Made by a program: the position numbers and the translations under genes
NCBI RefSeq assembly: GCF_002159555.1
Contig: NZ_NFIV01000004.1
Coordinates: 62,001-126,000, forward strand
Length of the DNA: 64,000 bases
DNA from: Muribaculum sp. An289
GTDB lineage: Bacteria; Bacteroidota; Bacteroidia; Bacteroidales; UBA932
Direction of reading: 5' to 3'
The notes under the pieces: generated by a model
What the model saw: the letters and a program-made list of their open reading frames with translations, nothing else
Database searches by the model: none
What the model was told of the DNA's origin: nothing
Shown: positions 1-64,000 of the stretch, piece by piece
Position numbering within the stretch: the first letter of the stretch is position 1
Layout: each line of letters begins with the position of its first letter

Positions 1-834
1 GATAACGCTTACCACGCCCGAAATCACTCCGGCCTTAGGCTGTGCTCCCGACATTCCTCCGAGTCCGGCAGTCACGAAAAGCATTCCGTGGATGTTCTCG
101 AAAGTAGGGGCGATGCCTCTCGCGCGGAGCTGTTTGCGTGCCGCGTTCATCACGGTGATTGTCGTCCCGTGTACGATTCCCTGAGGCCCTATGTACATGT
201 AAGAGCCTGCCGTCATCTGTCCGTACTGCGAAACCCCCATTGCGTTGAAGCGTTCCCAGTTGTCCTGCGAAGAATAGTTAGGTATAACCATTCCGTTCGT
301 GACGATTACCCTCGGCGCGTCCTTGTGGCTCGGGAAAAGTCCGAGCGGATGTCCCGAGTACATGACGAGTGTCTGTTCATCGGTCATTGTCGCAAGGTAT
401 TGCATCGCGAGGCGGTACTGTGCCCAGTTCTGGAATACGGCCCCGTTTCCGCCGTAAGTTATAAGTTCATGCGGATGCTGGGCGACCCTGTAGTCGAGGT
501 TGTTCTGTATCATGGCCATGATGGCTGCCGCCTGACGGCATTTTGCCGGATACTGGTCTATAGGCCTGGCGTACATCTCATAGTCCGGGCGGAAACGGTA
601 CATGTATATGCGACCGTATTCGCGGAGTTCTTCGGCGAATTCCTTGGCAAGGATTTCATGGTATTTTTTAGGAAAATATCTCAAGGCATTCTTTATGGCG
701 AGGACTTTTTCCCTGTCCGTAAGGATGTCCTTGCGTTTCGGAGCATGGTTTATGCTCCTGTCGTATTGTTTCGGTGCGGGCAGTTCGTCCGGAATGCCTC
801 CGAGAATGTCTTTCTGAAATTCATTGAGATTCAT
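1..834 (-). CDS. hutU: Urocanate hydratase, N-terminal 278 residues (cut by window edge)
   Basis: Second step of histidine degradation: adds water to urocanate to give imidazolone propionate, using tightly bound NAD+, in the cytoplasm. Translating the complement of this stretch gives an uninterrupted reading frame of 278 codons from an ATG at 832-834. Visible family motifs are YGGNG (residues 127-131), the SGHPLG segment near 160-165 and GLGGMSGAQ (257-265), the conserved glycine-rich NAD-contact region of urocanases. The family is about 550-670 residues, so more than half lies beyond base 1. The start is 16 bases downstream of the ftcD stop, so the two form one transcription unit. Identification is secure from the motifs; only the C-terminus is unseen. 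Confidence 0.95.
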   Translation of the reverse strand, partial: MNLNEFQKDILGGIPDELPAPKQYDRSINHAPKRKDILTDREKVLAIKNALRYFPKKYHEILAKEFAEELREYGRIYMYRFRPDYEMYARPIDQYPAKCRQAAAIMAMIQNNLDYRVAQHPHELITYGGNGAVFQNWAQYRLAMQYLATMTDEQTLVMYSGHPLGLFPSHKDAPRVIVTNGMVIPNYSSQDNWERFNAMGVSQYGQMTAGSYMYIGPQGIVHGTTITVMNAARKQLRARGIAPTFENIHGMLFVTAGLGGMSGAQPKAGVISGVVSVI

Positions 835-850
835 ATACTGTTTCCTCCCG

Positions 851-2557
851 TTATTTTATCTTGCTTTCGACTATTTCGAGGATTCCGGCTTCTTCGCGGC
901 GTGCATCCGCCGCTATTTTTTCGGCTTCACCTATTAGTTCCGCCGCTTTTGCCTTGTCTTTCAGGCTGCCGGCATTGATTTTCACGTTGAGGCAGGCTCC
1001 GAGTACGGCGCTTCTTGCCGCAAGCGCTCCCACTCCTGCATCGGAAACCGAGTTAGGGTTTCCTGTCTCGGCCATGGCGCGTATCACTTCGAAGGCTTTG
1101 AACGAAGCCTTCATTGTCCTTAAAGGAACTTCGGTCGCATAGAGGGTAGCGGTTTCCATGGCCTGGGCCCTTGCCGCCTTTTCCTCTTCCGTGCCCTTAG
1201 GCATTGCGAATACGTCCATTATCTTGTTGAAGGCGGCCGTGTCTTCGTCCACGAGGGCAAGCAGTTCCCTCATGATTGCCTGGCCTTTTTCGGCCCAGTC
1301 GGAAAATTCTTTCCATCTTTCGTCCCAGCCCGGTTTGTGTGCGGAAAGATTGGCTACCATGGTTCCGAGGGCTGCTCCGAGCGCTCCCATGTATGCTGAA
1401 ATCGAGCCGCCTCCAGGGGCAGGGGACTCGGATGCCGTCTCTTCTGCGAAACCTTTGCAGGTCATCCTTATAAGACGGCTCTTTGCTGCCTCCTCTTCTT
1501 CGCTTACCATCATGTATTCGATTACTTTCTCCTTAGGGTCGAACGGTTTCAGGTCATCGAGCCCCATTGATTTGACGGCGCACCTGATGATGCCTTCCTC
1601 GGTTATGCCGAGAGAACGCTGCTGTTTTCCGAGAAAATATTTTCCCGCTTCGATGAGTGTGCGCTTAGGGACGAGGCCGACGATTTCCGTGCCTGTCACC
1701 CTTATTCCCCTTTCGTGTGCCGCGCGGCATACTTCCTCGAATGCCACATGGAGCGGGGTGGCGTTGATGTCGGTTATGTTCATCGAAACCTGGGCTATGC
1801 CGTATTCATCTATGTACCAGCCTATGGCCTTGCAACCTTTCAGGGTGCCCGGTTTCATAACTGGGTTTCCGTTTTCGTCCTTTACAATCTTGCCGGTGAT
1901 AGGGTTCCCCTCACGTACCGGACGGCCTTTCTCCCTTACATCGAAGGCTATCGCGTTGGCCCTCCTTGTGGAAGTAGTGTTGAGGTTGAAGTTCACGGCG
2001 ATAAGGAAATCGCGCGCTCCTACGTTGGTGGCTCCCGATATTGCGGTCCTTTCGGTGTATTTTCCCGGGCCGAAATCAGGTGCCTTCTGCGGGTCGGACA
2101 TCTTTTCCGGAAGAGCCTCGTATTCGCCTGCACGGCAGACTGCGAGGTTTTTCCTCTCCGGCTTCATGGCTGCGGCCTCATAGCAATAACAAGGGATTTC
2201 GAGTTCTTCATATATCCTTTTTGCCAGGCCTCTTGCAAGCTCCGCGCATTCTTCGAGGGTGATGCCTGCTATAGGGATGAGAGGAAGTACGTCCGTCGCC
2301 CCTGAACGCGGGTGTGCGCCCTTGTGGTGCCTCATGTCGATGAGTTCTCCGGCCTTCTTCACGCCGTTGAATGCCGCTTCAAGCACGTTTTCCGGTGAAC
2401 CTACGAAAGTAACGACCGTCCTGTTGGTCGCTTCGCCCGGGTCTACGTCGAGGACTTTCACCCCTCCGGATTTTTCTATCGATTCTACGATTTTGTTGAT
2501 GATTGCCATGTCGCGCCCTTCGCTGAAATTAGGAACGCATTCGATAATCCTTTCCAT
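851..2557 (-). CDS. ftcD: Bifunctional glutamate formimidoyltransferase / formimidoyl-THF cyclodeaminase
   Basis: Transfers the formimino group of formiminoglutamate to tetrahydrofolate and then releases ammonia to give 5,10-methenyl-THF, linking histidine breakdown to one-carbon metabolism. At 568 residues it has the full two-domain length: formiminotransferase domain about residues 1-330 and cyclodeaminase domain about 362-568. His82, in the HHKGAHPRSGATD region, matches the catalytic histidine known from mammalian FTCD; the cyclodeaminase part opens with SPAPGGGS (378-385), the usual folate-site glycine motif. It starts at ATG 2555-2557, about 110 bases below a good promoter box, and is followed closely by hutU. 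Many bacteria carry only one of the two domains as separate genes; this fused form is common in Bacteroidota. Confidence 0.95.
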   Translation of the reverse strand: MERIIECVPNFSEGRDMAIINKIVESIEKSGGVKVLDVDPGEATNRTVVTFVGSPENVLEAAFNGVKKAGELIDMRHHKGAHPRSGATDVLPLIPIAGITLEECAELARGLAKRIYEELEIPCYCYEAAAMKPERKNLAVCRAGEYEALPEKMSDPQKAPDFGPGKYTERTAISGATNVGARDFLIAVNFNLNTTSTRRANAIAFDVREKGRPVREGNPITGKIVKDENGNPVMKPGTLKGCKAIGWYIDEYGIAQVSMNITDINATPLHVAFEEVCRAAHERGIRVTGTEIVGLVPKRTLIEAGKYFLGKQQRSLGITEEGIIRCAVKSMGLDDLKPFDPKEKVIEYMMVSEEEEAAKSRLIRMTCKGFAEETASESPAPGGGSISAYMGALGAALGTMVANLSAHKPGWDERWKEFSDWAEKGQAIMRELLALVDEDTAAFNKIMDVFAMPKGTEEEKAARAQAMETATLYATEVPLRTMKASFKAFEVIRAMAETGNPNSVSDAGVGALAARSAVLGACLNVKINAGSLKDKAKAAELIGEAEKIAADARREEAGILEIVESKIK

Positions 2558-2665
2558 TATTTTTGAAAATTAATTGTTTTTATGTCTTTTTTGTTGTCAA
2601 CCGTCAGTAAAAACCGGGAAAACCGTTAAAAACAGTCAGTCCGCGGCATGAAAACCTTAAACATG

Positions 2666-2673
2666 CAAAGATA
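2666..2673 (-). promoter_or_regulatory. Promoter -7 box for ftcD-hutU
   Basis: On the minus strand this reads TATCTTTG, matching the Bacteroidota sigma-ABfr -7 consensus TAnnTTTG. A TTG lies a short way upstream in an AT-rich stretch. Transcription would begin around 2660, leaving a leader of about 100 bases before ftcD. Confidence 0.6.
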
Positions 2674-2839
2674 GTAATTTGTTTTCAATTATTCCGTTCG
2701 GCCGTGGCTTTTCGTTTTTTCAGTTTTATCGGTTTTTCTCGTTTTATGGCTTATGGTTTTACGGGGAACTGCCGGGAATTGTCCGGGATTTGCGCGGTAA
2801 TTGCTGTGGTTTGCCCGGGATTGCTGTGGATTTGTCCGG

Positions 2840-3015
2840 AATTTTCCACCCCATAGCCAGGGTGTGGTTTTTGAAAGTATTGATAATCAGTGTATTATGA
2901 AAACAGAGGCTGGCTTTGGGTACTTTTTGAGGTACCCAAGCGCAGGGCTATTTTTGGTAATTTATTGATTTTTAGTACTTTGCAAAAGAGTGGGCTGGCT
3001 ATGGGGTGGAAAATT
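2840..3015. repeat. Palindromic repeat family A, copy 1
   Basis: About 175 bp. Outer arms are inverted: TTTTCCACCCCATAGCCAG at the left and CTGGCTATGGGGTGGAAAA at the right. Inside the left arm is TTGATAATCAGTG, and the centre is a hairpin TTGGGTAC...GTACCCAA. Similar elements are at 4028-4198, 9010-9180 and 36858-37028. This copy lies immediately 3' of the RAYT gene. Confidence 0.85.
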
Positions 3016-3142
3016 CCATGCCACGTAACCTCTTTCCTCGTCGCACAACACATTTTCTGCCCCGATGCACCTTTCCATGCTGCACAGCACCTCTTTCTGT
3101 CGCGCAGCACCTTTCCCTGCCGCGTAACACTTCTCGCAGCAT

Positions 3143-3915
3143 TTACAAAAGTTCTTTCAACAGTTGCGGGTCGAGACCTGTTATGCGGGAAATCTGTTTG
3201 GCGCTTGCTCCGTATTTTTTACGGACAATCCTGGCGATGGACAGTTTTTCTTCGATGGAAAGCAGGCCCAATGCTTCTTTTCAGAATCCATGTTTTTTGC
3301 AAGGTGGTACAGAAAAGCGGCCGGAGTGCGGTAAAGCCTTTCGACTGTTTTGTAATCGACATAACATCTGGGCCAAATGATTCCCTCTTCAGTTATAAGA
3401 TAATCACCGGGCAGGGCATGGCGGGTGTTGAACCTTTGCCGCATTTCAGTTGAACCGAAATCGGATGCTTTTGTAAACCGTCGGCCATACATGCTCCCAT
3501 CGGCAAAATAACAGTTTCCCGAGCTCCATCTGTATTCTCCCGGGACTATCGGCAACTTTGCGGCTACAGGATTGCGCAACACGTATGCAATTGCCGTTTT
3601 AAGATAATCCTCCGTATCAATCTGTTTGACCGACACGTCCGTGTTCGCCCCCTCCAGCAGCCCGTTCATACGTTTTTTGTAAAGCCTTATGAATCCTACA
3701 CATTCATCGTAAGTCCCTTTGATAATGAAGTGTACATGGTTGGACATCAGGCAAAAGCACAGAATCCTCACGCCGAATGTCAGCCTGCATACGGCCACTG
3801 CGTTCATTCCTTTGATAAAATCCTTGTCGTCCTTGAATAAAATGTTACGGGACATCCCGTCGGTGCAGACATGATAGATATCCTCCAGCCTCAGTTCTCT
3901 CTCCATCTCCATCAT
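3143..3915 (-). pseudogene. REP-associated tyrosine transposase (Y1/IS200-like), one frameshift
   Basis: A single-strand DNA transposase of the Y1_Tnp/RAYT type, the class that mobilises short palindromes rather than carrying its own ends. Visible are the HUH metal motif in SNHVHFIIKG, then the typical downstream blocks YVLRNPVAAKL and YRWSSG. The long reading frame runs to a stop at 3181, but the conserved C-terminus is in another frame: from about 3275 downwards it reads LSIEEKLSIARIV...KQISRITGLDPQLLKELL, a helix-turn-helix-like tail ending at 3143. A single-base loss near 3276-3284 explains the switch. ATG at 3913-3915 is preferred; a frame open to 4032 has Lys-rich, non-family N-terminal residues. 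Palindromes A1 and A2 flank it on both sides. Confidence 0.8.
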
Positions 3916-4027
3916 TTTAATTTTAGTAACTGTTTGAACAGTTTTCAATTTTGCGGTAAAGATAACTTTTTTCCGGGACATGTAAACTTTTTTCAGGACT
4001 GGCCAGGTAAACTTTTTCAGGACGAAA

Positions 4028-4198
4028 CTCACCCCATAGCCAGAGTGTAGTTTTGAAAGTCATTGATAATCAGTGTATTGTGAAAAATAGAGAAGGATTT
4101 GGGTATCTCAGAAAGTACCCAAATCCTTCGGTTGTTTTCGTAAATTATTGATAATCAGCTACCTATATTAATGCTTGATGGCTGTGGGGTTGGAAAAT
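4028..4198. repeat. Palindromic repeat family A, copy 2
   Basis: Left arm CACCCCATAGCCAG, right arm GATGGCTGTGGGGTTGG; inner TTGATAATCAGTG; the central hairpin has about a 14 bp stem (GGATTTGGGTA / TACCCAAATCC). Lies just upstream of the RAYT gene. Its right arm supplies the last codons and stop of the 4168-4623 gene. Confidence 0.85.
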
Positions 4199-4623
4199 AT
4201 CCTGCCGGCCTGGATTCCGTACCCGTCTTCAGTGGCGGCACCGGCAGCTGCACTGGCTTCGGAAAGCATTGCGCTTGCCGGTTTGAAATCTTCCGCAGGC
4301 GTTACCCCGTCCTCGGTGCAGTAAACGAGTTTCCTGAATACCTTTCCGAAGTTTTTCCTTGCATCGTATGCCACTCCGAGTGCCGTGCGGGTGGTGTTGT
4401 ACGCAACGAGATAATTTCCGGTAGCTTCGGTTATGCCGTTGGCAATCAGGGCGTCTATTACTGTTTCTTCAGGCCATTCTTCCAAATCGGTATAATCCCC
4501 GTCGTATATGCCGTAATAAAAGCCCGAGCCGTCTTCTCTGCCTGCGTGGGAAACAGTGCAGGCAAGGCACAGCAGAAGGACGATGGCCGCCGTCGCTTTC
4601 AGGGATGTGCCTTTAAGCATCAT
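4168..4623 (-). CDS. Small secreted protein of unknown function
   Basis: 151 residues with a clear signal peptide (hydrophobic stretch about residues 10-24, likely cleavage after SHA near 27). The mature part is acidic with a YYGIYDGDYTDLEEW segment; I do not recognise a family. The start ATG (4621-4623) overlaps the stop of the CNNM transporter gene in an ATGA arrangement, so it is probably translated by coupling. The last ten or so residues and the stop codon come from palindrome A2, so the native C-terminus may have been replaced when the repeat inserted. Confidence 0.65.
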   Translation of the reverse strand: MMLKGTSLKATAAIVLLLCLACTVSHAGREDGSGFYYGIYDGDYTDLEEWPEETVIDALIANGITEATGNYLVAYNTTRTALGVAYDARKNFGKVFRKLVYCTEDGVTPAEDFKPASAMLSEASAAAGAATEDGYGIQAGRIFSNPTAIKH

Positions 4624-5912
4624 TCCCCTTCTTCCTCTTGCGGTTCTTCTATGGTCACGAGCACCTTGTCTATGCGTGCGCCGTCCATGTCGGCCACCTC
4701 GAAATGGAAGTCTTTCCAGTCGACCTGTTCCCCGACCGTAGGGATGTGCTCCAGTTTGTCGAGAATCAGGCCTCCGACGGTGCTGTAGTCGGCATTTTCA
4801 TAAAGCTCCTCCCTTTCGAAATAGCAGAGGAAATCGTACATTGAGCATTGTCCGTCCACGAACCAGCCTTCATTGCCTTCGCGTTTGATGATGGTGTCTT
4901 CCTCGTGGTCGTCGGTCACGGCTCCGATAAGCCCGTCGAGTATGTCTTTCAGCGTGATGATTCCCTGGAAATCGCCGAATTCGTCACATACGAAGGCACG
5001 GCTGATTTTCTTGCGCTTCATCTCTTCGAGGACCGAGTAAACACTCATGTTTTCATGAAAATAGACCGGCTCGCGCACTATGTCTTCCCAACGGAAATCC
5101 TTCTTGTCTATGTTGAAAAACAGGTCTTTCAGCGATACGAGCCCGACTATGTGGTCCAGGTCACGTTTGGCCGCCGGGTACATTTCGTACATGTTGTCCC
5201 TGAGTATCGGAAGCACGCTTGAGATGTCATCGTCGGTGTCCACCCATACGACATCGCTCTTGTGTGTCATGAGCGAATTGATTTTCAGGTCTCCCATGAC
5301 GAAGACCCTTTGCATGATATCCTGCTCGACAGGCTGCACTTCCCCTTCTTCGGTTCCCTGCTGTATCATGGACTTGATTTCCTCTTCGGTGACTTTTTCC
5401 GCCGAATCGTGTATGCCGAGTATCTTGTAGAACATCCGCGTGCTCTTGGAAAGCAGCCATACGAAAGGGGATGCGATTATCGACAGGGCGTACATCGGCT
5501 TGGCCATCAGCTTGGTGATTTTCTCGGACGTGCTCATGCCTATCCTTTTCGGAAGGAGTTCTCCGAAAACGAGAGTGAGGTAGGTCACTATGATGACGAT
5601 GATAGTCTGTGCGAGCCCCGAGGCGAGGTTTACCGGTACGTTCCATCTGATGAACGCCTCCGAAAGCAGCTGCGCTATCTTGTTTCCCGAGAAAATACCG
5701 GTGAGGATACCGATTAACGTGATTCCTATCTGTATAGTCGAAAGGAAATTGTCCGGGTTGTCTATCAGTTTCAGTGCCGTCTTGGCCGAAGAATTGCCTT
5801 TGCCCGCATCCGAGGCTATGCTGCTGCGCCTTGCTGAAATAAGTGCTATTTCGGCCATTGCGAAGATGCCGTTCAAAAGGATGAGCCCGAGAATGACGAA
5901 AATTTCTTCCAT
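4620..5912 (-). CDS. CNNM/CorC-family membrane transporter (hemolysin-like, DUF21-CBS-CorC_HlyC)
   Basis: 430-residue inner-membrane protein. The N-terminal DUF21/CNNM domain (about 1-190) has four hydrophobic segments and the family pattern of a small AEIALISARRS motif near residues 20-31. Two CBS domains follow (about 205-335, including VSLKDLF and FQGIITLKDILDGLIG), then a CorC_HlyC domain to the end. Proteins of this design are linked to magnesium/cobalt efflux; substrate is not shown by sequence. A 41-residue membrane protein precedes it by 3 bases and a secreted protein overlaps its stop, giving a three-gene operon from the promoter at 6065-6072. Confidence 0.9.
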   Translation of the reverse strand: MEEIFVILGLILLNGIFAMAEIALISARRSSIASDAGKGNSSAKTALKLIDNPDNFLSTIQIGITLIGILTGIFSGNKIAQLLSEAFIRWNVPVNLASGLAQTIIVIIVTYLTLVFGELLPKRIGMSTSEKITKLMAKPMYALSIIASPFVWLLSKSTRMFYKILGIHDSAEKVTEEEIKSMIQQGTEEGEVQPVEQDIMQRVFVMGDLKINSLMTHKSDVVWVDTDDDISSVLPILRDNMYEMYPAAKRDLDHIVGLVSLKDLFFNIDKKDFRWEDIVREPVYFHENMSVYSVLEEMKRKKISRAFVCDEFGDFQGIITLKDILDGLIGAVTDDHEEDTIIKREGNEGWFVDGQCSMYDFLCYFEREELYENADYSTVGGLILDKLEHIPTVGEQVDWKDFHFEVADMDGARIDKVLVTIEEPQEEEGE

Positions 5913-5915
5913 GGA

Positions 5916-6041
5916 TTACCTTCTGTTTTTGTCCTGTCTTCGTTTCTTAATCTTGGCCTGCTGCACTTTCAATACGATGAAAAGCGCGAGCAGTACGGCG
6001 ATGACTACAATGAGAAATGTCCAATTTGTTTCAGTATCCAT
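5916..6041 (-). CDS. 41-residue single-pass membrane protein
   Basis: Too short for most gene finders but well supported: ATG at 6039-6041, about 24 bases below a TATATTTG promoter box, and stop at 5916-5918, just 3 bases before the CNNM start. Sequence layout is a short polar N-terminus (MDTETNW), one hydrophobic helix of about 18 residues (FLIVVIAVLLALFIVL) and a strongly basic tail (KIKKRRQDKNRR). The positive-inside rule predicts an N-out, C-in helix. Its place as first gene of the operon suggests a partner or regulator of the CNNM transporter, which is inference. Confidence 0.7.
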   Translation of the reverse strand: MDTETNWTFLIVVIAVLLALFIVLKVQQAKIKKRRQDKNRR

Positions 6042-6064
6042 ATAAAAATTTTCGAATCAATGCG

Positions 6065-6072
6065 CAAATATA
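6065..6072 (-). promoter_or_regulatory. Promoter -7 box for the 41-aa ORF / CNNM operon
   Basis: Minus strand TATATTTG, fitting TAnnTTTG, with TTG about 18 bases upstream. It sits 24 bases above the small ORF start, which supports that ORF as the first gene. Confidence 0.65.
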
Positions 6073-6121
6073 TAAAAACTTCGTGTTGCAATGAAAAATT
6101 TTTAGTCGCGATGGAAAATTT

Positions 6122-7426
6122 TTAGAAAATATAATTCAGCCCCAGCGCGATTACATAATTGCCGTCCCGACGGTCCAGGGCGAAGCCGATTTCGCCGCTG
6201 AAGATAAAATTGTAGTTGAGGGCTATTTTCCCTCCGATTCCCGCGCAAAGGTGCAGCGATTCGCTGTCCCCGCTGTACAGCAGACGGTTTCCGGTGGCTT
6301 CCTGCGCTTCAAGACGGTAGGGCTGCACCACCGCCCCGGCATCGAAAAACGGGTTGAGGGCTATGTACCAGTGCTGCTTGATGAACTCGAAGCTGACAAT
6401 CCTTGCCCTGAGCTCGAAATTGGCCCAGGCATAGCCGTTCCCGAGCAGGCGGTTATAGTTGATTCCCCTGAGGGTGTTGCTGCTTCCCAGCCCTTCGGAT
6501 GAAGGCCGCGAGAGGAAGAGGCTTGAAATGGTCTGCTGCGAATAGAACGGTGCTTTCCCGGCAAGGACTCCCTGGTAGGCGAGGTGGTAGGCGAAAACCA
6601 GCCTGTCTCCCCACAGCGGTACGTAATGCCTGAAGTGGAAGGCCCCTTTCAGGTAATTGAATCCTGTGGAGAAAAAATCCGGCGAGCCGTACAGTATGGC
6701 TTCTGCCCAGATGCCTTTCCCCGGTGCGGCTTCATGGTCGCGTGTGTCATAGACGATACCTCCCTTGAACTCTATATGGGCCCCGCCTCCGGCTTCATCC
6801 TTTCCGATGAGCCCTGCATCGATGTAGTCACGGTAAAGCGAGCCTTTCCCGCTTCCCGCGTATGGCTTCTGTCTGACATCCCCGATGAAATATCTGTAAA
6901 ATGCCGCTCCGGCCGCCCAGCGGAAATCCTTTGCAAGCCCTCCCTGGAGGTCGGCAAATACGCGGAGCATCTGGTAATCGATGTTGTAATATGCCGTTTT
7001 CTCTGCCCTGTTTTTGTCCAATTCGCGAAAATAAGGCGAAGCGAAACCGTTGAATCCGTAAAAATTGTGCATCCTTTCGGGTATGTATGTCGCCGATGCC
7101 GTGAGTCTCAGACCTTTTATCAGATGTTCCGAGTCATAGAAAATATGGAAAAGTCCGGAATGTTTGGTGGAATATGCCGCTTCCAGGAATAATTTGTGTT
7201 CGTATTCGGGAAAATCCTTTCCATCGCCGTAATAATAGATGTCGCACATCGCCCCGTACTGGAAGCCCAAATCCGTTTCGTAAGCAACGACAGGGCAGGG
7301 GTTTATGCTCCAGCCTGTCTTGGCTTTCCTCTTCCCGCCGTCTGTCGCCTGTGCCAGTCCCTTGGCCGGAAAAATAATGGTCAGCGGCAAGATTATTGAC
7401 AAAAAAGCCTTTCCGATATTCTTCAT
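6122..7426 (-). CDS. BamA/TamA-like (Omp85 superfamily) outer-membrane protein
   Basis: 434 residues with a signal peptide (cleavage near GLAQA, about residue 25) and a long series of alternating aromatic/polar strands ending in Phe, as in outer-membrane barrels. The NTLRGINYNRL segment (about residue 315) resembles the conserved LRGY loop-6 motif of Omp85 proteins. There is no room for POTRA domains: the barrel starts almost directly after the signal peptide, so this is a short patatin-barrel/surface-antigen-type member rather than BamA itself. Single gene with its own promoter, divergent from purC. Substrate unknown. Confidence 0.75.
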   Translation of the reverse strand: MKNIGKAFLSIILPLTIIFPAKGLAQATDGGKRKAKTGWSINPCPVVAYETDLGFQYGAMCDIYYYGDGKDFPEYEHKLFLEAAYSTKHSGLFHIFYDSEHLIKGLRLTASATYIPERMHNFYGFNGFASPYFRELDKNRAEKTAYYNIDYQMLRVFADLQGGLAKDFRWAAGAAFYRYFIGDVRQKPYAGSGKGSLYRDYIDAGLIGKDEAGGGAHIEFKGGIVYDTRDHEAAPGKGIWAEAILYGSPDFFSTGFNYLKGAFHFRHYVPLWGDRLVFAYHLAYQGVLAGKAPFYSQQTISSLFLSRPSSEGLGSSNTLRGINYNRLLGNGYAWANFELRARIVSFEFIKQHWYIALNPFFDAGAVVQPYRLEAQEATGNRLLYSGDSESLHLCAGIGGKIALNYNFIFSGEIGFALDRRDGNYVIALGLNYIF

Positions 7427-7482
7427 TTCCGTTTTTCGAATAACTTTGTGGCGGATTTCATCCGTCCGGTGAAATTTCCGTG

Positions 7483-7490
7483 CAAAACTA
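7483..7490 (-). promoter_or_regulatory. Promoter -7 box for the Omp85-like gene
   Basis: Minus strand TAGTTTTG, matching TAnnTTTG, about 57 bases above the start codon. The same 92-base spacer must also hold the plus-strand purC promoter; a TAATTTTTG just above its ATG is a one-base-longer candidate. Confidence 0.55.
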
Positions 7491-7518
7491 ATAATTTTTC
7501 GTATTAATTTTTGATGAT

Positions 7519-8478
7519 ATGGAAGCCATTGTAAAAACTGATTTTGATTTCAAGGGATGCCGTGGAAAATATGTCGGCAAGGTGCGCGATGTTTATGATA
7601 TAGATGACAAATACCTCGTGATGGTAGTGTCAGACAGGATTTCTGCCTTCGATGTGGTGCTTCCCGAAGGGATACCGTACAAGGGCCAGGTGCTCAATAT
7701 GATAGCCGCCAAGTTCCTCGATGCTACTTCGGACATACTCCCCAACTGGAAAGTGGCCGTTCCGGACCCTATGGTCACAGTGGGCTACAAGTGCGAGCCG
7801 TTCAAGGTGGAGATGGTCATCCGCGGTTATCTTTCCGGGCATGCATGGCGCGAATACCAGGCCGGAAAACGCAGCATCTGCGGTGTGCCGATGCCTGACG
7901 GCATGGTCGAGAACGCCAAGTTCCCGGAGCCGATAATCACTCCTACTTCAAAGGCCGCCGAAGGACATGACGAGGACATTTCCAAAGAGGAAATCATTGC
8001 TTCGGGCCTTGTCGGGCGCGAGGATTATGAACGCCTTGAGGAATACACCCGTGCCCTTTACCGCCGCGGCTGCGAGATTGCCGCCAAGATGGGGCTCATC
8101 CTTGTCGACACCAAATACGAATTCGGCAAAATCGGCGACAGGATATATCTTATGGATGAAATACACACTCCGGATTCTTCGAGGTACTTCTATGCCGAGG
8201 GCTACGAGCAGAGGCTTGCAGCAGGGGAGAGGCAGCGCCAGCTTTCGAAGGAGTTCGTGCGTGAGTGGCTGATGTCAAACGGTTTCCAGGGTCAGTCCGG
8301 TCAGAAAATCCCCGAAATGACTCCGTCCGTCGTTGCCGGCATAACAGACCGCTATATCGAGCTTTACGAGCACATTACCGGGGAGCGCTTTCCTCGTACC
8401 GAGGAGTCGCTTACACGTGCCCAGATACTTGACCGCATCCGGCGCAACATCTCCGACTGCCTCTCCGGCCTGAAGTAG
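7519..8478 (+). CDS. purC: Phosphoribosylaminoimidazole-succinocarboxamide synthase (SAICAR synthetase)
   Basis: ATP-dependent condensation of CAIR with aspartate in purine synthesis. Family motifs are plain: [13 protein letters not shown] (about 39-51), [14 protein letters not shown] and [16 protein letters not shown]. At 319 residues it belongs to the long form typical of Bacteroidota and eukaryotes rather than the roughly 240-residue E. coli form. Monocistronic here. Its last codons (LSGLK-stop) form the first unit of a 19 bp tandem repeat that continues into the spacer. Confidence 0.96.
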
Positions 8479-8590
8479 CCTCTCCTGCGTGAGGTGGCTT
8501 CTCTGGCTTGAAGTGGCTTCTCCGGCGTGAAGTTGCTTCTCTGGTGTGAAGTGGCCTCTCCGGCGTGAAGTTGCTTCTCTGGCATGAAGT
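8463..8590. repeat. 19 bp degenerate tandem repeat beginning inside the purC stop region
   Basis: About seven units of the type TCTCYGGCNTGAAGTNGCY, each 18-19 bp; the first covers the last six purC codons and its stop. More decayed units (GAAGTTGCTTGCTGG, GAAGTGGCCTGCGG) are scattered to about 8720. Confidence 0.75.
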
Positions 8591-8733
8591 GACAGGCTGG
8601 GCGGGAGTTGTTGTAGCTGTCCGGCTGAAGTTGCTTGCTGGTCTGAACTAGTCAGGGGGAGCGAAGTCGCCTGCCGTACCGGAGTCGCTTGCAGGTGTGA
8701 AGTGGCCTGCGGCAGGCTGGTTCATTTCGCGGT

Positions 8734-8896
8734 TAAGTGAACGTAGCGGAAGTACTGGTGCAGATAATTTTGCAACAAATTGAATATCAATATATTAAAA
8801 ATTCAAGTACACATTCCGAAAGTTTTAAACGGCCGAAATGTGCACCTGTTTTACTAATTTCTTGATTATCAATGCATTCAAAATTATCATGCACCG
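8734..8896. repeat. Palindromic repeat family B, copy 1
   Basis: About 163 bp: AAGTGAACGTAGCGGAAG, arm GGTGCA, inner GAATATCAATATA, central hairpin ACATTCCGAAAG...CCGAAATGTGCAC, inner TTGATTATCAAT, arm ATGCACC. Its partner is at 48890-49053, clearly alike through the whole length. Confidence 0.8.
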
Positions 8897-9009
8897 ACTG
8901 GGTAGGCAGGCGGGATCAGGCGGGATGACTGACGGGGAAGCCGTCAACGACATAAAGCCATAAAGCAATTACAACCTTTTCAGGACAGGTAAACTTTTTT
9001 CAGAACGGG

Positions 9010-9180
9010 ACGAACCTGATAGCCAGCTTGTGCTTTTGTAAGTCATTGATAATTAATAATTTACTAAAAACCATCCTGCGCTTGGGTCCTTTCTGAGGTA
9101 CCCAAAGCCAGCCCGTATTTTTACAACATACTGATTATCAATACTATAAATTCTAACAAGATGGACATGGAGTGGAAAAT
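9010..9180. repeat. Palindromic repeat family A, copy 3
   Basis: Arms are worn (CTGATAGCCAGC at the left, ATGGACATGGAGTGGAAAA at the right), but the inner TTGATAATTAATA / CTGATTATCAATA pair and the central CTTGGGTCC...GGTACCCAA hairpin are kept. Upstream flank matches that of copy A2. Confidence 0.75.
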
Positions 9181-9342
9181 ATGCCGATAAAATCCGGTTT
9201 TCCTTCTTTCATCATTGCCTCGTCATTTTTCTCCCGGGATGTTGCTTTATCTGTCACGAAATGGAACTGTGAAGTATAGCCTACTTCATGGATGCTATCT
9301 GTATTTTATAAATTATAAATTCACCTCATAAATTCACCTCCG

Positions 9343-9659
9343 GGGGAAAGTGCACCTGATTCGCGGCAAAATGGTTCACTTTCCCGGGGAAAAAAGGCGA
9401 AATGGCGGTAGAATCAACTTTTTCGGCGGGAAAGTGCACAAAAAAAGCGGGAAAATGGTTCACTTTCCCCTGATAGGACGAACGAAGAATGCAAGCAGAA
9501 TGGCCGTAGAAGCGATTGCCTAATTTTGTCCCGGGGAAAGTGCCGTGAATTTGCAGGAATTTGGTTCACTTTCCCCAGAAAGTGCGGAGAAAAATAGTGT
9601 AGGGGCTATATTTCCGTGGGAAAGTGTACAGAAAAACCGGAAAAATGGTTCACTTTTCC
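9343..9659. repeat. Four D-family hairpins (GGGAAAGTG...CACTTTCCC)
   Basis: Copies at 9343-9387, 9426-9470, 9532-9576 and 9617-9659. Each is about 44 bp: left arm GGGGAAAGTGC, a variable 20-25 base loop ending in ATGGTT or TTGGTT, right arm CACTTTCCCC. The first two are separated by a spacer also found between the pair at 47183-47312. Confidence 0.85.
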
Positions 9660-9727
9660 GACGAGTCAATTCATGGCGGATGATCTGCCCAATGTTTCTG
9701 CCTGGAGACAAAAATAGGCCTTATCTG

Positions 9728-9758
9728 TTTGAAGTCAAGGATAATTTTCTTAAATTTG
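9728..9758 (+). promoter_or_regulatory. Promoter of the first DUF4932-like gene
   Basis: TTTG at 9728-9731, 19 bases, then TAAATTTG at 9751-9758: the complete Bacteroidota -33/-7 arrangement. Start codon is 63 bases downstream of the box. Confidence 0.75.
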
Positions 9759-9820
9759 AAGCCGTTAAAAGAAATTTCCCGGAAAGCAGAAATAATGAAT
9801 CAAAATAATACTTTAAGATA

Positions 9821-11476
9821 ATGAAACGGATATTGTTGTTCTTTGTTTTGTCGACACTGCCGCTGGCCGGGCTGGCAACAGCGTTTTCAGCCTCCTGCCC
9901 GGCAGCCGTAACCGTCGCCATGTCTGCCCCCGGGCCGGCAAGTGCCGCTGAGGAAACCGCCGCTGAGACAACCGCCGCTGAGACAACCGCCGTTGAGGAA
10001 ACCGCCGTTGAAGCAACCGCCGCTGAGGCAACTGCCGTTGAAGAAAACACCGAACCCGCCGCTGCCACGGTTGCGGCGCCCTTTACGGTGGACGAGCGTT
10101 TCGAACTTGCCGGCATAGCGGCACGGCTTGCGGGCTATTATGAGTATTCGCGGGGGACGATTCCGGAATACGATGCCGCGATAAACGGTTATTTCTCTCC
10201 ACATCGGTTCCACAAACTGATAAACCATCTTAAAAATATCAGGGTGTCCAATTCGATAGGATATGACGCCATACCTTCCGCCACGAGGCTCCTTGTCATA
10301 AAGGACGGCGGAATCTCGCTCAACCCGGAAGCCGATGTGAAAAAACTCTGCGAGAATGATCCGAGGTGGACGGAAGAGGCCTTTGCAAGATTCGTCGAGT
10401 ACATGGACGATTTTTACAGGAAAACTGATTTTCATCGGTTTTTCGAGGAAAATTCGGCACTGTACCGCAAAGGGGAGGAGCTGGTCAACGGTTTCGCCGA
10501 GGTGGATACCTCGTGGTTCAGGTCGTTTTACGGCCGGCCCCTGAAGTCTCCGGAACTGTACATCTCGTTTGTAAACGGTCCGAGTAACTATGCCCTCACG
10601 GATTCCGGGACGGTTCCGGGATTCGGCATACTGATGGGGCTGTGGTTCGACCCGAATACAGTCACTCTGGAAAACATAAGCGTGCAGCAGAGGTGCGGCT
10701 TCACTGATGTGATAATCCATGAACTTTGCCACAATTTTACCAATCCGATAACGGGTAAATACATGAAAGAGCTTGCCGGTGCTTCGGACGTCATATTTTT
10801 CGAAGACGATGTCTGCGCATCCATGTCAGAGATAGCATACGGCGACCCTTCGATAATGACCCACGAGTGGCTCAACAATCTTTGCGAGATGATGTATTTC
10901 AGGGAGAAAGGCCTTCTCTACCCAGAAGAGTACGGACTGATAGGCTCGTATGAATCGGATGCATACGGATATTCCGCTTTTGTTACAGCCTATAAGGGAT
11001 TTTTCTGGTTCAATTCTACCATTGAGCTGATGGACAGGTTTTATGGACACAGGGACAAGTACCCGTATTTTGAGGATTTCATGCCGGAAATCGTCAGGTT
11101 TTATAAAAAATTTTCCAAAGACATCATGTCGGAAAGAGAAAAATATGAGGCTCTCTATCCGAGGATAACGGGTTTTGCCGTGGATTCGTCTGCCGCAGAT
11201 ACGGTAAAACTCCGCTTCACTTTTTCCGTCCCGATGAATCCTCGTTATTTCGATTCGAGAATCTACCCTTCGGGCTATGGCGGAAGTGATGTCCAGCCTC
11301 CGACCGGGACTGTCGCCGTCGGCTTTGAAGGCGACCGCACCTTTACCGTGAGTTTTGCAAAGGGGAATTTCGAAAAAGGCAGGACTTACGGCGGACTCGT
11401 GAACGGCTTCGGTTTCCGCAGCATGCGCCAGTATGCGATGATGGAAAATTATCCTTTCGAGTTTGCATATGAATGA
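9821..11476 (+). CDS. Secreted DUF4932-like protein with HELCH metallopeptidase motif
   Basis: 551 residues. Signal peptide about 1-24, then an Ala/Thr/Glu repeat (about residues 45-75, coded by imperfect 15 bp units ACCGCCGCTGAGACA) that its two paralogs lack. The DUF4932-like region begins at VDERFELAGIAARLAG. At about residue 303 it has IIHELCHNF, an HExxH zinc-binding signature, followed by a conserved EWLNNLCEM block and a C-terminal beta-rich part. A zinc-dependent peptidase role is inferred from the motif only. Tandem with a paralog 88 bases downstream; both are read from the promoter at 9728-9758 or have separate ones. Low-complexity linker length may vary between strains. Confidence 0.75.
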   Translation: MKRILLFFVLSTLPLAGLATAFSASCPAAVTVAMSAPGPASAAEETAAETTAAETTAVEETAVEATAAEATAVEENTEPAAATVAAPFTVDERFELAGIAARLAGYYEYSRGTIPEYDAAINGYFSPHRFHKLINHLKNIRVSNSIGYDAIPSATRLLVIKDGGISLNPEADVKKLCENDPRWTEEAFARFVEYMDDFYRKTDFHRFFEENSALYRKGEELVNGFAEVDTSWFRSFYGRPLKSPELYISFVNGPSNYALTDSGTVPGFGILMGLWFDPNTVTLENISVQQRCGFTDVIIHELCHNFTNPITGKYMKELAGASDVIFFEDDVCASMSEIAYGDPSIMTHEWLNNLCEMMYFREKGLLYPEEYGLIGSYESDAYGYSAFVTAYKGFFWFNSTIELMDRFYGHRDKYPYFEDFMPEIVRFYKKFSKDIMSEREKYEALYPRITGFAVDSSAADTVKLRFTFSVPMNPRYFDSRIYPSGYGGSDVQPPTGTVAVGFEGDRTFTVSFAKGNFEKGRTYGGLVNGFGFRSMRQYAMMENYPFEFAYE

Positions 11477-11564
11477 AACCGTGCGGCGGCATAACGACCG
11501 TGACAAGGTGTAAGTGCCAATCGATAAATCCATAATCAGAATAAACCCATAAAATGACATATAG

Positions 11565-12998
11565 ATGAAACGCATAAGTATATTTTTCAGTATAAGCGCA
11601 TTTGTTTTAGGCATTTTGGTTTCGGCGGGCTGCCTGGCGCAGACTGTATCGTTCAGGGCGGACGAGCGTTTCGAGCTTACCGGCATAGCGGCCCGTCTTG
11701 CAGGGTATCAGGAGTACCGCCAGGGGGTAGTGCAGAGTTACAATGCGGCGATAGACAGTTATTTTGCAGAATTTGCCGGACACGACCTGATAACATTCAT
11801 GAAGCGAATCAGGAATGAAAATCGTATCGCTTATGATGCCGTTCCGAGGGCCACGCAGGCCCTTGTAATCGAAAACGGGGGCATTTCTGTCTCGCAGGAT
11901 GCTGATATCGCCGCACTGTGCAAGACGGATCCGAGGTGGACGGAAGACGATTTCATAGAATTTGCGGAACTGACGGACCGGTTTTACCGCGAAACGAATT
12001 TTCATAAATTTTATGTGGACAATTCGTCCCTTTACCGCAGAGGCAATGAACTGATGGCGAAAATCGCGCCTGTCGATACTTCGTGGTTCGGCGGCTTTTT
12101 CGGAAAAGACATGTCCAAGGTCGGGCTTTGCCTGGCATTCGTGAACGGTCCCAACAGTTATCTGATGCCGGACAACGGGATAATCGACGGTACCAGTCTG
12201 GTGTACGGACTGTTTTTCGACCCGACGATGATTGACCCGCAGCAAATAGACGGGCGTACTGCCGATGTCTACATTCCCGGAGTCATTTCGAATTTGTGCG
12301 GGGTGATGGTGTCGCCGATAGTCGAGGAGTACGGAAGTCTGCTCGAAGATGCGGCGGATGTGTTTTTCAACCAATACGATATCCGGAACATAATGCGCAA
12401 AAACGGGGTGGAAGAGCCGGAACGTTTGGTTTACGACTGGCTGCAATCCCTGTGTACTGCCTTGTATTTCAAGGATAACGGTCTTGTGTCCTTCGATTAT
12501 GCATCCGTGGTTTCCTCGGCAGCCCGCAAGGGTTGTTTCTGGTTGGATTCGTCAATCGGGAAGATGGAGGATTTTTATGCAGGAAGGGACGGTTACGGGA
12601 GTTTCGAGGGCTTTGTTCCCGAACTTGCGGAATATTTTGACGATGCTGCGAAAAACATCAGGCGCGAGAGGAAACATTATGCCTCGCTGTTCCCGGAAGT
12701 GGTTTCCGCGAAGGTCCGTAAAAACTATTCTTCCGATACCCTTGCGGTGGAATTCGTCTTTTCGCTTCCGATGCATGCGGAGTCCATGGATACCGGAGCC
12801 TATCCTTATGATGAAGACGGGGTCGTGACAGTCCGGCCGGCCATTGTTCCGGATGATGCCGGCAGCCTTGTCGTGAAGATAGGAAAATCGGATCTCGAAA
12901 AGGGCCGCATTTACGGCTTTACCCTTCCGTGGAAATTGTTCTACTCGCAAAAAGGCTACCCGATGAAAGGGGATTATGTATTCAAGTTCAAGTATTAA
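11565..12998 (+). CDS. Secreted DUF4932-like paralog lacking the HExxH motif
   Basis: 477 residues, signal peptide ending near GCLAQ (about residue 25). It aligns with the previous gene from ADERFELTGIAARLAGYQEY through the FYRETNFHKFYVDNSSLYR and VDTSWFGGFFGK blocks. At the place where the neighbour has IIHELCHNF this protein reads VISNLCGVM: both zinc histidines and the glutamate are gone, while YDWLQSLCTALYF is kept. So it should be catalytically dead and may serve as a binding or regulatory homolog. The reading frame is intact, which argues for retention rather than decay. Confidence 0.75.
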   Translation: MKRISIFFSISAFVLGILVSAGCLAQTVSFRADERFELTGIAARLAGYQEYRQGVVQSYNAAIDSYFAEFAGHDLITFMKRIRNENRIAYDAVPRATQALVIENGGISVSQDADIAALCKTDPRWTEDDFIEFAELTDRFYRETNFHKFYVDNSSLYRRGNELMAKIAPVDTSWFGGFFGKDMSKVGLCLAFVNGPNSYLMPDNGIIDGTSLVYGLFFDPTMIDPQQIDGRTADVYIPGVISNLCGVMVSPIVEEYGSLLEDAADVFFNQYDIRNIMRKNGVEEPERLVYDWLQSLCTALYFKDNGLVSFDYASVVSSAARKGCFWLDSSIGKMEDFYAGRDGYGSFEGFVPELAEYFDDAAKNIRRERKHYASLFPEVVSAKVRKNYSSDTLAVEFVFSLPMHAESMDTGAYPYDEDGVVTVRPAIVPDDAGSLVVKIGKSDLEKGRIYGFTLPWKLFYSQKGYPMKGDYVFKFKY

Positions 12999-13001
12999 GA
13001 A

Positions 13002-13018
13002 ACAGCTTCTAAAAAAGC
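13002..13018. mobile_element. Isolated IS-terminus-like sequence
   Basis: AAACAGCTTCTAAAAAAGC matches the terminal sequence seen at both ends of the IS5-like relic (18102 in reverse, 18545-18560 forward) and a solo copy at 58903-58918. It marks the edge of the decayed exporter locus; could be chance on its own. Confidence 0.35.
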
Positions 13019-13022
13019 AATT

Positions 13023-13704
13023 TTAAATACCGTTCCGGAACAAAGCCACTATAGGTTCTATGAAACGCATGATGAGACGACGGTCTTCAGTAATGATTTC
13101 GGCCGTACCGTCCATCTTCTGTATGAGGCGCAACTCTTTCCCATACGTAGTTATAAAACCGTCGGGAAAAACTATCTCTGCCGTATATTGAGGTTCAGCC
13201 TGAGAACCGGAAGCTTCATCGGGAACAGATGAAAGATAACCGATTTCGCCCACCAACATGCCATATTCCATATAAGGATAGCCGTTCAGACAGACATTGA
13301 CCTTTTGGCCGACGGCGACTTTACCGAAACTTGCCTGCGGTATATTCACAATGCCGACAGCCATGCTGCTGTCCGCGGGCACTACGGTCAGAAAGGATTC
13401 TCCGGCACCTATGAACTGTCCTTCGTCCCATTTGCGCACAAAGGACACATGTCCGTCAATCGGGGATGTCAAAAGATATGAAAGCTTCCAACTGTCAATC
13501 TGCGCTTTCATCCGTTCAAGACATACGGCAATTTCCTGCTCATATCCCAAAATATCGTCATCTTCTTGAATCGAAAGTTCCATGGCACAAATCCCTCAAA
13601 TGTTGCAATGAATAATTTCGGCCATAATGCCTGGCTATGATTTTCAGACAAGTCGGCCCGCAATCCATCGAGTCCAACTGGCGGTATGTCGGAAATATTT
13701 TCAT
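13023..13704 (-). pseudogene. Fused stumps of a C39 peptidase-ABC exporter and an HlyD adaptor
   Basis: Two unrelated gene pieces abut. From ATG 13702-13704 the first about 50 residues are the start of a C39 peptidase domain: QLDSMDCGPTCLKIIARHYG holds the catalytic Cys of bacteriocin-processing PCAT exporters. It hits a stop after CHGTFDSRR at about 13553. Overlapping in another frame (to 13023) are 186 residues of the C-terminal half of an HlyD-family periplasmic adaptor: TSPIDGHVSFVRKW, VNVCLNGYPYMEYGMLVGEI and ITEDRRLI. A deletion of well over 2 kb between a PCAT gene and the following HlyD gene explains this. Intact versions cleave double-glycine leaders and export small peptides. Lies last in the GLPGLI gene row. 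Confidence 0.8.
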
Positions 13705-13736
13705 GACAAATCAATATAAACTATATCCACGTCCCT

Positions 13737-14540
13737 TTAACGGACAGCCTTTAAGGATTTCAATACCTCAATGGAAACCGGATCGCAATGCCTATAAATA
13801 AACTCAAAGGCCATAGGCAGGTTCTTCAGCGGATCATACCTTTCCCATGAAGTACTTCCATGATAGTGGTATATATGGTCTTTATCATAAACGTAATCGA
13901 ACAGTCCCACGCATGTATACATCAGACAGAGCACCTTATCGCTGTTTTTAAGGAAAATCCTGTCAATAGCCACAAGCATATTTTTCGAATGATTTTTCAC
14001 GAAAGTCCTGAATATATATTTTTCGGGATTGTTTTCCATATTGCTTGGCTTATAGTCGAAATCAAGATAACGATACCTCTTGGTATTTACTCCGTAACCG
14101 TACATGGCGCAATCCGGCCGAGGATAAAGTTTTCTGACATCCGTGCATTTCTCGGTATAGGCTATGACCCTCCCGGGGACAGTGAACAATAGGTCGTCGA
14201 ATTTTCTGGAGTACCTGCCAATCAAATACCTGACCGTCCTTTTCCAACGCATGTATTCCTTTTCGGACAATATATTCCGGTACTCCGGTTTATCTTCGAT
14301 GTAAGCTATCCATTCATTATAATTTTCGAGAGCCCGGCCGGTTATTACAGGAAAGGGCTCATCTTCTGACCATAGCGATTCCAATCGGAATATAAGAAAA
14401 TCTTTTTCATGAAGATTGCAGGCAACACAGTCTTCTTTCAAAGAAACGGTTACATTTTCTTGGCAGGGAGACATGTTGTTGACTGTCCCGCACGACACCA
14501 AAGCAATAGAGAGGCAGAGGAAATTCAAAATTCTTTTCAT
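13737..14540 (-). CDS. Lipoprotein of unknown function in the exporter locus
   Basis: 267 residues. Signal peptide with lipobox LVSC, Cys at residue 17. Mature region is Tyr/Arg-rich with TVRYLIGRYSRKFDDLLFTVPGR-like and IYHYHGSTSWERYDPLKNLP segments (shown here in part); I do not recognise a family. It lies 18 bases downstream of the receptor-like gene and 32 bases upstream of the C39 exporter stump, so it belonged to that operon and probably acted with the exported peptide or its receptor. Intact despite decay of its neighbours. Confidence 0.65.
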   Translation of the reverse strand: MKRILNFLCLSIALVSCGTVNNMSPCQENVTVSLKEDCVACNLHEKDFLIFRLESLWSEDEPFPVITGRALENYNEWIAYIEDKPEYRNILSEKEYMRWKRTVRYLIGRYSRKFDDLLFTVPGRVIAYTEKCTDVRKLYPRPDCAMYGYGVNTKRYRYLDFDYKPSNMENNPEKYIFRTFVKNHSKNMLVAIDRIFLKNSDKVLCLMYTCVGLFDYVYDKDHIYHYHGSTSWERYDPLKNLPMAFEFIYRHCDPVSIEVLKSLKAVR

Positions 14541-14558
14541 CGTAGTCTGTAAAATTTG

Positions 14559-17153
14559 TTAAAAGTTGAAAAACGCCCCAATAAGTATGTTCAACGGTCT
14601 TATACGGTACTCGCAGGAAAATTCCTCAAGACCGCTGTAAACGGAATAGGCATAGGTCTGCTGGTTCAGCAGATTGCGGGCGGTAATGCTTATTTCCAGG
14701 CCATTGTTGAAACGATAAGCGAGTGAAGCATCGAAAAGCACCGCGTTTTTTGTCTGTTCAGACGTAAACATGGTGAAATAGTGTTCTGCCGAAATTTTTA
14801 AATCCAGATTATTGATTGGACTTATATTGAAGGATAATGTATGGCTGAAATTATCCTTGGAATCATGAGTCCCTCTTTCGGGCAAGGAAAGAATATTATG
14901 AGAATAAAGTAATTTGTATTCCATGCTTATCCAATCGGCAAAACGTCCGGAGAAAACAGGCATGAAAGAGACAGTCTGCGACAAATACGGTGTACGGACC
15001 CCGTTTTGAAGAATCGATGTCGAGGAATAGTCCCTGTAGGAAACCGTTACCCCGAATTTTCCATTAATACCGTATATGCCTACGCTTCCTCCGATTGAGG
15101 CATACAAACTTTCTCCAATGCTCGGCGCATACTCCGTACCCAGTATTATATAGTCTCCGAGAAAGTCTTGTGTAGCGGATGTCTGAAAAACATTCCAATA
15201 TTTGCCGACGATTCCGTCTATAAACAACATATTTACAGGATCCTTGAAATTTATGTGCCCCGTCACGCTGTAATAATGGTCTTGCTCATCATTTGCAGAA
15301 CCCGCTTTCAGATATCTGTAGTTGCGCATTATGTAACCTGAATACATATCGTGTATATCCAGGCCTATTGCCGATGCGGTACCAAGTATCTCAAAACTCA
15401 GTTTCGGCCATGGAGTATATTTGACAGAACCTGATGCCTTGTATGTAAAATGCCCGGCATCGACTCCCCAATATTTTGACCACCCGACAGGCACGGCAAG
15501 TCTGATTTCCCAGTTTTTTGAGCGGAATTCCATATTCGGCCTTACATAAGGACGTATATATGCGGCAATATGATTATTGCATAACAAATCGGCATCATAC
15601 GCAGCGCCTACACCGTTCAAAAGACTTTCCAAAGACCGTATTGATGCTTCGAATCCGGCAGAAACACCTATAGACATGCCGTCCATGACAATGAAATCGG
15701 ATGAAAAGAATGTGTTATTGTTGTAATCCATAACCCTTACCGACTGGCGCTGGATATCATCCCCCGCACGAAGAACCGTCAGTTTTTGGTTAATAAAGGA
15801 ATAATCATTATGCGATTCCACGGTAAATGCTTTGTCCCCGGTTCTTTTAATATATTTAAGATCGTCATTTACCATAAAATAAGGCAGCGACGCCTGTTGT
15901 GTATTCGCAAATTCGCCGTTTATCATTTGCGTTGCATGGGCGAATTCGCCCTCTACGGTCATAGTGTTGAGAAAATAATAATCTTTCTTGTTCGCCTCGG
16001 CATCAATGTTTGCCCGTAGCAGATGCTTCCGGGTCATAGTATTTTCGCCTTCGTTTACAGTTTGTATGCCGTCATTGAAATAATACGTGGTCGATGATTC
16101 ATTCCGGGATTCCAATCTGTCGAAAAGATACGAAAACGACGAAGTTATTTTCCAGTCGTTTTTCAAATTGAACATATTGGAGGTATTGAAAAGAAGAGAC
16201 GTATTGAATCTGACACGTTGCTCGTCAAGCGGGGCGTTGCTCGTACCCACCGATATGAAACCTTCCGGCCTGGTTCCCATAGAGCGGTTGTTGTAACTCT
16301 TGACCTGCAACTCTCGGGAAAGATCTTCTCCAGTGTTATTTGTCTTGATATTGTTCAGGCTGTTCCATTTAAGTCCTACTCTCATAAAAAACAGGTTCGC
16401 ATCCCACAATATTTCGGGGGCGGAAGTCAATCCGCACGCAAGCCTGGCATTGCTTATCCATTTGCCTTTTGACCGTTCACTCAATCTAAGATTGATTGCA
16501 GGTCTGGTTTTAGTGCCGATTTCCGCAAGGGCCCGTATAGGCTGATGGCGTGTCATTACCTCTATGCTCCTGACATCCTTGGCAGACAGATTTTCCGTAA
16601 GCAACGAATACCTTCCTCCGAGAATGTCCGTACCTTCAACGTAAAGATTGTCTATCAATTCTCCATTATAGTAAATGCTGCCGTCTTTACGTACTTCGAT
16701 TCCTGGCATCCGTTTCAGAACATCGGATACGCTTTTGTCCTGAATTTCAGCAAAACTATTGACATTGAACCGGACCGTATCACCGGCAAGTTTTACCTTT
16801 GGCGCACGGACTATGACCTCATTAAGCCGTATCGGTTCAATTTCCATCTTAATATGCATGATATCGGCCATATCGGCAGGAATGATTCTGGTCGCATATC
16901 CGAGCATGGATACTTTAACAGAATCCGCGGCTGTCGGACGGCCATGCAGTTTCAAAGCGAAATTCCCTTCATTGTCAGATACGGCAAATTCAGTACCTTC
17001 ATTTCCGTTATACATATAAAAAATGACAACTCCGGGCAAAGGCCCGTCATCATCGAAGACAATGCCCCTGAGCACAAACTCCCGCTCCTGTGCCATGAGA
17101 TTCGTGCCGAATACGGATAAAGCTGCCAACAATATGTATATTTGTCTTTTCAA
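14559..17153 (-). CDS. CarboxypepD_reg-like / TonB-dependent-receptor-like outer-membrane protein
   Basis: 864 residues. Signal peptide to about residue 21; a carboxypeptidase-regulatory-like beta-sandwich (about 25-110, FVLRGIVFDDDGPLPGVV); a plug-like region (about 120-235) with VSDVLKRMPGIEVRKDGSI and SAKDVRSIEVMTRHQPIRA; then a long barrel ending in NILIGAFFNF. No typical TonB box is evident, as in other members of this GLPGLI-linked group. It follows the GLPGLI gene by 10 bases. Family knowledge places such proteins in the outer membrane; that it imports or binds a peptide connected to the C39 exporter is inference from context. Confidence 0.75.
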   Translation of the reverse strand: MKRQIYILLAALSVFGTNLMAQEREFVLRGIVFDDDGPLPGVVIFYMYNGNEGTEFAVSDNEGNFALKLHGRPTAADSVKVSMLGYATRIIPADMADIMHIKMEIEPIRLNEVIVRAPKVKLAGDTVRFNVNSFAEIQDKSVSDVLKRMPGIEVRKDGSIYYNGELIDNLYVEGTDILGGRYSLLTENLSAKDVRSIEVMTRHQPIRALAEIGTKTRPAINLRLSERSKGKWISNARLACGLTSAPEILWDANLFFMRVGLKWNSLNNIKTNNTGEDLSRELQVKSYNNRSMGTRPEGFISVGTSNAPLDEQRVRFNTSLLFNTSNMFNLKNDWKITSSFSYLFDRLESRNESSTTYYFNDGIQTVNEGENTMTRKHLLRANIDAEANKKDYYFLNTMTVEGEFAHATQMINGEFANTQQASLPYFMVNDDLKYIKRTGDKAFTVESHNDYSFINQKLTVLRAGDDIQRQSVRVMDYNNNTFFSSDFIVMDGMSIGVSAGFEASIRSLESLLNGVGAAYDADLLCNNHIAAYIRPYVRPNMEFRSKNWEIRLAVPVGWSKYWGVDAGHFTYKASGSVKYTPWPKLSFEILGTASAIGLDIHDMYSGYIMRNYRYLKAGSANDEQDHYYSVTGHINFKDPVNMLFIDGIVGKYWNVFQTSATQDFLGDYIILGTEYAPSIGESLYASIGGSVGIYGINGKFGVTVSYRDYSSTSILQNGVRTPYLSQTVSFMPVFSGRFADWISMEYKLLYSHNILSLPERGTHDSKDNFSHTLSFNISPINNLDLKISAEHYFTMFTSEQTKNAVLFDASLAYRFNNGLEISITARNLLNQQTYAYSVYSGLEEFSCEYRIRPLNILIGAFFNF

Positions 17154-17163
17154 AACACATTCA

Positions 17164-18027
17164 TTAAAACTCTATCTCCTCGAAGTCGTGTCGGAGCTTT
17201 GACCTCAATGTTTCCGGATCTATGGGATTACCCTCCGGGTCAACAAATGAGACACTCCCTCCGTATGTATTCGACATATACAATGCAGGGTTTTCAAGAT
17301 AGCGGCGTTTTGCATCATTGAACTTCTTCATATTTGTCTCAATGGCATTCACATCAGGATAATACAGCGGAGCATCCTTCAGCCGGATTCCCGTAAGGCG
17401 ATAATAGTAATGACAACGTGTGTCATATACTTCGAATATCAGCCCGGGTAATCCGCAGAACTTCCACGGGCCATCGGAAACAGGTATATCGGAAGCATAC
17501 CATGCTTCATAATCACGGCCTCTGAAATTGCAGACGGCCTTACGCACTTTGTAACCGGATATTTCCTTCCATTCGTCGCATAATTCCCATTCAAACTCGG
17601 GAATCGGTTCAACGACCTTGAACCAGTCCATCCCAATCTCATCAATCATAGTTATCTCATTGTCCTCAAAGTTCTTATATATCCTCAATTCGCTTCCCAG
17701 AGGTCCTTTGTATCCAGACAGTGAAAATTTTCCTGCCGATTTATTTGCTGCGGAGATAGAATCCACTACCATCCGATCATAGCTGTAAAACGAAGAAACA
17801 CTCCCCCCGCAATGCAAAAGAAAGTTTTCTTTGGAGATTCTCGTACTGTCCCCATTTTCCGCAGTCCCGTATTTTGACATTTTCACAGCAGCAGTATCTG
17901 TAACGAAGCATTGTTCATACATACATTCCAGGGTAGTATTTTGTGAAGCTACGGGTATGACGTAGAAAAAGCTCAGGAACCCTGCCAACAGACAACAAAT
18001 CCTTTTCATAACAATTGTTTTATACAT
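17164..18027 (-). CDS. GLPGLI family protein
   Basis: 287 residues, exported (hydrophobic signal ending near VASQ). It carries the family-naming motif in WKFCGLPGLIFEVYD (about residues 190-204), plus the upstream block EWELCDEWKEISGYKVRKAVCNF and the following AWYASDIPVSDGPW (quoted separately). GLPGLI proteins are Bacteroidota-specific and often sit beside receptor-like outer-membrane proteins and peptide exporters; biochemical role is not known. It is the first gene of the row running to 13023. Start: ATG 18025-18027 opens the frame, but ATG at 18007-18009 (MKRICCLLAGF) gives a more standard signal peptide. Confidence 0.85.
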   Translation of the reverse strand: MYKTIVMKRICCLLAGFLSFFYVIPVASQNTTLECMYEQCFVTDTAAVKMSKYGTAENGDSTRISKENFLLHCGGSVSSFYSYDRMVVDSISAANKSAGKFSLSGYKGPLGSELRIYKNFEDNEITMIDEIGMDWFKVVEPIPEFEWELCDEWKEISGYKVRKAVCNFRGRDYEAWYASDIPVSDGPWKFCGLPGLIFEVYDTRCHYYYRLTGIRLKDAPLYYPDVNAIETNMKKFNDAKRRYLENPALYMSNTYGGSVSFVDPEGNPIDPETLRSKLRHDFEEIEF

Positions 18028-18101
18028 ATTATTTTATTTAAAATCCTTTTTTTTAATATACGTGAATGGTATGCTGAATTATAATAGTTTTCAGGGAACT
18101 T

Positions 18102-18560
18102 AGAAGCTGTTTAAATTTACTTACAATTAATTGTAAATCAGCGTGTTATTTGAACTGTTTTTCATGGCTTTATGATTATCAAGACATTAATGTTATGCAC
18201 AACACCCAACCGACCTGACTGATAAACAGTGGCAAGTTATAAAAAATATGTCGGATATCAAAGAAAGATTCAGAAAATATTCGCTGCGCTCTGTTTTTGA
18301 CGGCATTACGTATATCGTGAAGACCGGCGCGCAGTGGAGAATGCTCCCCTCGGATTTCGCTCCGCGGCATTGTCCGCCGTCTTTCGGGCAGGACTGAGAG
18401 TCCAGGCCTGGGAATCATCGGCTCAAGGAGTGTCAGCACCACGGTCAGGAGACTGCTGCATTGCGATCTGGAAGTCGTACTCAGGGCCGACACGCACGAA
18501 ACCATGATGCATATCGCTGCCATAAAATTATTTTTGAATAAAATTCAAGCAGCTTCTAAA
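18102..18560 (+). mobile_element. Internally deleted IS5-family relic
   Basis: Left end TTAGAAGCTGTTTAAATTT and right end GCAGCTTCTAAAAAAC are inverted to one another. Inside, on the plus strand, 18212-18396 encodes the transposase N-terminus (TDLTDKQWQVIKNM, then GAQWRMLPSDFAPRHCPP), and 18468-18568 encodes a C-terminal piece (VSTTVRRLLHCDLE ... MMHIAAIKLFLNKIQAASKKH). The catalytic middle is missing. It cannot move by itself but could be mobilised in trans if a full copy exists. The spacer 18028-18101 holds nothing else visible. Confidence 0.75.
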
Positions 18561-18667
18561 AAACACTAAGAATCCCTGTCCTGATCGGGGACGGGGATTC
18601 TTGTTGCATGGCGTACGTTTCGTATGGGCGCTTCAATCGGGCGGACAGTCCGTATAGTATTGACGGT

Positions 18668-20047
18668 CTACCGGAAATAATATTTTATCTCATAGTCCTT
18701 TTCCATCGAGACGGCCTTTTTGCTTTGCAGCATTTTCGGGACAGTAATGGTGTATTCTTCCCTGTTGCCGTAATCGAAATTACTGTTCAGCAGTATGATG
18801 TATGTCATTTCGTCTTTCCAGTATGAATGGATTATGAAATCTTCATCCTGCATTATGTCCACACTGTTGGTGAACATAGGCTCGGAAAACTTGATTTCTA
18901 TGTAGTCCAATGCCTTGTATCCGGCCAGGTCGGTTCCTGGAACAGGGTATACGTATGTAATGTAAGGGGCTTGAATGCAGCTTTCTTCCACGAGCCTTGA
19001 AAAGTTGTCGTCATCGAGGACTGTAAAATCAAGGAATTCGCACAGTCTCGGCATGAAATCCCCGAAGCATCCGTACATGCTGCGCGATTCTGAAAAGTTA
19101 TCCGTAAAGCCGATTGAACGCTCCATCCAGAACAGTCCCCTGAGCCTGTCCATCATGAGCAGGTAAGGGATATCCTTTTCTGAGAGCGGGTGGTCCTTTA
19201 CGTACATTGCCACGGCGAGTTCGGTGAGCCAGTCCTCATAAAGGCTTTTAGCGGAAGGGTATCGTGCATCGGAATATATCCCTTTCCATTCTTCCGCATT
19301 GAATATCTTCTCCATGGCCTTCTCGGCCTGCGGCCAGAAACCGTCCAGTCGGGCAACGTAAGGATGGCAGATTTCGTGCAGGAGGCATTCGTACAGAGGT
19401 GCCGACGGGTAGACCGAAATCACCACCGAAATCCCGTTCTTGTCCTTGAAGTATGCCGGTTCGGAATATATGACATTGTCTTCTTTTCCGTTGTCGGTAA
19501 TATAGATTGTGATGTCTTCCCGTGTGCCGAAGAAATATCCGAACCAGGCGAAATCGATTCTGTCGGCAGTACGGCTGACATTCTCTATGGCCGTTGCGTA
19601 GGTCTCTTCATTGGCTTTCAGATAGTTTTCGAAGCCGTCCCTGTGGTTGCGGTAGAAAGTGTCGATGAGTTTTACAAATTTCTTGAAATTGTTTTCGTTC
19701 CATACGCTCTCCGGTCCGTTTCCGTCTTTTGGCAATTTTCCGGAAATCCGTGAGCCGTTGAGGGTGATGTATGTGGAAACGGCGATGATGTCGGAATAGG
19801 TAAGTCCGTTGTTTTCAATCATCTCCCTTACGAAAGCCACGGCTTCGTCGTCTCTTTCCTGATACGGCAGCCATTCTTCCATCAGTTCGGTATACCTGAT
19901 TTGCGGGTTGTCTGAGATTTGTGCGGCCGCATATACGGCTCCTAACAGTTCGATTTTCTTGTCGACTCCGACTTTTGCCTGTCCGAAGCACAGCAGCGGG
20001 AACATGAGCAGGGACAGGGATGCTAAAATTAATTTATCCGATTTCAT
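18668..20047 (-). CDS. Secreted DUF4932-like protein with HEICH motif
   Basis: 459 residues with a signal peptide ending near CFGQA (residue 24). Third member of the family in this window, more divergent from the pair at 9821-12998, but sharing the opening VDKKIELLGAVYA, the FAWFGYFFG block, LLHEICHPY (HExxH at 224-228) and EDWLTELAVAMY. Retained zinc motif suggests an active metallopeptidase. A C-terminal part with YIEIKFSEPMFTNSVDI resembles a bacterial Ig-like sandwich also present in the other two. Transcribed away from 20143 from its own promoter box at 20092-20099. Confidence 0.75.
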   Translation of the reverse strand: MKSDKLILASLSLLMFPLLCFGQAKVGVDKKIELLGAVYAAAQISDNPQIRYTELMEEWLPYQERDDEAVAFVREMIENNGLTYSDIIAVSTYITLNGSRISGKLPKDGNGPESVWNENNFKKFVKLIDTFYRNHRDGFENYLKANEETYATAIENVSRTADRIDFAWFGYFFGTREDITIYITDNGKEDNVIYSEPAYFKDKNGISVVISVYPSAPLYECLLHEICHPYVARLDGFWPQAEKAMEKIFNAEEWKGIYSDARYPSAKSLYEDWLTELAVAMYVKDHPLSEKDIPYLLMMDRLRGLFWMERSIGFTDNFSESRSMYGCFGDFMPRLCEFLDFTVLDDDNFSRLVEESCIQAPYITYVYPVPGTDLAGYKALDYIEIKFSEPMFTNSVDIMQDEDFIIHSYWKDEMTYIILLNSNFDYGNREEYTITVPKMLQSKKAVSMEKDYEIKYYFR

Positions 20048-20091
20048 AATTGTATGTTTTTTGATGATTTATGAACGATTCCGCTGTGTAA

Positions 20092-20099
20092 CAAAAATA
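20092..20099 (-). promoter_or_regulatory. Promoter -7 box for the 18668-20047 gene
   Basis: Minus strand TATTTTTG (TAnnTTTG), 45 bases above the start codon; only 17 bases from the opposite-facing box at 20117. Confidence 0.55.
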
Positions 20100-20116
20100 A
20101 AGCCATAGATTTTCAC

Positions 20117-20124
20117 TAATTTTG
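20117..20124 (+). promoter_or_regulatory. Promoter -7 box that decides the start of the aspartyl protease gene
   Basis: TAATTTTG fits TAnnTTTG. A TTG codon at 20122-20124 opens a longer frame but lies inside this box, so it cannot be the start; ATG at 20143 is correct. Confidence 0.65.
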
Positions 20125-20142
20125 TATGAAAATTTTAAGATT

Positions 20143-21396
20143 ATGAAACCGTTTTTCCGTTCGTCTATTGTTGCAGCGATATCGTTTTTGTCTTTGCTTG
20201 CCACCGTTTCCTGTAGTGGCGGAAAGGAGCCCGCTCGGGAACTTCTTCCCGAAGGGGCCGTGCCTTTCGTGTATTATCTGGACCATATTTATCTGTCTTC
20301 GTTTCTGGAGGACAGTACGGAATGCTGTATCGTTTTCGATACCGGAGCAGGCCTCGGCAGTCTTTACCTGTATCTCGACAGTACTTTCCGCTCTGAATGC
20401 AGACCTGCCTTTCTCGATTCATCGAGGCTCACGATGGCCATTTACGGCGGGGTGGGGGAAGACCGCTACCTTACGAAACTTTACAAGGATTCCACCGTGC
20501 TGGTTTCCGGAGGACTGGAGCTGCCGCACGCCGGTGCCCTGTTCGTAAATCTCAGGGATGTGCTGGGGCGTAGGGCTGACGGAATCGCCGGCATAATGTT
20601 GGACGGAAGCGCATGGGAAATCAACTACGAGAGGCATTATCTGAGAAAACTGGAGCGCGTGCAGGTGGATTCTCTTGGCCTTGAGGGCTTTTCCGCCTTT
20701 CCGATGAAGATTGAGGACGGCCGTCTGCTCGTGTATTGCGACGTGCGTCTTTCCGACGGTGTCTCATCCGGAGGCTGGTTCATTCTCGATACGGGCAGCG
20801 GAAGTTCCATATTCTTTACGGCGGATGAGGCTTCGGCCAAAGGTTTCGGTTCAGCCGGAAAACCGGTATGCCGTTATGTGGGTGGCTCGCGGGGCCTTGG
20901 AGGGGAGACGGTTTCCTGTATCGCCGATGCGGAATATGCGGTTTTCGGAAATGATACTTTGCGGAACATAGAAATCGAGTGGTATGAAGGAAAGAACGGA
21001 GTAATGGCCGGAGGAAGTTATAAGGGCATCATAGGGAATGAATTATTGGAGCGTTACAATGTGGTCCTCGATCTTCTGGATTCATTGATTTACCTACAGC
21101 GCAATCCGGCATACGAAGTTCCCCGGGATGGCAAACCGTGGGGTATCTCATTCGTGGACCGTACCGATATAGGCGATGCGTGGATTGCCAGTGCAATCCG
21201 TGTGGGAGGCCCGGCTGACGAGGCGGGTGTGTCGCCTGGCGATTCGGTGGTGTCCATAAACGGCAAACCGGTCACCGGGCTGGATGTGGAAGAGGTCTAT
21301 GCCGTCATGGACAGCCTTTCCGTGCTCGGCCTCGTGTTGAAGGACTCCCGGGATGTGAAAGACCTGCGGATTGTATGCGGGAATGAAAATCAGTAA
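20143..21396 (+). CDS. Lipoprotein with paired aspartyl-protease lobes and a PDZ domain
   Basis: 417 residues. Lipobox VSC at about residues 23-25. Two retropepsin-like active-site triads are visible: IVFDTGAG (about residue 67) and FILDTGSGSS (about 210), so both lobes needed for catalysis lie in one chain. A PDZ domain closes the protein (GGPADEAGVSPGDSVVSINGKPV, quoted in part). This design occurs widely in Bacteroidota as putative cell-envelope proteases; substrate unknown. The next gene (nitroreductase) begins just past its stop, so they are probably co-transcribed. Confidence 0.85.
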   Translation: MKPFFRSSIVAAISFLSLLATVSCSGGKEPARELLPEGAVPFVYYLDHIYLSSFLEDSTECCIVFDTGAGLGSLYLYLDSTFRSECRPAFLDSSRLTMAIYGGVGEDRYLTKLYKDSTVLVSGGLELPHAGALFVNLRDVLGRRADGIAGIMLDGSAWEINYERHYLRKLERVQVDSLGLEGFSAFPMKIEDGRLLVYCDVRLSDGVSSGGWFILDTGSGSSIFFTADEASAKGFGSAGKPVCRYVGGSRGLGGETVSCIADAEYAVFGNDTLRNIEIEWYEGKNGVMAGGSYKGIIGNELLERYNVVLDLLDSLIYLQRNPAYEVPRDGKPWGISFVDRTDIGDAWIASAIRVGGPADEAGVSPGDSVVSINGKPVTGLDVEEVYAVMDSLSVLGLVLKDSRDVKDLRIVCGNENQ

Positions 21397-21409
21397 AAGT
21401 TTTGAAAAT

Positions 21410-22147
21410 ATGAAAACATTCGGTGAAAGAAGGAGTATAAGGAAATATCAGTCGCGGCCGGTTTCCGGAAAATTGATAGAGGATATTGCCGCGGAGGCAT
21501 CGCGTGCGGCCACCATGGGCAATATGCAGCTGTACAGCCTTGTGATCACCTCCGATCCGGAGGTCAAGGCCCGCCTTGCCGAAGCCCACCATCACCAGCC
21601 GATGGTCGTCGAGGCACCGGCGGTGCTTACTTTCTGTGCCGACTTCAACCGTTTCTGCAAATGGTGCATATTCCGGGATGCGGTTCCGGGCTATGGCAAT
21701 TTTGTGTCTTTTTTCAATGCCGCTACCGATGCTATGCTTTTTGCGCAGGCGTTCTGTACCCTTGCCGAGGAAAAAGGGCTCGGGACTTGCGTGATAGGCA
21801 CCACGGTGGACAATCCGCAGATGATTATCGACATTCTCGGGCTTCCACGCCTCGTCTTTCCCGTGCTTACCGTGACCCTCGGTTATCCCGACGAGTGTCC
21901 TGAGCAGACCGACAGGCTGCCGGTACAAGGCATTGTCCATCATGACAGGTACGCTGATTATCCGAAAGATGCAATCGACAGGATATATGCCGCAAAAGAG
22001 GCTCTGCCCGAAAGCAGGTATTTCGTTTCCCTGAACGGTACGGACAATCTTGCCCAGGTCTTTACGCGATTCCGTTTTACCGAAAAGGACAACCTTTCAA
22101 TGTCGGAAAAAATGATTACGGCCCTGAAAAAGCAAGGATTTATTTAA
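21410..22147 (+). CDS. Nitroreductase family FMN oxidoreductase
   Basis: 245 residues from ATG 21410. The opening GERRSIRKYQSRPVSGKLI is the conserved FMN-phosphate-binding start of the NfsA/NfnB-like fold; GLGTCVIGTTV near residue 135 is the second FMN-contact block. Alternative ATG at 21383 would overlap the protease gene by 14 bases and add residues before the conserved core, so the later start is preferred. Cytoplasmic: no signal peptide. Likely NAD(P)H-dependent reduction of nitro compounds or quinones; true substrate unknown. A second, lipid-anchored nitroreductase lies at 22906. Confidence 0.85.
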   Translation: MKTFGERRSIRKYQSRPVSGKLIEDIAAEASRAATMGNMQLYSLVITSDPEVKARLAEAHHHQPMVVEAPAVLTFCADFNRFCKWCIFRDAVPGYGNFVSFFNAATDAMLFAQAFCTLAEEKGLGTCVIGTTVDNPQMIIDILGLPRLVFPVLTVTLGYPDECPEQTDRLPVQGIVHHDRYADYPKDAIDRIYAAKEALPESRYFVSLNGTDNLAQVFTRFRFTEKDNLSMSEKMITALKKQGFI

Positions 22148-22150
22148 ACT

Positions 22151-22430
22151 TCATTTGTCGGAGTAGTGGCCTTTCAGTGAAATGACAAATACGGTAACTT
22201 CGTTTTCCTCAATCTTGTAAATGAGTCGGGAGCCTTTGTCTATACGCCTGCTCCAGAGGCCTTGTAGATTGCCTCTGAGTTGTTCCACTTGTCCTGTCCC
22301 TGTTGTTGGGTGCGACTGTAGCTCTTCGAATAATGATACGATTTTAATCAGAACTTTTTTTCTGTCCCGATTTTTGCCATTCCTTTAGGTGCTTTTCGGC
22401 TTCTGGCATCAGTATTAGTTTGTATTTCAA
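22151..22430 (-). pseudogene. yoeB: YoeB-family mRNA interferase toxin, one-base frameshift in an A7 run
   Basis: The toxin cleaves ribosome-bound mRNA. From TTG 22428-22430 the frame reads KYKLILMPEAEKHLKEWQKSG, then breaks in a run of seven A on the minus strand (seven T at about 22355-22361). With six A it continues to LWSRRIDKGSRLIYKIEEN and ends GHYSDK at 22151. All YoeB landmarks are there: the WSRRI-x4-RLIY core and the C-terminal His-Tyr pair. The TTG lies 2 bases past the antitoxin stop. Either a recently inactivated toxin, a slippage-controlled one, or a base-calling error in a homopolymer. Confidence 0.8.
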
Positions 22431-22432
22431 TG

Positions 22433-22735
22433 TTATAAGCCGAGAGATGTTTTGATTTCATCTATAGTGTATTCCTTGCCTTTGTTTTCTTTTAATTCGT
22501 TCATGCCCTTTGCTATGGATTTAATGTTTTCAATATCATCGAACCATTTGTCACCTGAAGGGGAAGGATTTTCGTTTACTTCTATTTTTATGCTGTCCGC
22601 TTTGGATATGAGTATTTGCTCTATGTACGCTTTAAGGCTTTTGCCTTGGGAAATGGCCATGAAAGACAATTTTTGCCATGTGTTTACGGGCAAATCGATA
22701 TTTTTTCTTTTTATTTCTGTATTCATCGTATTCAT
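22433..22735 (-). CDS. Antitoxin partner of the YoeB-like toxin (ribbon-helix-helix-like)
   Basis: 100 residues (97 if MNTEIK is the start). N-terminal KNIDLPVNTWQKLSFMA followed by a helix-rich stretch resembles ribbon-helix-helix DNA-binding proteins; the acidic C-terminal half (DIENIKSIAKGMNELKENKG) would wrap the toxin. It precedes the toxin gene by 2 bases, the usual antitoxin-first order. Different from the Phd/YefM fold that normally pairs with YoeB, as far as can be judged by eye. Intact, while the toxin is not, which is the only viable direction of decay. Confidence 0.75.
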   Translation of the reverse strand: MNTMNTEIKRKNIDLPVNTWQKLSFMAISQGKSLKAYIEQILISKADSIKIEVNENPSPSGDKWFDDIENIKSIAKGMNELKENKGKEYTIDEIKTSLGL

Positions 22736-22748
22736 TTCAATTTTTTTG

Positions 22749-22796
22749 CAAAAGTATATATAAAATATATTATATACAAAAATATATCATATATTG
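22749..22796 (-). promoter_or_regulatory. Antitoxin promoter with AT-rich inverted repeat operator
   Basis: Minus-strand TACTTTTG (22749-22756) is a -7 box 14 bases above the antitoxin start. The next 40 bases consist of ATATA/TATAT inverted runs (GTATATA...TATATAC), as expected for autoregulation by the antitoxin-toxin complex. Confidence 0.5.
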
Positions 22797-22876
22797 TTTG
22801 AGTGTCATTGTATGTCCGTGTTATCCGTCCAATGATTTTTACAGGCAATCAGTTTAAAATACTGTCTAAAATTTAT

Positions 22877-22884
22877 TAATTTTG
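22877..22884 (+). promoter_or_regulatory. Promoter -7 box for the 22906 nitroreductase
   Basis: TAATTTTG, 21 bases above the ATG; matches TAnnTTTG. Confidence 0.6.
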
Positions 22885-22905
22885 CTCCGATAAATATTAA
22901 TCGTT

Positions 22906-23550
22906 ATGAAGAAAATTTTTATTTTATTGTCTATGGCTTTAGTACTTCCGGTAATGTCGTGTAAGGAAAACACCCCGGCTTCCGATGCCGTGTCCGGGGC
23001 TTATGAAAATCCAGTGGTGGAGGCGATTATGGAAAGGCGCAGTGTCCGCAAATATCAGGACAGGCCTGTAGAGCGCGATTTGCTCATGCGTATCGCCGAA
23101 TGCGGCATCAATGCACCTAATGCCATGAACGCCCAGCAATGGGAAGTGCGCATCGTGGACAACAAGGAATGGATTCAGGGAATGAGCGACCTCCAGCTGT
23201 CGATGATGGATCCCCAGATGGTGGCCCAGATGAAGTCTGATCCGTCGTTCCGAAACGCTTTCCGCAACGGGACAGCATTGTTCGTCGTGGCTGTGAAACC
23301 GAGTCCGATGACTTTCATAGATGCGGGGCTCATGGGAGAAAACATCATGCTTGCGGCACATTCATTCGGACTTGGCACCTGCTGCCTCGGTTCGTCCGCA
23401 AGGTTCCTTAACACTCCAGAAGCTGCCGAATGGTTGAAGGCCCTTCAGTTCAGCGAGGGATACGAAGTCCAGTATATCATTGCCGTTGGCTATCCTGACG
23501 AGCGGCCTCAGGCAAAACCGCGCAACAAGGAAGTAATCAGATTCATTTGA
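22906..23550 (+). CDS. Lipid-anchored nitroreductase family protein
   Basis: 214 residues. Signal peptide with lipobox VMSC (Cys19), so the enzyme is predicted to be on the periplasmic or outer face, which is unusual for nitroreductases but seen in Bacteroidota. The mature part has RRSVRKYQDRPVERDLL (FMN phosphate site), NAPNAMNAQQWEVRIV (second block) and GLGTCCLGSS. Its stop overlaps the start of the ZIP gene (TGATG), so the two are translationally coupled. Possibly exported folded or acquiring flavin outside; not determinable here. Confidence 0.85.
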   Translation: MKKIFILLSMALVLPVMSCKENTPASDAVSGAYENPVVEAIMERRSVRKYQDRPVERDLLMRIAECGINAPNAMNAQQWEVRIVDNKEWIQGMSDLQLSMMDPQMVAQMKSDPSFRNAFRNGTALFVVAVKPSPMTFIDAGLMGENIMLAAHSFGLGTCCLGSSARFLNTPEAAEWLKALQFSEGYEVQYIIAVGYPDERPQAKPRNKEVIRFI

Positions 23551-24344
23551 TGAGCCAGTTCTTCCTTGCCCTTTCAATGACGATGATAGCCGGCCTGTCC
23601 ACACTGATAGGCTGGCTGATTTCGATTGTCCCCATATCGTCGGGGGAAAAGGGGGAAGGGCGCAGGAAGAAATTCCTTGCATTTTCTCTCGGGCTTTCGG
23701 CGGGTGTCATGGTCTATATTTCTTTTATGGAACTGATGCCTTCTGCGCTCGGTCTTATTTCGCCCCTCTACGGCGATGGTTCCAAGGTTGACGACATCAT
23801 TGTGTCCCTTGCGTTTTTCGGAGGCATAGGACTCTGTGCCCTGATAGACCGCCTCGTTCCTTCGGAGGAAAACCCGCATGAGATTGCACATGAGAAAAAA
23901 CTCAAGAAAGTAGGCGTAGCCACGGCGATTGCTATAACGATACACAATTTTCCTGAAGGAATCGCCACCTTCGTCACATCCTTCCAGGATTCCTCGCTTG
24001 CGATGGCGATAGCTGTAGCCATCGCCATCCACAATATCCCCGAGGGCATTGCGGTTTCGATGCCGATATACCAGGCGACGGGAAGCAGGAAAAAAGCCTT
24101 TTCCTATACATTGATTTCCGGCCTTGCCGAACCGCTCGGTGCAGTGCTGGCGTTTTCGATACTCATGCCTTTTATCTCGCCGATGCTTCTCGGCTGTACA
24201 TACGCGGCGGTGAGCGGAATCATGGTGTTCATTTCCTTCGATGAGCTGCTTCCGGCCGCACACGAATTCGGGGAACATCACATTTCCATTCTCGGCCTTG
24301 TTTCCGGAATGGCCGTCATGGCTTTCAGCTTGATTCTATTATAA
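23550..24344 (+). CDS. ZIP-family divalent metal transporter
   Basis: 264 residues, about eight hydrophobic segments. The two metal-binding signatures of ZIP helices IV and V are clear: HNFPEG (132-137) and HNIPEG (161-166). This motif pair and length correspond to the ZupT/GufA type, which imports zinc and other divalent metals. ATG 23550 overlaps the preceding stop; a TTG three bases earlier is less likely. The linker between helices III and IV (ENPHEIAHEKKLKK) is short and contains two His. Convergent with the next gene; no terminator is obvious in the 65-base gap. Confidence 0.9.
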   Translation: MSQFFLALSMTMIAGLSTLIGWLISIVPISSGEKGEGRRKKFLAFSLGLSAGVMVYISFMELMPSALGLISPLYGDGSKVDDIIVSLAFFGGIGLCALIDRLVPSEENPHEIAHEKKLKKVGVATAIAITIHNFPEGIATFVTSFQDSSLAMAIAVAIAIHNIPEGIAVSMPIYQATGSRKKAFSYTLISGLAEPLGAVLAFSILMPFISPMLLGCTYAAVSGIMVFISFDELLPAAHEFGEHHISILGLVSGMAVMAFSLILL

Positions 24345-24409
24345 CCATCGCGCACACAAATCGGCCTTGCAGTGCATTCTGGACGGGGTGCGTGTGCTCG
24401 GTGCTACCG

Positions 24410-24937
24410 TTATCTATCGAAAAATCGGCTTTTCCCCGAGCATGACAGCGGTATCGCCAGGATATAGCAGGCCCCGGGCATCATTCCCAGTGAGCGGGCT
24501 GCCACTCCGGCCGAGAACATCACCCTGTTGTCCACCCGGTTGTCTGCCGCTACCGAGACTGCCGAGCCAACAGCTATGCCGAGGTCGTTGGAGTTGAATA
24601 TGCATGGCGTGTCCGGCGAATCAGAGCATTTTATAGTGCAGGTGGGAAAGCCGCAGTAGCCGCAATCGAGGCCGAGAGGCTTGTTTTCCGTGCCTATGAG
24701 CACTACCGCTTCCGAGGCTGCCACGCAACCGGCATCGCGGACGAAGAACGCCTGTCCTGTCTTTTCCCCGATTCTTTCCATTTCGGCGGAAAGCCTTGCA
24801 AGGTCTTCTCCCGTTACCGTCGCTATATGCAGGTTGTCAGTACCCCTTGCTTTTGGGGCGGTACGTGCCGCGACCATCATTTTCTCAGCCACGGCTTCCA
24901 GAGTCGTGCGGCGTTTTGCTTTTTCGTCAATTATCAT
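24410..24937 (-). CDS. DUF2148 ferredoxin-like protein
   Basis: 175 residues, cytoplasmic. A Cys-rich segment, CGYCGFPTC (92-100) with further Cys104 and Cys112, could bind an iron-sulfur cluster; the family is annotated as ferredoxin-domain containing but its reaction is not known. The start overlaps the end of the MATE gene by 11 bases, so translation is coupled to it. No sign of truncation. Confidence 0.8.
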   Translation of the reverse strand: MIIDEKAKRRTTLEAVAEKMMVAARTAPKARGTDNLHIATVTGEDLARLSAEMERIGEKTGQAFFVRDAGCVAASEAVVLIGTENKPLGLDCGYCGFPTCTIKCSDSPDTPCIFNSNDLGIAVGSAVSVAADNRVDNRVMFSAGVAARSLGMMPGACYILAIPLSCSGKSRFFDR

Positions 24938-26300
24938 TTCCCGGTTCCTTTTGAGCGTTTAGTGTGATTTTCATATATGTTTTCCTGTATGTCAGGTAGT
25001 AAAATATCCCGGCGAAGGTGAGCGATACCGGATATCCGAACCATATTCCCTGCAATCCCATGCCGAGTGGGAAGGCAAACACATAACTTGCCGGAATCGA
25101 TATTATGAAGTATGATACGAAGGCGATTGGTAGTATCGGCTTTACTCGCTGTAGTCCCCTGAGCGCATTGGCGTATGCGATTTGAAGCCCGTCTCCGAAT
25201 TGGTAAAGCAGGAAAGGCAGGGCGAGGGTGGCGGCCATCGCCGCTACGGCAGGCGATTCGGTAAACAGGGATGTGAGCGGTTTCAGGAAAACGATTACGC
25301 TTCCTGCGCAGATTACCGTCATCCCCAATATTGAAATGTATGCCGCACGGGCGGTAAGGGCCACTTCCCTGTGCATTTTCCTCCCGTTGAAACTGCTTAT
25401 CATTATGGCCGATGCGCTTGCAAGGGCAATGTAAAGCATGTAGCATATCTGTGAAATTGTTACCATTACCTGGTGGGCGGCCAGTTCCATGGTTCCGAGC
25501 ATGCCTACAAAGATGACTATCAGTGAGAATGAAGCCGTCTCCATGCCCATTTGCAGGCCTATCGGCGTACCGAGCCTCGCGACGTTTTTCAGCATTCCCC
25601 TGCCGATGGCCTTGTCCCTGTAACCGGCGACATATTCTTTCATTGTCTTGTTGAAAAATACGTATCCTGCCATTGCTGCTACTGTGAAAATCCTTGAAAC
25701 CAGAGTGCTTATGCCGGCTCCGAGTAGGCCCATTTCCGGAAATCCTGCCTTACCGTATATCAGAACGTAATTGCCTGCTATATTCATCACGTTGCTCGTG
25801 ATTATGACGACCATGGACACTTTTGTTCTGGTAAGCCCGTCGGTGAATTGCTTGAACGCATTGAAAATGTATGTGCAGAGTATTGATGCCGAAACGACTA
25901 TGAAATACGGCCTGATAAGCGGAAGCAGTTCATCCGGCTGCCCCATGTTGCCGAGGTTGAAATACAGTATGAGCATTACCGCGAATACGATGGCGGAGAG
26001 TATCCCGTTGGACTTCAGTCCGTTTCTTAACAATGCCCCGGCGCGGCGCCTGTCTGCCTTGCCCTCGGCTTCGCTGACGAGGGGCGTGAGCCCCAAGGAA
26101 AAACCGAGTCCGGTCACGACCAGAATCATGGTAAGGTTGTTCACAAAAGAAGCGGCCGCGAGTTCTTCCACTCCGTAATGTCCCACCATGAACGTATCGG
26201 CAAAGGATACGAACACGACCCCGAGCTGTCCTATGACAATCGGTCCCGCAAGCGAGAGCAGGCGTTTGAGTATGGTTTGTAAAGTCACTTTGTTTTCCAT
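24927..26300 (-). CDS. MATE-family multidrug/cation antiporter
   Basis: 457 residues with twelve hydrophobic segments in two homologous halves. GPIVIGQLGVVFVSFADTFM near the start and the MLGTMELAAHQVMVTI block in the second half are typical of MATE/DinF exporters. The open frame continues upstream to 26663 but these extra 121 residues lack any family similarity and pass through the promoter box at 26306-26313; ATG 26298-26300 is the family start. That leaves an almost leaderless mRNA. Substrate unknown. Confidence 0.9.
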   Translation of the reverse strand: MENKVTLQTILKRLLSLAGPIVIGQLGVVFVSFADTFMVGHYGVEELAAASFVNNLTMILVVTGLGFSLGLTPLVSEAEGKADRRRAGALLRNGLKSNGILSAIVFAVMLILYFNLGNMGQPDELLPLIRPYFIVVSASILCTYIFNAFKQFTDGLTRTKVSMVVIITSNVMNIAGNYVLIYGKAGFPEMGLLGAGISTLVSRIFTVAAMAGYVFFNKTMKEYVAGYRDKAIGRGMLKNVARLGTPIGLQMGMETASFSLIVIFVGMLGTMELAAHQVMVTISQICYMLYIALASASAIMISSFNGRKMHREVALTARAAYISILGMTVICAGSVIVFLKPLTSLFTESPAVAAMAATLALPFLLYQFGDGLQIAYANALRGLQRVKPILPIAFVSYFIISIPASYVFAFPLGMGLQGIWFGYPVSLTFAGIFYYLTYRKTYMKITLNAQKEPGNDN

Positions 26301-26305
26301 GGCCG

Positions 26306-26313
26306 CAAAGATA
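26306..26313 (-). promoter_or_regulatory. Promoter -7 box directly above the MATE start
   Basis: Minus strand TATCTTTG then five bases then ATG. If transcription starts at the usual distance the message has essentially no leader. Confidence 0.55.
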
Positions 26314-26384
26314 TTCAGTATTTTCGAAAAAAAAGTTAATTTTGTGCGGGCAAGTTGAATCCTGTCCGGTAATGGAACAGCTTC

Positions 26385-26443
26385 CCAAAGTGCCAACACT
26401 AATGATTCAAAGAGCCAAAATGACACTTTGAATTGCACTTTGG
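26385..26443. other. Nested inverted repeat between the MATE and DUF362 genes
   Basis: Outer pair CCAAAGTGC (26385-26393) / GCACTTTGG (26435-26443) and inner pair TTCAAAG (26406-26412) / CTTTGAA (26426-26432). Both are perfect and concentric within a 205-base divergent spacer, 62 bases above the DUF362 start. Could be an operator or a 5' leader structure. Confidence 0.55.
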
Positions 26444-26505
26444 ATGAGATTGCCTTATTGAATGGGTTGTCAAAATATAAATTAAAATCATGAAATTCAT
26501 CACTT

Positions 26506-27582
26506 ATGAGACGGACAATAATCACGATTGCCGCCATCGCGGCGGTTTTATTTTCAGTTATAATGATAGTAACGGCACAGTCGGGACCTGAACCCGGTAA
26601 AGACGGTAACAAGTATGTCCCGTATGAACAACGCACGGGAAACGAATCCATAGTATATTTCACACGCGACCTGAGCGCGGAGGGACTGATAAAGGCTTAC
26701 GAACAGGTGTGCGGGAACATTGAAGGGCATACAGGCGTAAAGCTGCACACCGGTGAGCAGAACGGCCCGAATATTATTCCAAGCGAATGGGTAAAGGCTT
26801 TGTTCCAGAAGGTTCTCCCGGATGCCACGATAGTCGAGACCAACACTTATTATGCAGGTGACCGCTATACTACGGAGCAACACCGCAAGACATTGGAAGT
26901 GAACGGATGGACATTCTGCCCGGTGGACATAATGGACGAGGAGGATACCCTGACTCTTCCTGTCCGCGGGGGAAAATGGTTCGACCGTATGTCGATGGGA
27001 AGCCATATCGCGGATTACAATTCCTTGGTAGTGCTTACCCATTTTAAAGGCCACTCCCAGGGAGGTTTCGGAGGCAGCAACAAAAACATAGGCATAGGCT
27101 GTGCCGACGGGCGTATCGGAAAAGCATGGATACATACTACTCCGGGGCAGGACAACCAGTGGGACATAGCCAAGGAAGAGTTCATGGAAAGGATGACCGA
27201 GTCCACAAAGGCTGTCATGGATTATTTCGGAAAGCACATAACCTATGTCAACGTAATGCGTAACATGTCTGTTTCCTGTGATTGCGAAGGAGTGAACGCC
27301 GCTCCTGTCGTGACTCCTAACGTAGGCATCCTCTCGTCTACCGACATACTTGCCATCGATCAAGCCTGCGTGGATTTGGTTTATGCGATGACCGAAGCCG
27401 ATCATCATGACCTTGTAGAGCGTATCGAGACTCGCCACGGTCTGCGCCAGCTTTCCTACATGAAAGAGCTCGGCATGGGCAACGACCGCTATATCCTTAT
27501 CGATTTGGACAATGGAGGAAAACGCATCACTGCTGCTGAGGCGGTAGAAGGTCTGAAGCCTTTCGTCCAGGGACAGGAATAG
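26506..27582 (+). CDS. DUF362 domain-containing exported protein
   Basis: 358 residues with an N-terminal hydrophobic signal (about 5-24). DUF362 features: VLTHFKGHSQGGFGGSNKN, CADGRIGK, and the Cys pair in SVSCDCEGVNAAPV. The family is often annotated as iron-sulfur/ferredoxin-like and is found near metal-related genes; function is not known. Its own terminator at 27632-27677 separates it from grpE. Confidence 0.8.
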   Translation: MRRTIITIAAIAAVLFSVIMIVTAQSGPEPGKDGNKYVPYEQRTGNESIVYFTRDLSAEGLIKAYEQVCGNIEGHTGVKLHTGEQNGPNIIPSEWVKALFQKVLPDATIVETNTYYAGDRYTTEQHRKTLEVNGWTFCPVDIMDEEDTLTLPVRGGKWFDRMSMGSHIADYNSLVVLTHFKGHSQGGFGGSNKNIGIGCADGRIGKAWIHTTPGQDNQWDIAKEEFMERMTESTKAVMDYFGKHITYVNVMRNMSVSCDCEGVNAAPVVTPNVGILSSTDILAIDQACVDLVYAMTEADHHDLVERIETRHGLRQLSYMKELGMGNDRYILIDLDNGGKRITAAEAVEGLKPFVQGQE

Positions 27583-27631
27583 CCGTACCTGAGGTTTTGA
27601 GGACTGACATATTGTCCGTTTTGCTGAAAGG

Positions 27632-27677
27632 CAGGTGCTTGGCAGATTTTTTGGACAGAGCCAAGCGCCTGTTTTTT
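27632..27677 (+). terminator. Rho-independent terminator after the DUF362 gene
   Basis: Stem CAGGTGCTTGGC / GCCAAGCGCCTG (12 pairs, one G-T wobble), followed by TTTTTT. Confidence 0.8.
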
Positions 27678-27767
27678 CAGGCTGCACGGGTCGGGCCGTC
27701 TGTCGCAAGGCAAGAGTCCGGTTCTGCGTAAAATAAGTGGTTGAATAATAAAAAAATATAAGATATT

Positions 27768-28379
27768 ATGGCTGATAAAGAAGATTTGAAGGATGTAAAT
27801 AAGACGGAAGGGGCCGAAGGGCCGGAAATCAAATCCGAAACAGGGGTTTCCGGTGAGGCCAAATCATCTGAAAACAAGAAGAAGAACAAGACTTTTTCCA
27901 AAAAGGAAAAGGCGGAGGATGTTTTGAAAAACCAGGTTGCCGAGCTTCAGTCACAGGTAGACAGGAAAAATGACGAGTATCTGAGGCTCATGGCCGAATT
28001 CGACAATTTCCGCCGCCGTACTGCCAAAGAGCGGTTGGAGCTAATCTCCACGGCAGGCGAGGATGTGATAAAGGGCCTTCTGCCTGTTCTCGATGACTGT
28101 GAAAGGGCAATGGCGGTCTTGAGGGACTCGGATGCCATGGCTGCCGCCAAGGAAGGCACCGAACTCATATATACAAAGTTGAAGGATTATCTCAAGTCCC
28201 GCGGACTTTCCGAGATAGAGAGCAAGGACAAGCCTCTGGATACCGATTTCCATGAGGCCGTGGCGCAGATACCTGCCCCGGAAGAATCCAAGAAAGGGCT
28301 TATTTACGATGTTATCCAGAAGGGCTATACATTGAACGGCAAGGTAATTCGTTTCGCCAAAGTGGTCGTAGCGGTCTGA
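27768..28379 (+). CDS. grpE: GrpE nucleotide exchange factor
   Basis: 203 residues. Releases ADP from DnaK. The first about 60 residues are charged and unstructured, then a long coiled coil (LKNQVAELQSQVDRKNDEYLR, quoted in part; about 63-110) with the conserved EFDNFRRRTAKER, and the beta-domain ending KVIRFAKVVVAV. Followed 48 bases later by dnaJ, the usual co-chaperone pair; dnaK is not in this window. Confidence 0.95.
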   Translation: MADKEDLKDVNKTEGAEGPEIKSETGVSGEAKSSENKKKNKTFSKKEKAEDVLKNQVAELQSQVDRKNDEYLRLMAEFDNFRRRTAKERLELISTAGEDVIKGLLPVLDDCERAMAVLRDSDAMAAAKEGTELIYTKLKDYLKSRGLSEIESKDKPLDTDFHEAVAQIPAPEESKKGLIYDVIQKGYTLNGKVIRFAKVVVAV

Positions 28380-28427
28380 TGCCTGCCGTTTTGTCAGTGT
28401 GCCGGTTGATTAAGGGAGTGTTTTAAA

Positions 28428-29633
28428 ATGGCGGAAAAAAGAGATTATTATGAAGTGCTCGGTGTCGAAAAGTCGGCATCGGCCGATGACATAAAGAAAG
28501 CGTACAGGAAAGTAGCGCTGAAATACCATCCGGACCGTAATCCGGGCGACAAGGACGCCGAAGAAAAATTCAAGGAGGCGGCCGAGGCTTACAGCGTGCT
28601 GAGCGATCCTGACAAACGTGCGAAATACGATAAGTTCGGACATGCCGGCGTAGACGGTGCCCAGGGCGGTTTCGGCGGCTTCGAAGGCTTCGGCGGCCAG
28701 GGCGGTTTCTCCATGGATGACATTTTCTCCATGTTCGGTGATATTTTCGGCGGAAGGGGAGGCCGTGGCGGTTTCGGTGGCTTCGGAGGTTTTGGCGGCT
28801 TCGGTGGCTTCGAAGGCCAGGGCGGCAATGTGCAGAAGGTCTACCGCGGCTCCAACATACGTGTGCGCGTGAAAGTTTCCCTTGAAGAAATCGTCAAGGG
28901 TGCGAAGAAGAGCATCAAGATTGAAAAATATATCCCTTGTCCCGACTGCGGGAGCAAGGGTGCGAAATCTTCTTCCGATATCAAGACCTGCGATGCCTGC
29001 AAGGGCAGCGGCCAGCAGGTCCGTGTGGTGCGTGGCCTGTTCGGACAGTCTTACGAATATTCGGAATGTCCGGTGTGCCACGGAGAAGGGAAGGTGATAG
29101 TCAATCCATGTCCGAGGTGTGCCGGGCACGGAATCGTCAAATCGAAAGAGGAAATCAATTTTACCATCCCGGCCGGTGTGTCCGACGGTATGGAACTCCG
29201 TTTGCGGGGTGCTGGAAATGCGGCAAAGAACAACGGTACTCCAGGCGATTTGCTGGTGCTTATCAGCGAAGAGCCGCATCCTGACTTCAGGCGCGAGGGC
29301 AACAACCTGATTTACTCGCTGTTCATATCCGTTCCGGATGCCATCCTCGGAAAGACTGTGGAAATCCCGTATTTCAATGAAAGGCTCAAGGTGAAAATCG
29401 AGCCGGGAACGCAGCCGGGCCAGGTAATAAAGTTCTCCGGCAAGGGTATCCCGGTGCTGAACGGCTATGGAAAGGGCGACCTGCTCGTATATGTCCAGGT
29501 CTGGGTTCCGAAAAAACTCGACAAGGAAACGAAAGCTCTGGTGGAGGGCCTTTCGTCGAAGCCCGAGTTCGAGCCCAAGCCTGTAAAGGAGGACAGGAAC
29601 TTTTTCGATAAATTCAAGAGGATTTTCGGATAA
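28428..29633 (+). CDS. dnaJ: Chaperone DnaJ
   Basis: 401 residues with all class-I parts: J domain with His34-Pro35-Asp36 (KYHPDRNPG), a long Gly/Phe-rich linker (about 77-140, [11 protein letters not shown] units), four zinc-finger motifs ([32 protein letters not shown]; about 168-240) and two C-terminal substrate-binding domains. Delivers unfolded proteins to DnaK. The Gly/Phe tract is coded by near-perfect 9-12 bp repeats, which makes its length prone to change. Confidence 0.97.
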
Positions 29634-29685
29634 AAGGAATATCTCGCATTTTTTCGCCGTTTTTTGTCGAAAAACGAAAATATTT

Positions 29686-29716
29686 TTTGGAGATATTGAA
29701 AAACTCGTTACCTTTG
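29686..29716 (+). promoter_or_regulatory. rplS promoter
   Basis: TTTG (29686-29689), 19 bases, TACCTTTG (29709-29716). Same spacing as the promoter at 9728. Start codon is 87 bases below, leaving room for the leader hairpin. Confidence 0.75.
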
Positions 29717-29730
29717 CAGTCCCAAAATAA

Positions 29731-29780
29731 AAGCAACCTCTTGCGTGGTTTTGAAATTTTTTGGCAACGTTGCTTTTTTT
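29731..29780 (+). promoter_or_regulatory. Attenuator-like leader hairpin of rplS
   Basis: AAGCAAC (29731-29737) pairs with GTTGCTT (29769-29775), followed by a T run, so an intrinsic terminator lies between promoter and start codon. An internal TTGCGTGG / TTGGCAAC segment offers an alternative pairing. Autoregulation of ribosomal proteins through such leaders is common; whether L19 is the ligand is inference. Confidence 0.5.
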
Positions 29781-29803
29781 TACTGTATTAAACTGAATTT
29801 GAA

Positions 29804-30178
29804 ATGGATTTGATTAAGATTGCCGAGCAGGCATGCGCAAATGAGTACAGGCCGGTACTTCCGGAGTTCAATGCAGGTGACACCATTACCGTTACCTACA
29901 AGATTAAAGAGGAAAACAAGGAAAGGCTTCAGAAATTCCGTGGAGTCGTAATACAGAGGAAAGGCCACGGCACTACGGCTACCTTTACCGTAAGGAAGAT
30001 TTCCAGCGGAATAGGTGTTGAGCGTATCTTCCCTGTGATTTCACCGTTCATCGAAAACGTGGAAGTCAACAAGTACGGTAAAGTACGCAGGGCAAGGATA
30101 TATTATCTGAGAAACCTCACCGGTAAGAAGGCAAGGATTAAAGAGCGCCGCAGAGTCAATGTGGCTACGGAGGAGTAA
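29804..30178 (+). CDS. rplS: Large ribosomal subunit protein L19
   Basis: 124 residues, at the 30S-50S interface. Typical L19 sequence: [47 protein letters not shown] and [13 protein letters not shown]. Followed by tRNA-Arg 33 bases downstream on the same strand with no terminator between, so they may share a transcript. Confidence 0.97.
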
Positions 30179-30211
30179 TCCGAAAGCGGACAATCGTAGT
30201 ACGAAAATATC

Positions 30212-30285
30212 GGCCCCTTAGCTCAACTGAATAGAGCATCTGACTACGGATCAGAAGGTTACAGGTTTGAATCCTGTAGGGGTCA
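30212..30285 (+). tRNA. tRNA-Arg (anticodon ACG)
   Basis: Full cloverleaf by eye: acceptor GGCCCCT / AGGGGTC, D stem GCTC/GAGC, anticodon stem TCTGA/TCAGA with loop CTACGGA (anticodon ACG), T stem ACAGG/CCTGT, discriminator A. CCA is not encoded. ACG is normally edited to ICG and reads CGT/CGC/CGA. Confidence 0.95.
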
Positions 30286-30293
30286 CAAAAATA

Positions 30294-30325
30294 ATGGCGG
30301 TTAAGACATTAACCGCCATCGTTTT
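30294..30325. terminator. Bidirectional terminator after tRNA-Arg and the SlyD-like gene
   Basis: Perfect 11 bp stem ATGGCGGTTAA / TTAACCGCCAT with loop GACA, followed by CGTTTTATTAT on the plus strand. The SlyD-like gene converges on it from the other side. Confidence 0.8.
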
Positions 30326-30326
30326 A

Positions 30327-30905
30327 TTATTTGCCGCAGCCTCCGCAACATCCGTCTCCGCAGCCGCCTTCATCTCCGCAGCCGCCTTCATCTCCGCAGC
30401 AGCCTCCTCCGCATCCGTGTCCGGCAAATTCGCCATGCAGTCCTTCGGTGAGTTCCTTTTCAGTGGCTTCGCGCACTTCCGCCACTTCTACAGAGAAGTT
30501 GAGGGTCTTCCCGGCCATCGGGTGATTGAAGTCCATGACAACTATGTCCGGCTTGATTTCCACCACTTTGCCATGCATGATCTGGCCGCGGTCGTTCATC
30601 ATCGGAATCATGTTGCCTACGAAAAGGATGTCTTCGCGTACGACACCGTCGTTTTCGAATATCTTCTTGGGAAGTTCCACTATCGCTTCCGGTTCTGATA
30701 CTCCGTAGCCCTCTTCAGGGGTGAGTGTGAATTCGACTTTGTCTCCGACGGTTTTCCCTTCGAGGTTGGACTCGAATTTTGGAAGCAGCATCCCTTTGCC
30801 GAAAATGAAATCCAGCGGTTTTTCAGGGGTTGTCTTGTCGGCTACCTGTCCGTCTACTGTAAGTGTGTAGTGTACTGAAACTACTTTGTCTTTGGTGATT
30901 TTCAT
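30327..30905 (-). CDS. slyD: SlyD-like FKBP-type peptidyl-prolyl isomerase with metal-binding tail
   Basis: 192 residues. FKBP fold with the SlyD insert-in-flap domain: VSVHYTLTVDGQVADKT at the start, EEGYGVSEPEAIVELPK, FNHPMAGKTLNFSVEV. The C-terminus (about 160-192) is a run of Gly/Cys with Asp/Glu (CGGGCCGDEGGCGDEGGCG), at least ten Cys, like the nickel-binding tail of E. coli SlyD but richer in Cys. The tail is coded by repeats of CCGCATTC-like units and may differ in length among strains. Confidence 0.92.
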   Translation of the reverse strand: MKITKDKVVSVHYTLTVDGQVADKTTPEKPLDFIFGKGMLLPKFESNLEGKTVGDKVEFTLTPEEGYGVSEPEAIVELPKKIFENDGVVREDILFVGNMIPMMNDRGQIMHGKVVEIKPDIVVMDFNHPMAGKTLNFSVEVAEVREATEKELTEGLHGEFAGHGCGGGCCGDEGGCGDEGGCGDGCCGGCGK

Positions 30906-30932
30906 GTTAAAAATATTTTTATCAGTTAAATT

Positions 30933-32282
30933 TTATCCGTTAAAATCCACATCTTCGAATGCGAGGGTAGGTACCTGCCAGCGCAGGCTTTCGAGCGGGT
31001 CGGTTCCCGCGAATAATGATTTTGCCCAAAGCGACAGTATGTCGCCGGTTATGAGCATTTCACTTATAGGATACAGTATTTCCCCGTTTTCAAAACGGAA
31101 TCCTTCGATTCCGAAGGAAAAGGCCCCTGTTACCGGATTGGAATTGCCTCCGTTGAATCCTGTAACAAGTATTCCCGAGCCCGATTGCCGGAGTATGTAG
31201 TCTAAAGAGGAAATGCCGTGGCCCGTTCCCTTGCCGGAAGTCCTGTCGAAAGGGACGATGACGGGCCTTGAGGCCGATTCGACAGTCTGGGGCATCCCGA
31301 GTTTGCGTGATGCGTATGAATTGATGAAGTACATCCCCACTGTGCCGCGGCTGATTATGTCGCAGTCCTTTGTCGCCACCCCTTCGGAATCGAAAAGTCT
31401 TGACCCGGGAGCGCCTTTGACGTGCGGCCTGTCGATAACGTCGAGCCATTCCGGGAAAACGCGCTTTCCGAGCGAATCGGTCAGAAACGAGTTGTGCTGC
31501 TCGATGGCCATCCCGTTCAGGGCTGCCATTATCGGTGCGAAAAGCCTCGATGCGACATAGTTCTCAACGACCATGATGTACTTTCCGCTTTTGATTTTCT
31601 TGGGGTTTAGCCTTGCCGTGGCGCGTTCATACGCCTTTGTCGCGCAATCTTCATATTTCAGGCCGGAAAGCATGGGGGAGGCGGACCAGAAATATCCGCT
31701 GGCCCTTGAGTTTCCCTTGCCTTTTACGGTTATTTCCGAAGATATGGCGTATGTGGTTTCATAGCCGAGCCCGGTGAATCCCTGGGTGTCGGCGATAAAT
31801 AAGCCGTCGGCCTGTTCGGAAAATTCGGTTTCGGCGGATATTGCCGTTCCCGGAGCGGCCGCAGCGCATTCCATCGCTATTTCCTTTTTCCTTTCCGGTG
31901 GTACATCGTCGAAGGACGGGTCGTCTATCTCCATTTCATGTCCGGAACTTGTCCCTTTGTAATACAATTCCTTGGCAGGCAGGCATCTCGCTCCATCGGC
32001 GGCAAGCATCCTTACCGTTTCCACGCTGGATTCAAGGAATCCCTTCAATTCTCCTGGCTCGAATCTGTTGGTTGAAAAATTGCCGTATTTTCCATCGGCG
32101 AATATGTGGAAATACAGGGACCTGTCGGCGGAATGCACGAGTTTGTCGAATTCCTTGTCCAATACCGAGTAGGTGGACATTACGCTTTTGTTCAGGCAGA
32201 CTTTTGCCGCCGAGGCTCCGGCCCTCAGTGCGCAGTCCAATGAATCCAAGGCTATTTTCCGTTCGTTTTCCGTAATTTTCAT
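30933..32282 (-). CDS. tldE: TldE/PmbA-type subunit of the TldD/E metallopeptidase
   Basis: 449 residues, PmbA/TldE family. It lacks the HExxxH motif of its partner and keeps the family blocks GMAIEQHNSFLTDSLGKR and DRTSGKGTGHGISSLDYIL, with the C-terminal ISEMLITGDILSLW. TldD/TldE form a hetero-complex that trims peptides such as microcin B17 and CcdA in E. coli. Follows tldD by 42 bases in the same operon. Peptide trimming could relate to the remnant peptide-export locus, but no link is shown. Confidence 0.9.
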   Translation of the reverse strand: MKITENERKIALDSLDCALRAGASAAKVCLNKSVMSTYSVLDKEFDKLVHSADRSLYFHIFADGKYGNFSTNRFEPGELKGFLESSVETVRMLAADGARCLPAKELYYKGTSSGHEMEIDDPSFDDVPPERKKEIAMECAAAAPGTAISAETEFSEQADGLFIADTQGFTGLGYETTYAISSEITVKGKGNSRASGYFWSASPMLSGLKYEDCATKAYERATARLNPKKIKSGKYIMVVENYVASRLFAPIMAALNGMAIEQHNSFLTDSLGKRVFPEWLDVIDRPHVKGAPGSRLFDSEGVATKDCDIISRGTVGMYFINSYASRKLGMPQTVESASRPVIVPFDRTSGKGTGHGISSLDYILRQSGSGILVTGFNGGNSNPVTGAFSFGIEGFRFENGEILYPISEMLITGDILSLWAKSLFAGTDPLESLRWQVPTLAFEDVDFNG

Positions 32283-32324
32283 TTTCGTTCCGTCTTTTAA
32301 AATTTGCGGTAGCCGGTTGCCGGT

Positions 32325-33761
32325 TTACGCTTCGCCTCCTACGGTAAGCGACCTTACCAGGACCGTCGGTATGCCGCAGGTGACGACACAGTTCTGTTCC
32401 TTCCCGCATGTCCATGTCCCGTTGTCTATTTTCAGGTCATTTCCGACAGCGACAATGTCCGACAGCGCTTTCGGACCGTTGCCGATGATGTTTATGTCCT
32501 TGATAGGGGCGGTGAGTTTTCCGTTTTCGATAAGTCTTCCGTTTTTTACGTAAAATGTGAAGTCTCCTTCGCCTATTTTTACCTGTCCGTTGGAAAAATC
32601 ATCCACGTATATGCCGTGGCGTACTTCGGCTATGATGTCTTCCGGTGAGCAATTGCCGTTTTCCATATAAGTGGAGCGCATCCGTGGAATAGGGGGGAAG
32701 CGGAAGGATTCCCTGCGCCCGTTGCCTGTAGGGGCAGTCTTGAAATGTGCGGCGCTTATGCGGTCGTGGAGGAAGGATTCGAGCTTTCCGGAACGTACCA
32801 TGTATGTTTTCTGTCCCGGTACGCCTTCGTCATCCACATTCACCGAGCCGCGGTTGTATGCCAGCGTGCCGTCATCTACCACGCTTATGGACGGGTCGCA
32901 TACGGTTTTTCCGAATTGTTCCGAAAATACCGATTGTTTTTTGCGGATGAAGTCGGCTTCGAAGGCGTGTCCTATGGCTTCGTGAAGCAGGATTCCGCTG
33001 CCTCCGGCTCCCATTACGACTGGCATTTCGCCTCCTTTGGGCCTTATTGCGGCAAATCTTTCATCGATTCCTTTTGTCACGTCTGCCGCCACTTCGTCTA
33101 TCAGTTTGGCCGACAGCAGGTCGAAGCCCATGCGGAAACTCCTCGATGCGGAATTTGTTTCGGTATTGCCTGCGCCGTCCTTGAATATGCCGGCAGCAGT
33201 GACTGACGTCAATGGGCGGGAATCGAAGGATAGGCCGTCGATGGAGTTGTACATCATTATCATGGAAAATGAGTCAGCAATCTTTGCCTGTACCTTTATG
33301 ACCCTTCCGTCGCTTTCGGCAACCCTGTCTCCGAGGCGTTTGAGCAACGGCAGCCTCTTGGCCGCGCCGTATTCTTCTATACGGGCCACGGACCAGTAGT
33401 GCTTTCCGGGAATACGGTTTTTGAGAAGTCCGTCAGAGTAGGCGTAGCCCGGTTCCGTTCCCGAAGGGCTGTCGGCAATCATGGCCGCGTTCAATGCAGC
33501 CCTGCGAATGTCCTCCCATTCCGTGCTTTCGGTGTAGGCGTAACCGGTCTTTTCACCTTTGAGGACCCTTATTCCCATGCCGTAATCTATATGGCTGCCT
33601 CCTGAGTTGACCTGCCCGTCACGCATCGACAGTTCGTTGTATACGGTGTGCTCGAAATATAGGTCCGCAAAATCCCCTCCCTTCGACAGGGCGAGGCCGG
33701 TAAGTTCCCTGAGGTTTTCCTCGGTAACTTTGAAATGTTCAAGATATGCTGTCTTATCCAT
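32325..33761 (-). CDS. tldD: TldD metallopeptidase catalytic subunit
   Basis: 478 residues from ATG 33759-33761 (MDKTAYLEHFKV). The zinc motif HEAIGH (about 260-265) followed by AFEAD is intact, as are MRDGQVNSGG near the N-terminus and DVEG-like GVPGQKTYMV. An in-frame extension to 33836 would overlap the preceding gene region with basic, non-family residues and is rejected. Active partner of the TldE-like protein downstream. Confidence 0.92.
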   Translation of the reverse strand: MDKTAYLEHFKVTEENLRELTGLALSKGGDFADLYFEHTVYNELSMRDGQVNSGGSHIDYGMGIRVLKGEKTGYAYTESTEWEDIRRAALNAAMIADSPSGTEPGYAYSDGLLKNRIPGKHYWSVARIEEYGAAKRLPLLKRLGDRVAESDGRVIKVQAKIADSFSMIMMYNSIDGLSFDSRPLTSVTAAGIFKDGAGNTETNSASRSFRMGFDLLSAKLIDEVAADVTKGIDERFAAIRPKGGEMPVVMGAGGSGILLHEAIGHAFEADFIRKKQSVFSEQFGKTVCDPSISVVDDGTLAYNRGSVNVDDEGVPGQKTYMVRSGKLESFLHDRISAAHFKTAPTGNGRRESFRFPPIPRMRSTYMENGNCSPEDIIAEVRHGIYVDDFSNGQVKIGEGDFTFYVKNGRLIENGKLTAPIKDINIIGNGPKALSDIVAVGNDLKIDNGTWTCGKEQNCVVTCGIPTVLVRSLTVGGEA

Positions 33762-33784
33762 TTGTGTCTTTATGTTCTGTCCTG

Positions 33785-34543
33785 CTATTTTCCGCTCGTC
33801 ACCCCGTATCCGAAAAGGGCGAAATCGCCTCTGCAAGGGTCTCCAGGGAAAATTCCGGAGAGTTTTTCAGTGATTTCCTCCACTGTCCGCAGGTCTTTGC
33901 CCTTCCTTCCGGTGAGTCCGAGTTCGAAGGCCTGGCGGTGTGAATGCACATCGAGGGGCAGCAGGAGATCCGCCGGGTCCGTCCCTGTCCATATTCCGAG
34001 GTCTACCGGGCTGTTCCGCCTTACAAACCAGCGGCGCATCATGTTTATCTTCTTGTTGGCTGCCTTCGGGTCGTTTGCCTTGCCGTAAATCTCTGTCCTT
34101 ATCCCGTTTATTCCGAGGATTTCCATGCTGTGGTTGCCCGCCGCATAGAATTTTTCGATGTTACGGCAGATTCCTGCAAATTCGCTCCATCTCACTGTGC
34201 GGTGCAGGGATGCGCTGTCTTCTAACCGGCTTTCCCATTTCCGTCCCATCACATAGTCGAAGGGCCTCCATTCCATTTCGTCGAAAGCCCGCTTGCAGTC
34301 CCTTACAATCATGGAGCGCCGTCCCCATGCGAGATGTGCAGCGATAATGCCGGCTATCTCGATGTCTTCGAGGCGGTAACCGCCGTCATTCGTGACGTTG
34401 ATGCCATCGATACTGTCGGTGCGCATGCGGTTGAAGAAAAATTTCGGGAAAATTATCGGGTCTTCCTGAAAATATTTTTCGTCTTCGTATGTGTCGGCCC
34501 ACTCCCTGAGCCTCTCGGCCAAAATCCCGTCGTCCATTGCCAT
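33785..34543 (-). CDS. TIGR02757 family protein (DUF2400)
   Basis: 252 residues. Conserved features of this Bacteroidota family: FFFNRMRTDSIDGINVTND-like opening, AHLAWGRRSMIVRDCKRAF, and MMRRWFVRRNSPVDLGIW with the closing LDVHSHRQAFELGL and FGYGVTS. Function unknown; a helix-hairpin-like nucleic-acid role has been suggested for the family, but the sequence alone does not show it. The frame opens up to 34597, but the promoter box at 34582-34589 lies there, so ATG 34541-34543 is used. First gene of the tldD-tldE operon. Confidence 0.85.
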   Translation of the reverse strand: MAMDDGILAERLREWADTYEDEKYFQEDPIIFPKFFFNRMRTDSIDGINVTNDGGYRLEDIEIAGIIAAHLAWGRRSMIVRDCKRAFDEMEWRPFDYVMGRKWESRLEDSASLHRTVRWSEFAGICRNIEKFYAAGNHSMEILGINGIRTEIYGKANDPKAANKKINMMRRWFVRRNSPVDLGIWTGTDPADLLLPLDVHSHRQAFELGLTGRKGKDLRTVEEITEKLSGIFPGDPCRGDFALFGYGVTSGK

Positions 34544-34581
34544 TTTGTTTGTTACATTCCTGTATGCCCTCAAACAATCTG

Positions 34582-34589
34582 CAAAGATA
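34582..34589 (-). promoter_or_regulatory. Promoter -7 box for the TIGR02757-tldD-tldE operon
   Basis: Minus strand TATCTTTG, with TTTG 21 bases upstream; 38 bases above the chosen start. Confidence 0.65.
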
Positions 34590-34712
34590 CGCACCAATCC
34601 GTCATTTTGGCAAATTGCCGTTTAAAAATTAATTATCTTTAGAAGTTGTTCGTGTCGTTTATTCGGCCTTTGTGGCTGTTCCCGGTTTTACAAAAAACTC
34701 GGGCAATCCACA

Positions 34713-34757
34713 TCAAAAAAAACTCGGCAACCATGCACCGGTCGCCGAGTTTTATTT
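34713..34757 (-). terminator. Terminator after aspA
   Basis: Stem AACTCGGC / GCCGAGTT with an inner ACC/GGT pairing; runs of A on the left and T on the right make it usable in both directions. Lies 32 bases past the aspA stop. Confidence 0.8.
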
Positions 34758-34788
34758 ATGTAAAACCGTTTTTATGGGTTGTTTTCCC

Positions 34789-36222
34789 TTATTTTCTCGG
34801 TTTGATGTCAAGTTTTACCGGTTTTATCATGTTTTCCGGAAGAAGTATCGTGTCAAGCTCCTCTTTGGTGAGAACGCCGTGCTCGAGTACGAGCTCGTAA
34901 ACGCTTCTGCCTGTAGCGAGGGCCTCTTTTGCTATCTTGGTCGAGTTCTTGTAACCGATGATAGGGTTGAGGGCAGTGACTACTCCTATGCTGTTGTGGA
35001 CATAGCTGCGGCAGCGTTCTTCGTTGGCGGTGATGCCTTCAACACAAAGCCTGCGGAGTGTTTCCATTCCGTTCATCAAGAGTTCGGCGGATTCGAATGT
35101 ACACTGTGCCATTACCGGTTCCATTGCATTGAGTTCCATCTGGGAAGCCTCGCCGGCCATGGTCACGCACACTTCGTTGCCCATTACCTTGAAGCAAATC
35201 TGGCTCATAACTTCCGGGATGACAGGGTTTACCTTACCCGGCATGATTGAAGAACCTGGCTGCATTGCCGGGAGATTGATTTCGCCGAGACCGCAACGAG
35301 GGCCGCTCGAAAGAAGCCTGAGGTCGTTGGAAATCTTGCTGAGTTTTACGGCAAGCCTCTTCAGCGCCGAAGAATAGCCCACCATGCATGATGTGTCGGA
35401 AGTCGCTCCTACGAGGTCGTCGGAAAGTTTTATGTTCCATCCTGTTATCTCACCGAGTGCCTTGACGCATTTTTCAGCATAACCCGGTTCGGCGCAGATG
35501 CCCGTACCGATGGCAGTCGCTCCCATATTCACCGTCAAGAAGTCTTCGGCGGCTTCGTTAAGGTGCTTGATTTCGTCGCGGAGAATCGAAGCAAAGCCGT
35601 TGAAAGTCTGGCCGAGGGTCATAGGAACGGCATCCTGAAGCTGGGTACGTCCCATTTTTATGATGTGCGCAAACTCTTCGCCTTTCCTGCTGAAAGCATC
35701 TATGAGTTTTTCGAGCACCGGTATCAGTTTGAGGTGGGTGGCGTAAAGTCCGAGATGGATTGCCGTAGGGTAGGCGTCATTCGTGGACTGTGCGCAGTTC
35801 ACATGGTCGTTTGGCGAACAGTACTGGTATTCTCCGCGTTTGTGGCCCATGAGTTCCAAAGCCCTGTTGGCGATTACCTCGTTGGCATTCATGTTGGTGG
35901 TTGTGCCGGCACCTCCCTGGATCATGTCGATAGGAAAATCTTCCCTGTGCTGTCCGTCGAGGATTTCCTGGCAGGCTGCAACTATCGCGTTTTTCTGCTC
36001 GTCGGTGAGCAGTCCGAGCTGGTGGTTTGCTATGGCGGCACCCATCTTGGTGTAAGCCAGGCCGTTTATGAATAATGGATATTCGCTCAGATGAAAATGG
36101 CTGATGACGAAGTTCTCGATTCCCCTGAGGGTCTGTACTCCGTATAGAGCTTCCTCAGGTACCTCGCGAGGCCCGATAAGGTCACTCTCTGTACGGGTCT
36201 TTCCGGAAAATACTCTGTTCAT
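34789..36222 (-). CDS. aspA: Aspartate ammonia-lyase
   Basis: 477 residues. Reversible deamination of aspartate to fumarate, feeding the fumarate-reducing branch used by anaerobic Bacteroidales. Fumarase/aspartase superfamily signatures: GGAGTTTNMN (103-112), STNDAYPT (146-153) and the catalytic loop GSSIMPGKVNP (323-333). AspA rather than FumC is supported by the N-terminal TESDLIGPREVPEEALYGVQ and overall match to long aspartases. Monocistronic, promoter at 36268-36275. Confidence 0.93.
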   Translation of the reverse strand: MNRVFSGKTRTESDLIGPREVPEEALYGVQTLRGIENFVISHFHLSEYPLFINGLAYTKMGAAIANHQLGLLTDEQKNAIVAACQEILDGQHREDFPIDMIQGGAGTTTNMNANEVIANRALELMGHKRGEYQYCSPNDHVNCAQSTNDAYPTAIHLGLYATHLKLIPVLEKLIDAFSRKGEEFAHIIKMGRTQLQDAVPMTLGQTFNGFASILRDEIKHLNEAAEDFLTVNMGATAIGTGICAEPGYAEKCVKALGEITGWNIKLSDDLVGATSDTSCMVGYSSALKRLAVKLSKISNDLRLLSSGPRCGLGEINLPAMQPGSSIMPGKVNPVIPEVMSQICFKVMGNEVCVTMAGEASQMELNAMEPVMAQCTFESAELLMNGMETLRRLCVEGITANEERCRSYVHNSIGVVTALNPIIGYKNSTKIAKEALATGRSVYELVLEHGVLTKEELDTILLPENMIKPVKLDIKPRK

Positions 36223-36265
36223 GTTTATGAAAATTAATATTTTAAATTAAAAATTCTAAAAGTGG

Positions 36266-36398
36266 GGCAAATATACGCAGAAGCCGAGAGCAAAACAAAT
36301 TTATTTGCTTTGCCGAGGCGCAACAGTATAAATGGCCGCAGGCCAAATTACGCAGAAGCCGAGAGCAAAACAAATTTATTTGCTTTGTGTCGGCTCCC
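36266..36398. repeat. Tandem ~50 bp duplication of the aspA promoter region
   Basis: ACGCAGAAGCCGAGAGCAAA plus ACAAATTTATTTGCTTT occurs at about 36275-36311 and 36352-36388, identical over about 37 bases; each contains the palindrome GCAAA...AAATTTATTTGC. Separated by about 40 bases (GCAACAGTATAAATGGCCGC). Confidence 0.85.
36268..36275 (-). promoter_or_regulatory. aspA promoter -7 box
   Basis: Minus strand TATATTTG, 45 bases above the start. The box is in the first of two ~50 bp direct repeats; the second copy (about 36348) has lost one base in the same box (TAATTTGG). Confidence 0.6.
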
Positions 36399-36534
36399 TT
36401 CTGCCAGTTGTTCTGCAAATTGCTCTGCTGATTTTTTGCTAATCGCTCTGACAAAGCAGTGTGGTGCTCCAGGCTTCCCGGCAGGACATGTTTTTGCTGT
36501 GAAAACTGTGAAAAAACTGTAAAGCCGGAAACAT

Positions 36535-36710
36535 CGCGGTAAGAACGTATTTTTGGTAAGTCGTTGTGAATTAGTGTGTTGTGAAACAATGCGCTGCTAA
36601 AAAATCTCCCTTCCCGGCGAAGTCCACGTGGATACCGCTTGGAACAGGACTTTTGGGTTGGGTTGTTTTGTAACTTGTTGTGATATAAGTGGTTATGAAT
36701 TAGTTATCAA
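36535..36710. repeat. Palindromic repeat family C, copy 1
   Basis: Core TTCCCGGCGAAGTCCACGTG then GATACCGCTTGGAA (36611-36644), flanked by GTCGTTGTGAATTAGTG and TTGTAACTTGTTGTGATA arms. Outer edges are uncertain. Confidence 0.65.
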
Positions 36711-36857
36711 GGGGGCCAGCGGATAATTCCGGTCGGAATCTTCCGTTGCCTCATTTCCCGCCTGTGACCCGAACAAAATCGACTGCCCTCCTTTCGGGAG
36801 AACAGGCTTCATAATACGTAAGGCCGTACAGCGAAGTGGGAACAGATGGGATGCTTT

Positions 36858-37028
36858 TTTCACCCCACAGCCATCTTGTGCTTTTGTAATGTGTTGATAG
36901 TAAATGTCTTGTTGAAATTACTCCTGCGCTTGGGTACTTTCTGAGGCATCCAAAGACAGTTTGGATTTTTGTAAGCTATTGATTATCAATTATTTCGAAA
37001 AAGGTCGGATGGCTGTGGGGTGGAAAAT
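36858..37028. repeat. Palindromic repeat family A, copy 4
   Basis: Arms TTCACCCCACAGCCATC / GATGGCTGTGGGGTGGAAAA, inner TTGATAG / ATTGATTATCAAT, centre CTTGGGTACTTTCTGAGGCA followed by TCCAA. No transposase nearby, so a solo copy. Confidence 0.85.
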
Positions 37029-37159
37029 GATACGACAAAATCCTATTTTTCCTCCTCATTCCGCTTCCATTCGCTTTCATCCCTTTTCCCGTCATTCTTT
37101 CTCAGGAGAAGTTGCATCCCGGCCCGAAAAACAGAATCGCGGTGTGCGAGAATAGTGTA

Positions 37160-37335
37160 AGACCGGGAACGCCCCGACTTAACAGCATCGCTTGTAATTG
37201 GCAATGTGTCAATACATTACCAGAAGTCTATAAAAATCCTTGTTCCCGGCGATGTCCACGTGGATGCCGCTCGGAATAAGGATAATTTGTTGCACTTACA
37301 TAAAATATTGCAAATCAATAAATTACATAAATATA
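37160..37335. repeat. Palindromic repeat family C, copy 2
   Basis: Core TTCCCGGCGATGTCCACGTG then GATGCCGCTCGGAA (37243-37276), differing from copy 1 at a few positions. Arms TTGTAATTGGCAATGTGTC and TTGCAAATCAATAAATTAC. A partial third core, CCGGCG...CACGGTGGATACCGCCG, is at 57975-58005. Confidence 0.65.
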
Positions 37336-37474
37336 GCCAAAATTGACCTGTTCCCGGTTTTACCAAAATTATCCGCAGGTCCATTAAAATTTTCATGTTC
37401 CCTACTTTGCAAAAAATAAGGTTCCGTCACCGCCCAAGCGGCTTCGATTAGTTCCGGCACCCAATGAAACCGTG

Positions 37475-37580
37475 CTGGAAAACAGGAAAAAAGGAAAACT
37501 GGAAACAAGAAAGGAAAGAAAACAAGACAGAAAACAAGAAAGACAAGAAAACAAGGAAGACAGGAAAACAAGAAAGAAGG
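37475..37580. repeat. Polypurine tract of about 105 bases
   Basis: Almost only A and G with interspersed C on the plus strand, in irregular units GAAAACAAGAAAG / GGAAAACAGG. Directly abuts the BACON terminator hairpin, whose minus-strand transcript would run into the complementary pyrimidine stretch. Confidence 0.75.
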
Positions 37581-37613
37581 GTGTGCAGCCGAGGTCCGGT
37601 AATGCACACCCTT
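37577..37613 (-). terminator. Terminator of the BACON lipoprotein gene
   Basis: 11 bp stem AAGGGTGTGCA / TGCACACCCTT with a 15-base loop; on the minus strand a pyrimidine-rich CTTTCTTGTTTTCC follows. Confidence 0.65.
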
Positions 37614-37652
37614 CCGGTTTGAAACGTAATTTATTTATTGACAGCTATGAGC

Positions 37653-39627
37653 TTACATTTTTCTGTTGTCTAATCTCAGGTTCAGTTTCCCGTCGTATGT
37701 GAGGACTTCACGCTCTTTGTCATCGCATACGATGAACTCTGAAGGTACCATGATAAGGCTGTTACCCTCGGATGCTACCGAAGCGGCGGACTGGTTCATG
37801 GTTGCATTGTAGTACTCGTCGAACAGAGCGTAGTTTGTGGATTTTCCGTCTTCGGTCAATGTTATGAGGTGGGTGTACATTTCACCGAGGTTGTCATTCG
37901 CATCCTTGGCAATTGTAACGAGGGTGCTCATCTGGCCGAATGCCTGGTAGAACATAGGGGCAGCATCTCCCTTCTTGGCTGTCTTCTGTGCGAGAAGTGT
38001 CTGTGTATAGAGCTCTTCCTGGTCTCCGTACTGTGTCACGTCTCCTACGAAGAGTGCATAGTAGCATCCTGTAGCGGTTTCGTTGTATTCGAAATCTATG
38101 GCCACCAGGACAGGAGTGCTTTCATTGTGCATGATGGATTCATATTCCGGATTGTATGCAATCAGGTCATTGATGTCCCAGTAATTGTCGGCGCTGCCCG
38201 TTACGTATGCATCGGTATCTTCGCTCGGCAGGGTAGTGAATGGCTCTTTTGCCAGAGCGGAACTGTACGAATAGGTTCCCGTATCCACTCCGAATGCCAC
38301 TGCGTAGTAGTTCATTCCAGGAATCATGCCCGTAACCTCGGTTCCTACCACATCGCCCTGGTCGAGCATGAACAGTATGAGGAAGCTCATCTGCGATATG
38401 ATTTCGCTCATTATTTCTTCATCGGTCAGTCCTGATGTGAAGAATGATTCATCAATGGCAGTAGCGAGATATTTTGCCGACTTGTCTGACGGATAGACGC
38501 TCATTATTGCGCTTGTCTTTTTAGGCTCGACAACGATTTCGAAAGTAAGTCCGCCCGGTTCCGGATCTGTGTTTTCAGGAGTGGTGATTTCAGGGCCCCA
38601 ATAGAAATCTGTGGTATAATTCATTTCGTAATCCATTGCAACGGCAAAGGTAAGGAAGTGCGTTTCCGGAGTTACGGAATATGTGAATTCGTCCACTTTG
38701 TCTCCAGGATACAGTAAGAGAGGCAGCGCTATTTCCGGAGGTATGCCGGTGTCGGCGAGTTTTTCTTCAAGAAGTTCGAGGAAATACTCCTTCATGTTCT
38801 CCTTGTCGCCACCGCAATATGTATCGAGCTGTTCCTGGGACATGATTTGTGAGGTCCAGGTAAGTTCGGAATAATTGCAGCTTGAACGTACCATTGCCGA
38901 TGTGGCCGTGATTTGATCTTCAGGTACTTCAATGTTGAATGCGTTAGGATAATTCCCGCCTTTTGCCGGCTGTTTTACGATAACATCGAAGTGGAGAGGT
39001 TCTCCGCCTGCCCAGTTATATGTTACGGTAACCTTGCCTTCACGGGCTTCTTCTTTCTCGTTAGGATCTATCGATACGGCTACTTTCGCCTCTTCCACGA
39101 CAGTCGTAATCCATTCGTCGCTCTCGGCTTTCAGTTCACCGTCTTCCGTAGGATTTTCCAAAGTGAAGGTTATTTCGTAGTCGCCGCCTTCTTCATCGGC
39201 ATTGATTTCAGCCTCGCTTGTCAGTGTCAGTACAGGATCAGCACCCTTTGCAGCCTGTATCACTTTTACAGCAAAGCTCTGGTCTTTTCCACCCGAATAT
39301 GAATAGGTGAGGGTTAACCACGGCCTCACGTTCCTGCTCTTCACCATTTGCCGCTATATTGAAGGCCACAGTCCCGTCCTGAGAGTAATCGAAATCCGTA
39401 ATCCATATTTCCTCACCGTCAAGATTGGACTTGGCCTCGACGAAGCCGTCTTCAGCCGCATTTTCCAAAACATAGTTTATTTCCCCTTTGCTTTCGCCTG
39501 CCGGAACACGCAGGTCCCCGTCCATGCCAGACGAAAATTTCGGTGTAGGGTTTTCGACCGGATTACATCCTGCCAAAACTGCAACCGCTGCGGTAAGAAC
39601 CGCGCCAAATAGTGTAAAACGTTTCAT
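37653..39627 (-). pseudogene. BACON-domain lipoprotein interrupted by a one-base frameshift
   Basis: ATG at 39625-39627 gives a lipoprotein signal (LAGC, Cys at about 21) and a first BACON-like sandwich (WITDFDYSQDGTVAFNIAANG) up to EREAVV; the frame then goes to a stop at 39238. In the next frame the text resumes at LTLTYSYSGGKDQSFAVKV and runs to 37653 with a second BACON domain (WITTVVEEAKVAVSIDPN, VTVTYNWAGG) and a large C-terminal region of unknown type. One extra A in GTTAACC at about 39314-39318 accounts for it. Bacteroidota BACON lipoproteins are surface glycan- or protein-binding. Decay, reversible switch or sequencing error cannot be told apart. Confidence 0.8.
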
Positions 39628-39700
39628 AAATTAAAAATTTAGTTAAAATTTGATATTTTTTTAATTGAAAAAATTAAAAATTCAAACTAATTTTCGATGG

Positions 39701-39714
39701 CAAATTTATATTTG
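39701..39714. promoter_or_regulatory. Overlapping divergent -7 boxes
   Basis: Within the palindrome GCAAATTTATATTTGC, TAAATTTG lies on the minus strand (39701-39708, towards the BACON gene) and TATATTTG on the plus strand (39707-39714, towards the LuxR-type gene). The two boxes share two bases, so the promoters should exclude each other. Confidence 0.55.
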
Positions 39715-39734
39715 CAACAAAGTTCCGTCACGTA

Positions 39735-40258
39735 TTGGACTATTACAGTGACAGATTTTTGTATATGAGCGATACGAAGGAATTCATCGGAGGTTATACG
39801 CCGGAGGATATCGGTAAGAACGGCTGGAGATTCCTTTTGGAGACCTGTGTCGAGGAAGAAAGGGAGGCGTTGAAGAAGGCCGTCGTTTTCATGGACGATT
39901 TTTATTCAAGGCTGCCGGTAGGGGACAAGAAGGATTATTCGGTATCCTTCAATTATACGATAAAATGCAAGGGCTGCAACAGGGTCATGCTGGTGCTGCG
40001 GAACGTGAAGCAGGGCAAACGCTGGGTCTACAACAAGACGGAAAACTGCTGGAGCATCTTTCGGAAATCCGGCTGTCCCAAATGGAAAAACTGACGATGC
40101 TGTATATAAGCAGCGGCATGACGAGCGACATGATGTCACGTGTAATGAACAAGTCGGTGGATACCATCAACGGCTATCGCAAATCGGTAATCGCCAAATT
40201 CGGCGTGCAGAACATCCATGAGGCCTTTACTATGGCGATGATACACAAACTGCTGTGA
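39735..40258 (+). pseudogene. LuxR-type HTH regulator, frameshifted and N-terminally short
   Basis: Two overlapping frames make one protein of the Bacteroidota PAS-like/LuxR group. Frame one: DYYSDRFLYMSDTKEFIGGY, EDIGKNGWRFLLETC and VMLVLRNVKQ. Frame two from about 40015: LSEIRLSQMEKLTMLYISSG and the HTH recognition part SVDTINGYRKSVIAKFGVQN. A one-base change in the CAGGGCAAACG stretch (about 40011-40020) causes the switch. Relatives have about 40 more residues before DYYSDRFLY, missing here. Lying head-to-head with the BACON gene and next to the fimbrial operon, it may have regulated either. Probably non-functional. Confidence 0.75.
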
Positions 40259-40270
40259 CGGCGCCTCCCG

Positions 40271-43144
40271 TTATTCGTCGATTATCGGGCGCACCGGGCG
40301 TGCCATAGTCTTAGTACCGGTGAATCCGAATGAATACACTTCTATTCCTCTCGGATAATCTTTGCGGATTACGAGGGTATATGCTGATGTCCCTCTGTCT
40401 ATGCATGACCAGTAATAGACTCCGTACATGGCCCAAAGTCCTCCGAGGTCTGCCTTGGCGCCGTCCTCTTCGTATCTCTCAAGCAGCCCCTGGCGGTCGG
40501 ATCTCTGGCCGGTCGCCGTCATGGGAATCGGGTCTCCTTCCATGCCCGGCTGGGGATAGCCTATATATTGGTTGTTCAGAGGGTTGTTAGGGACTTCGCC
40601 CTGCGATTTCCCGTTGAACGTGCCGATATTGTCTGCATTGCTTCCGTCGCCGGTATTCCCGTTTACCAGCACCGCAAAGGCCCTTGCAACCGGGACTTTG
40701 AATCCCCGCGGTGAAGGATCGTATATCGTCTTGGTGGATGTAGTCTTGTCCATGCCGGTTCCGCCAGAAGTGTCCCACAGGGTCGGTACGGGATCGCTGT
40801 CAAGCCAGTCGCCGTGACCGTCGCCTGAGCGGCGCGGATAGAAGACGTTCGGATTCTGTATTGCCGTACCGATGGAAACCCTTCCTTCCACGTATCTGTA
40901 TCCATAACTGTCTTCCCCCGTCTCATGGAGCCTGTAATCGGCATATCCGACATTTTCCCAGTTCCTCAAGGCGACAAGCGGGTCTTTGCGGCCCCACTGA
41001 TAATAAGTTGAGCCTACGTCCTTGTAGTTGAATTCGTAGCCGGTCTGTCTTACCTTGAGTTTACCCGTCTTGCCCGAGCCTGACTGGTAGAAGTCGAATT
41101 CCAGATCCTTCCCGTTATAATAGACTATCTTTCCGTCCACCCAGCCGAGGTTGCATTGCATCATCCGGTAAATCCGTGACGAGCCGTCTTTGTAATCGTA
41201 CAGATTGTGTATGTTTTCAGTGTAGATATTGCGTTCGGTGACCCAAATATGCCAGCTCCACATGATTCTACCCTGATTGTCCCGGACGGCGACCACCCCG
41301 TTGGCCTGCTGAAGGAAATTCCTGTCGATTGAAAATACGAGATAAGGGCCGTCGGCGCTTTTTGTGTCGAGATGTATGTCCTTGAACATGAAGAAGCCGT
41401 CGCTCCATACCAATACGCAGTCATGCGGAGTTCCTGAAATGTAAGGTCCCGATATCTGGTTTCCGACATAATCCTTGAAGTCAGAGTTCCATGAACTGTA
41501 ATTGACAGCCCCGTTCTTTATCGCGTTTCCGTAAACCAATGGCAGCTTGTAGGTCCCCGGGGCGTTCACGACATAGCAGTTGGCGGTCGTCCGGGCTATC
41601 GTGTTGCCGGATTCGTCATGCGTGGAAAGGTCGTAAGGATTGTCGGGACTTCCTTTCGGCTCGCTCGACATCAGTATCTCGTCTCCCGGATAATTCGTCT
41701 TCATCGTGTTTTTCGTGACTCCTACAGTGCCTTTGTCGCGGGCGGATTCGGTTCCCCCGCTGCCGCTTCCTGTAAAGGCCGTGACAGCTTCTTCGTATGA
41801 GACGGACTCTGAAGTATTGTACATTTCATCGGTTTCCGTTCCGCTGTTCCACTCCGCCGTCCAGCCGATATTTTCGGTAATGCTCGGGTCGGTCCTTCGG
41901 TAACGGTAGCTCGTTACATAATAATTTCCCTCGGTATTTCCGAGCGACAGTGTTATGAGCGGTGTCCCGTCCTGCACGGACCCGTTGCCTTCGGAGGTTA
42001 TCTCGAAAACATATACCCAGTTGACGGAGTCGGTGGAAATCTCGTATGTGTAAATTTTCCCTGCATCCCAGGTGCTCAGGTCTTCGTCTCCTGCGGCTGA
42101 TTTATGGGCCGGATTGTACAGCGGGCCTTCCAACAGGTATTCGGTGCCGTCGATTTCGAGTACAATCTCTATTTTAGCGCCGCTGATATCCTGGGGTATC
42201 ATCATGAAAGTAGTCTCGTCGGAACTTACCGGCTGTGTGCTCGTTCCGGTATTGTTTTCCACCGTAACATCGAATATCTGCGAAAAATCGGTCAGTTCTC
42301 CTTCGTGGGTCCACGCGAACGCGCCCCCTCCTCCGGTTTTGTCGACGGTATAGGTGCAGCTTCCGGCTTTGTACAGGTTTTTAAGGGCGATTTTTCTGAT
42401 GGTGCATTTGTTTACATCCTTGACCACGAACCTGATTCCCGAAAGGGCATGCTGGAAACGGAGCGGGACCGTCCCGTTAATCTCATTGCCTGCATCGGAA
42501 CGGGAAAAATCCGGGGTGTAGGCGAACATGATGTCCGGTTGGATTTCCGCATCATGGCCGTCTCCGGATACAGGCACGGAATAGGAGAATTTAATATTGC
42601 CATCGTCGTCACGGGCAATTGCCTGGTTTCCGGAAAAAACGGCCTGATTGCGGTAAGTGTATGGGGCGTATGCGTAAAAATCGAGAGGGGTTCCGTCTTC
42701 GGGCCAGAAACGGTCTCCTTCGCTCGATGACCAGACAGTGCCGGAATTGTTCCCGATTCTGTCATTGTCCATGTATATGCCGTCGCTTCCGGAGAGATAT
42801 GCCATGACTCCGAAATCGCTGTAATTGCTTCCGAAATTCTTACTGTTGATTGGTACGCCTTTGGTTTCGGCCTGTTGCCCCTTTATGGCCGATAGATTGG
42901 TTTTTATGTTTGGATGGAGATAGAGGGTATCTTTCCCGTCTTCACCGACTACGGTCAAAGGAGAGTCCTCGGCAGGCTGCTGTCTGCCGACATTTTCTTC
43001 AACCGGGATGGCCGATACCCCGAAGCTTATGGAATTGCCGTCCGCCTTCCTGCCGTCTATCAGCCTTTCCTTCGAGCAGGACATTACGGCCAGTATCGCC
43101 ACGGCCATTATGCCCAAGGCCGTGAATGCGCTGTTGCCTGACAT
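40271..43144 (-). CDS. Large fimbrillin-family lipoprotein, probable fimbrial tip protein
   Basis: 957 residues from ATG 43142-43144, preceded by AGGAG; signal peptide with lipobox VMSC (Cys23). The N-terminal part (about 30-420) is fimbrillin-like: SISFGVSAIP, GDRFWPEDGTPLDFYAYAPY and LRFQHALSGIRFVV. The second half carries a module with YDPSPRGFKVPVARAFAVL and a closing ARPVRPIIDE as found in long tip-type fimbrillins. Mature pilins of this kind are cleaved by a gingipain-like protease and added by strand exchange. Last gene of the four-gene fimbrial operon, so it should terminate the polymer. Confidence 0.85.
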   Translation of the reverse strand: MSGNSAFTALGIMAVAILAVMSCSKERLIDGRKADGNSISFGVSAIPVEENVGRQQPAEDSPLTVVGEDGKDTLYLHPNIKTNLSAIKGQQAETKGVPINSKNFGSNYSDFGVMAYLSGSDGIYMDNDRIGNNSGTVWSSSEGDRFWPEDGTPLDFYAYAPYTYRNQAVFSGNQAIARDDDGNIKFSYSVPVSGDGHDAEIQPDIMFAYTPDFSRSDAGNEINGTVPLRFQHALSGIRFVVKDVNKCTIRKIALKNLYKAGSCTYTVDKTGGGGAFAWTHEGELTDFSQIFDVTVENNTGTSTQPVSSDETTFMMIPQDISGAKIEIVLEIDGTEYLLEGPLYNPAHKSAAGDEDLSTWDAGKIYTYEISTDSVNWVYVFEITSEGNGSVQDGTPLITLSLGNTEGNYYVTSYRYRRTDPSITENIGWTAEWNSGTETDEMYNTSESVSYEEAVTAFTGSGSGGTESARDKGTVGVTKNTMKTNYPGDEILMSSEPKGSPDNPYDLSTHDESGNTIARTTANCYVVNAPGTYKLPLVYGNAIKNGAVNYSSWNSDFKDYVGNQISGPYISGTPHDCVLVWSDGFFMFKDIHLDTKSADGPYLVFSIDRNFLQQANGVVAVRDNQGRIMWSWHIWVTERNIYTENIHNLYDYKDGSSRIYRMMQCNLGWVDGKIVYYNGKDLEFDFYQSGSGKTGKLKVRQTGYEFNYKDVGSTYYQWGRKDPLVALRNWENVGYADYRLHETGEDSYGYRYVEGRVSIGTAIQNPNVFYPRRSGDGHGDWLDSDPVPTLWDTSGGTGMDKTTSTKTIYDPSPRGFKVPVARAFAVLVNGNTGDGSNADNIGTFNGKSQGEVPNNPLNNQYIGYPQPGMEGDPIPMTATGQRSDRQGLLERYEEDGAKADLGGLWAMYGVYYWSCIDRGTSAYTLVIRKDYPRGIEVYSFGFTGTKTMARPVRPIIDE

Positions 43145-43236
43145 GATATGCTTCTCCTTTAATCTCATAATTTTACTTTGTGACCGGGTGGGGACATTCA
43201 ACCCCGCCCGGCCTGTTATTCATGAACGCCTGTTTG

Positions 43237-44460
43237 TTAGTTGCCGGATTCTGGTACTTCGGCATCTATGTCGGTGGATGGAACTTCTACGAAGTCGTCT
43301 ACCGTCACTTCAAATGTAATCGGCACAAGTACTGGTTCCGGTTGAGGGTCGTCAGGGTCAGGATTGTATCCGCCGCCCTTGCCGAATACGAAGGTGTAGG
43401 TGTATTTCTTGCCCTGTTCCCAATTGAATGCAGCAGGGATGGCTACTTCCTTGTGTTCCGTAACGGTGCCCCAAAGAGGTACGTCCACGCTTTCATCGAA
43501 GGATTCTCCGCTGACATTGTATATGGTGCAGTTTACGAGGAAATATGTACCGTTGCTTTCGTTTCCTTCGTAGCCCGGATTCGCTACCGTTTCAGGATTC
43601 CATGCAGTGGTTGCCTGAGGAAGCAGGAGCAGGGCCTTTCCGTTATATTCATTATTGACAGTGGCATTGGTAGTGAGGTCTACAAGCGCATTGTTCCCTT
43701 CTACTACTATGTTGTCACCCAATTCGACAGGATATATTGCGGAACCTCCGGTCAGGCCGTCCCATTTTCCCCATGAACCGTCTTCATAGTTTATTGTATA
43801 TGAAAGGGAGCCGTCATGGTCGGCATCGGCGATGTTGTTGTCGGTGTCCGCCGTAGGGAATGCGAAAGTGTTTACATTTCCGACATTCATGATTCTTACG
43901 CCCGAAATCTCAACATAAAGGTTGGCATTGGTGTTCTTCGCATTGAAGACAATCTGCGAAAGTGCGTGGCGGAAGTTCAGTTCTACAGGAGACTGGCTTT
44001 CAGCATTGACAGCCTTGCTCTGGTTCTTCTTTACCGCATAAAGCAGGTCGTTCTGTGCAGTGACATCCGTAGGGACTTCGAAATCCACTATGGAAGCAGG
44101 TGCGGTCCCGTCTTCCGAAGCAGGGGTCCATTTGAAATAATTCCCGGCATTGACGTGTGCGTAGAAATCTACCGGAGCATCAGGCCAGAAACGAGTGCCG
44201 CTCTGGTTTTCCCAGGAGTTTTCGCCTTTGTTCACTATCAGGTCTCCGTCAATGTAGGTCTTGCCTTCGCTCATTGCGTAAACGCTGAACTGTGAAGGCA
44301 GGTTGTTGTTGCAATAGATGTCCGCTGCCTTTGTGGCGTTGTTGGCAACAATGTTGAATGAAATTTCGTCTCCGTCCCTGTTGACATCGACTGTTTCGCT
44401 TTTTGAGCAGGATGCTAATAAAAGAAGCACTCCTGCGCTGACAAATAAGATTTTTTTCAT
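43237..44460 (-). CDS. Fimbrillin-family lipoprotein, probable stalk subunit
   Basis: 407 residues, lipobox LASC at about 18. Fimbrillin hallmarks: DEISFNIVANNATKA, SGTRFWPDAPVDFYAHVN, VELNFRHALSQIVFNAK and the C-terminal FNWEQGKKYTYTFVFG. Size and compactness suit a repeated stalk subunit, in contrast to the 957-residue protein next to it. Exported to the outer membrane as a lipoprotein, then proteolytically matured and polymerised (family knowledge). Lies 92 bases upstream of the tip gene. Confidence 0.88.
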   Translation of the reverse strand: MKKILFVSAGVLLLLASCSKSETVDVNRDGDEISFNIVANNATKAADIYCNNNLPSQFSVYAMSEGKTYIDGDLIVNKGENSWENQSGTRFWPDAPVDFYAHVNAGNYFKWTPASEDGTAPASIVDFEVPTDVTAQNDLLYAVKKNQSKAVNAESQSPVELNFRHALSQIVFNAKNTNANLYVEISGVRIMNVGNVNTFAFPTADTDNNIADADHDGSLSYTINYEDGSWGKWDGLTGGSAIYPVELGDNIVVEGNNALVDLTTNATVNNEYNGKALLLLPQATTAWNPETVANPGYEGNESNGTYFLVNCTIYNVSGESFDESVDVPLWGTVTEHKEVAIPAAFNWEQGKKYTYTFVFGKGGGYNPDPDDPQPEPVLVPITFEVTVDDFVEVPSTDIDAEVPESGN

Positions 44461-44489
44461 TTTTTTATAAATAAAAGATTGAACTAAAA

Positions 44490-45431
44490 CTATAAAATTA
44501 TTTCTTCTTCAATGACTACCCAGTCATCCACGGCAGGGTCGTAGCCGCTTCCGCCTTCAATCGGTTCCGGAAGGTCGAGACCGTCGATGATTATGTGTAC
44601 GTGTCTGAAATCCGGGGCGTTGTGTACCTGTTCGGTCACGTCCAGCCTGTCGCCGGCCTTGAAACAGTATTTTGCCCCGTTGTCCATCACTGCATAGAAT
44701 GCCATGCGGTGCGGGTCCGGATTGTCGGTATGATGTCCGAATGTGTAGAACTGCCCCGTTATGGTCGACTGCCCGTCGGACTGCGCCCCGAAAGGCAGGG
44801 TTACCGGTTCGGTGCCGATTTCTTCCGTGCTGAAGGTAAGGGTGCCGGCCATTCCGGAAATGGTACCGCTCATCTGGGACAGGTGGGCGATGTTCTTTAC
44901 ATTGCGCACTTCGTAAGTGTAGGTGCAGACGAGTTCGTGCGGATACAGCGTTATGATTTCGGTATCGTCCGTCACGGTTATTTCGGTAACTGAACAGCCC
45001 CACATCATGTCGGGGCAGATGACTACCCGCTCATCTTCGGTACCCTCGGCCCTCGGGGCGTAACTTGCCGTGTTTCCGTATATCGGTTCGAGTACGCTTC
45101 CTTCCCTCGTATAGACCCCGTGGCTGTCGAAGTCATTGGAGTTGTAGAACTGTACTATTTCCGTGTCGTTGTTGTAGCAAAGCACGCTGTACGTTCCTGC
45201 CCGCAGTTCGATTTCGCCTCCGGAGATGTCCTTGAAGTCGAAACGCTGGCCTCCGTTCCCCTGGACCGGATAAAAATATACGCACATCCCGTCCGGAGAT
45301 GCATCCGGAGCGTCTTTCCAGTCGAATTGTATTTCCAGCGGTATTACGTGCGGATGCTGGAAGCACAGTTCCTTATGGATGCAGGAAGAGAGAAGTGCCA
45401 GGGCTGCAATAATCAAGATTGACTTTTTCAT
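44490..45431 (-). CDS. DUF5119-like lipoprotein of the fimbrial operon
   Basis: 313 residues, lipobox LLSSC near residue 16. Two beta-sandwich-like halves can be guessed (LEIQFDWKDAPDASPDGMCV in the first; LTFSTEEIGTEPVTLPFG in the second), similar to DUF5119/anchor proteins that accompany fimbrillins. Its start overlaps the end of the DUF3575 gene (ATGA), and the stalk gene begins 29 bases downstream. Probable role: anchor or accessory subunit limiting fimbrial length, inferred from operon position. Confidence 0.7.
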   Translation of the reverse strand: MKKSILIIAALALLSSCIHKELCFQHPHVIPLEIQFDWKDAPDASPDGMCVYFYPVQGNGGQRFDFKDISGGEIELRAGTYSVLCYNNDTEIVQFYNSNDFDSHGVYTREGSVLEPIYGNTASYAPRAEGTEDERVVICPDMMWGCSVTEITVTDDTEIITLYPHELVCTYTYEVRNVKNIAHLSQMSGTISGMAGTLTFSTEEIGTEPVTLPFGAQSDGQSTITGQFYTFGHHTDNPDPHRMAFYAVMDNGAKYCFKAGDRLDVTEQVHNAPDFRHVHIIIDGLDLPEPIEGGSGYDPAVDDWVVIEEEIIL

Positions 45432-46718
45432 TTCCTGCCTCCTTTGTCTCTGTTATAATTCTCGTGTCCCAACAGCCATACAAGGGATATTTCGATTTTC
45501 GTAGGGCCTATGTAGAACCGTTTTTTTGTAGCCTGCCATACGTAGCAGTTGTCCATCGGCAGGTATTCGTAGTAAAGTCCCCCGAAAAATCCTACGCAAG
45601 CTGAAAAATCGATGTTAAGGCGCCTTGCGACCGGGAGGGAATAGCCGTATTCTATTCCGGCACCGTAGTTTGCCCTGTCGAAGAGGCTTCCTCCCGGCTC
45701 GCCTCCCATCTGTCCGAGCCCCCCGACTTCGAAGTCGTAGGTCATGACTTGCCCGTATACGCCTATGTGGTGTCCGGTAAGGGGTTTTTCATTGGCCGCC
45801 TTTCCGAACCATTTCCGGACGGACAGCCCTCCTCCGTATATGCGCCAGTACCAGTGCGCATTGTCGTTTTTCCACCATCCGTACATCCAGTCTCCGGCGA
45901 TGCTCCAGTTCTTGCCGAGATAGAATTCCGCACCGATATTCGGTACGAGCAGCAAGTCGTAAAGCAGGTTGCTCTTTATGCCCATGTAAAACGGCTTTTT
46001 ATAAATGACTGGCGCCGGAGTCCTGTTCTTTATGGCCCCGGAAGGTGCGGATGGACGTGCTGCGGCAATCCCCGAAAACAGGGGCAATGCTATGGGGTTC
46101 CGCATCTTTTTGTAGTATAGGTGTACGCTGGAAGCACGCAGTTCTGGAAAGAGGTTCCGGTACATATAGCGGTAAGGCTCTCCTCCCTTGAATCTGGAAA
46201 GTCTTCCTACGTTGTTGTCTTCCAACCTTTCCCCTCCCAGCGAGCGGTCGGCGATGTCCCTGAGATATTCAAGGGTTTCTTCCCTGTATGGGACGTTCAT
46301 GTCGGCTTCAACCAGTTCAATCAGGCCCCACCAGTCCCGTCCGATGAAGTTGAAAGTCGTAAGGGAATCGGGAAGTTCCCCGAATTTTGAAAGGTATTCG
46401 AAAATTACCTTTGCGCGTTTCTCGGAAAGCCGCTTGTTCAAAGGAATCGTACCTTCCGGAGATGCTCCCCCTGTCACGTGTATCCGTGTCAGTACGTATA
46501 TCGAGTCGCTGTAACCCAATTGCAGGCTATCGGCTATCCTCTTTATGGAATTCCTGTTGTCTCCGATGGAAAGGTCCAGAACGGAATACCCTTGTCTGAA
46601 AAATATTTTTACGGAGTCCTCAACCTCTTGACCGTGAGAAAGAGAACATGTCAATAAGGTAAACAAAAGGGAAATTAAAGATTTCCCCCCCCCCCCTTAT
46701 ATGACTAAAACGTAACAT
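45428..46718 (-). CDS. DUF3575 outer-membrane protein with poly-G frameshift near its start (probable phase-variable OFF form)
   Basis: First gene of the fimbrial operon. The frame from 46666 to 45428 encodes an OmpA-like domain (VTGGASPEGTIPLNKRLSEK, about 50-100) and a DUF3575 barrel (KKPFYMGIKSNLLYDLLLVP to the C-terminus). No ATG starts that frame well; TTG at 46664-46666 would cut the signal peptide. ATG at 46716-46718 is followed by seven codons, a run of 12 G, then KSLISLLFTLLTCSLSHGQ, a complete signal peptide, but in another frame. The distance 46718-46666 is 52, so 11 or 14 G would join them without a stop: MLRFSHIRGGGKSLIS. As written the gene is out of frame. Confidence 0.8.
46685..46696 (-). 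repeat. G12 homopolymer inside the 5' coding region
   Basis: Twelve C on the plus strand, twelve G in the sense of the fimbrial operon, 22 bases after the ATG at 46718. Tracts of this length slip readily during replication. It is the longest homopolymer of G/C in the window. Confidence 0.85.
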
Positions 46719-46792
46719 AACTGTTTGATTTATATTGTGTTGTAGTTAGTTTTACGCCATTTGCAAATAAAATTGTCCAAATGAATTTGCCG

Positions 46793-46800
46793 CAAAAATA
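46793..46800 (-). promoter_or_regulatory. Promoter -7 box of the fimbrial operon
   Basis: Minus strand TATTTTTG, matching TAnnTTTG, 74 bases above ATG 46718. This supports a translation start upstream of the G tract rather than at 46666. Confidence 0.55.
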
Positions 46801-46877
46801 CATATTTTTTTATATTTTACCAAAAAAACGTCTGAAGAAACGTTAAAAAAAAACGGCTGGATAAATGGCTGAAAATT

Positions 46878-47030
46878 ACCTGGCTTTTCAAATTACTCGT
46901 TGGCTTTTCCAAATCCATTTTGTTTTCCAAGTTTACTTTCAAGTCTACTTCGTTTTCTAAGTTTAGCCGGCTTTCCCAAATTTAGCCTGGTTTTTTCCAA
47001 ATATACCTGGCTTTTTCCAATTTAGCCGAC
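46878..47030. repeat. Degenerate tandem repeat, unit about GGCTTTTTCCAAATTTAGC
   Basis: Seven or eight units 18-24 bases long, e.g. TGGCTTTTCCAAATCCAT, CGGCTTTCCCAAATTTAG, TGGCTTTTTCCAATTTAG, on the plus strand. Confidence 0.65.
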
Positions 47031-47182
47031 AGAAAAATTCACCAGTGCAGAAAATCTATCCGATTAAAAAATTTAGCTGTGTCATATATCTGCCATATAT
47101 CTGCCTTCATTCGTCCTCCTCCGTTCTTCATTCGTCCATCATTCGTCCTTCATCCGCTTTTCATCCTATTTTTTCTGAATTA

Positions 47183-47312
47183 CGGGGGAAAGTGCCACGG
47201 ATTCCCGGCAAAATGGTTCACTTTCCCCGGAAAAAATGGCGAAAATGGCGGTAAAATCAACATTTCCGGCGGGAAAGTGCCTCGAATTCCCGGCAAAATG
47301 GTTCACTTTCCC
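47183..47312. repeat. Pair of D-family hairpins
   Basis: 47183-47228 and 47269-47312, with spacer AAAAAATGGCGAAAATGGCG near-identical to that between the 9343 and 9426 copies, so the pair was copied as one unit. Confidence 0.85.
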
Positions 47313-47350
47313 CCAAAGGACGGATGAGGAATAGCGATAGGAGAATATTC

Positions 47351-47454
47351 AAAAGATACGTGATGTGGCTGCGCGCAGGAGCTATTCCGGCACGTCCGCC
47401 GATGAATAAAGATCTTGGTCTGCCGGCATGTTCTCCCGAAGGAAGAACTCTCCC
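47351..47454 (-). pseudogene. Decayed ~100 bp fragment of nqrF
   Basis: Closely resembles 49866-49968 within the intact nqrF: GATGTGGCTGCGC, TCCGCCGATGAA, GGTCTGCCGGCA and GGAAGAACTCTCC are shared in order, with scattered mismatches (roughly 85% by eye). No reading frame is kept. It lies 2.4 kb from its source on the same strand. Confidence 0.75.
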
Positions 47455-47565
47455 TCATCCCGATTGAGTCAATATGTTTGTAGTTCCGGAAAAATACGCC
47501 GGAAAAGGTATTGGTGAACTTTTCCGGCGCAAAGGGATTTGTTATGTTTTAAATAAGCGAGTCAT

Positions 47566-48172
47566 TCAATTGAAGAAATCTTCTGGTATGCAGCTGTGGT
47601 AAAGTCTTTTTTCCGGGTCTGTGGCCTTTGTCAGGGTCAGTTCCGACAATCCGGTTTCGTCCAAGGTCCTGGATTCGATGTGCCAGCCTGAAGGATCGCA
47701 CAATTCGTCGATGATGATTTTCATTTCCGGCGTTTCGTCGGCCCAGTCAGGAGGCATGCCGTTGTTGGTGAGAGCCTTTCTCATGAGGTCTCTTTCGAGT
47801 CTGAAATTGCCTTCTTGTAGACATCGCCCAAATCCTCATATTGCTTCAGGGCGTTTTCCCTCCATTCTATGGCCTTGCTGAAAAGAATCTGTCCATTTCA
47901 TAGTAATCCCCGAGCCAGTCGCACACATGTGCAATGTAGACGTTTGCTGTATTGGAGTCGAGGCCTGCTAGGAAAAGCTGTGCATAATCGGCGGCTTTAT
48001 CCCTGTCTTTCTCTTTGTTTTCGTGATAAATCTGGTATAATGCAATGTCAGCCCCGTTTATTCTGGATAGTTCGGCAATGGAATCCGTTGCCGCTTCGTC
48101 CATTGCAGCATGGGCTGGTAGTGCCATCAGCGCCAAAGTGTACAGCAGAGATATTGTCAGGTAGCGTTTCAT
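47566..48172 (-). pseudogene. Secreted protein gene broken by two frameshifts
   Basis: ATG 48170-48172 opens a signal peptide (MKRYLTISLLYTLALMALPA) and a helical stretch (IYHENKEKDRDKAADYAQLF, HVCDWLGDYYEMDRFF) that stops at 47867. The text continues in a second frame (KAIEWRENALKQYEDLGDVY) and then a third (RLERDLMRKALTNNGMPPDW to IPEDFFN at 47566). The helical pattern resembles tetratricopeptide units; I do not recognise the family. Two separate shifts make a genuine relic more likely than a base-calling error. Confidence 0.65.
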
Positions 48173-48446
48173 GGACAACAAATTTACGAAATTTTTGATA
48201 AATGCGAAATGTGATATGTTGTTGTGTGAACTGTGAACTATGACTGTGAACTGTGACTGGGCTGATGTAGCGGTTCTGAATGCAACGGGCTTGAATGCGG
48301 CGAGCTTGAAATACAATGAGCTTGAATGTAACGGGCCCAATGCCGTCATGCTCAAGAGTGGCGAATTTCAAGCGGATAAATTTCAATTACGGGGTTCACT
48401 CCCCCTGTGTAGGGCACCAGTAGTGCCCTGTAGTGTATGGACCATA

Positions 48447-48875
48447 GGGGAAAGTGCCGTGAATTTGCAGGAATTTGGTTCACTTTCCCCCAAAGGCCGG
48501 ATGAGAAATAGCGTTAAGAACAATGTATGTCCGTTGTACTGGAATATGGCTGGGGGAAAGTGCCACTGATTCGTGGGGATTTGGTTCACTTTCCCCCAAA
48601 GGTTGAATGAGAAATAGCGTTATGAGCAATGTATGTCCGTTGTACTGGAATGTAGCTGGGGAAAGTGCCACAGATTCGTGGTAAATTGGTTCACTTTCCC
48701 CCAAAGGACGAATGTGAAATAGCGTTAGGAACAATGTATGTCCGTTGTACTGGAATGCGGCTGGGGGAAAGTGCCACGAATTCGTGGAAATTTGGTTCAC
48801 TTTCCGGAAACAAACAACGAAAAATGGCGGGAAAGAGTACCCGAAAAATTTGTTGAAATACGGTTCACTTTCCCG
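48447..48875. repeat. D-hairpin tandem array with 105 bp period
   Basis: Hairpins start at 48447, 48552, 48657 and 48762, exactly 105 bases apart, with a degenerate fifth at 48827-48875. Each 105 bp unit is a 44 bp hairpin plus a 61 bp spacer (AAAGG..GAATGAGAAATAGCG, then GTATGTCCGTTGTACTGGAA) that is itself conserved. Confidence 0.9.
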
Positions 48876-48889
48876 GCTTCTTCGGCTGA

Positions 48890-49053
48890 TAAGTAAACGT
48901 AGCGGAAGGCCCGGTGCAGGCACTTTTGCAATGAGCTGAATATCAATACACTAAAAAACGAAAGTGCACATTTCGAAAGTTTTAAACGTCCGAAATGTGC
49001 GCCCGCTTTACTAACAAACTGATTATCAATATATTCAAAATCGCCATGCACCG
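48890..49053. repeat. Palindromic repeat family B, copy 2
   Basis: Same order of parts as copy 1 at 8734: AAGTAAACGTAGCGGAAGG, GGTGCAGGCACTTTTGCAA, GAATATCAATACACT, hairpin GTGCACATTTCGAAAG...CCGAAATGTGCGC, CTGATTATCAATATATTC, CATGCACC. In both copies it directly follows D hairpins or lies near them. Confidence 0.8.
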
Positions 49054-49167
49054 CCAGTTCCAAAATCACATGGAAAACTTTCACTTCTCTGGTGAGCGGT
49101 ATCTCTAAGCCTTACATGTCAATCGATAAATTTCAAACTACATCAATTTCAAGCGGTTTCTAAAAAA

Positions 49168-49208
49168 GCAAAAAAAGAAGCCGCTCCAAAATGACTTTTG
49201 GAACGGAC
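49168..49208 (-). terminator. Probable terminator of the nqr operon
   Basis: On the minus strand CCGTTCCAAAAG...TTTTGGAGCGG forms an 11 bp stem followed by CTTCTTTTTTTGC. It lies 309 bases past the nqrF stop, so the minisatellite is inside the transcript. Confidence 0.6.
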
Positions 49209-49214
49209 TCCTCT

Positions 49215-49516
49215 TTTGTATTCTGTTTCCGAGATGCTGTTTCGAAAACTGTTTCAGAAATGTTGTTTCAGAAAAACTGTCTCAGAAAAACTGTCTCAGA
49301 AAAACTGTCTCAGAAAAACTGTCTCAGAAAAACTGTCTCAGAAAAACTGTCTCAAAGAAGCTATTTCCGAAATGCAGTTTCCAAAAACTGTTTCTAAACG
49401 TTGTTTCCGAAACACTATTTCAAAAAATGCTGTTTCAGAAAAATCAACTCCCGAAAAGCTATCTCCGAAAAATCAATCCTCGAAAATCAATCCTCGAAAA
49501 ATCAACCCTCCGAAAA
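49215..49516. repeat. Minisatellite in the nqr 3' untranslated region
   Basis: Six perfect 14 bp units CAGAAAAACTGTCT at 49269-49352, within about 300 bases of looser CTGTTTCAGAAA / TCCGAAAAATCAA units. It begins directly at the nqrF stop codon. Confidence 0.9.
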
Positions 49517-50776
49517 TCAACCTCCGAAGTCGTCGAAGAGTATGCTTTCCTTAGGCACTCCGAGCGAATCGAGCAGATCCAGTACGGATTTGGTCATCAT
49601 AGGAGGACCGCACATAAGGTACAAAGCATCTTCCGGTGCTTCGTGGTTTTTCAGATAAGTCTCATACAGTACATTGTGTACGAATCCCGGAGTATATGCC
49701 ACTCCAGCGGCATCAGCCTCTGGATCCGGCCTGTCGAGGGCCAGATGGAACTTGAAGTTAGGGAATTCCCTTTCTATTTCATGATAGTCTTCAAGATAGA
49801 ATGCTTCCTTCAGGCTACGCGCGCCGTAGAAGAAATTGACTTTCCTCGTTGTCTTTTCCGTCTTGAAAAGATGCATGATGTGGCTGCGCATAGGAGCCAT
49901 TCCTGCACCTCCGCCGATGAAGATGAGCTCCTGGTCTGCCGGCAGGTTCTCCGGAAGGAAGAACTCTCCGTAAGGGCCGGATATCGTTACCTTGTCGCCC
50001 GGTTTCAACGAATAGATGTATGACGAGCATACGCCAGGGTTCACAGGCAGGAATTTCTTCGTAGCCCTGTCGATAGGAGGGGTTGCTATGCGGACATTCA
50101 GTTTGATGATGTCGCCCTCGGCCGGATAGCAGGCCATACTGTAAGCCCTTAGGGTAGGGGTAGGGTTAACCATCTTCAAATCGAATACTCCCATCTTTTC
50201 CCAATCGGCCCTGTATTCCGGATCCACGTCTATATCCTTGTAGTCCACGGTAATGGCCGGAACGTCCACCTGGATATATCCGCCGGATTTGAAGTGCAGG
50301 TGCTCTCCTTCAGGGAGTTTGACAACGAATTCTTTTATGAAGGTAGCCACATTGCGGTTGGAAACGACTTCGCATTCCCATTTCTTTACGCTGAGGGCGG
50401 ACTCGGAAATGACTATTTTCAGGTCTTCCTTGACTTTCACCTGGCAGCCAAGTCTCCAGTGGTCGGCAATCTGCTTCCTGTTGAAGAAGCCGGTTTCCGT
50501 CGGGAGTATTGTGCCGCCGCCTTCAAGAACACGGCATTTGCACTGTCCGCAGCTTCCTTTTCCGCCGCAGGCCGAGGACAGGAAAATCTTCTGATCGGCC
50601 AGGGTGGCGAGAAGCGATGCCCCAGGATTTACTTCAATCTCTTTCTTACCGTTGTTGATGTCTATTTTGACCTTCCCCGACGGGGTCAGTTTTACTTTGA
50701 TGAACAACAGTACAGCTACAAGGACGAGCGTTACTATCGTAATGGCGATAACCGCCGATATAAGTGTTGTAAACAT
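49517..50776 (-). CDS. nqrF: Na+-translocating NADH:quinone reductase subunit F
   Basis: 419 residues. Entry point for electrons: NADH to FAD to a 2Fe-2S centre. One N-terminal membrane helix (about 4-26); ferredoxin-like domain with Cys70, Cys76, Cys79 and Cys111, the same four positions as the Vibrio cholerae protein; FAD site RAYSMACYP (about 213); NADH site and CGPPMM near the end. Last gene of the operon. A minisatellite starts right behind it and a decayed copy of part of this gene lies 2.4 kb away. Confidence 0.96.
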   Translation of the reverse strand: MFTTLISAVIAITIVTLVLVAVLLFIKVKLTPSGKVKIDINNGKKEIEVNPGASLLATLADQKIFLSSACGGKGSCGQCKCRVLEGGGTILPTETGFFNRKQIADHWRLGCQVKVKEDLKIVISESALSVKKWECEVVSNRNVATFIKEFVVKLPEGEHLHFKSGGYIQVDVPAITVDYKDIDVDPEYRADWEKMGVFDLKMVNPTPTLRAYSMACYPAEGDIIKLNVRIATPPIDRATKKFLPVNPGVCSSYIYSLKPGDKVTISGPYGEFFLPENLPADQELIFIGGGAGMAPMRSHIMHLFKTEKTTRKVNFFYGARSLKEAFYLEDYHEIEREFPNFKFHLALDRPDPEADAAGVAYTPGFVHNVLYETYLKNHEAPEDALYLMCGPPMMTKSVLDLLDSLGVPKESILFDDFGG

Positions 50777-50794
50777 AGTCTCTTGCCTCCGAGT

Positions 50795-51403
50795 TTAAAG
50801 TTGAATACCCATGAATGTCATGAATGAAATAGCCATGAGTCCTACCGTTATGAACGCGATGCCGAGCCCTTTCAGGCCTTTTGGTACCTGCGAGTAAGCC
50901 ATCTTTTCCCTGATTGCGGCGAAGGTCACGATTGCAAGGAACCAGCCTATTCCGGAACCGAGGGCGTATACGGTGGCCTCGCCAAGGTTTACGAAATCCC
51001 TCTCGGCCATGAAAAGAGATGCTCCGAGTATCGCGCAGTTTACGGCTATCAGCGGCAGGAAAATTCCGAGTTGCGAATAGAGCGCGGGTGCGAATTTCTC
51101 CACTACCATTTCCACAATCTGGGTGATTGCCGCTATGACGGCGATATATACGATGAAACTGAGGAAGCTCAGGTCGATATCGCCGAGCCCTGCCCACGAA
51201 AGTGCGCCTGGTTTGAGGACGAACTCATTGAGGAGGTAGTTGATAGGCAATGTTATGAGAAGCACGAATATAACAGCAATTCCCAAACCGGTAGCTGTCT
51301 TCACGCTTTTGGATACCGCCAGATACGAGCACATGCCCAGGAAGTAGGCGAATATCATGTTGTCGATGAAAATCGACCTTACGAACAAGCTTATGTAATC
51401 CAT
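50795..51403 (-). CDS. nqrE: NADH:quinone reductase (Na+) subunit E
   Basis: 202 residues, six membrane helices, homologous to NqrD and RnfA. Opens with [20 protein letters not shown], the conserved first helix, followed by [11 protein letters not shown]. Contributes Cys ligands of an intramembrane iron centre shared with NqrD (family knowledge); Cys25 in MCSYL suits this. 18 bases upstream of nqrF. Confidence 0.95.
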
Positions 51404-51424
51404 TTCGATTCGAGTTTATTGTTG

Positions 51425-52048
51425 TTATTTTTCCTGTAAATCTTTCTGTATGCTTCTCTGTACCCAGATGATGAGACCTAAGATTATCAGTGCCATAGGA
51501 GGCAGGATGGTAAGTCCGTTGTTCATGTAGCCTGCCGCGTAGAACGATTCCGGAATGATTTTTATTCCGAACAGCGTTCCCGAGCCGAAAAGCTCGCGGA
51601 CGAAAGCCACGATGATGAGTATCATTGCATATCCGGCACCGTTTGCAAGTCCGTCGAGGAGTGAAGGAAGCGGCTTGTTGCCGAGGGCATACGCTTCAAT
51701 ACGTCCCATGACGATACAGTTGGTAATGATAAGTCCGACATATACCGACAGGGTCTTGCTGACACCGTATGAATATGCCTTGAGGAACTGGTCTACGAGT
51801 ATTACCATGAGGGATACTACGACAAGCTGGACGATAATCCTGATACGGTTAGGAATACTGTTCCTCATCAGGGAAACGACGAAGCTCGAAAGTCCTGTGA
51901 CTATCATCACGGAAAGCCCCATGACGAGCGCTCCTTTGAGCTGTACCGTAACTGCCAGTGACGAGCAGATTCCGAGTACGAGCACGGTTACCGGATTGCC
52001 CTTGAAAATAGGGGTCAGTATCACATCTTTCCAGTTAGTATTGCTCAT
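51425..52048 (-). CDS. nqrD: NADH:quinone reductase (Na+) subunit D
   Basis: 207 residues, six membrane helices. Conserved VLGICSSLAVTVQLKGALVM near the N-terminus (Cys27 as candidate ligand), NCIVMGRIEAYALGN in the middle loop, and pseudo-two-fold partner to NqrE. Starts 3 bases after the nqrC stop. Confidence 0.95.
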   Translation of the reverse strand: MSNTNWKDVILTPIFKGNPVTVLVLGICSSLAVTVQLKGALVMGLSVMIVTGLSSFVVSLMRNSIPNRIRIIVQLVVVSLMVILVDQFLKAYSYGVSKTLSVYVGLIITNCIVMGRIEAYALGNKPLPSLLDGLANGAGYAMILIIVAFVRELFGSGTLFGIKIIPESFYAAGYMNNGLTILPPMALIILGLIIWVQRSIQKDLQEK

Positions 52049-52051
52049 TTT

Positions 52052-52825
52052 TTATTCCTCCCCATTGATTACGTTGGTAAAATAAGGCCTGTAGAAGGAC
52101 AGCCATGTACGCATGGTAGTTTCCAGAGCCTTCGATGTTATCGTGCCGCCGCTGATTGCGTCCACTCCGTGGATGTCGCCTTTCGCGCCGCCCTTGACGA
52201 CTGAAACCGACACGAAATTCCCGTTTTCATCGAGAATCTGTTTTCCTCCGAACTGGTCGTAGAACTTAGGCAAGGCAATCTCGGCGCCGAGTCCTGGAGT
52301 TTCTCCCTTGTGGTCGAACACCGCACCGTCAAGGGTGTTCATGTCCTCCGTAAAGGCGAGATATCCCCAAATCGGGCCCCAGAGCCCTGCTCCGTAGCAA
52401 GGTACGACCCTGATGGTCTGTCCGTTTACATTAAAGATATACACCGGAAGTCTGAGGCCGGCTTTGAGGCTTTCATCCGTGCCGTCCCCGATTTTCTTCA
52501 TGATGTCGTATTGTGCCTTCAGTTCAGACGTGCCCGCGACCTCTTTCATGTCGCCTGTTTTTTCGCCGTTCCCGTTAACGTAGATGGCGGCCTGGAGGTT
52601 GTCATTGTAAAGCGCAATGGTGAATTTGTTGATGTCCGCCGCCGCTTCGGCTTCCTCTGCATTGTACAGGCCTGCCGCGGTCAGTATCTTACTCATCGTT
52701 TCCACCCTTATGTTGTCGTTCTGACGTGGCTGGAGTGCCAGCGACACGTATGCGAGGATGGCAGCCACGAGGATGACGAGAACCGCTGAATATATTACCG
52801 TATATGTGTTACCGTTTGTGTTCAT
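52052..52825 (-). CDS. nqrC: NADH:quinone reductase (Na+) subunit C
   Basis: 257 residues with one N-terminal membrane helix (about 8-27) and an FMN-binding domain. The covalent FMN attachment Thr lies in DAISGGTITSKALETT (about residues 222-237); family members have SG-x-T-x-T here. GAGLWGPIWGYLAF is the other conserved block. Slightly longer than typical NqrC, with an extra charged stretch at 60-100. Confidence 0.95.
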   Translation of the reverse strand: MNTNGNTYTVIYSAVLVILVAAILAYVSLALQPRQNDNIRVETMSKILTAAGLYNAEEAEAAADINKFTIALYNDNLQAAIYVNGNGEKTGDMKEVAGTSELKAQYDIMKKIGDGTDESLKAGLRLPVYIFNVNGQTIRVVPCYGAGLWGPIWGYLAFTEDMNTLDGAVFDHKGETPGLGAEIALPKFYDQFGGKQILDENGNFVSVSVVKGGAKGDIHGVDAISGGTITSKALETTMRTWLSFYRPYFTNVINGEE

Positions 52826-52836
52826 ACCTTAAAATA

Positions 52837-54036
52837 TTAAGCGATTTTTACTTTCTTGGAAATTTTCTTGGCCCTTCTGCTTATCGAAGCGGATACCACA
52901 TAATGGTCGATAAGAGGAGCGAATGTGTTCATGAGAAGTATCGCGAGCATCATTCCTTCCACATATCCCGGGTTGAAGAGTCTGACAGTGACGGTAAGGG
53001 CTCCGACAAGGAAACCGTAAATCCATTTGCCTGTTTCGGTCTGTGCCGATGTCACAGGGTCGGTGGCCATAAATACTGTGCCGAACATGAAACCGCCCAT
53101 CACGAGTTGGTAGTATGCAGGGACCGTCATTTCCGGAGTCGTTCCGAACGCGTTGCCGAGAAGTCCTATCGCAAGGCCTCCGATAACGGATGAAAGCATT
53201 ATCTTCCAGCTTGCCACTCCTGTCCAGATAAGTATCACGGCTCCTATGAGGATTGCTATTACTGAGGTTTCGCCTACAGCTCCCGGGATGATTCCGGCAA
53301 ACATGTTCCAGAACGTGTCTCCGGCAGCGTTCAGCCCGTCAAGGCCTTCGGTCGCATGTACGAGAGGGGTGGCTCCGGAGAACGAGTCTACGAGGCCGTT
53401 TCCGTCAGCGTATGCCGTACCTTCGCTGAGATATCTCGAAACTCCGCCGGTCCATACAGTATCGCCGGACATTTTGCTCGGATATGAGAAGAACAGGAAT
53501 GCGCGGCAGAGAAGTGCCGGGTTCCAGATGTTCATTCCGGTGCCTCCGAATACTTCTTTTCCTACGATTACCGCGAAAGCGACGGCTATCGCGAGCATCC
53601 ACAGAGGGACGTCCACAGGGACAATCAGCGGGATAAGCATTCCGGAAACGAGGTAGCCTTCGTTTACTTCATGTCCCTTGATCTGTGCCGAAATGAACTC
53701 GATGGCAAGTCCCACTATGTAGGATACAAGGTAAAGCGGGATTATTTTTACTATTCCGTACCATACCATCTGCCAGAAGCCCCAGTCGAGGCCGAAAGCG
53801 GCACTGTGCTGGTATCCCGTGTTCCAGATACCGAACAGCAGCGAAGGTATGAGTGCGACGACTACGATTATCATTATCCTTTTAAGGTCAACGCAGTCCC
53901 TGACATGCGAACCCCTTTTCGTTACCGTATCCGGAACGTAGAGGAACGACTCGAATGCCTCAAAGGTCGAATGGAGGAATCCGAATTTTCCGCCTTTTTC
54001 GAACGACGGTTTGATTTTATCAATGAATTTTCTCAT
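52837..54036 (-). CDS. nqrB: NADH:quinone reductase (Na+) subunit B
   Basis: 399 residues, ten membrane helices, RnfD-like. FSGATPLVHATEG (about residue 230) holds the Thr that carries covalent FMN. Main ion-translocating and quinone-site subunit. 12 bases upstream of nqrC, 12 downstream of nqrA. Confidence 0.96.
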   Translation of the reverse strand: MRKFIDKIKPSFEKGGKFGFLHSTFEAFESFLYVPDTVTKRGSHVRDCVDLKRIMIIVVVALIPSLLFGIWNTGYQHSAAFGLDWGFWQMVWYGIVKIIPLYLVSYIVGLAIEFISAQIKGHEVNEGYLVSGMLIPLIVPVDVPLWMLAIAVAFAVIVGKEVFGGTGMNIWNPALLCRAFLFFSYPSKMSGDTVWTGGVSRYLSEGTAYADGNGLVDSFSGATPLVHATEGLDGLNAAGDTFWNMFAGIIPGAVGETSVIAILIGAVILIWTGVASWKIMLSSVIGGLAIGLLGNAFGTTPEMTVPAYYQLVMGGFMFGTVFMATDPVTSAQTETGKWIYGFLVGALTVTVRLFNPGYVEGMMLAILLMNTFAPLIDHYVVSASISRRAKKISKKVKIA

Positions 54037-54048
54037 AATATCAACGCT

Positions 54049-55407
54049 TTAAGCCATTTCTTTCATCATCAGGTCTATTCCGTCCGACAATGCCGACTGG
54101 ATTTCGATTTTGGACGGACATACGTATTCGCAAAGGGCGAGGTCTTCAGGAAGCACTTCGTATATTCCGAACTGTTCCATCTTGTCGATGTCGCCGGCCA
54201 TGCAGGCCTTTATGAGATATACCGGATAAATGTGCATAGGAAGCACTTTTCCATATACGTCAGACATTACGAAAGCCCTTACCCCGCCGTTCAGGTTGGT
54301 GTCCATCGCATATTTTTTGCCCGGTGTGAGCCATGAGAAATATGTGTGGGAGAATGAGAATTTCCTGGTGCGGAAAGGCTTTCCCCAACCGAACATTTCA
54401 TGATAATGTCCTTCGGCAAGCAGGGTTATCTGGTCGTCGAAAAATCCGAGGAACCCTTCGGAGCCGACATTCGTGCCGGTGAGAACGTCTCCGCTTATGA
54501 AACGGATTTCATCCGCTTTCCCGTCATACATTCCGGCGATTTCCTTCATGCAGAATCCTGCCACTGCCTCTACGTAGGAAGGCTCGCTGGCCTTAGGTCC
54601 CGTAACGGCAACTTTGCGGCGAAGGTCGAGCCTGCCCGTGCGGAAAAGTCTTCCAATGGCCGCGAGCAGGTGAGGCGCTACCGTCCATACGGTTTCTCCC
54701 TTGGCTATCGGCGAGATGTGATGGATCTGCACGCCGACGTTTCCTGCAGGATGCGGGCCGGAAAAATAGTGCGTGGTAATGTTTTTGAGGCCCTTGAACG
54801 GATTGTTCCCGGTTTCCTTGCTGTTGAAAGAGACGTGTACGCCTCCGTCCGTCAGCCTGGCAAGGGCATCGATGCCCGCCTGAAGGTTCTCGGCTTCGTC
54901 CTGAAGAGAAAACTGGATTTCCGGAGCGAGAGGGGCGGTGCTGAAGGATGAGATGAAGATTGCCTTCGGAGCTGTCTGGAGACTGGCGATGATGCCGTAT
55001 GGCCTTTGTACGAGTGCCGGCCATAATCCGCTTTCGAGAAGTGCGCTCCTGATTCCCTCCGGGCTCGTTTTTCCAGGGTCTTTGACTCCGAAATCGACGT
55101 ATTCCACAGTCTTGTCGGCTTCAATGCGTACTTCGAGAAGTTTTCTCTTCTCTCCCCGGACAATTTCCCTGACCGTTCCGCTCACCGGCGAAGTGAACAG
55201 TATGGACATGTCGGCCTTGTCAGCCATAACAGGCGAACCTGCCAGGACCCTGTCGCCTTCATGCACGAGCAACTTAGGTATCAAACCTCTGAAATCCGTG
55301 GGTTTCAAGGCGACAATATCCGGGACAATCGCTTTCTTAAGCTGTCGGACTGCGGTTCCCTTGACAGGGATGTCGAGGCCTCTTTTCAAATTGATATTGT
55401 CTGACAT
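54049..55407 (-). CDS. nqrA: NADH:quinone reductase (Na+) subunit A
   Basis: 452 residues, soluble subunit bound to NqrB. N-terminal IKLKRGLDIPVKG-like start (INLKRGLDIPVKG here), barrel-sandwich region PTDFRGLIPKLLVHEGDRVLAG, ubiquinone-related C-terminal part with a Cys in LCEYVCPSKIE. First gene of the six-gene operon; promoter box 36 bases above. Confidence 0.96.
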   Translation of the reverse strand: MSDNINLKRGLDIPVKGTAVRQLKKAIVPDIVALKPTDFRGLIPKLLVHEGDRVLAGSPVMADKADMSILFTSPVSGTVREIVRGEKRKLLEVRIEADKTVEYVDFGVKDPGKTSPEGIRSALLESGLWPALVQRPYGIIASLQTAPKAIFISSFSTAPLAPEIQFSLQDEAENLQAGIDALARLTDGGVHVSFNSKETGNNPFKGLKNITTHYFSGPHPAGNVGVQIHHISPIAKGETVWTVAPHLLAAIGRLFRTGRLDLRRKVAVTGPKASEPSYVEAVAGFCMKEIAGMYDGKADEIRFISGDVLTGTNVGSEGFLGFFDDQITLLAEGHYHEMFGWGKPFRTRKFSFSHTYFSWLTPGKKYAMDTNLNGGVRAFVMSDVYGKVLPMHIYPVYLIKACMAGDIDKMEQFGIYEVLPEDLALCEYVCPSKIEIQSALSDGIDLMMKEMA

Positions 55408-55442
55408 TGTTTCTAATGTTGTTAATGATTCTAAAAGCGGCG

Positions 55443-55450
55443 CAAATCTA
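55443..55450 (-). promoter_or_regulatory. nqr operon promoter -7 box
   Basis: Minus strand TAGATTTG (TAnnTTTG). Divergent from the helicase promoter 47 bases away. Confidence 0.6.
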
Positions 55451-55496
55451 CAAATAATTATTCAATTCGCCCGTCCGAATTTTCCATTTTATTCAT

Positions 55497-55504
55497 TAAT
55501 TTTG
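55497..55504 (+). promoter_or_regulatory. Helicase promoter -7 box
   Basis: TAATTTTG, with the ATG only 8 bases after it, so a leaderless or nearly leaderless message is predicted. Confidence 0.6.
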
Positions 55505-55512
55505 CATCTATT

Positions 55513-57891
55513 ATGGAGAATAGTGGAAGCAAGATTTTCGATGGTCTTAATGATGAGCAGAAAAAGGCCGTAGGCTGCATTGATGGCCCGGTGCTGATAA
55601 TAGCCGGAGCCGGTTCTGGGAAAACACGTGTCCTTACGAACAGGATAGCATATATGGTTGAAAGCGGCATTCCCCCGGAGACGATTCTCGCCCTCACTTT
55701 CACGAAAAAGGCGGCCGGCGAGATGATGGAGAGGATAAGGGCGTTGATAGGCTGGAAGGCCCGCCGTATCTATATGGGAACTTTCCACAGCGTTTTCATA
55801 AAATTCCTGCGCGAATACCATGAGCGGATAGATTATCCCGAGGCCTTCACGATATATGACACCAATGATTCGCGTAATGCACTGAAGGCCTGTGTCAAGG
55901 ACTTGCAGCTCGATGAAAAGGTCTACAAACCTGCCGACGTGCTTTCCCGCATCTCCATGGCCAAGAACAATCTTATTACCCCTTCGGCCTACCGGAACAA
56001 TCCGCAAATCATCCAGAACGATTTCGCTGCCAGGCGCGGGCAGATTTGCGAGATATATTCGCTCTATGCCAAACGCTGCAAGGTGTCCGGGGTAATGGAT
56101 TTCGATGATATTCTCCTGAATATGAACATCCTGCTGCGCGACAATCACGATGTCCTCGAATCATTGCAGGAACGGTTCCGTTACATACTCGTGGACGAGT
56201 ACCAGGATACCAATTACGCCCAGTATCTTATTATAAAAAAACTCTCCGAGAAAAGCCGTAACATCTGTGTCGTCGGGGACGATTCCCAGTCGATATATGC
56301 CTTCCGCGGGGCGAGGGTGGAAAATATCCTGAGTTTCAAAAAGGATTATGATGATTGCCGCATGTTCAGGCTCGAACAGAATTACCGTTCCACGAAAAAT
56401 ATAGTGAATGCGGCCAATTCGCTGATAGAGAAAAACAAGGAGCGTATCGAGAAAAAATGTTTCTCGCAAGGCGAGGATGGGGATAAAATAAAGATAATCA
56501 AGGCTTTCACTGACCAGGAGGAGGCGATGCTCATAGCTTCTTCGATAATGACGAGGAAGGCTTCGGACGATGCCGCGTACAAGGACTTCGCCGTACTGTA
56601 CAGGACGAATGCGCAGTCCCGCGTGCTTGAGGAGGCCCTGCGCCGCCGCAATATACCTTATATAATATATTCCGGCCATTCGTTTTACGACAGGGAAGAG
56701 GTGAAGAACCTGCTTGCCTATTTCAGATTCATAGTCAATCCTTCCGATAACGAGGCGCTCAGGCGCATAATCAACATACCGGCAAGGGGCATAGGCCCTA
56801 CGTCCATGGCCATGCTTTCCGCCGCCGCTACCGATAAAGGCGTTTCCCTGTGGGATGCCATAGTCACTCTGGACCTGGCTTCATACGGTCTGAAGCCTGC
56901 TGCCATCAAGCGTATCGGGGATTTCGTGCAGCTTATGGAGGCATTCATCGAATCTGCCCCGTCTTCGGATGCTTCGGCGATTGCCAGATCACTGGCGCTT
57001 GCAAGCGGGATTTACAGCATGTACAAGGAGGACAGGAGCATGGAGGGGCAGTCGCGGCTTGAAAACATAGACGAACTTCTCAATGCGGCCGAGGCTTTTG
57101 TGGAAGAGGAGACCAATACGAGGAACGAGCTGTATCAGATAGAGCATGACGGACAGTCCCCGGAGGAAAATCCGGTTATAACCATGTCGGATTTTCTTGA
57201 AAACATATCGCTTATGAGCGATGTGGATTCCGACGGAGGCAAAGATGCTCCGAAAGACAGCGTTACGCTGATGACGATTCATTCTTCGAAAGGTCTCGAA
57301 TTTCCATACGTATATGTCGCCGGAATGGAGGAAAATCTTTTTCCTTCAGCCAATTGCATATATTCGGAGCGGGAAATCGAAGAGGAGCGCAGGCTGTTTT
57401 ATGTCGCCATGACCCGTGCCGAAACGGCTGTCACCCTGTCATACGCTTCATCCCGTATGAAGTACGGCCAGCATGTAAGCAATCCGCCGAGCCGCTTTAT
57501 CGATGAAATCGACCCGGAATACATTTCCGTGCCGTCCTCCCGTCTTCAAACATCATCAGGACCGGCACGTTTCCATGACACGGCTTTCAGTGGCGCAACT
57601 TTCCATGGCACAACTTCCCGTGATGCAGTTTCCCGTGGCACAGGTTTCCAGCCCCGTCCTTCATCATCGTCCCCGGCCCCTGGAAAGGTTTCGGACAAGG
57701 ATTTCATTCCTGATCCCGTGATGTCCTTTTCTACCGGAATGAGGGTGGAGCACAGCCGTTTCGGTTTCGGCGTAATTGTCCGCATGGAGGGCTCCGGCAA
57801 TGACCTGAAGGCCGTAGTGCGTTTCGACAATTTCGGGGAAAAGGTCCTGCTTATGAAATTCGCCAAATTGCGGCGTGCAGAAGAAAAATAA
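55513..57891 (+). CDS. uvrD: UvrD/PcrA-type superfamily 1A DNA helicase
   Basis: 792 residues. 3'-5' helicase in excision repair and removal of blocked complexes. All SF1A motifs visible: AGAGSGKTR (31-39), VDEYQDT (about 225), GDDSQSIYAFRGA, QNYRST, SSKGLEFPYVYV, RRLFYVAMTRAE. The C-terminal Tudor-like domain that binds RNA polymerase is present (GMRVEHSRFGFGVIVRMEG). Between them, about residues 675-735, lies a linker of degenerate FHGT/FHDTAFSGA/TSRDAVSRGT units coded by ~15-18 bp repeats, peculiar to this copy. Confidence 0.95.
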   Translation: MENSGSKIFDGLNDEQKKAVGCIDGPVLIIAGAGSGKTRVLTNRIAYMVESGIPPETILALTFTKKAAGEMMERIRALIGWKARRIYMGTFHSVFIKFLREYHERIDYPEAFTIYDTNDSRNALKACVKDLQLDEKVYKPADVLSRISMAKNNLITPSAYRNNPQIIQNDFAARRGQICEIYSLYAKRCKVSGVMDFDDILLNMNILLRDNHDVLESLQERFRYILVDEYQDTNYAQYLIIKKLSEKSRNICVVGDDSQSIYAFRGARVENILSFKKDYDDCRMFRLEQNYRSTKNIVNAANSLIEKNKERIEKKCFSQGEDGDKIKIIKAFTDQEEAMLIASSIMTRKASDDAAYKDFAVLYRTNAQSRVLEEALRRRNIPYIIYSGHSFYDREEVKNLLAYFRFIVNPSDNEALRRIINIPARGIGPTSMAMLSAAATDKGVSLWDAIVTLDLASYGLKPAAIKRIGDFVQLMEAFIESAPSSDASAIARSLALASGIYSMYKEDRSMEGQSRLENIDELLNAAEAFVEEETNTRNELYQIEHDGQSPEENPVITMSDFLENISLMSDVDSDGGKDAPKDSVTLMTIHSSKGLEFPYVYVAGMEENLFPSANCIYSEREIEEERRLFYVAMTRAETAVTLSYASSRMKYGQHVSNPPSRFIDEIDPEYISVPSSRLQTSSGPARFHDTAFSGATFHGTTSRDAVSRGTGFQPRPSSSSPAPGKVSDKDFIPDPVMSFSTGMRVEHSRFGFGVIVRMEGSGNDLKAVVRFDNFGEKVLLMKFAKLRRAEEK

Positions 57892-58341
57892 TTCCCTGAA
57901 TACCGGAGCTGTTTCTTCATGATTCCGGGAAAGTGCACCAAATTCGCGACAGACTGGTTCACTTTCCGGTTTTCCGGCGAATAATCACGGTGGATACCGC
58001 CGTCAAACGGTGTCCCCGGTCCTTGCATTCATTCATAGTCCTTGCATTTATACCGTCGCGTGCGGCCCCGAATCTTTTTCCCCCCCCCGAGAAAAATTCT
58101 TAAACAACTTCTCAAAAAAAACATGTAAAATTATTTTTCCGTAAAAAAAATGTATTTTTGAAAAAATATTTTTTATGATTATTACTGAACAAATAATACT
58201 TTCAGTTATTCTGATAGCTGGAAATATCGACTTCAGCACTTTCGTTTCCGAATAGTTCTCCCTGTTCGGTGTGTTTTTCTTAATAACGTGTACTCTGACC
58301 GGAAACGATTGTAACATATTGATTTATAAAAACATACTGTT
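57892..58341. other. Gene-free region with a D hairpin, a partial C core and a C9 tract
   Basis: D hairpin at 57926-57968 (CCGGGAAAGTGC...GGTTCACTTTCCGG), possibly acting as terminator for the helicase gene; a partial C-family core at 57975-58005; C9 at 58080-58088 within TTTTTC9GAGAAAAA; then AT-rich leader of the next gene. Confidence 0.6.
57926..57968. repeat. D-family hairpin, solo copy
   Basis: Same arms and ATT..GGTT loop edge as the other D copies, 34 bases past the helicase stop. Confidence 0.8.
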
Positions 58342-58905
58342 ATGAAAAAATTATTTGTTTTGCTTTTGGCTCTGTCATTGCCTTTTGCGGTGATGGCTAA
58401 GGATGATGGGGACGGAACCGCGGTGCGGCCTTCGGTCATACATGGAGATACCCGAATCCATTATATGGGAAGTGTAAACGGGGGTATGGCCTTTCTGGGC
58501 TTTTACTTGCATACTTCGCACGGGGCCGTTTTCCCGAAAGAGAATCTGTATGCCGGTGTCGGATTGGATTATAACTGGCTGTACGGAGGAAATTATATTG
58601 ACGTTACCGCCCACGGAAAATGGTTCTATCCGTGGAGAGGCAGGGTTCAGGGATACATAGGCTTGCAGGCAGGAGTGGGTGTCATTCTTCCAGGTTATAC
58701 CCACCCAGAGCCAGACGTTTCCGATTATTATCCGGCCTCGGCGGCATTTGTCGTAACTCCAGGGCTTGGATTTGTAATCAATTTCGGTAAAGTATCATTG
58801 GACATAGGGGCGAAATGCCGTTTTTCGCCGGACATAACCATGGGGACCGGAACAGGTTATGTATGGGCTCCGATAGCGGCTTTGGGAATAGGTCTGATAT
58901 TTTAA
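58342..58905 (+). CDS. Small outer-membrane beta-barrel protein
   Basis: 187 residues. Signal peptide ends near VMAK (residue 20). The rest alternates hydrophobic and polar residues in strands (NLYAGVGLDYNWLYGG, VQGYIGLQAGVGVILPG, FVVTPGLGFVINFG) and ends ALGIGLIF with terminal Phe, as in eight-stranded barrels. No closer family recognised. An IS-end-like AAACAGCTTCTAAAA follows the stop codon directly, and a strong terminator lies 55 bases downstream. Confidence 0.75.
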   Translation: MKKLFVLLLALSLPFAVMAKDDGDGTAVRPSVIHGDTRIHYMGSVNGGMAFLGFYLHTSHGAVFPKENLYAGVGLDYNWLYGGNYIDVTAHGKWFYPWRGRVQGYIGLQAGVGVILPGYTHPEPDVSDYYPASAAFVVTPGLGFVINFGKVSLDIGAKCRFSPDITMGTGTGYVWAPIAALGIGLIF

Positions 58906-58918
58906 ACAGCTTCTAAAA
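58903..58918. mobile_element. Solo IS-terminus-like sequence
   Basis: TTTAAACAGCTTCTAA is the reverse complement of the left end of the IS5-like relic at 18102. It overlaps the stop codon of the preceding gene. Confidence 0.4.
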
Positions 58919-58959
58919 CTTGTCCTGATTTGCATCGGAAAATCGCAAGATTATATATT

Positions 58960-58998
58960 ATTTCGCCACAAAACGTTTTGTGGCGAAATTTTTCTTTT
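58960..58998 (+). terminator. Strong rho-independent terminator
   Basis: 14 bp perfect stem ATTTCGCCACAAAA / TTTTGTGGCGAAAT, two-base apex, then TTTTCTTTTTTT. Clearly ends the small OMP transcript. Confidence 0.9.
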
Positions 58999-59026
58999 TT
59001 TGAGGTTTTTTCTTCGGATGGCGGCT

Positions 59027-59034
59027 TATATTTG
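59027..59034 (+). promoter_or_regulatory. Promoter -7 box for the 59063 lipoprotein
   Basis: TATATTTG, 28 bases above the ATG. The frame opens earlier at 59000 but would begin before the promoter. Confidence 0.6.
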
Positions 59035-59062
59035 CAGTGCAGTTGTGGTCGGTGGAAATTTT

Positions 59063-60145
59063 ATGAAACGTTTTGTTTTTGGTATTTTGCCGGCATTATG
59101 CCTGTTGGTCGCATTTTCATTCATTTCCTGTACGCGGGACAGGCTCCCCGAAGGCTATGCAAGCCTTGTGTTCAGTTTCGGGGATTTTTTCGAACCTGAA
59201 ACGAAGGCGGGTTCCCTGACCCTGCCCGATACGAATGATTTTATCCTGTATCTTTCCGATGCTTCGGGGAAGTATGTCTATTCGGGATTGTACGGAGACA
59301 AGCCCGAGCGTTTCGAGCTTGCCCCGGGAAGCTATACGGCAAAAGTGATTTCGAGGGAGTTCAATGTCCCGGCCTTCGATGCTCCGCAGTTCGGTGACGA
59401 GGTGTGTTTCGTGCTCGAAGCGGATGAGGAGGCTTCCGTACAATTCGGCTGTGCCCAGCTCAATTCCGGTGTGAAACTCGTAATCAACAGCGGTTTCATC
59501 TCAGATTATGACGGGGGAGTCCTGTTCCTGACCTCTTCCGACGGCAGGCTCATGTATTCATACAATGAGAAGAGGATAGCGTATTTCAATCCGGGAGCCG
59601 TTTCTCTGAAATTTTTATTCGACGGGGTTGAAAAGGTCCTCTTTACAAAAGTCCTTGATGCCCGCGAAATACTGATCGTAAATCTCGGGAGCGGGGATGA
59701 CGGCGGCGGGGTTGCCGACAAGGCCGGTATCAGCATATCGGTGGATACTTCCCGTGTCTGGAACGAATTCGATTATTCGTTCGGCGGCGATAAGGGAGGC
59801 AGCATCGAAGATGCGCTTTCGGTCGACGAAGCGCGCGGACGTGCCGGTGAAAAGGGACTTTGGGTCTGCGGCTACATTGTCGGGGGCGACCTTACATCGT
59901 CGGGTATTTCATTTGCCGCCCCTTTCCGCACCTATACCAATCTTGCAATCGCCGCATCGAGGAATGTCAGGGACAGGGACGAGTGCCTGTCGGTGTCTTT
60001 GCCGGTAGGCGATGTCAGGGACGGTCTGAACCTTGTGGACAATCCGGGACTGCTTGGCAAAAGGGTGTTTCTGAAAGGAAACATAGTGGCATCGTATTTC
60101 GGTCTTGCCGGAATAAAAGATGTCACGGAATATGAGATAAGGTAG
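59063..60145 (+). CDS. Lipoprotein with DUF4493-like N-terminus and OB-fold-like C-terminus
   Basis: 360 residues. Signal peptide with lipobox FISC (Cys about 22-23). N-terminal region (YASLVFSFGDFFEPETKAG, LYLSDASGKYVYSGLYGDKP, ELAPGSYTAKVISREF) resembles DUF4493/fimbrillin-related surface lipoproteins; the C-terminal part (SVDEARGRAGEKGLWVCGYI, LVDNPGLLGKRVFLKGNIV) looks like a DUF6359-type OB fold. Surface-exposed in related proteins; binding target unknown. Single gene. Confidence 0.7.
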   Translation: MKRFVFGILPALCLLVAFSFISCTRDRLPEGYASLVFSFGDFFEPETKAGSLTLPDTNDFILYLSDASGKYVYSGLYGDKPERFELAPGSYTAKVISREFNVPAFDAPQFGDEVCFVLEADEEASVQFGCAQLNSGVKLVINSGFISDYDGGVLFLTSSDGRLMYSYNEKRIAYFNPGAVSLKFLFDGVEKVLFTKVLDAREILIVNLGSGDDGGGVADKAGISISVDTSRVWNEFDYSFGGDKGGSIEDALSVDEARGRAGEKGLWVCGYIVGGDLTSSGISFAAPFRTYTNLAIAASRNVRDRDECLSVSLPVGDVRDGLNLVDNPGLLGKRVFLKGNIVASYFGLAGIKDVTEYEIR

Positions 60146-60167
60146 GAAGCCGTTACGATTTTTGTTG

Positions 60168-60175
60168 TATATTTG
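60168..60175 (+). promoter_or_regulatory. Promoter -7 box for the DUF4290-ftsK operon
   Basis: TATATTTG, 26 bases above ATG 60202. Confidence 0.6.
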
Positions 60176-60201
60176 CATCCGTATATTAACGGAAATCAGG
60201 T

Positions 60202-60876
60202 ATGGACGACAACGATTTGTATTTTAAGGACTATAATACCCAGAGGGAAAAACTTATAATGCCCGAGCACGGCAGGCATGTTCAGAAAATGATAGAACAT
60301 GTCGTGAGTATGGAAGACCCTGAAAAAAGGAGGGAACAGTTGCAGTGCATCGTGGATGTCATGCGTTCCCTTGAAGGACATGGGAAGGATAATGCCGAGG
60401 CCATGCAGAAACTGTGGGACCATGTTCAGGTCATCTCGCACTTCAAGCTTCAGGATGGGGATGCCCCTTATCCTGTGCTTCGTGAGGAGTCGAAGGACGT
60501 CAGGCCCAACCCCATTGTCAGGAATACCAGGCCTATCCGTGCCACGCATTACGGAAGGAATATCGAAAGTATCATAGATGTGATAGCGAACAGGCCCGAT
60601 GATGAGATGAAGACATCCATGATACGTTCCCTTGCCATATATATGAGGCAGCAATACCTTATATGGAACAAGGACAGTGTTACTGACGATACCATTTTCA
60701 AAGATATCGAACGCATGTCTTCGGGAAGGATAAAGGTCCCGGAAGACCTCGTGCTTACCAAGATTGCTTCGGATGCTACGTTTGCACGGCCCGGCCTTAA
60801 CCCTGTATCCAAACGTAACAAGAGTCAGAACGCGAAGAAAAACAAGCAGCAACAGGCCAAAAGAAGGAACAGCTGA
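60202..60876 (+). CDS. DUF4290 family protein
   Basis: 224 residues, cytoplasmic, helical, with a Lys/Gln-rich tail (RNKSQNAKKNKQQQAKRRNS). The family is restricted to Bacteroidota; features here are LIMPEHGRHVQKMIEHV, HFKLQDGDAPYPV and YGRNIESIIDVIA. No known function. Its stop overlaps the ftsK start (TGATG), so translation is coupled; a division or chromosome-segregation role is plausible only by that link. Confidence 0.85.
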   Translation: MDDNDLYFKDYNTQREKLIMPEHGRHVQKMIEHVVSMEDPEKRREQLQCIVDVMRSLEGHGKDNAEAMQKLWDHVQVISHFKLQDGDAPYPVLREESKDVRPNPIVRNTRPIRATHYGRNIESIIDVIANRPDDEMKTSMIRSLAIYMRQQYLIWNKDSVTDDTIFKDIERMSSGRIKVPEDLVLTKIASDATFARPGLNPVSKRNKSQNAKKNKQQQAKRRNS

Positions 60877-63368
60877 TGGCTACCAAGCATAAAAAGAAGA
60901 AAGCATCCGTATCAGGCAAAAAGTCCAGGACGGCAAAGAAGCGGCGCACTTTCAATCCTCGCAATGTCAAGATAATACGAAATGTGTGCGGCATATTCCT
61001 CGGCATCCTGTCGGTCTACACTCTGATTGCCGTCGTTTCATATATCTTTACATGGACGGCGGACCAGAGCCTGCTGACTTCATCTGCCGATGAAATTGCC
61101 AGGAACAGCGGCGGCCGTCTGGGTTTCAAATGGGCCCGCCTTTTGGTAACGAAAATGTTCGGAATCGGCGCCTTTGCGGTGGTGGCTGTCTTTGCAATAG
61201 CTGCTTTGAGATGTCTCAACCGCAGAGTCAGGTTTTTCCGCATACTGTTCCTTGCCGTCTTTGCGGCAGTGCTGCTGTCCCTTGTCTCAACCTGCATAGT
61301 AGGATTTTTCGGAGATTTTCCGGTATTCGGTGAAGGCATAGGCGGCGCATACGGGACGGCTATGGTCAATGAAATGGAGTCGTTGATGGGGACTGTCGGT
61401 ACCGTGTTGGTCCTGGTTGCCGCCATCATACTTTTCCTTCTGTTTGCAAGCAACCGTTTCGCTTCGTGGATTTCGTCCTTGGGCGAGGGTAAGGGAAGGA
61501 TTGCCGGTGCGGGAAAGGCTGCCGGTGCCGATGAGGGTACGGACACCGGTGACGATACGGCCGCGGGTGGAGATGATGAGGAAAATGACGATAGTGTTGA
61601 CGATGAGGAAGAAGACGGTGAAGGCGGCGATGACGACGAGGAAGATGAAGATGAGGAGAATGATGATGAGGAGGAGGATGATGAGGAGGAGGATGATGAG
61701 GACGAAGAAGACGGATATGATGCGTGTGATTCCGAAGGTGAGGAAGTCGATGATGCTGGCAGAGACCGGATTATGGAGGTGAAAGAAAAGGAGGAAGTCT
61801 CCGTGCCCGGAGAGGTTTTTGTTGAGGAAATAAACATATCGGGAGGTGATGAAGTGCCGGACGGCAGCGTTTCGGAAAAATATGACCCGAGACTTGATTT
61901 GCCGCATTACGAGTTCCCGGGTCTGGAACTTCTCAACGATTACAGTGACAGGTGGTATGACATTTCCCAGGCGGAGCTGCAAAGGAACAACATGAGGATA
62001 ACTGCCGCCCTTGCGGAGTACAAGATACAAATCCAGAGCATTTTCGCCCGTAAAGGGCCGACTGTCACACTGTATGAAATAGTACCTGCCCCAGGTACCA
62101 AGGTCGCGCAGATCAAGAGGATTGAAGAGGATATAGCACGTTCGATAGGTGTTCATGGCGTAAGGGTCATCACATTATTGAACACAATCGGAATAGAAGT
62201 CCCTAATGACAGGCCGAGCACAGTGCCGATGAAGTCGATACTGAACGATCCAGCATTCAGGAACAATAAATTCGAACTTCCGATAGCCCTTGGGTATACC
62301 ATATCCCAGAAGGTGCTCGCTTTCGATTTGACGAAGGCCCCTCATCTTTTGGTAGCAGGTGCGACAGGTATGGGAAAATCGGTAGGGCTTAACGCTATCC
62401 TGACATCCCTGCTCTATTCGAAACATCCTGCCGAGCTGAAACTGGTGCTTGTGGATCCGAAGAGGGTGGAACTGTCCATTTACGGCGCCATAAAGAACCA
62501 TTTTCTTGCGACACTTCCGGGGGAGGAGAAGCCTATCCTGACGGATACATCCAAGGTCGTGACGACGTTGAAGTCATTGTGCATGGAGATGGAGTCGCGC
62601 TATGAGCTTCTCGAAATGGCCAAGGAGAGGAATATAAAGGATTACAACGCACGTTTCCTCGACAGGAAGCTCAATCCTAACAACGGGCATAAGTTCCTGC
62701 CTTATATCGTTGTCGTCATAGACGAGTTTGCGGACCTGCTGATAACTGCCGGAAAAGAAATCGAGGAGCCTATATCGAGACTGGCTGCGAAGGCGAGGGC
62801 TGTCGGAATACATCTTATTATCGCGACCCAAAGGCCGACGACAGATGTCATTACCGGTACGATCAAAGCCAATTTCCCTTCGCGCATAGCCTTCAAGGTG
62901 TTGTCTGGAGTGGACTCCAGGACCATCATCGATGATGTCGGGGCCAACAGGCTGATAGGAAGGGGAGACATGCTTGTGATGATTGCCGGGCAGGAGATGT
63001 GCCGTGTGCAGTGTGCCTTCGTGGATACCGACGAGGCCATAAGGATTTCCGAATTCATAGGGTCGCAGCAAGGTTACGGTTCCCCTTATTACCTTCCGGA
63101 GTGCGATGACGAGTCGGATATTTCGTCCGTGGATCTCGGTAAGCGCGATCCTTTGTTCGATGAGGCCGCAAGGCTTATTGTTGCCAATCAGCAGGGGTCG
63201 ACCTCACTTCTCCAGAGGAAGATGGAGATAGGTTACAACCGGGCCGGAAGGATAATGGATCAGCTCGAAGCGGCCGGAATAGTGGGCCCGAGTGAAGGAT
63301 CCAAGGCAAGGAAGGTGCTTGTGCTGGATTTCGACCAGTTGGACGAGCTTTTAAAGACCCTTGATTGA
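60876..63368 (+). CDS. ftsK: FtsK/SpoIIIE-type DNA translocase
   Basis: 830 residues. Pumps chromosome ends through the closing septum. N-terminal membrane part with about four helices (40-200), a very acidic linker (about 218-295, nearly all Asp/Glu with poly-Glu runs), then alpha, beta (Walker A GATGMGKS about 495-502; Walker B VVVIDEFADL) and gamma domains (RKMEIGYNRAGRIMDQLE, the KOPS-reading winged helix). Members usually have a Pro/Gln-rich linker; an almost pure Asp/Glu linker coded by GAG/GAT repeats is unusual. Confidence 0.95.
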   Translation: MATKHKKKKASVSGKKSRTAKKRRTFNPRNVKIIRNVCGIFLGILSVYTLIAVVSYIFTWTADQSLLTSSADEIARNSGGRLGFKWARLLVTKMFGIGAFAVVAVFAIAALRCLNRRVRFFRILFLAVFAAVLLSLVSTCIVGFFGDFPVFGEGIGGAYGTAMVNEMESLMGTVGTVLVLVAAIILFLLFASNRFASWISSLGEGKGRIAGAGKAAGADEGTDTGDDTAAGGDDEENDDSVDDEEEDGEGGDDDEEDEDEENDDEEEDDEEEDDEDEEDGYDACDSEGEEVDDAGRDRIMEVKEKEEVSVPGEVFVEEINISGGDEVPDGSVSEKYDPRLDLPHYEFPGLELLNDYSDRWYDISQAELQRNNMRITAALAEYKIQIQSIFARKGPTVTLYEIVPAPGTKVAQIKRIEEDIARSIGVHGVRVITLLNTIGIEVPNDRPSTVPMKSILNDPAFRNNKFELPIALGYTISQKVLAFDLTKAPHLLVAGATGMGKSVGLNAILTSLLYSKHPAELKLVLVDPKRVELSIYGAIKNHFLATLPGEEKPILTDTSKVVTTLKSLCMEMESRYELLEMAKERNIKDYNARFLDRKLNPNNGHKFLPYIVVVIDEFADLLITAGKEIEEPISRLAAKARAVGIHLIIATQRPTTDVITGTIKANFPSRIAFKVLSGVDSRTIIDDVGANRLIGRGDMLVMIAGQEMCRVQCAFVDTDEAIRISEFIGSQQGYGSPYYLPECDDESDISSVDLGKRDPLFDEAARLIVANQQGSTSLLQRKMEIGYNRAGRIMDQLEAAGIVGPSEGSKARKVLVLDFDQLDELLKTLD

Positions 63369-63389
63369 TTTATTTAAGGCTGGTTTATT

Positions 63390-64000
63390 ATGGCTAAAAC
63401 AATCTTTTCCATAGCATTGCTGCTGATAATGCTGTTGCCCGGAGCTTCCGGTGCCGCCGCCAGGACCGGTGATTCGGGAGCGGCGGATCCTTTCGATGTG
63501 TTCGTATCCGGGATTGCCGCGCTGAAAGAAAGTGCGGATGGGAGGATAAGGGCATCGGGGACGATGGAGATAAAGGAAGGCAAGTATTCGGGAAAATCCC
63601 GGTTTTCCATCGAGACCGCCTCTGACGGGTATCGTGCCTTCGGTGACGGGACGGAGATTCTGAATGACGGAAAATACAATTATATCATAGACAGCGGTTC
63701 CAAAGAGGTTACGGTGACGGATTTCGACATGGAGAGCCGTTCCGTACTGTCCAACCCTTTGTCGGTACTTTTTGAATTGCCCCAGGGATTCAGTGTGAAG
63801 AAGCGGACCTGGCAGGGTTCCAGTGAAAGTCGGTGTTATGCAGTCGAACTGGTTCCTGCGGGAGATGAGGCGGGACTGTCTTATCTTACATTGTATGTGC
63901 TTCCCGACGGGACCGGCCTGGCCGGATTGGAACTTGGCATCGTGCAAGGGGGAGAATCCCGTGATGGCAGCCGGAGGCAAACATCCGTCACTGTTGATAT
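63390..64000 (+). CDS. LolA-like outer-membrane lipoprotein carrier protein (cut by window edge)
   Basis: At least 203 residues from ATG 63390, 21 bases past ftsK. Signal peptide (IFSIALLLIMLLPGASGAAA). Mature part resembles LolA: GTMEIKEGKYSGKSRFSIET, NDGKYNYIIDSGSKEVTVTD and NPLSVLFELPQGF. LolA shuttles lipoproteins from the inner to the outer membrane. A LolA-like gene right after ftsK is a common Bacteroidota order. C-terminus lies beyond the window. Confidence 0.8.
   Translation, partial: MAKTIFSIALLLIMLLPGASGAAARTGDSGAADPFDVFVSGIAALKESADGRIRASGTMEIKEGKYSGKSRFSIETASDGYRAFGDGTEILNDGKYNYIIDSGSKEVTVTDFDMESRSVLSNPLSVLFELPQGFSVKKRTWQGSSESRCYAVELVPAGDEAGLSYLTLYVLPDGTGLAGLELGIVQGGESRDGSRRQTSVTVD

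Follow-up and report, generated by a model that had tools for sequence, protein, structure and literature searches.

A poly-G tract between start codon and signal peptide as a candidate translational switch of a fimbrial operon in Bacteroidales

How is the first gene of a fimbrial operon translated when its long reading frame offers no start codon? The question is raised by a locus in Muribaculum sp. An289, within a 64,000-nucleotide stretch (contig NZ_NFIV01000004.1, positions 62,001 to 126,000) that was analysed as a whole and is called the window here; positions refer to it unless another contig or locus is named. An earlier note on this DNA had claimed that the frame at 45428-46666 has no good start, and indeed it has no ATG of its own or upstream in the same frame, its stop-to-stop opening lying inside a run of G residues (GGGGKSLISLLF..., GGGGKSLISLLFTLLTCSLSHGQEVEDS...). 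On the minus strand we found, in this order, a promoter, a leader, an ATG (46716..46718), TTACGTTTTAGTCATATAA, a tract of 12 G in the assembly (G12, 46696-46685) and then AAATCTTTAATTTCCCTTTTG. The ATG has an A-rich leader 5′ of it and opens the sequence MLRFSHIR, and the distance from its A to the tract (for a locus of this kind, about 8 or more G/C after the start codon in the translated 5′ region) is 22 nt. The TAnnTTTG box that had been placed above this ATG is real: a pattern match at 46793..46824 (minus strand) comprises a −33 TTTG, a 20-nt spacer and the −7 element TATTTTTG, a Bacteroidales-type promoter. A search of the window for TTTG-20 nt-TAnnTTTG gave 7 matches where 1.2 were expected. 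Beyond the tract the open frame runs uninterrupted for 412 codons and includes a signal peptide core, KSLISLLFTLLTCSLSHG (46631..46684, minus strand), which aligns with the signal peptides of orthologs. Inspection of the sequence between the tract and the signal peptide revealed no usable start. Just after the tract, its 3′ half and ATTTCCCTTTT (46665-46691, minus strand) can form an 11-bp hairpin (GGGGGGGAAAT/ATTTCCCTTTT) that may influence translation or slippage; Rfam gave no match within 44000-50000. The second G/C run of the window, 9 residues long (58080-58088), is apparently intergenic.

Subsequently, the reading frame was computed from ATG 46718 for tract lengths of 9 to 15. With 11 or 14 G the frame is open from the ATG to 45428 and yields proteins of 429 and 430 aa, respectively, while 9, 12 and 15 G yield peptides of 31-33 aa and 10 and 13 G peptides of 13-14 aa, so that the tract length modulo 3 sets full-length protein or early stop. 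The coordinates and arithmetic of the earlier note, which had put the signal peptide one base out of phase with the ATG across 12 G, were thus correct, as was its expectation for 11 and 14 G. Since the assembled 12 G is out of frame, the assembled state of the gene (gene 1) is OFF, and the tract would act as a slipped-strand switch that is ON at 11 or 14 G.

Gene 1 (45428..46684, minus strand) encodes, according to Pfam and an AlphaFold model, an N-terminal OmpA-like periplasmic domain and a C-terminal DUF3575 8-strand β-barrel. The Pfam match to DUF3575 (PF12099) has an E-value of 9.8e-35, and that to OmpA, at 5e-4, lies below the curated cut-off of that family. In the model, computed with 26 relatives as input (pLDDT 80, pTM 0.47), structure comparison matched the N-terminal α/β domain with periplasmic peptidoglycan-binding OmpA domains and the C-terminal barrel with OmpW and NspA. 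Judged from the modelled fold, the product most likely sits in the outer membrane, is anchored in the periplasm and, as such, needs a signal peptide. The ATGA coupling of genes 1 and 2 that had been described before was found at 45431-45428, where the start of gene 2, encoding a DUF5119 lipoprotein by Pfam (44490..45431, minus strand), overlaps the stop of gene 1. It is followed on the same strand by gene 3 for a fimbrillin-like (Mfa_like_1) lipoprotein (43237..44460) and gene 4 for a large fimbrillin-like (Mfa_like_1) protein (40271..43201), both taken from the open reading frame list and Pfam; the product of gene 4 is, from its position, the probable tip or adhesin. With two Mfa_like_1 genes and a DUF5119 gene together, this is by definition a Bacteroidales fimbrillin (FimA/Mfa-like) operon, and the order DUF3575-DUF5119-Mfa-Mfa is also present at two loci with homologs of gene 1 (L091 and L098).

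The orthologs of gene 1 indicate where translation would normally begin. Most of them have no tract, and those in G061/L091, L093 and L058 (52-70% identity) possess a plain M-K-type signal peptide. In the alignment, ortholog start codons fall onto the glycine codons of the G12 tract; the tract therefore occupies the normal start site and translation must begin upstream. The frame after the tract is about 70% identical to the orthologs and keeps the conserved residues. Two homologs have tracts of their own. The closer one (L220, genome G820 of another genus) is 71% identical to the gene 1 protein across 401 residues and carries, independently of G12, an in-frame G9 within its signal peptide (MCKFSRIIPIILVSVLTLC-GGG-YNCLSAKEVKDS). 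The more distant one (L098, in a record named Bacteroidales bacterium) has two tracts, a G10 upstream near the promoter (5504-5513) and a G11 in the coding region (5877-5887), the latter separating the signal peptide, out of frame, from a frame that begins with an ATG; no close relative of this locus was present among 399 family genomes. In addition, further DUF3575 genes have a tract in the inter-domain linker (L224, with broken frames, and L249; one such gene is split by a C9), at the 3′ end (L248), upstream (L233 and L063) or, as a G9, at the 5′ end (L080). Because one gene family thus has tracts at different sites in different genomes, these sequences point to selection on switching and not to accident. 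The N-terminus MLRFSHIRG..KSLIS was not found in the other genomes examined, nor was a close ortholog of gene 1 in genomes of the same genus, and scanning viral contigs for this exact locus gave no match.

To place the tract in its genome, G/C runs were counted. Runs of exactly 7, 8, 9, 10, 11 and 12 occur 8, 7, 6, 9, 0 and 2 times, respectively, a flat tail with 24 runs of at least 8 and 11 of at least 10, and by the number of runs of at least 10 this genome ranks first among 149 genomes from the order. In the window, runs of 3, 4, 5 and 6 number 1008, 233, 35 and 3, an approximately 7-fold drop per added base. Extrapolation of this drop to the genome gives about 0.07 runs of at least 10, against the 11 present. 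Under a first-order Markov model about 8 such runs would be expected, together with 300 and 81 runs at lengths 7 and 8; as the latter are far overpredicted, it is a poor null. Given this prediction of about 8, the number of runs alone is nevertheless weak evidence, and the argument rests on how the tail is shaped and on where the tracts lie. At least 7 frame breaks at poly-G, gene 1 included, were identified by frame inspection with Pfam and NCBIfam, mostly in surface or envelope genes. A lipoprotein gene at C1:239728 (L013, 3729-3738) repeats the layout of gene 1, with an ATG, 25 nt, a G10 and a signal peptide out of frame, and a broken BACON-like lipoprotein gene (C33:172249; weak Pfam match) has a C12 right after the lipobox Cys. 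Two G10 tracts 450 bp apart (C12:218366-218825) break adjacent acyltransferase genes: in the acyltransferase-3 gene (C12:218366; L011, 13367-13376) the two halves, read in different frames, cover profile positions 4-248 and 241-324, and in the hexapeptide acetyltransferase gene (C12:218816; L011, 13817-13826) the tract is followed by an immediate stop. Furthermore, an MBOAT acyltransferase gene is broken at a G9 (C31:165253) and an MltC-like lytic transglycosylase gene by a G10, with a G9 adjoining the promoter (C15:11667), while a lipoprotein gene at C12:185742 has a G9 in the signal peptide in frame. Several further tracts are intergenic or without clear assignment.

Similar tracts were seen in related genomes. 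G023 and G118, of another genus, have tracts of 9-11 residues at lipoprotein signal peptides, SusC-type receptors and hybrid two-component sensors, and inspection by hand found part of them in frame and part out of frame. Across this genome and its relatives, about 8 of 26 tract genes are in frame, near the one third expected for random phase, a figure that is indicative only, because the tract genes were picked by eye. The clearest case is a difference in length between species in Reg_prop/Y_Y_Y hybrid sensor orthologs that are 70% identical and share the tract site, the one in G023 (L163) having G9 and an open frame and the one in G118 (L172) G10 and a broken frame; the latter came from the tract survey, and a genus-wide ortholog search with the sensor from L163 found no further close copy. 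Within the family, 122 of 200 sampled genomes contain at least one run of at least 10. This family within the Bacteroidales probably has, as a whole, a genome-wide poly-G phasome independent of DNA inversion, whose targets would be fimbriae, lipoproteins, SusC receptors, polysaccharide O-acyltransferases and hybrid sensor kinases, with tracts that arose repeatedly in one fimbrial gene family.

The proposal of the earlier note, that the layout is that of a slipped-strand switch, is supported by the ATG starts of the orthologs, the tracts that two homologs have of their own, the recurrence of tracts and the one length difference between species. As far as can be judged from sequence, G12 is very probably a translational slipped-strand contingency locus within the poly-G set of this genome and related genera. 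Transcription of the operon would begin at the TTTG/TAnnTTTG promoter and its translation at ATG 46718. At replication, slipped-strand mispairing would shift the tract by ±1 G heritably and, presumably, reversibly. At 3n+2 G (11, 14) the ribosome would enter the signal peptide in frame, and the OmpA-like/β-barrel protein of the fimbrial system would be exported to the outer membrane, while at other lengths only a peptide of 13-33 aa would be made and gene 1 would be OFF. In the OFF state the expression of the ATGA-coupled DUF5119 and fimbrillin genes may drop through polarity, and fimbriae may be lost. The poly-G loci of this genome and related genera would act likewise on fimbriae, lipoproteins, polysaccharide acyltransferases, SusC-type receptors and hybrid sensor kinases.

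Other explanations were weighed against this one. Gene 1 might be a frameshifted pseudogene in a fimbrial locus that is being lost, its tract being accidental. The assembled frame is OFF, and two more frame breaks without long tracts lie 6-7 kb downstream: a BACON-type lipoprotein gene (37653-39627, minus strand) appears to be shifted by one base near 39312, where a short C run lies (ORFs 39238-39627 and 37653-39347), and a LuxR-type regulator gene (GerE domain; 39735-40258, plus strand) beside the fimbrial locus apparently occupies two frames split near 40045. As these breaks have no long tract, local decay or assembly error is possible there. In gene 1 itself, however, the 412-codon frame is intact with its conserved residues and its identity of about 70% to orthologs, and independent tracts occur in orthologs and in many other surface genes, which makes decay improbable. 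The same two suspect breaks, and the proneness of homopolymers to error, would also accord with a sequencing or assembly error in which the true tract has 11 G and gene 1 is constitutively on. Such an error leaves unexplained why a G11 should stand in place of the start-codon region and why signal-peptide tracts exist across genera, with tracts in all phases; moreover, a genuine G11 would still be prone to slip, and we consider this account slightly less probable still.

RNA polymerase slippage can arise at long homopolymers, and slippage of the polymerase or of the ribosome on a fixed G12 could give some in-frame product, setting a level of expression and not a heritable switch. The hairpin GGGGGGGAAAT/ATTTCCCTTTT directly after the G run would fit this, but tracts of 8-13 residues occur in all phases and two orthologs differ by G9 versus G10, which fits a heritable change of length better, and such slippage as the whole explanation is very unlikely. 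Least credible is a start at TTG 46666 with the tract as leader only: this codon is chosen by mechanical ORF callers, yet it lies inside the hydrophobic core and would destroy the signal peptide that orthologs have. The preferred reading remains the heritable switch by tract length at G12.

In Neisseria, a poly-G run in the signal-peptide-coding region of the pilus-tip protein genes pilC1 and pilC2 decides by its frame between ON and OFF. Gene 1 resembles them in that it encodes an exported protein of a pilus system and has a G run at the signal peptide, with expression set by frame, and differs in that its OmpA-like and DUF3575 barrel protein is unrelated and belongs to another phylum, that the pilus type is FimA/Mfa-like of the Bacteroidales and that gene 1 heads an operon with coupled downstream genes. 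Fimbrial phase variation in Bordetella depends on a poly-C tract in the fim promoter; both cases concern a G/C homopolymer at a fimbrial locus, but the Bordetella tract alters promoter spacing and transcription, whereas G12 would act on the reading frame. Frame switching at poly-G is well known in Neisseria, Campylobacter and Helicobacter (PMC5953494, PMC6321876, PMC2823697), and their phasomes (PMC6321876, PMC2823697, PMC5953494) share with the present set the genome-wide homopolymers, the surface and glycan genes and the mixed phases, while the present set lies in a Bacteroidales genome and, in relatives, includes SusC and hybrid-sensor targets. For Bacteroides, the passages found in a 2025 review describe phase variation by inversion systems only (PMC11868660). 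The invertible promoters treated there concern the same order and the same target classes (surface structures, SusC/SusD); they act on transcription through recombinase-driven DNA inversion at inverted repeats (PMC11868660), whereas no inverted repeats flank the G12 promoter. In 46400-48600 we detected only two pairs, both upstream of the promoter, so that promoter inversion was not supported and the earlier suggestion of a different mechanism held. For a B. fragilis acetyltransferase with one extra C in a run of 4 C, slippage was raised merely as a possibility (PMC3090145). In a search of the open literature no account of phase variation by homopolymers in Bacteroidales turned up, an absence that is weak evidence. 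The mechanism is of a known kind; what appears to be new is the lineage, the type of fimbria and how broad the set of targets is.

Phase variation in Bacteroidales has been understood almost wholly as DNA inversion, and the detection tools seek inversions. If our reading is true, genes now annotated as pseudogenes because of a frameshift are in many cases switches, and existing short-read data could be used to measure how fimbriae and nutrient receptors switch in a gut community. That tracts recur in the same fimbrial gene suggests that turning this surface structure on and off is under strong selection. Two tracts also accompany a gene at L009 (3001-3010 and 3312-3320), one adjoining the promoter and one coding, and the two-tract genes at L009 and L098 suggest, by their arrangement, that transcriptional and translational switching are combined. 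Finally, at L015 a G10 (10541-10550) stands immediately upstream of a −7-like box, TAATTTTG, and possibly changes promoter spacing.
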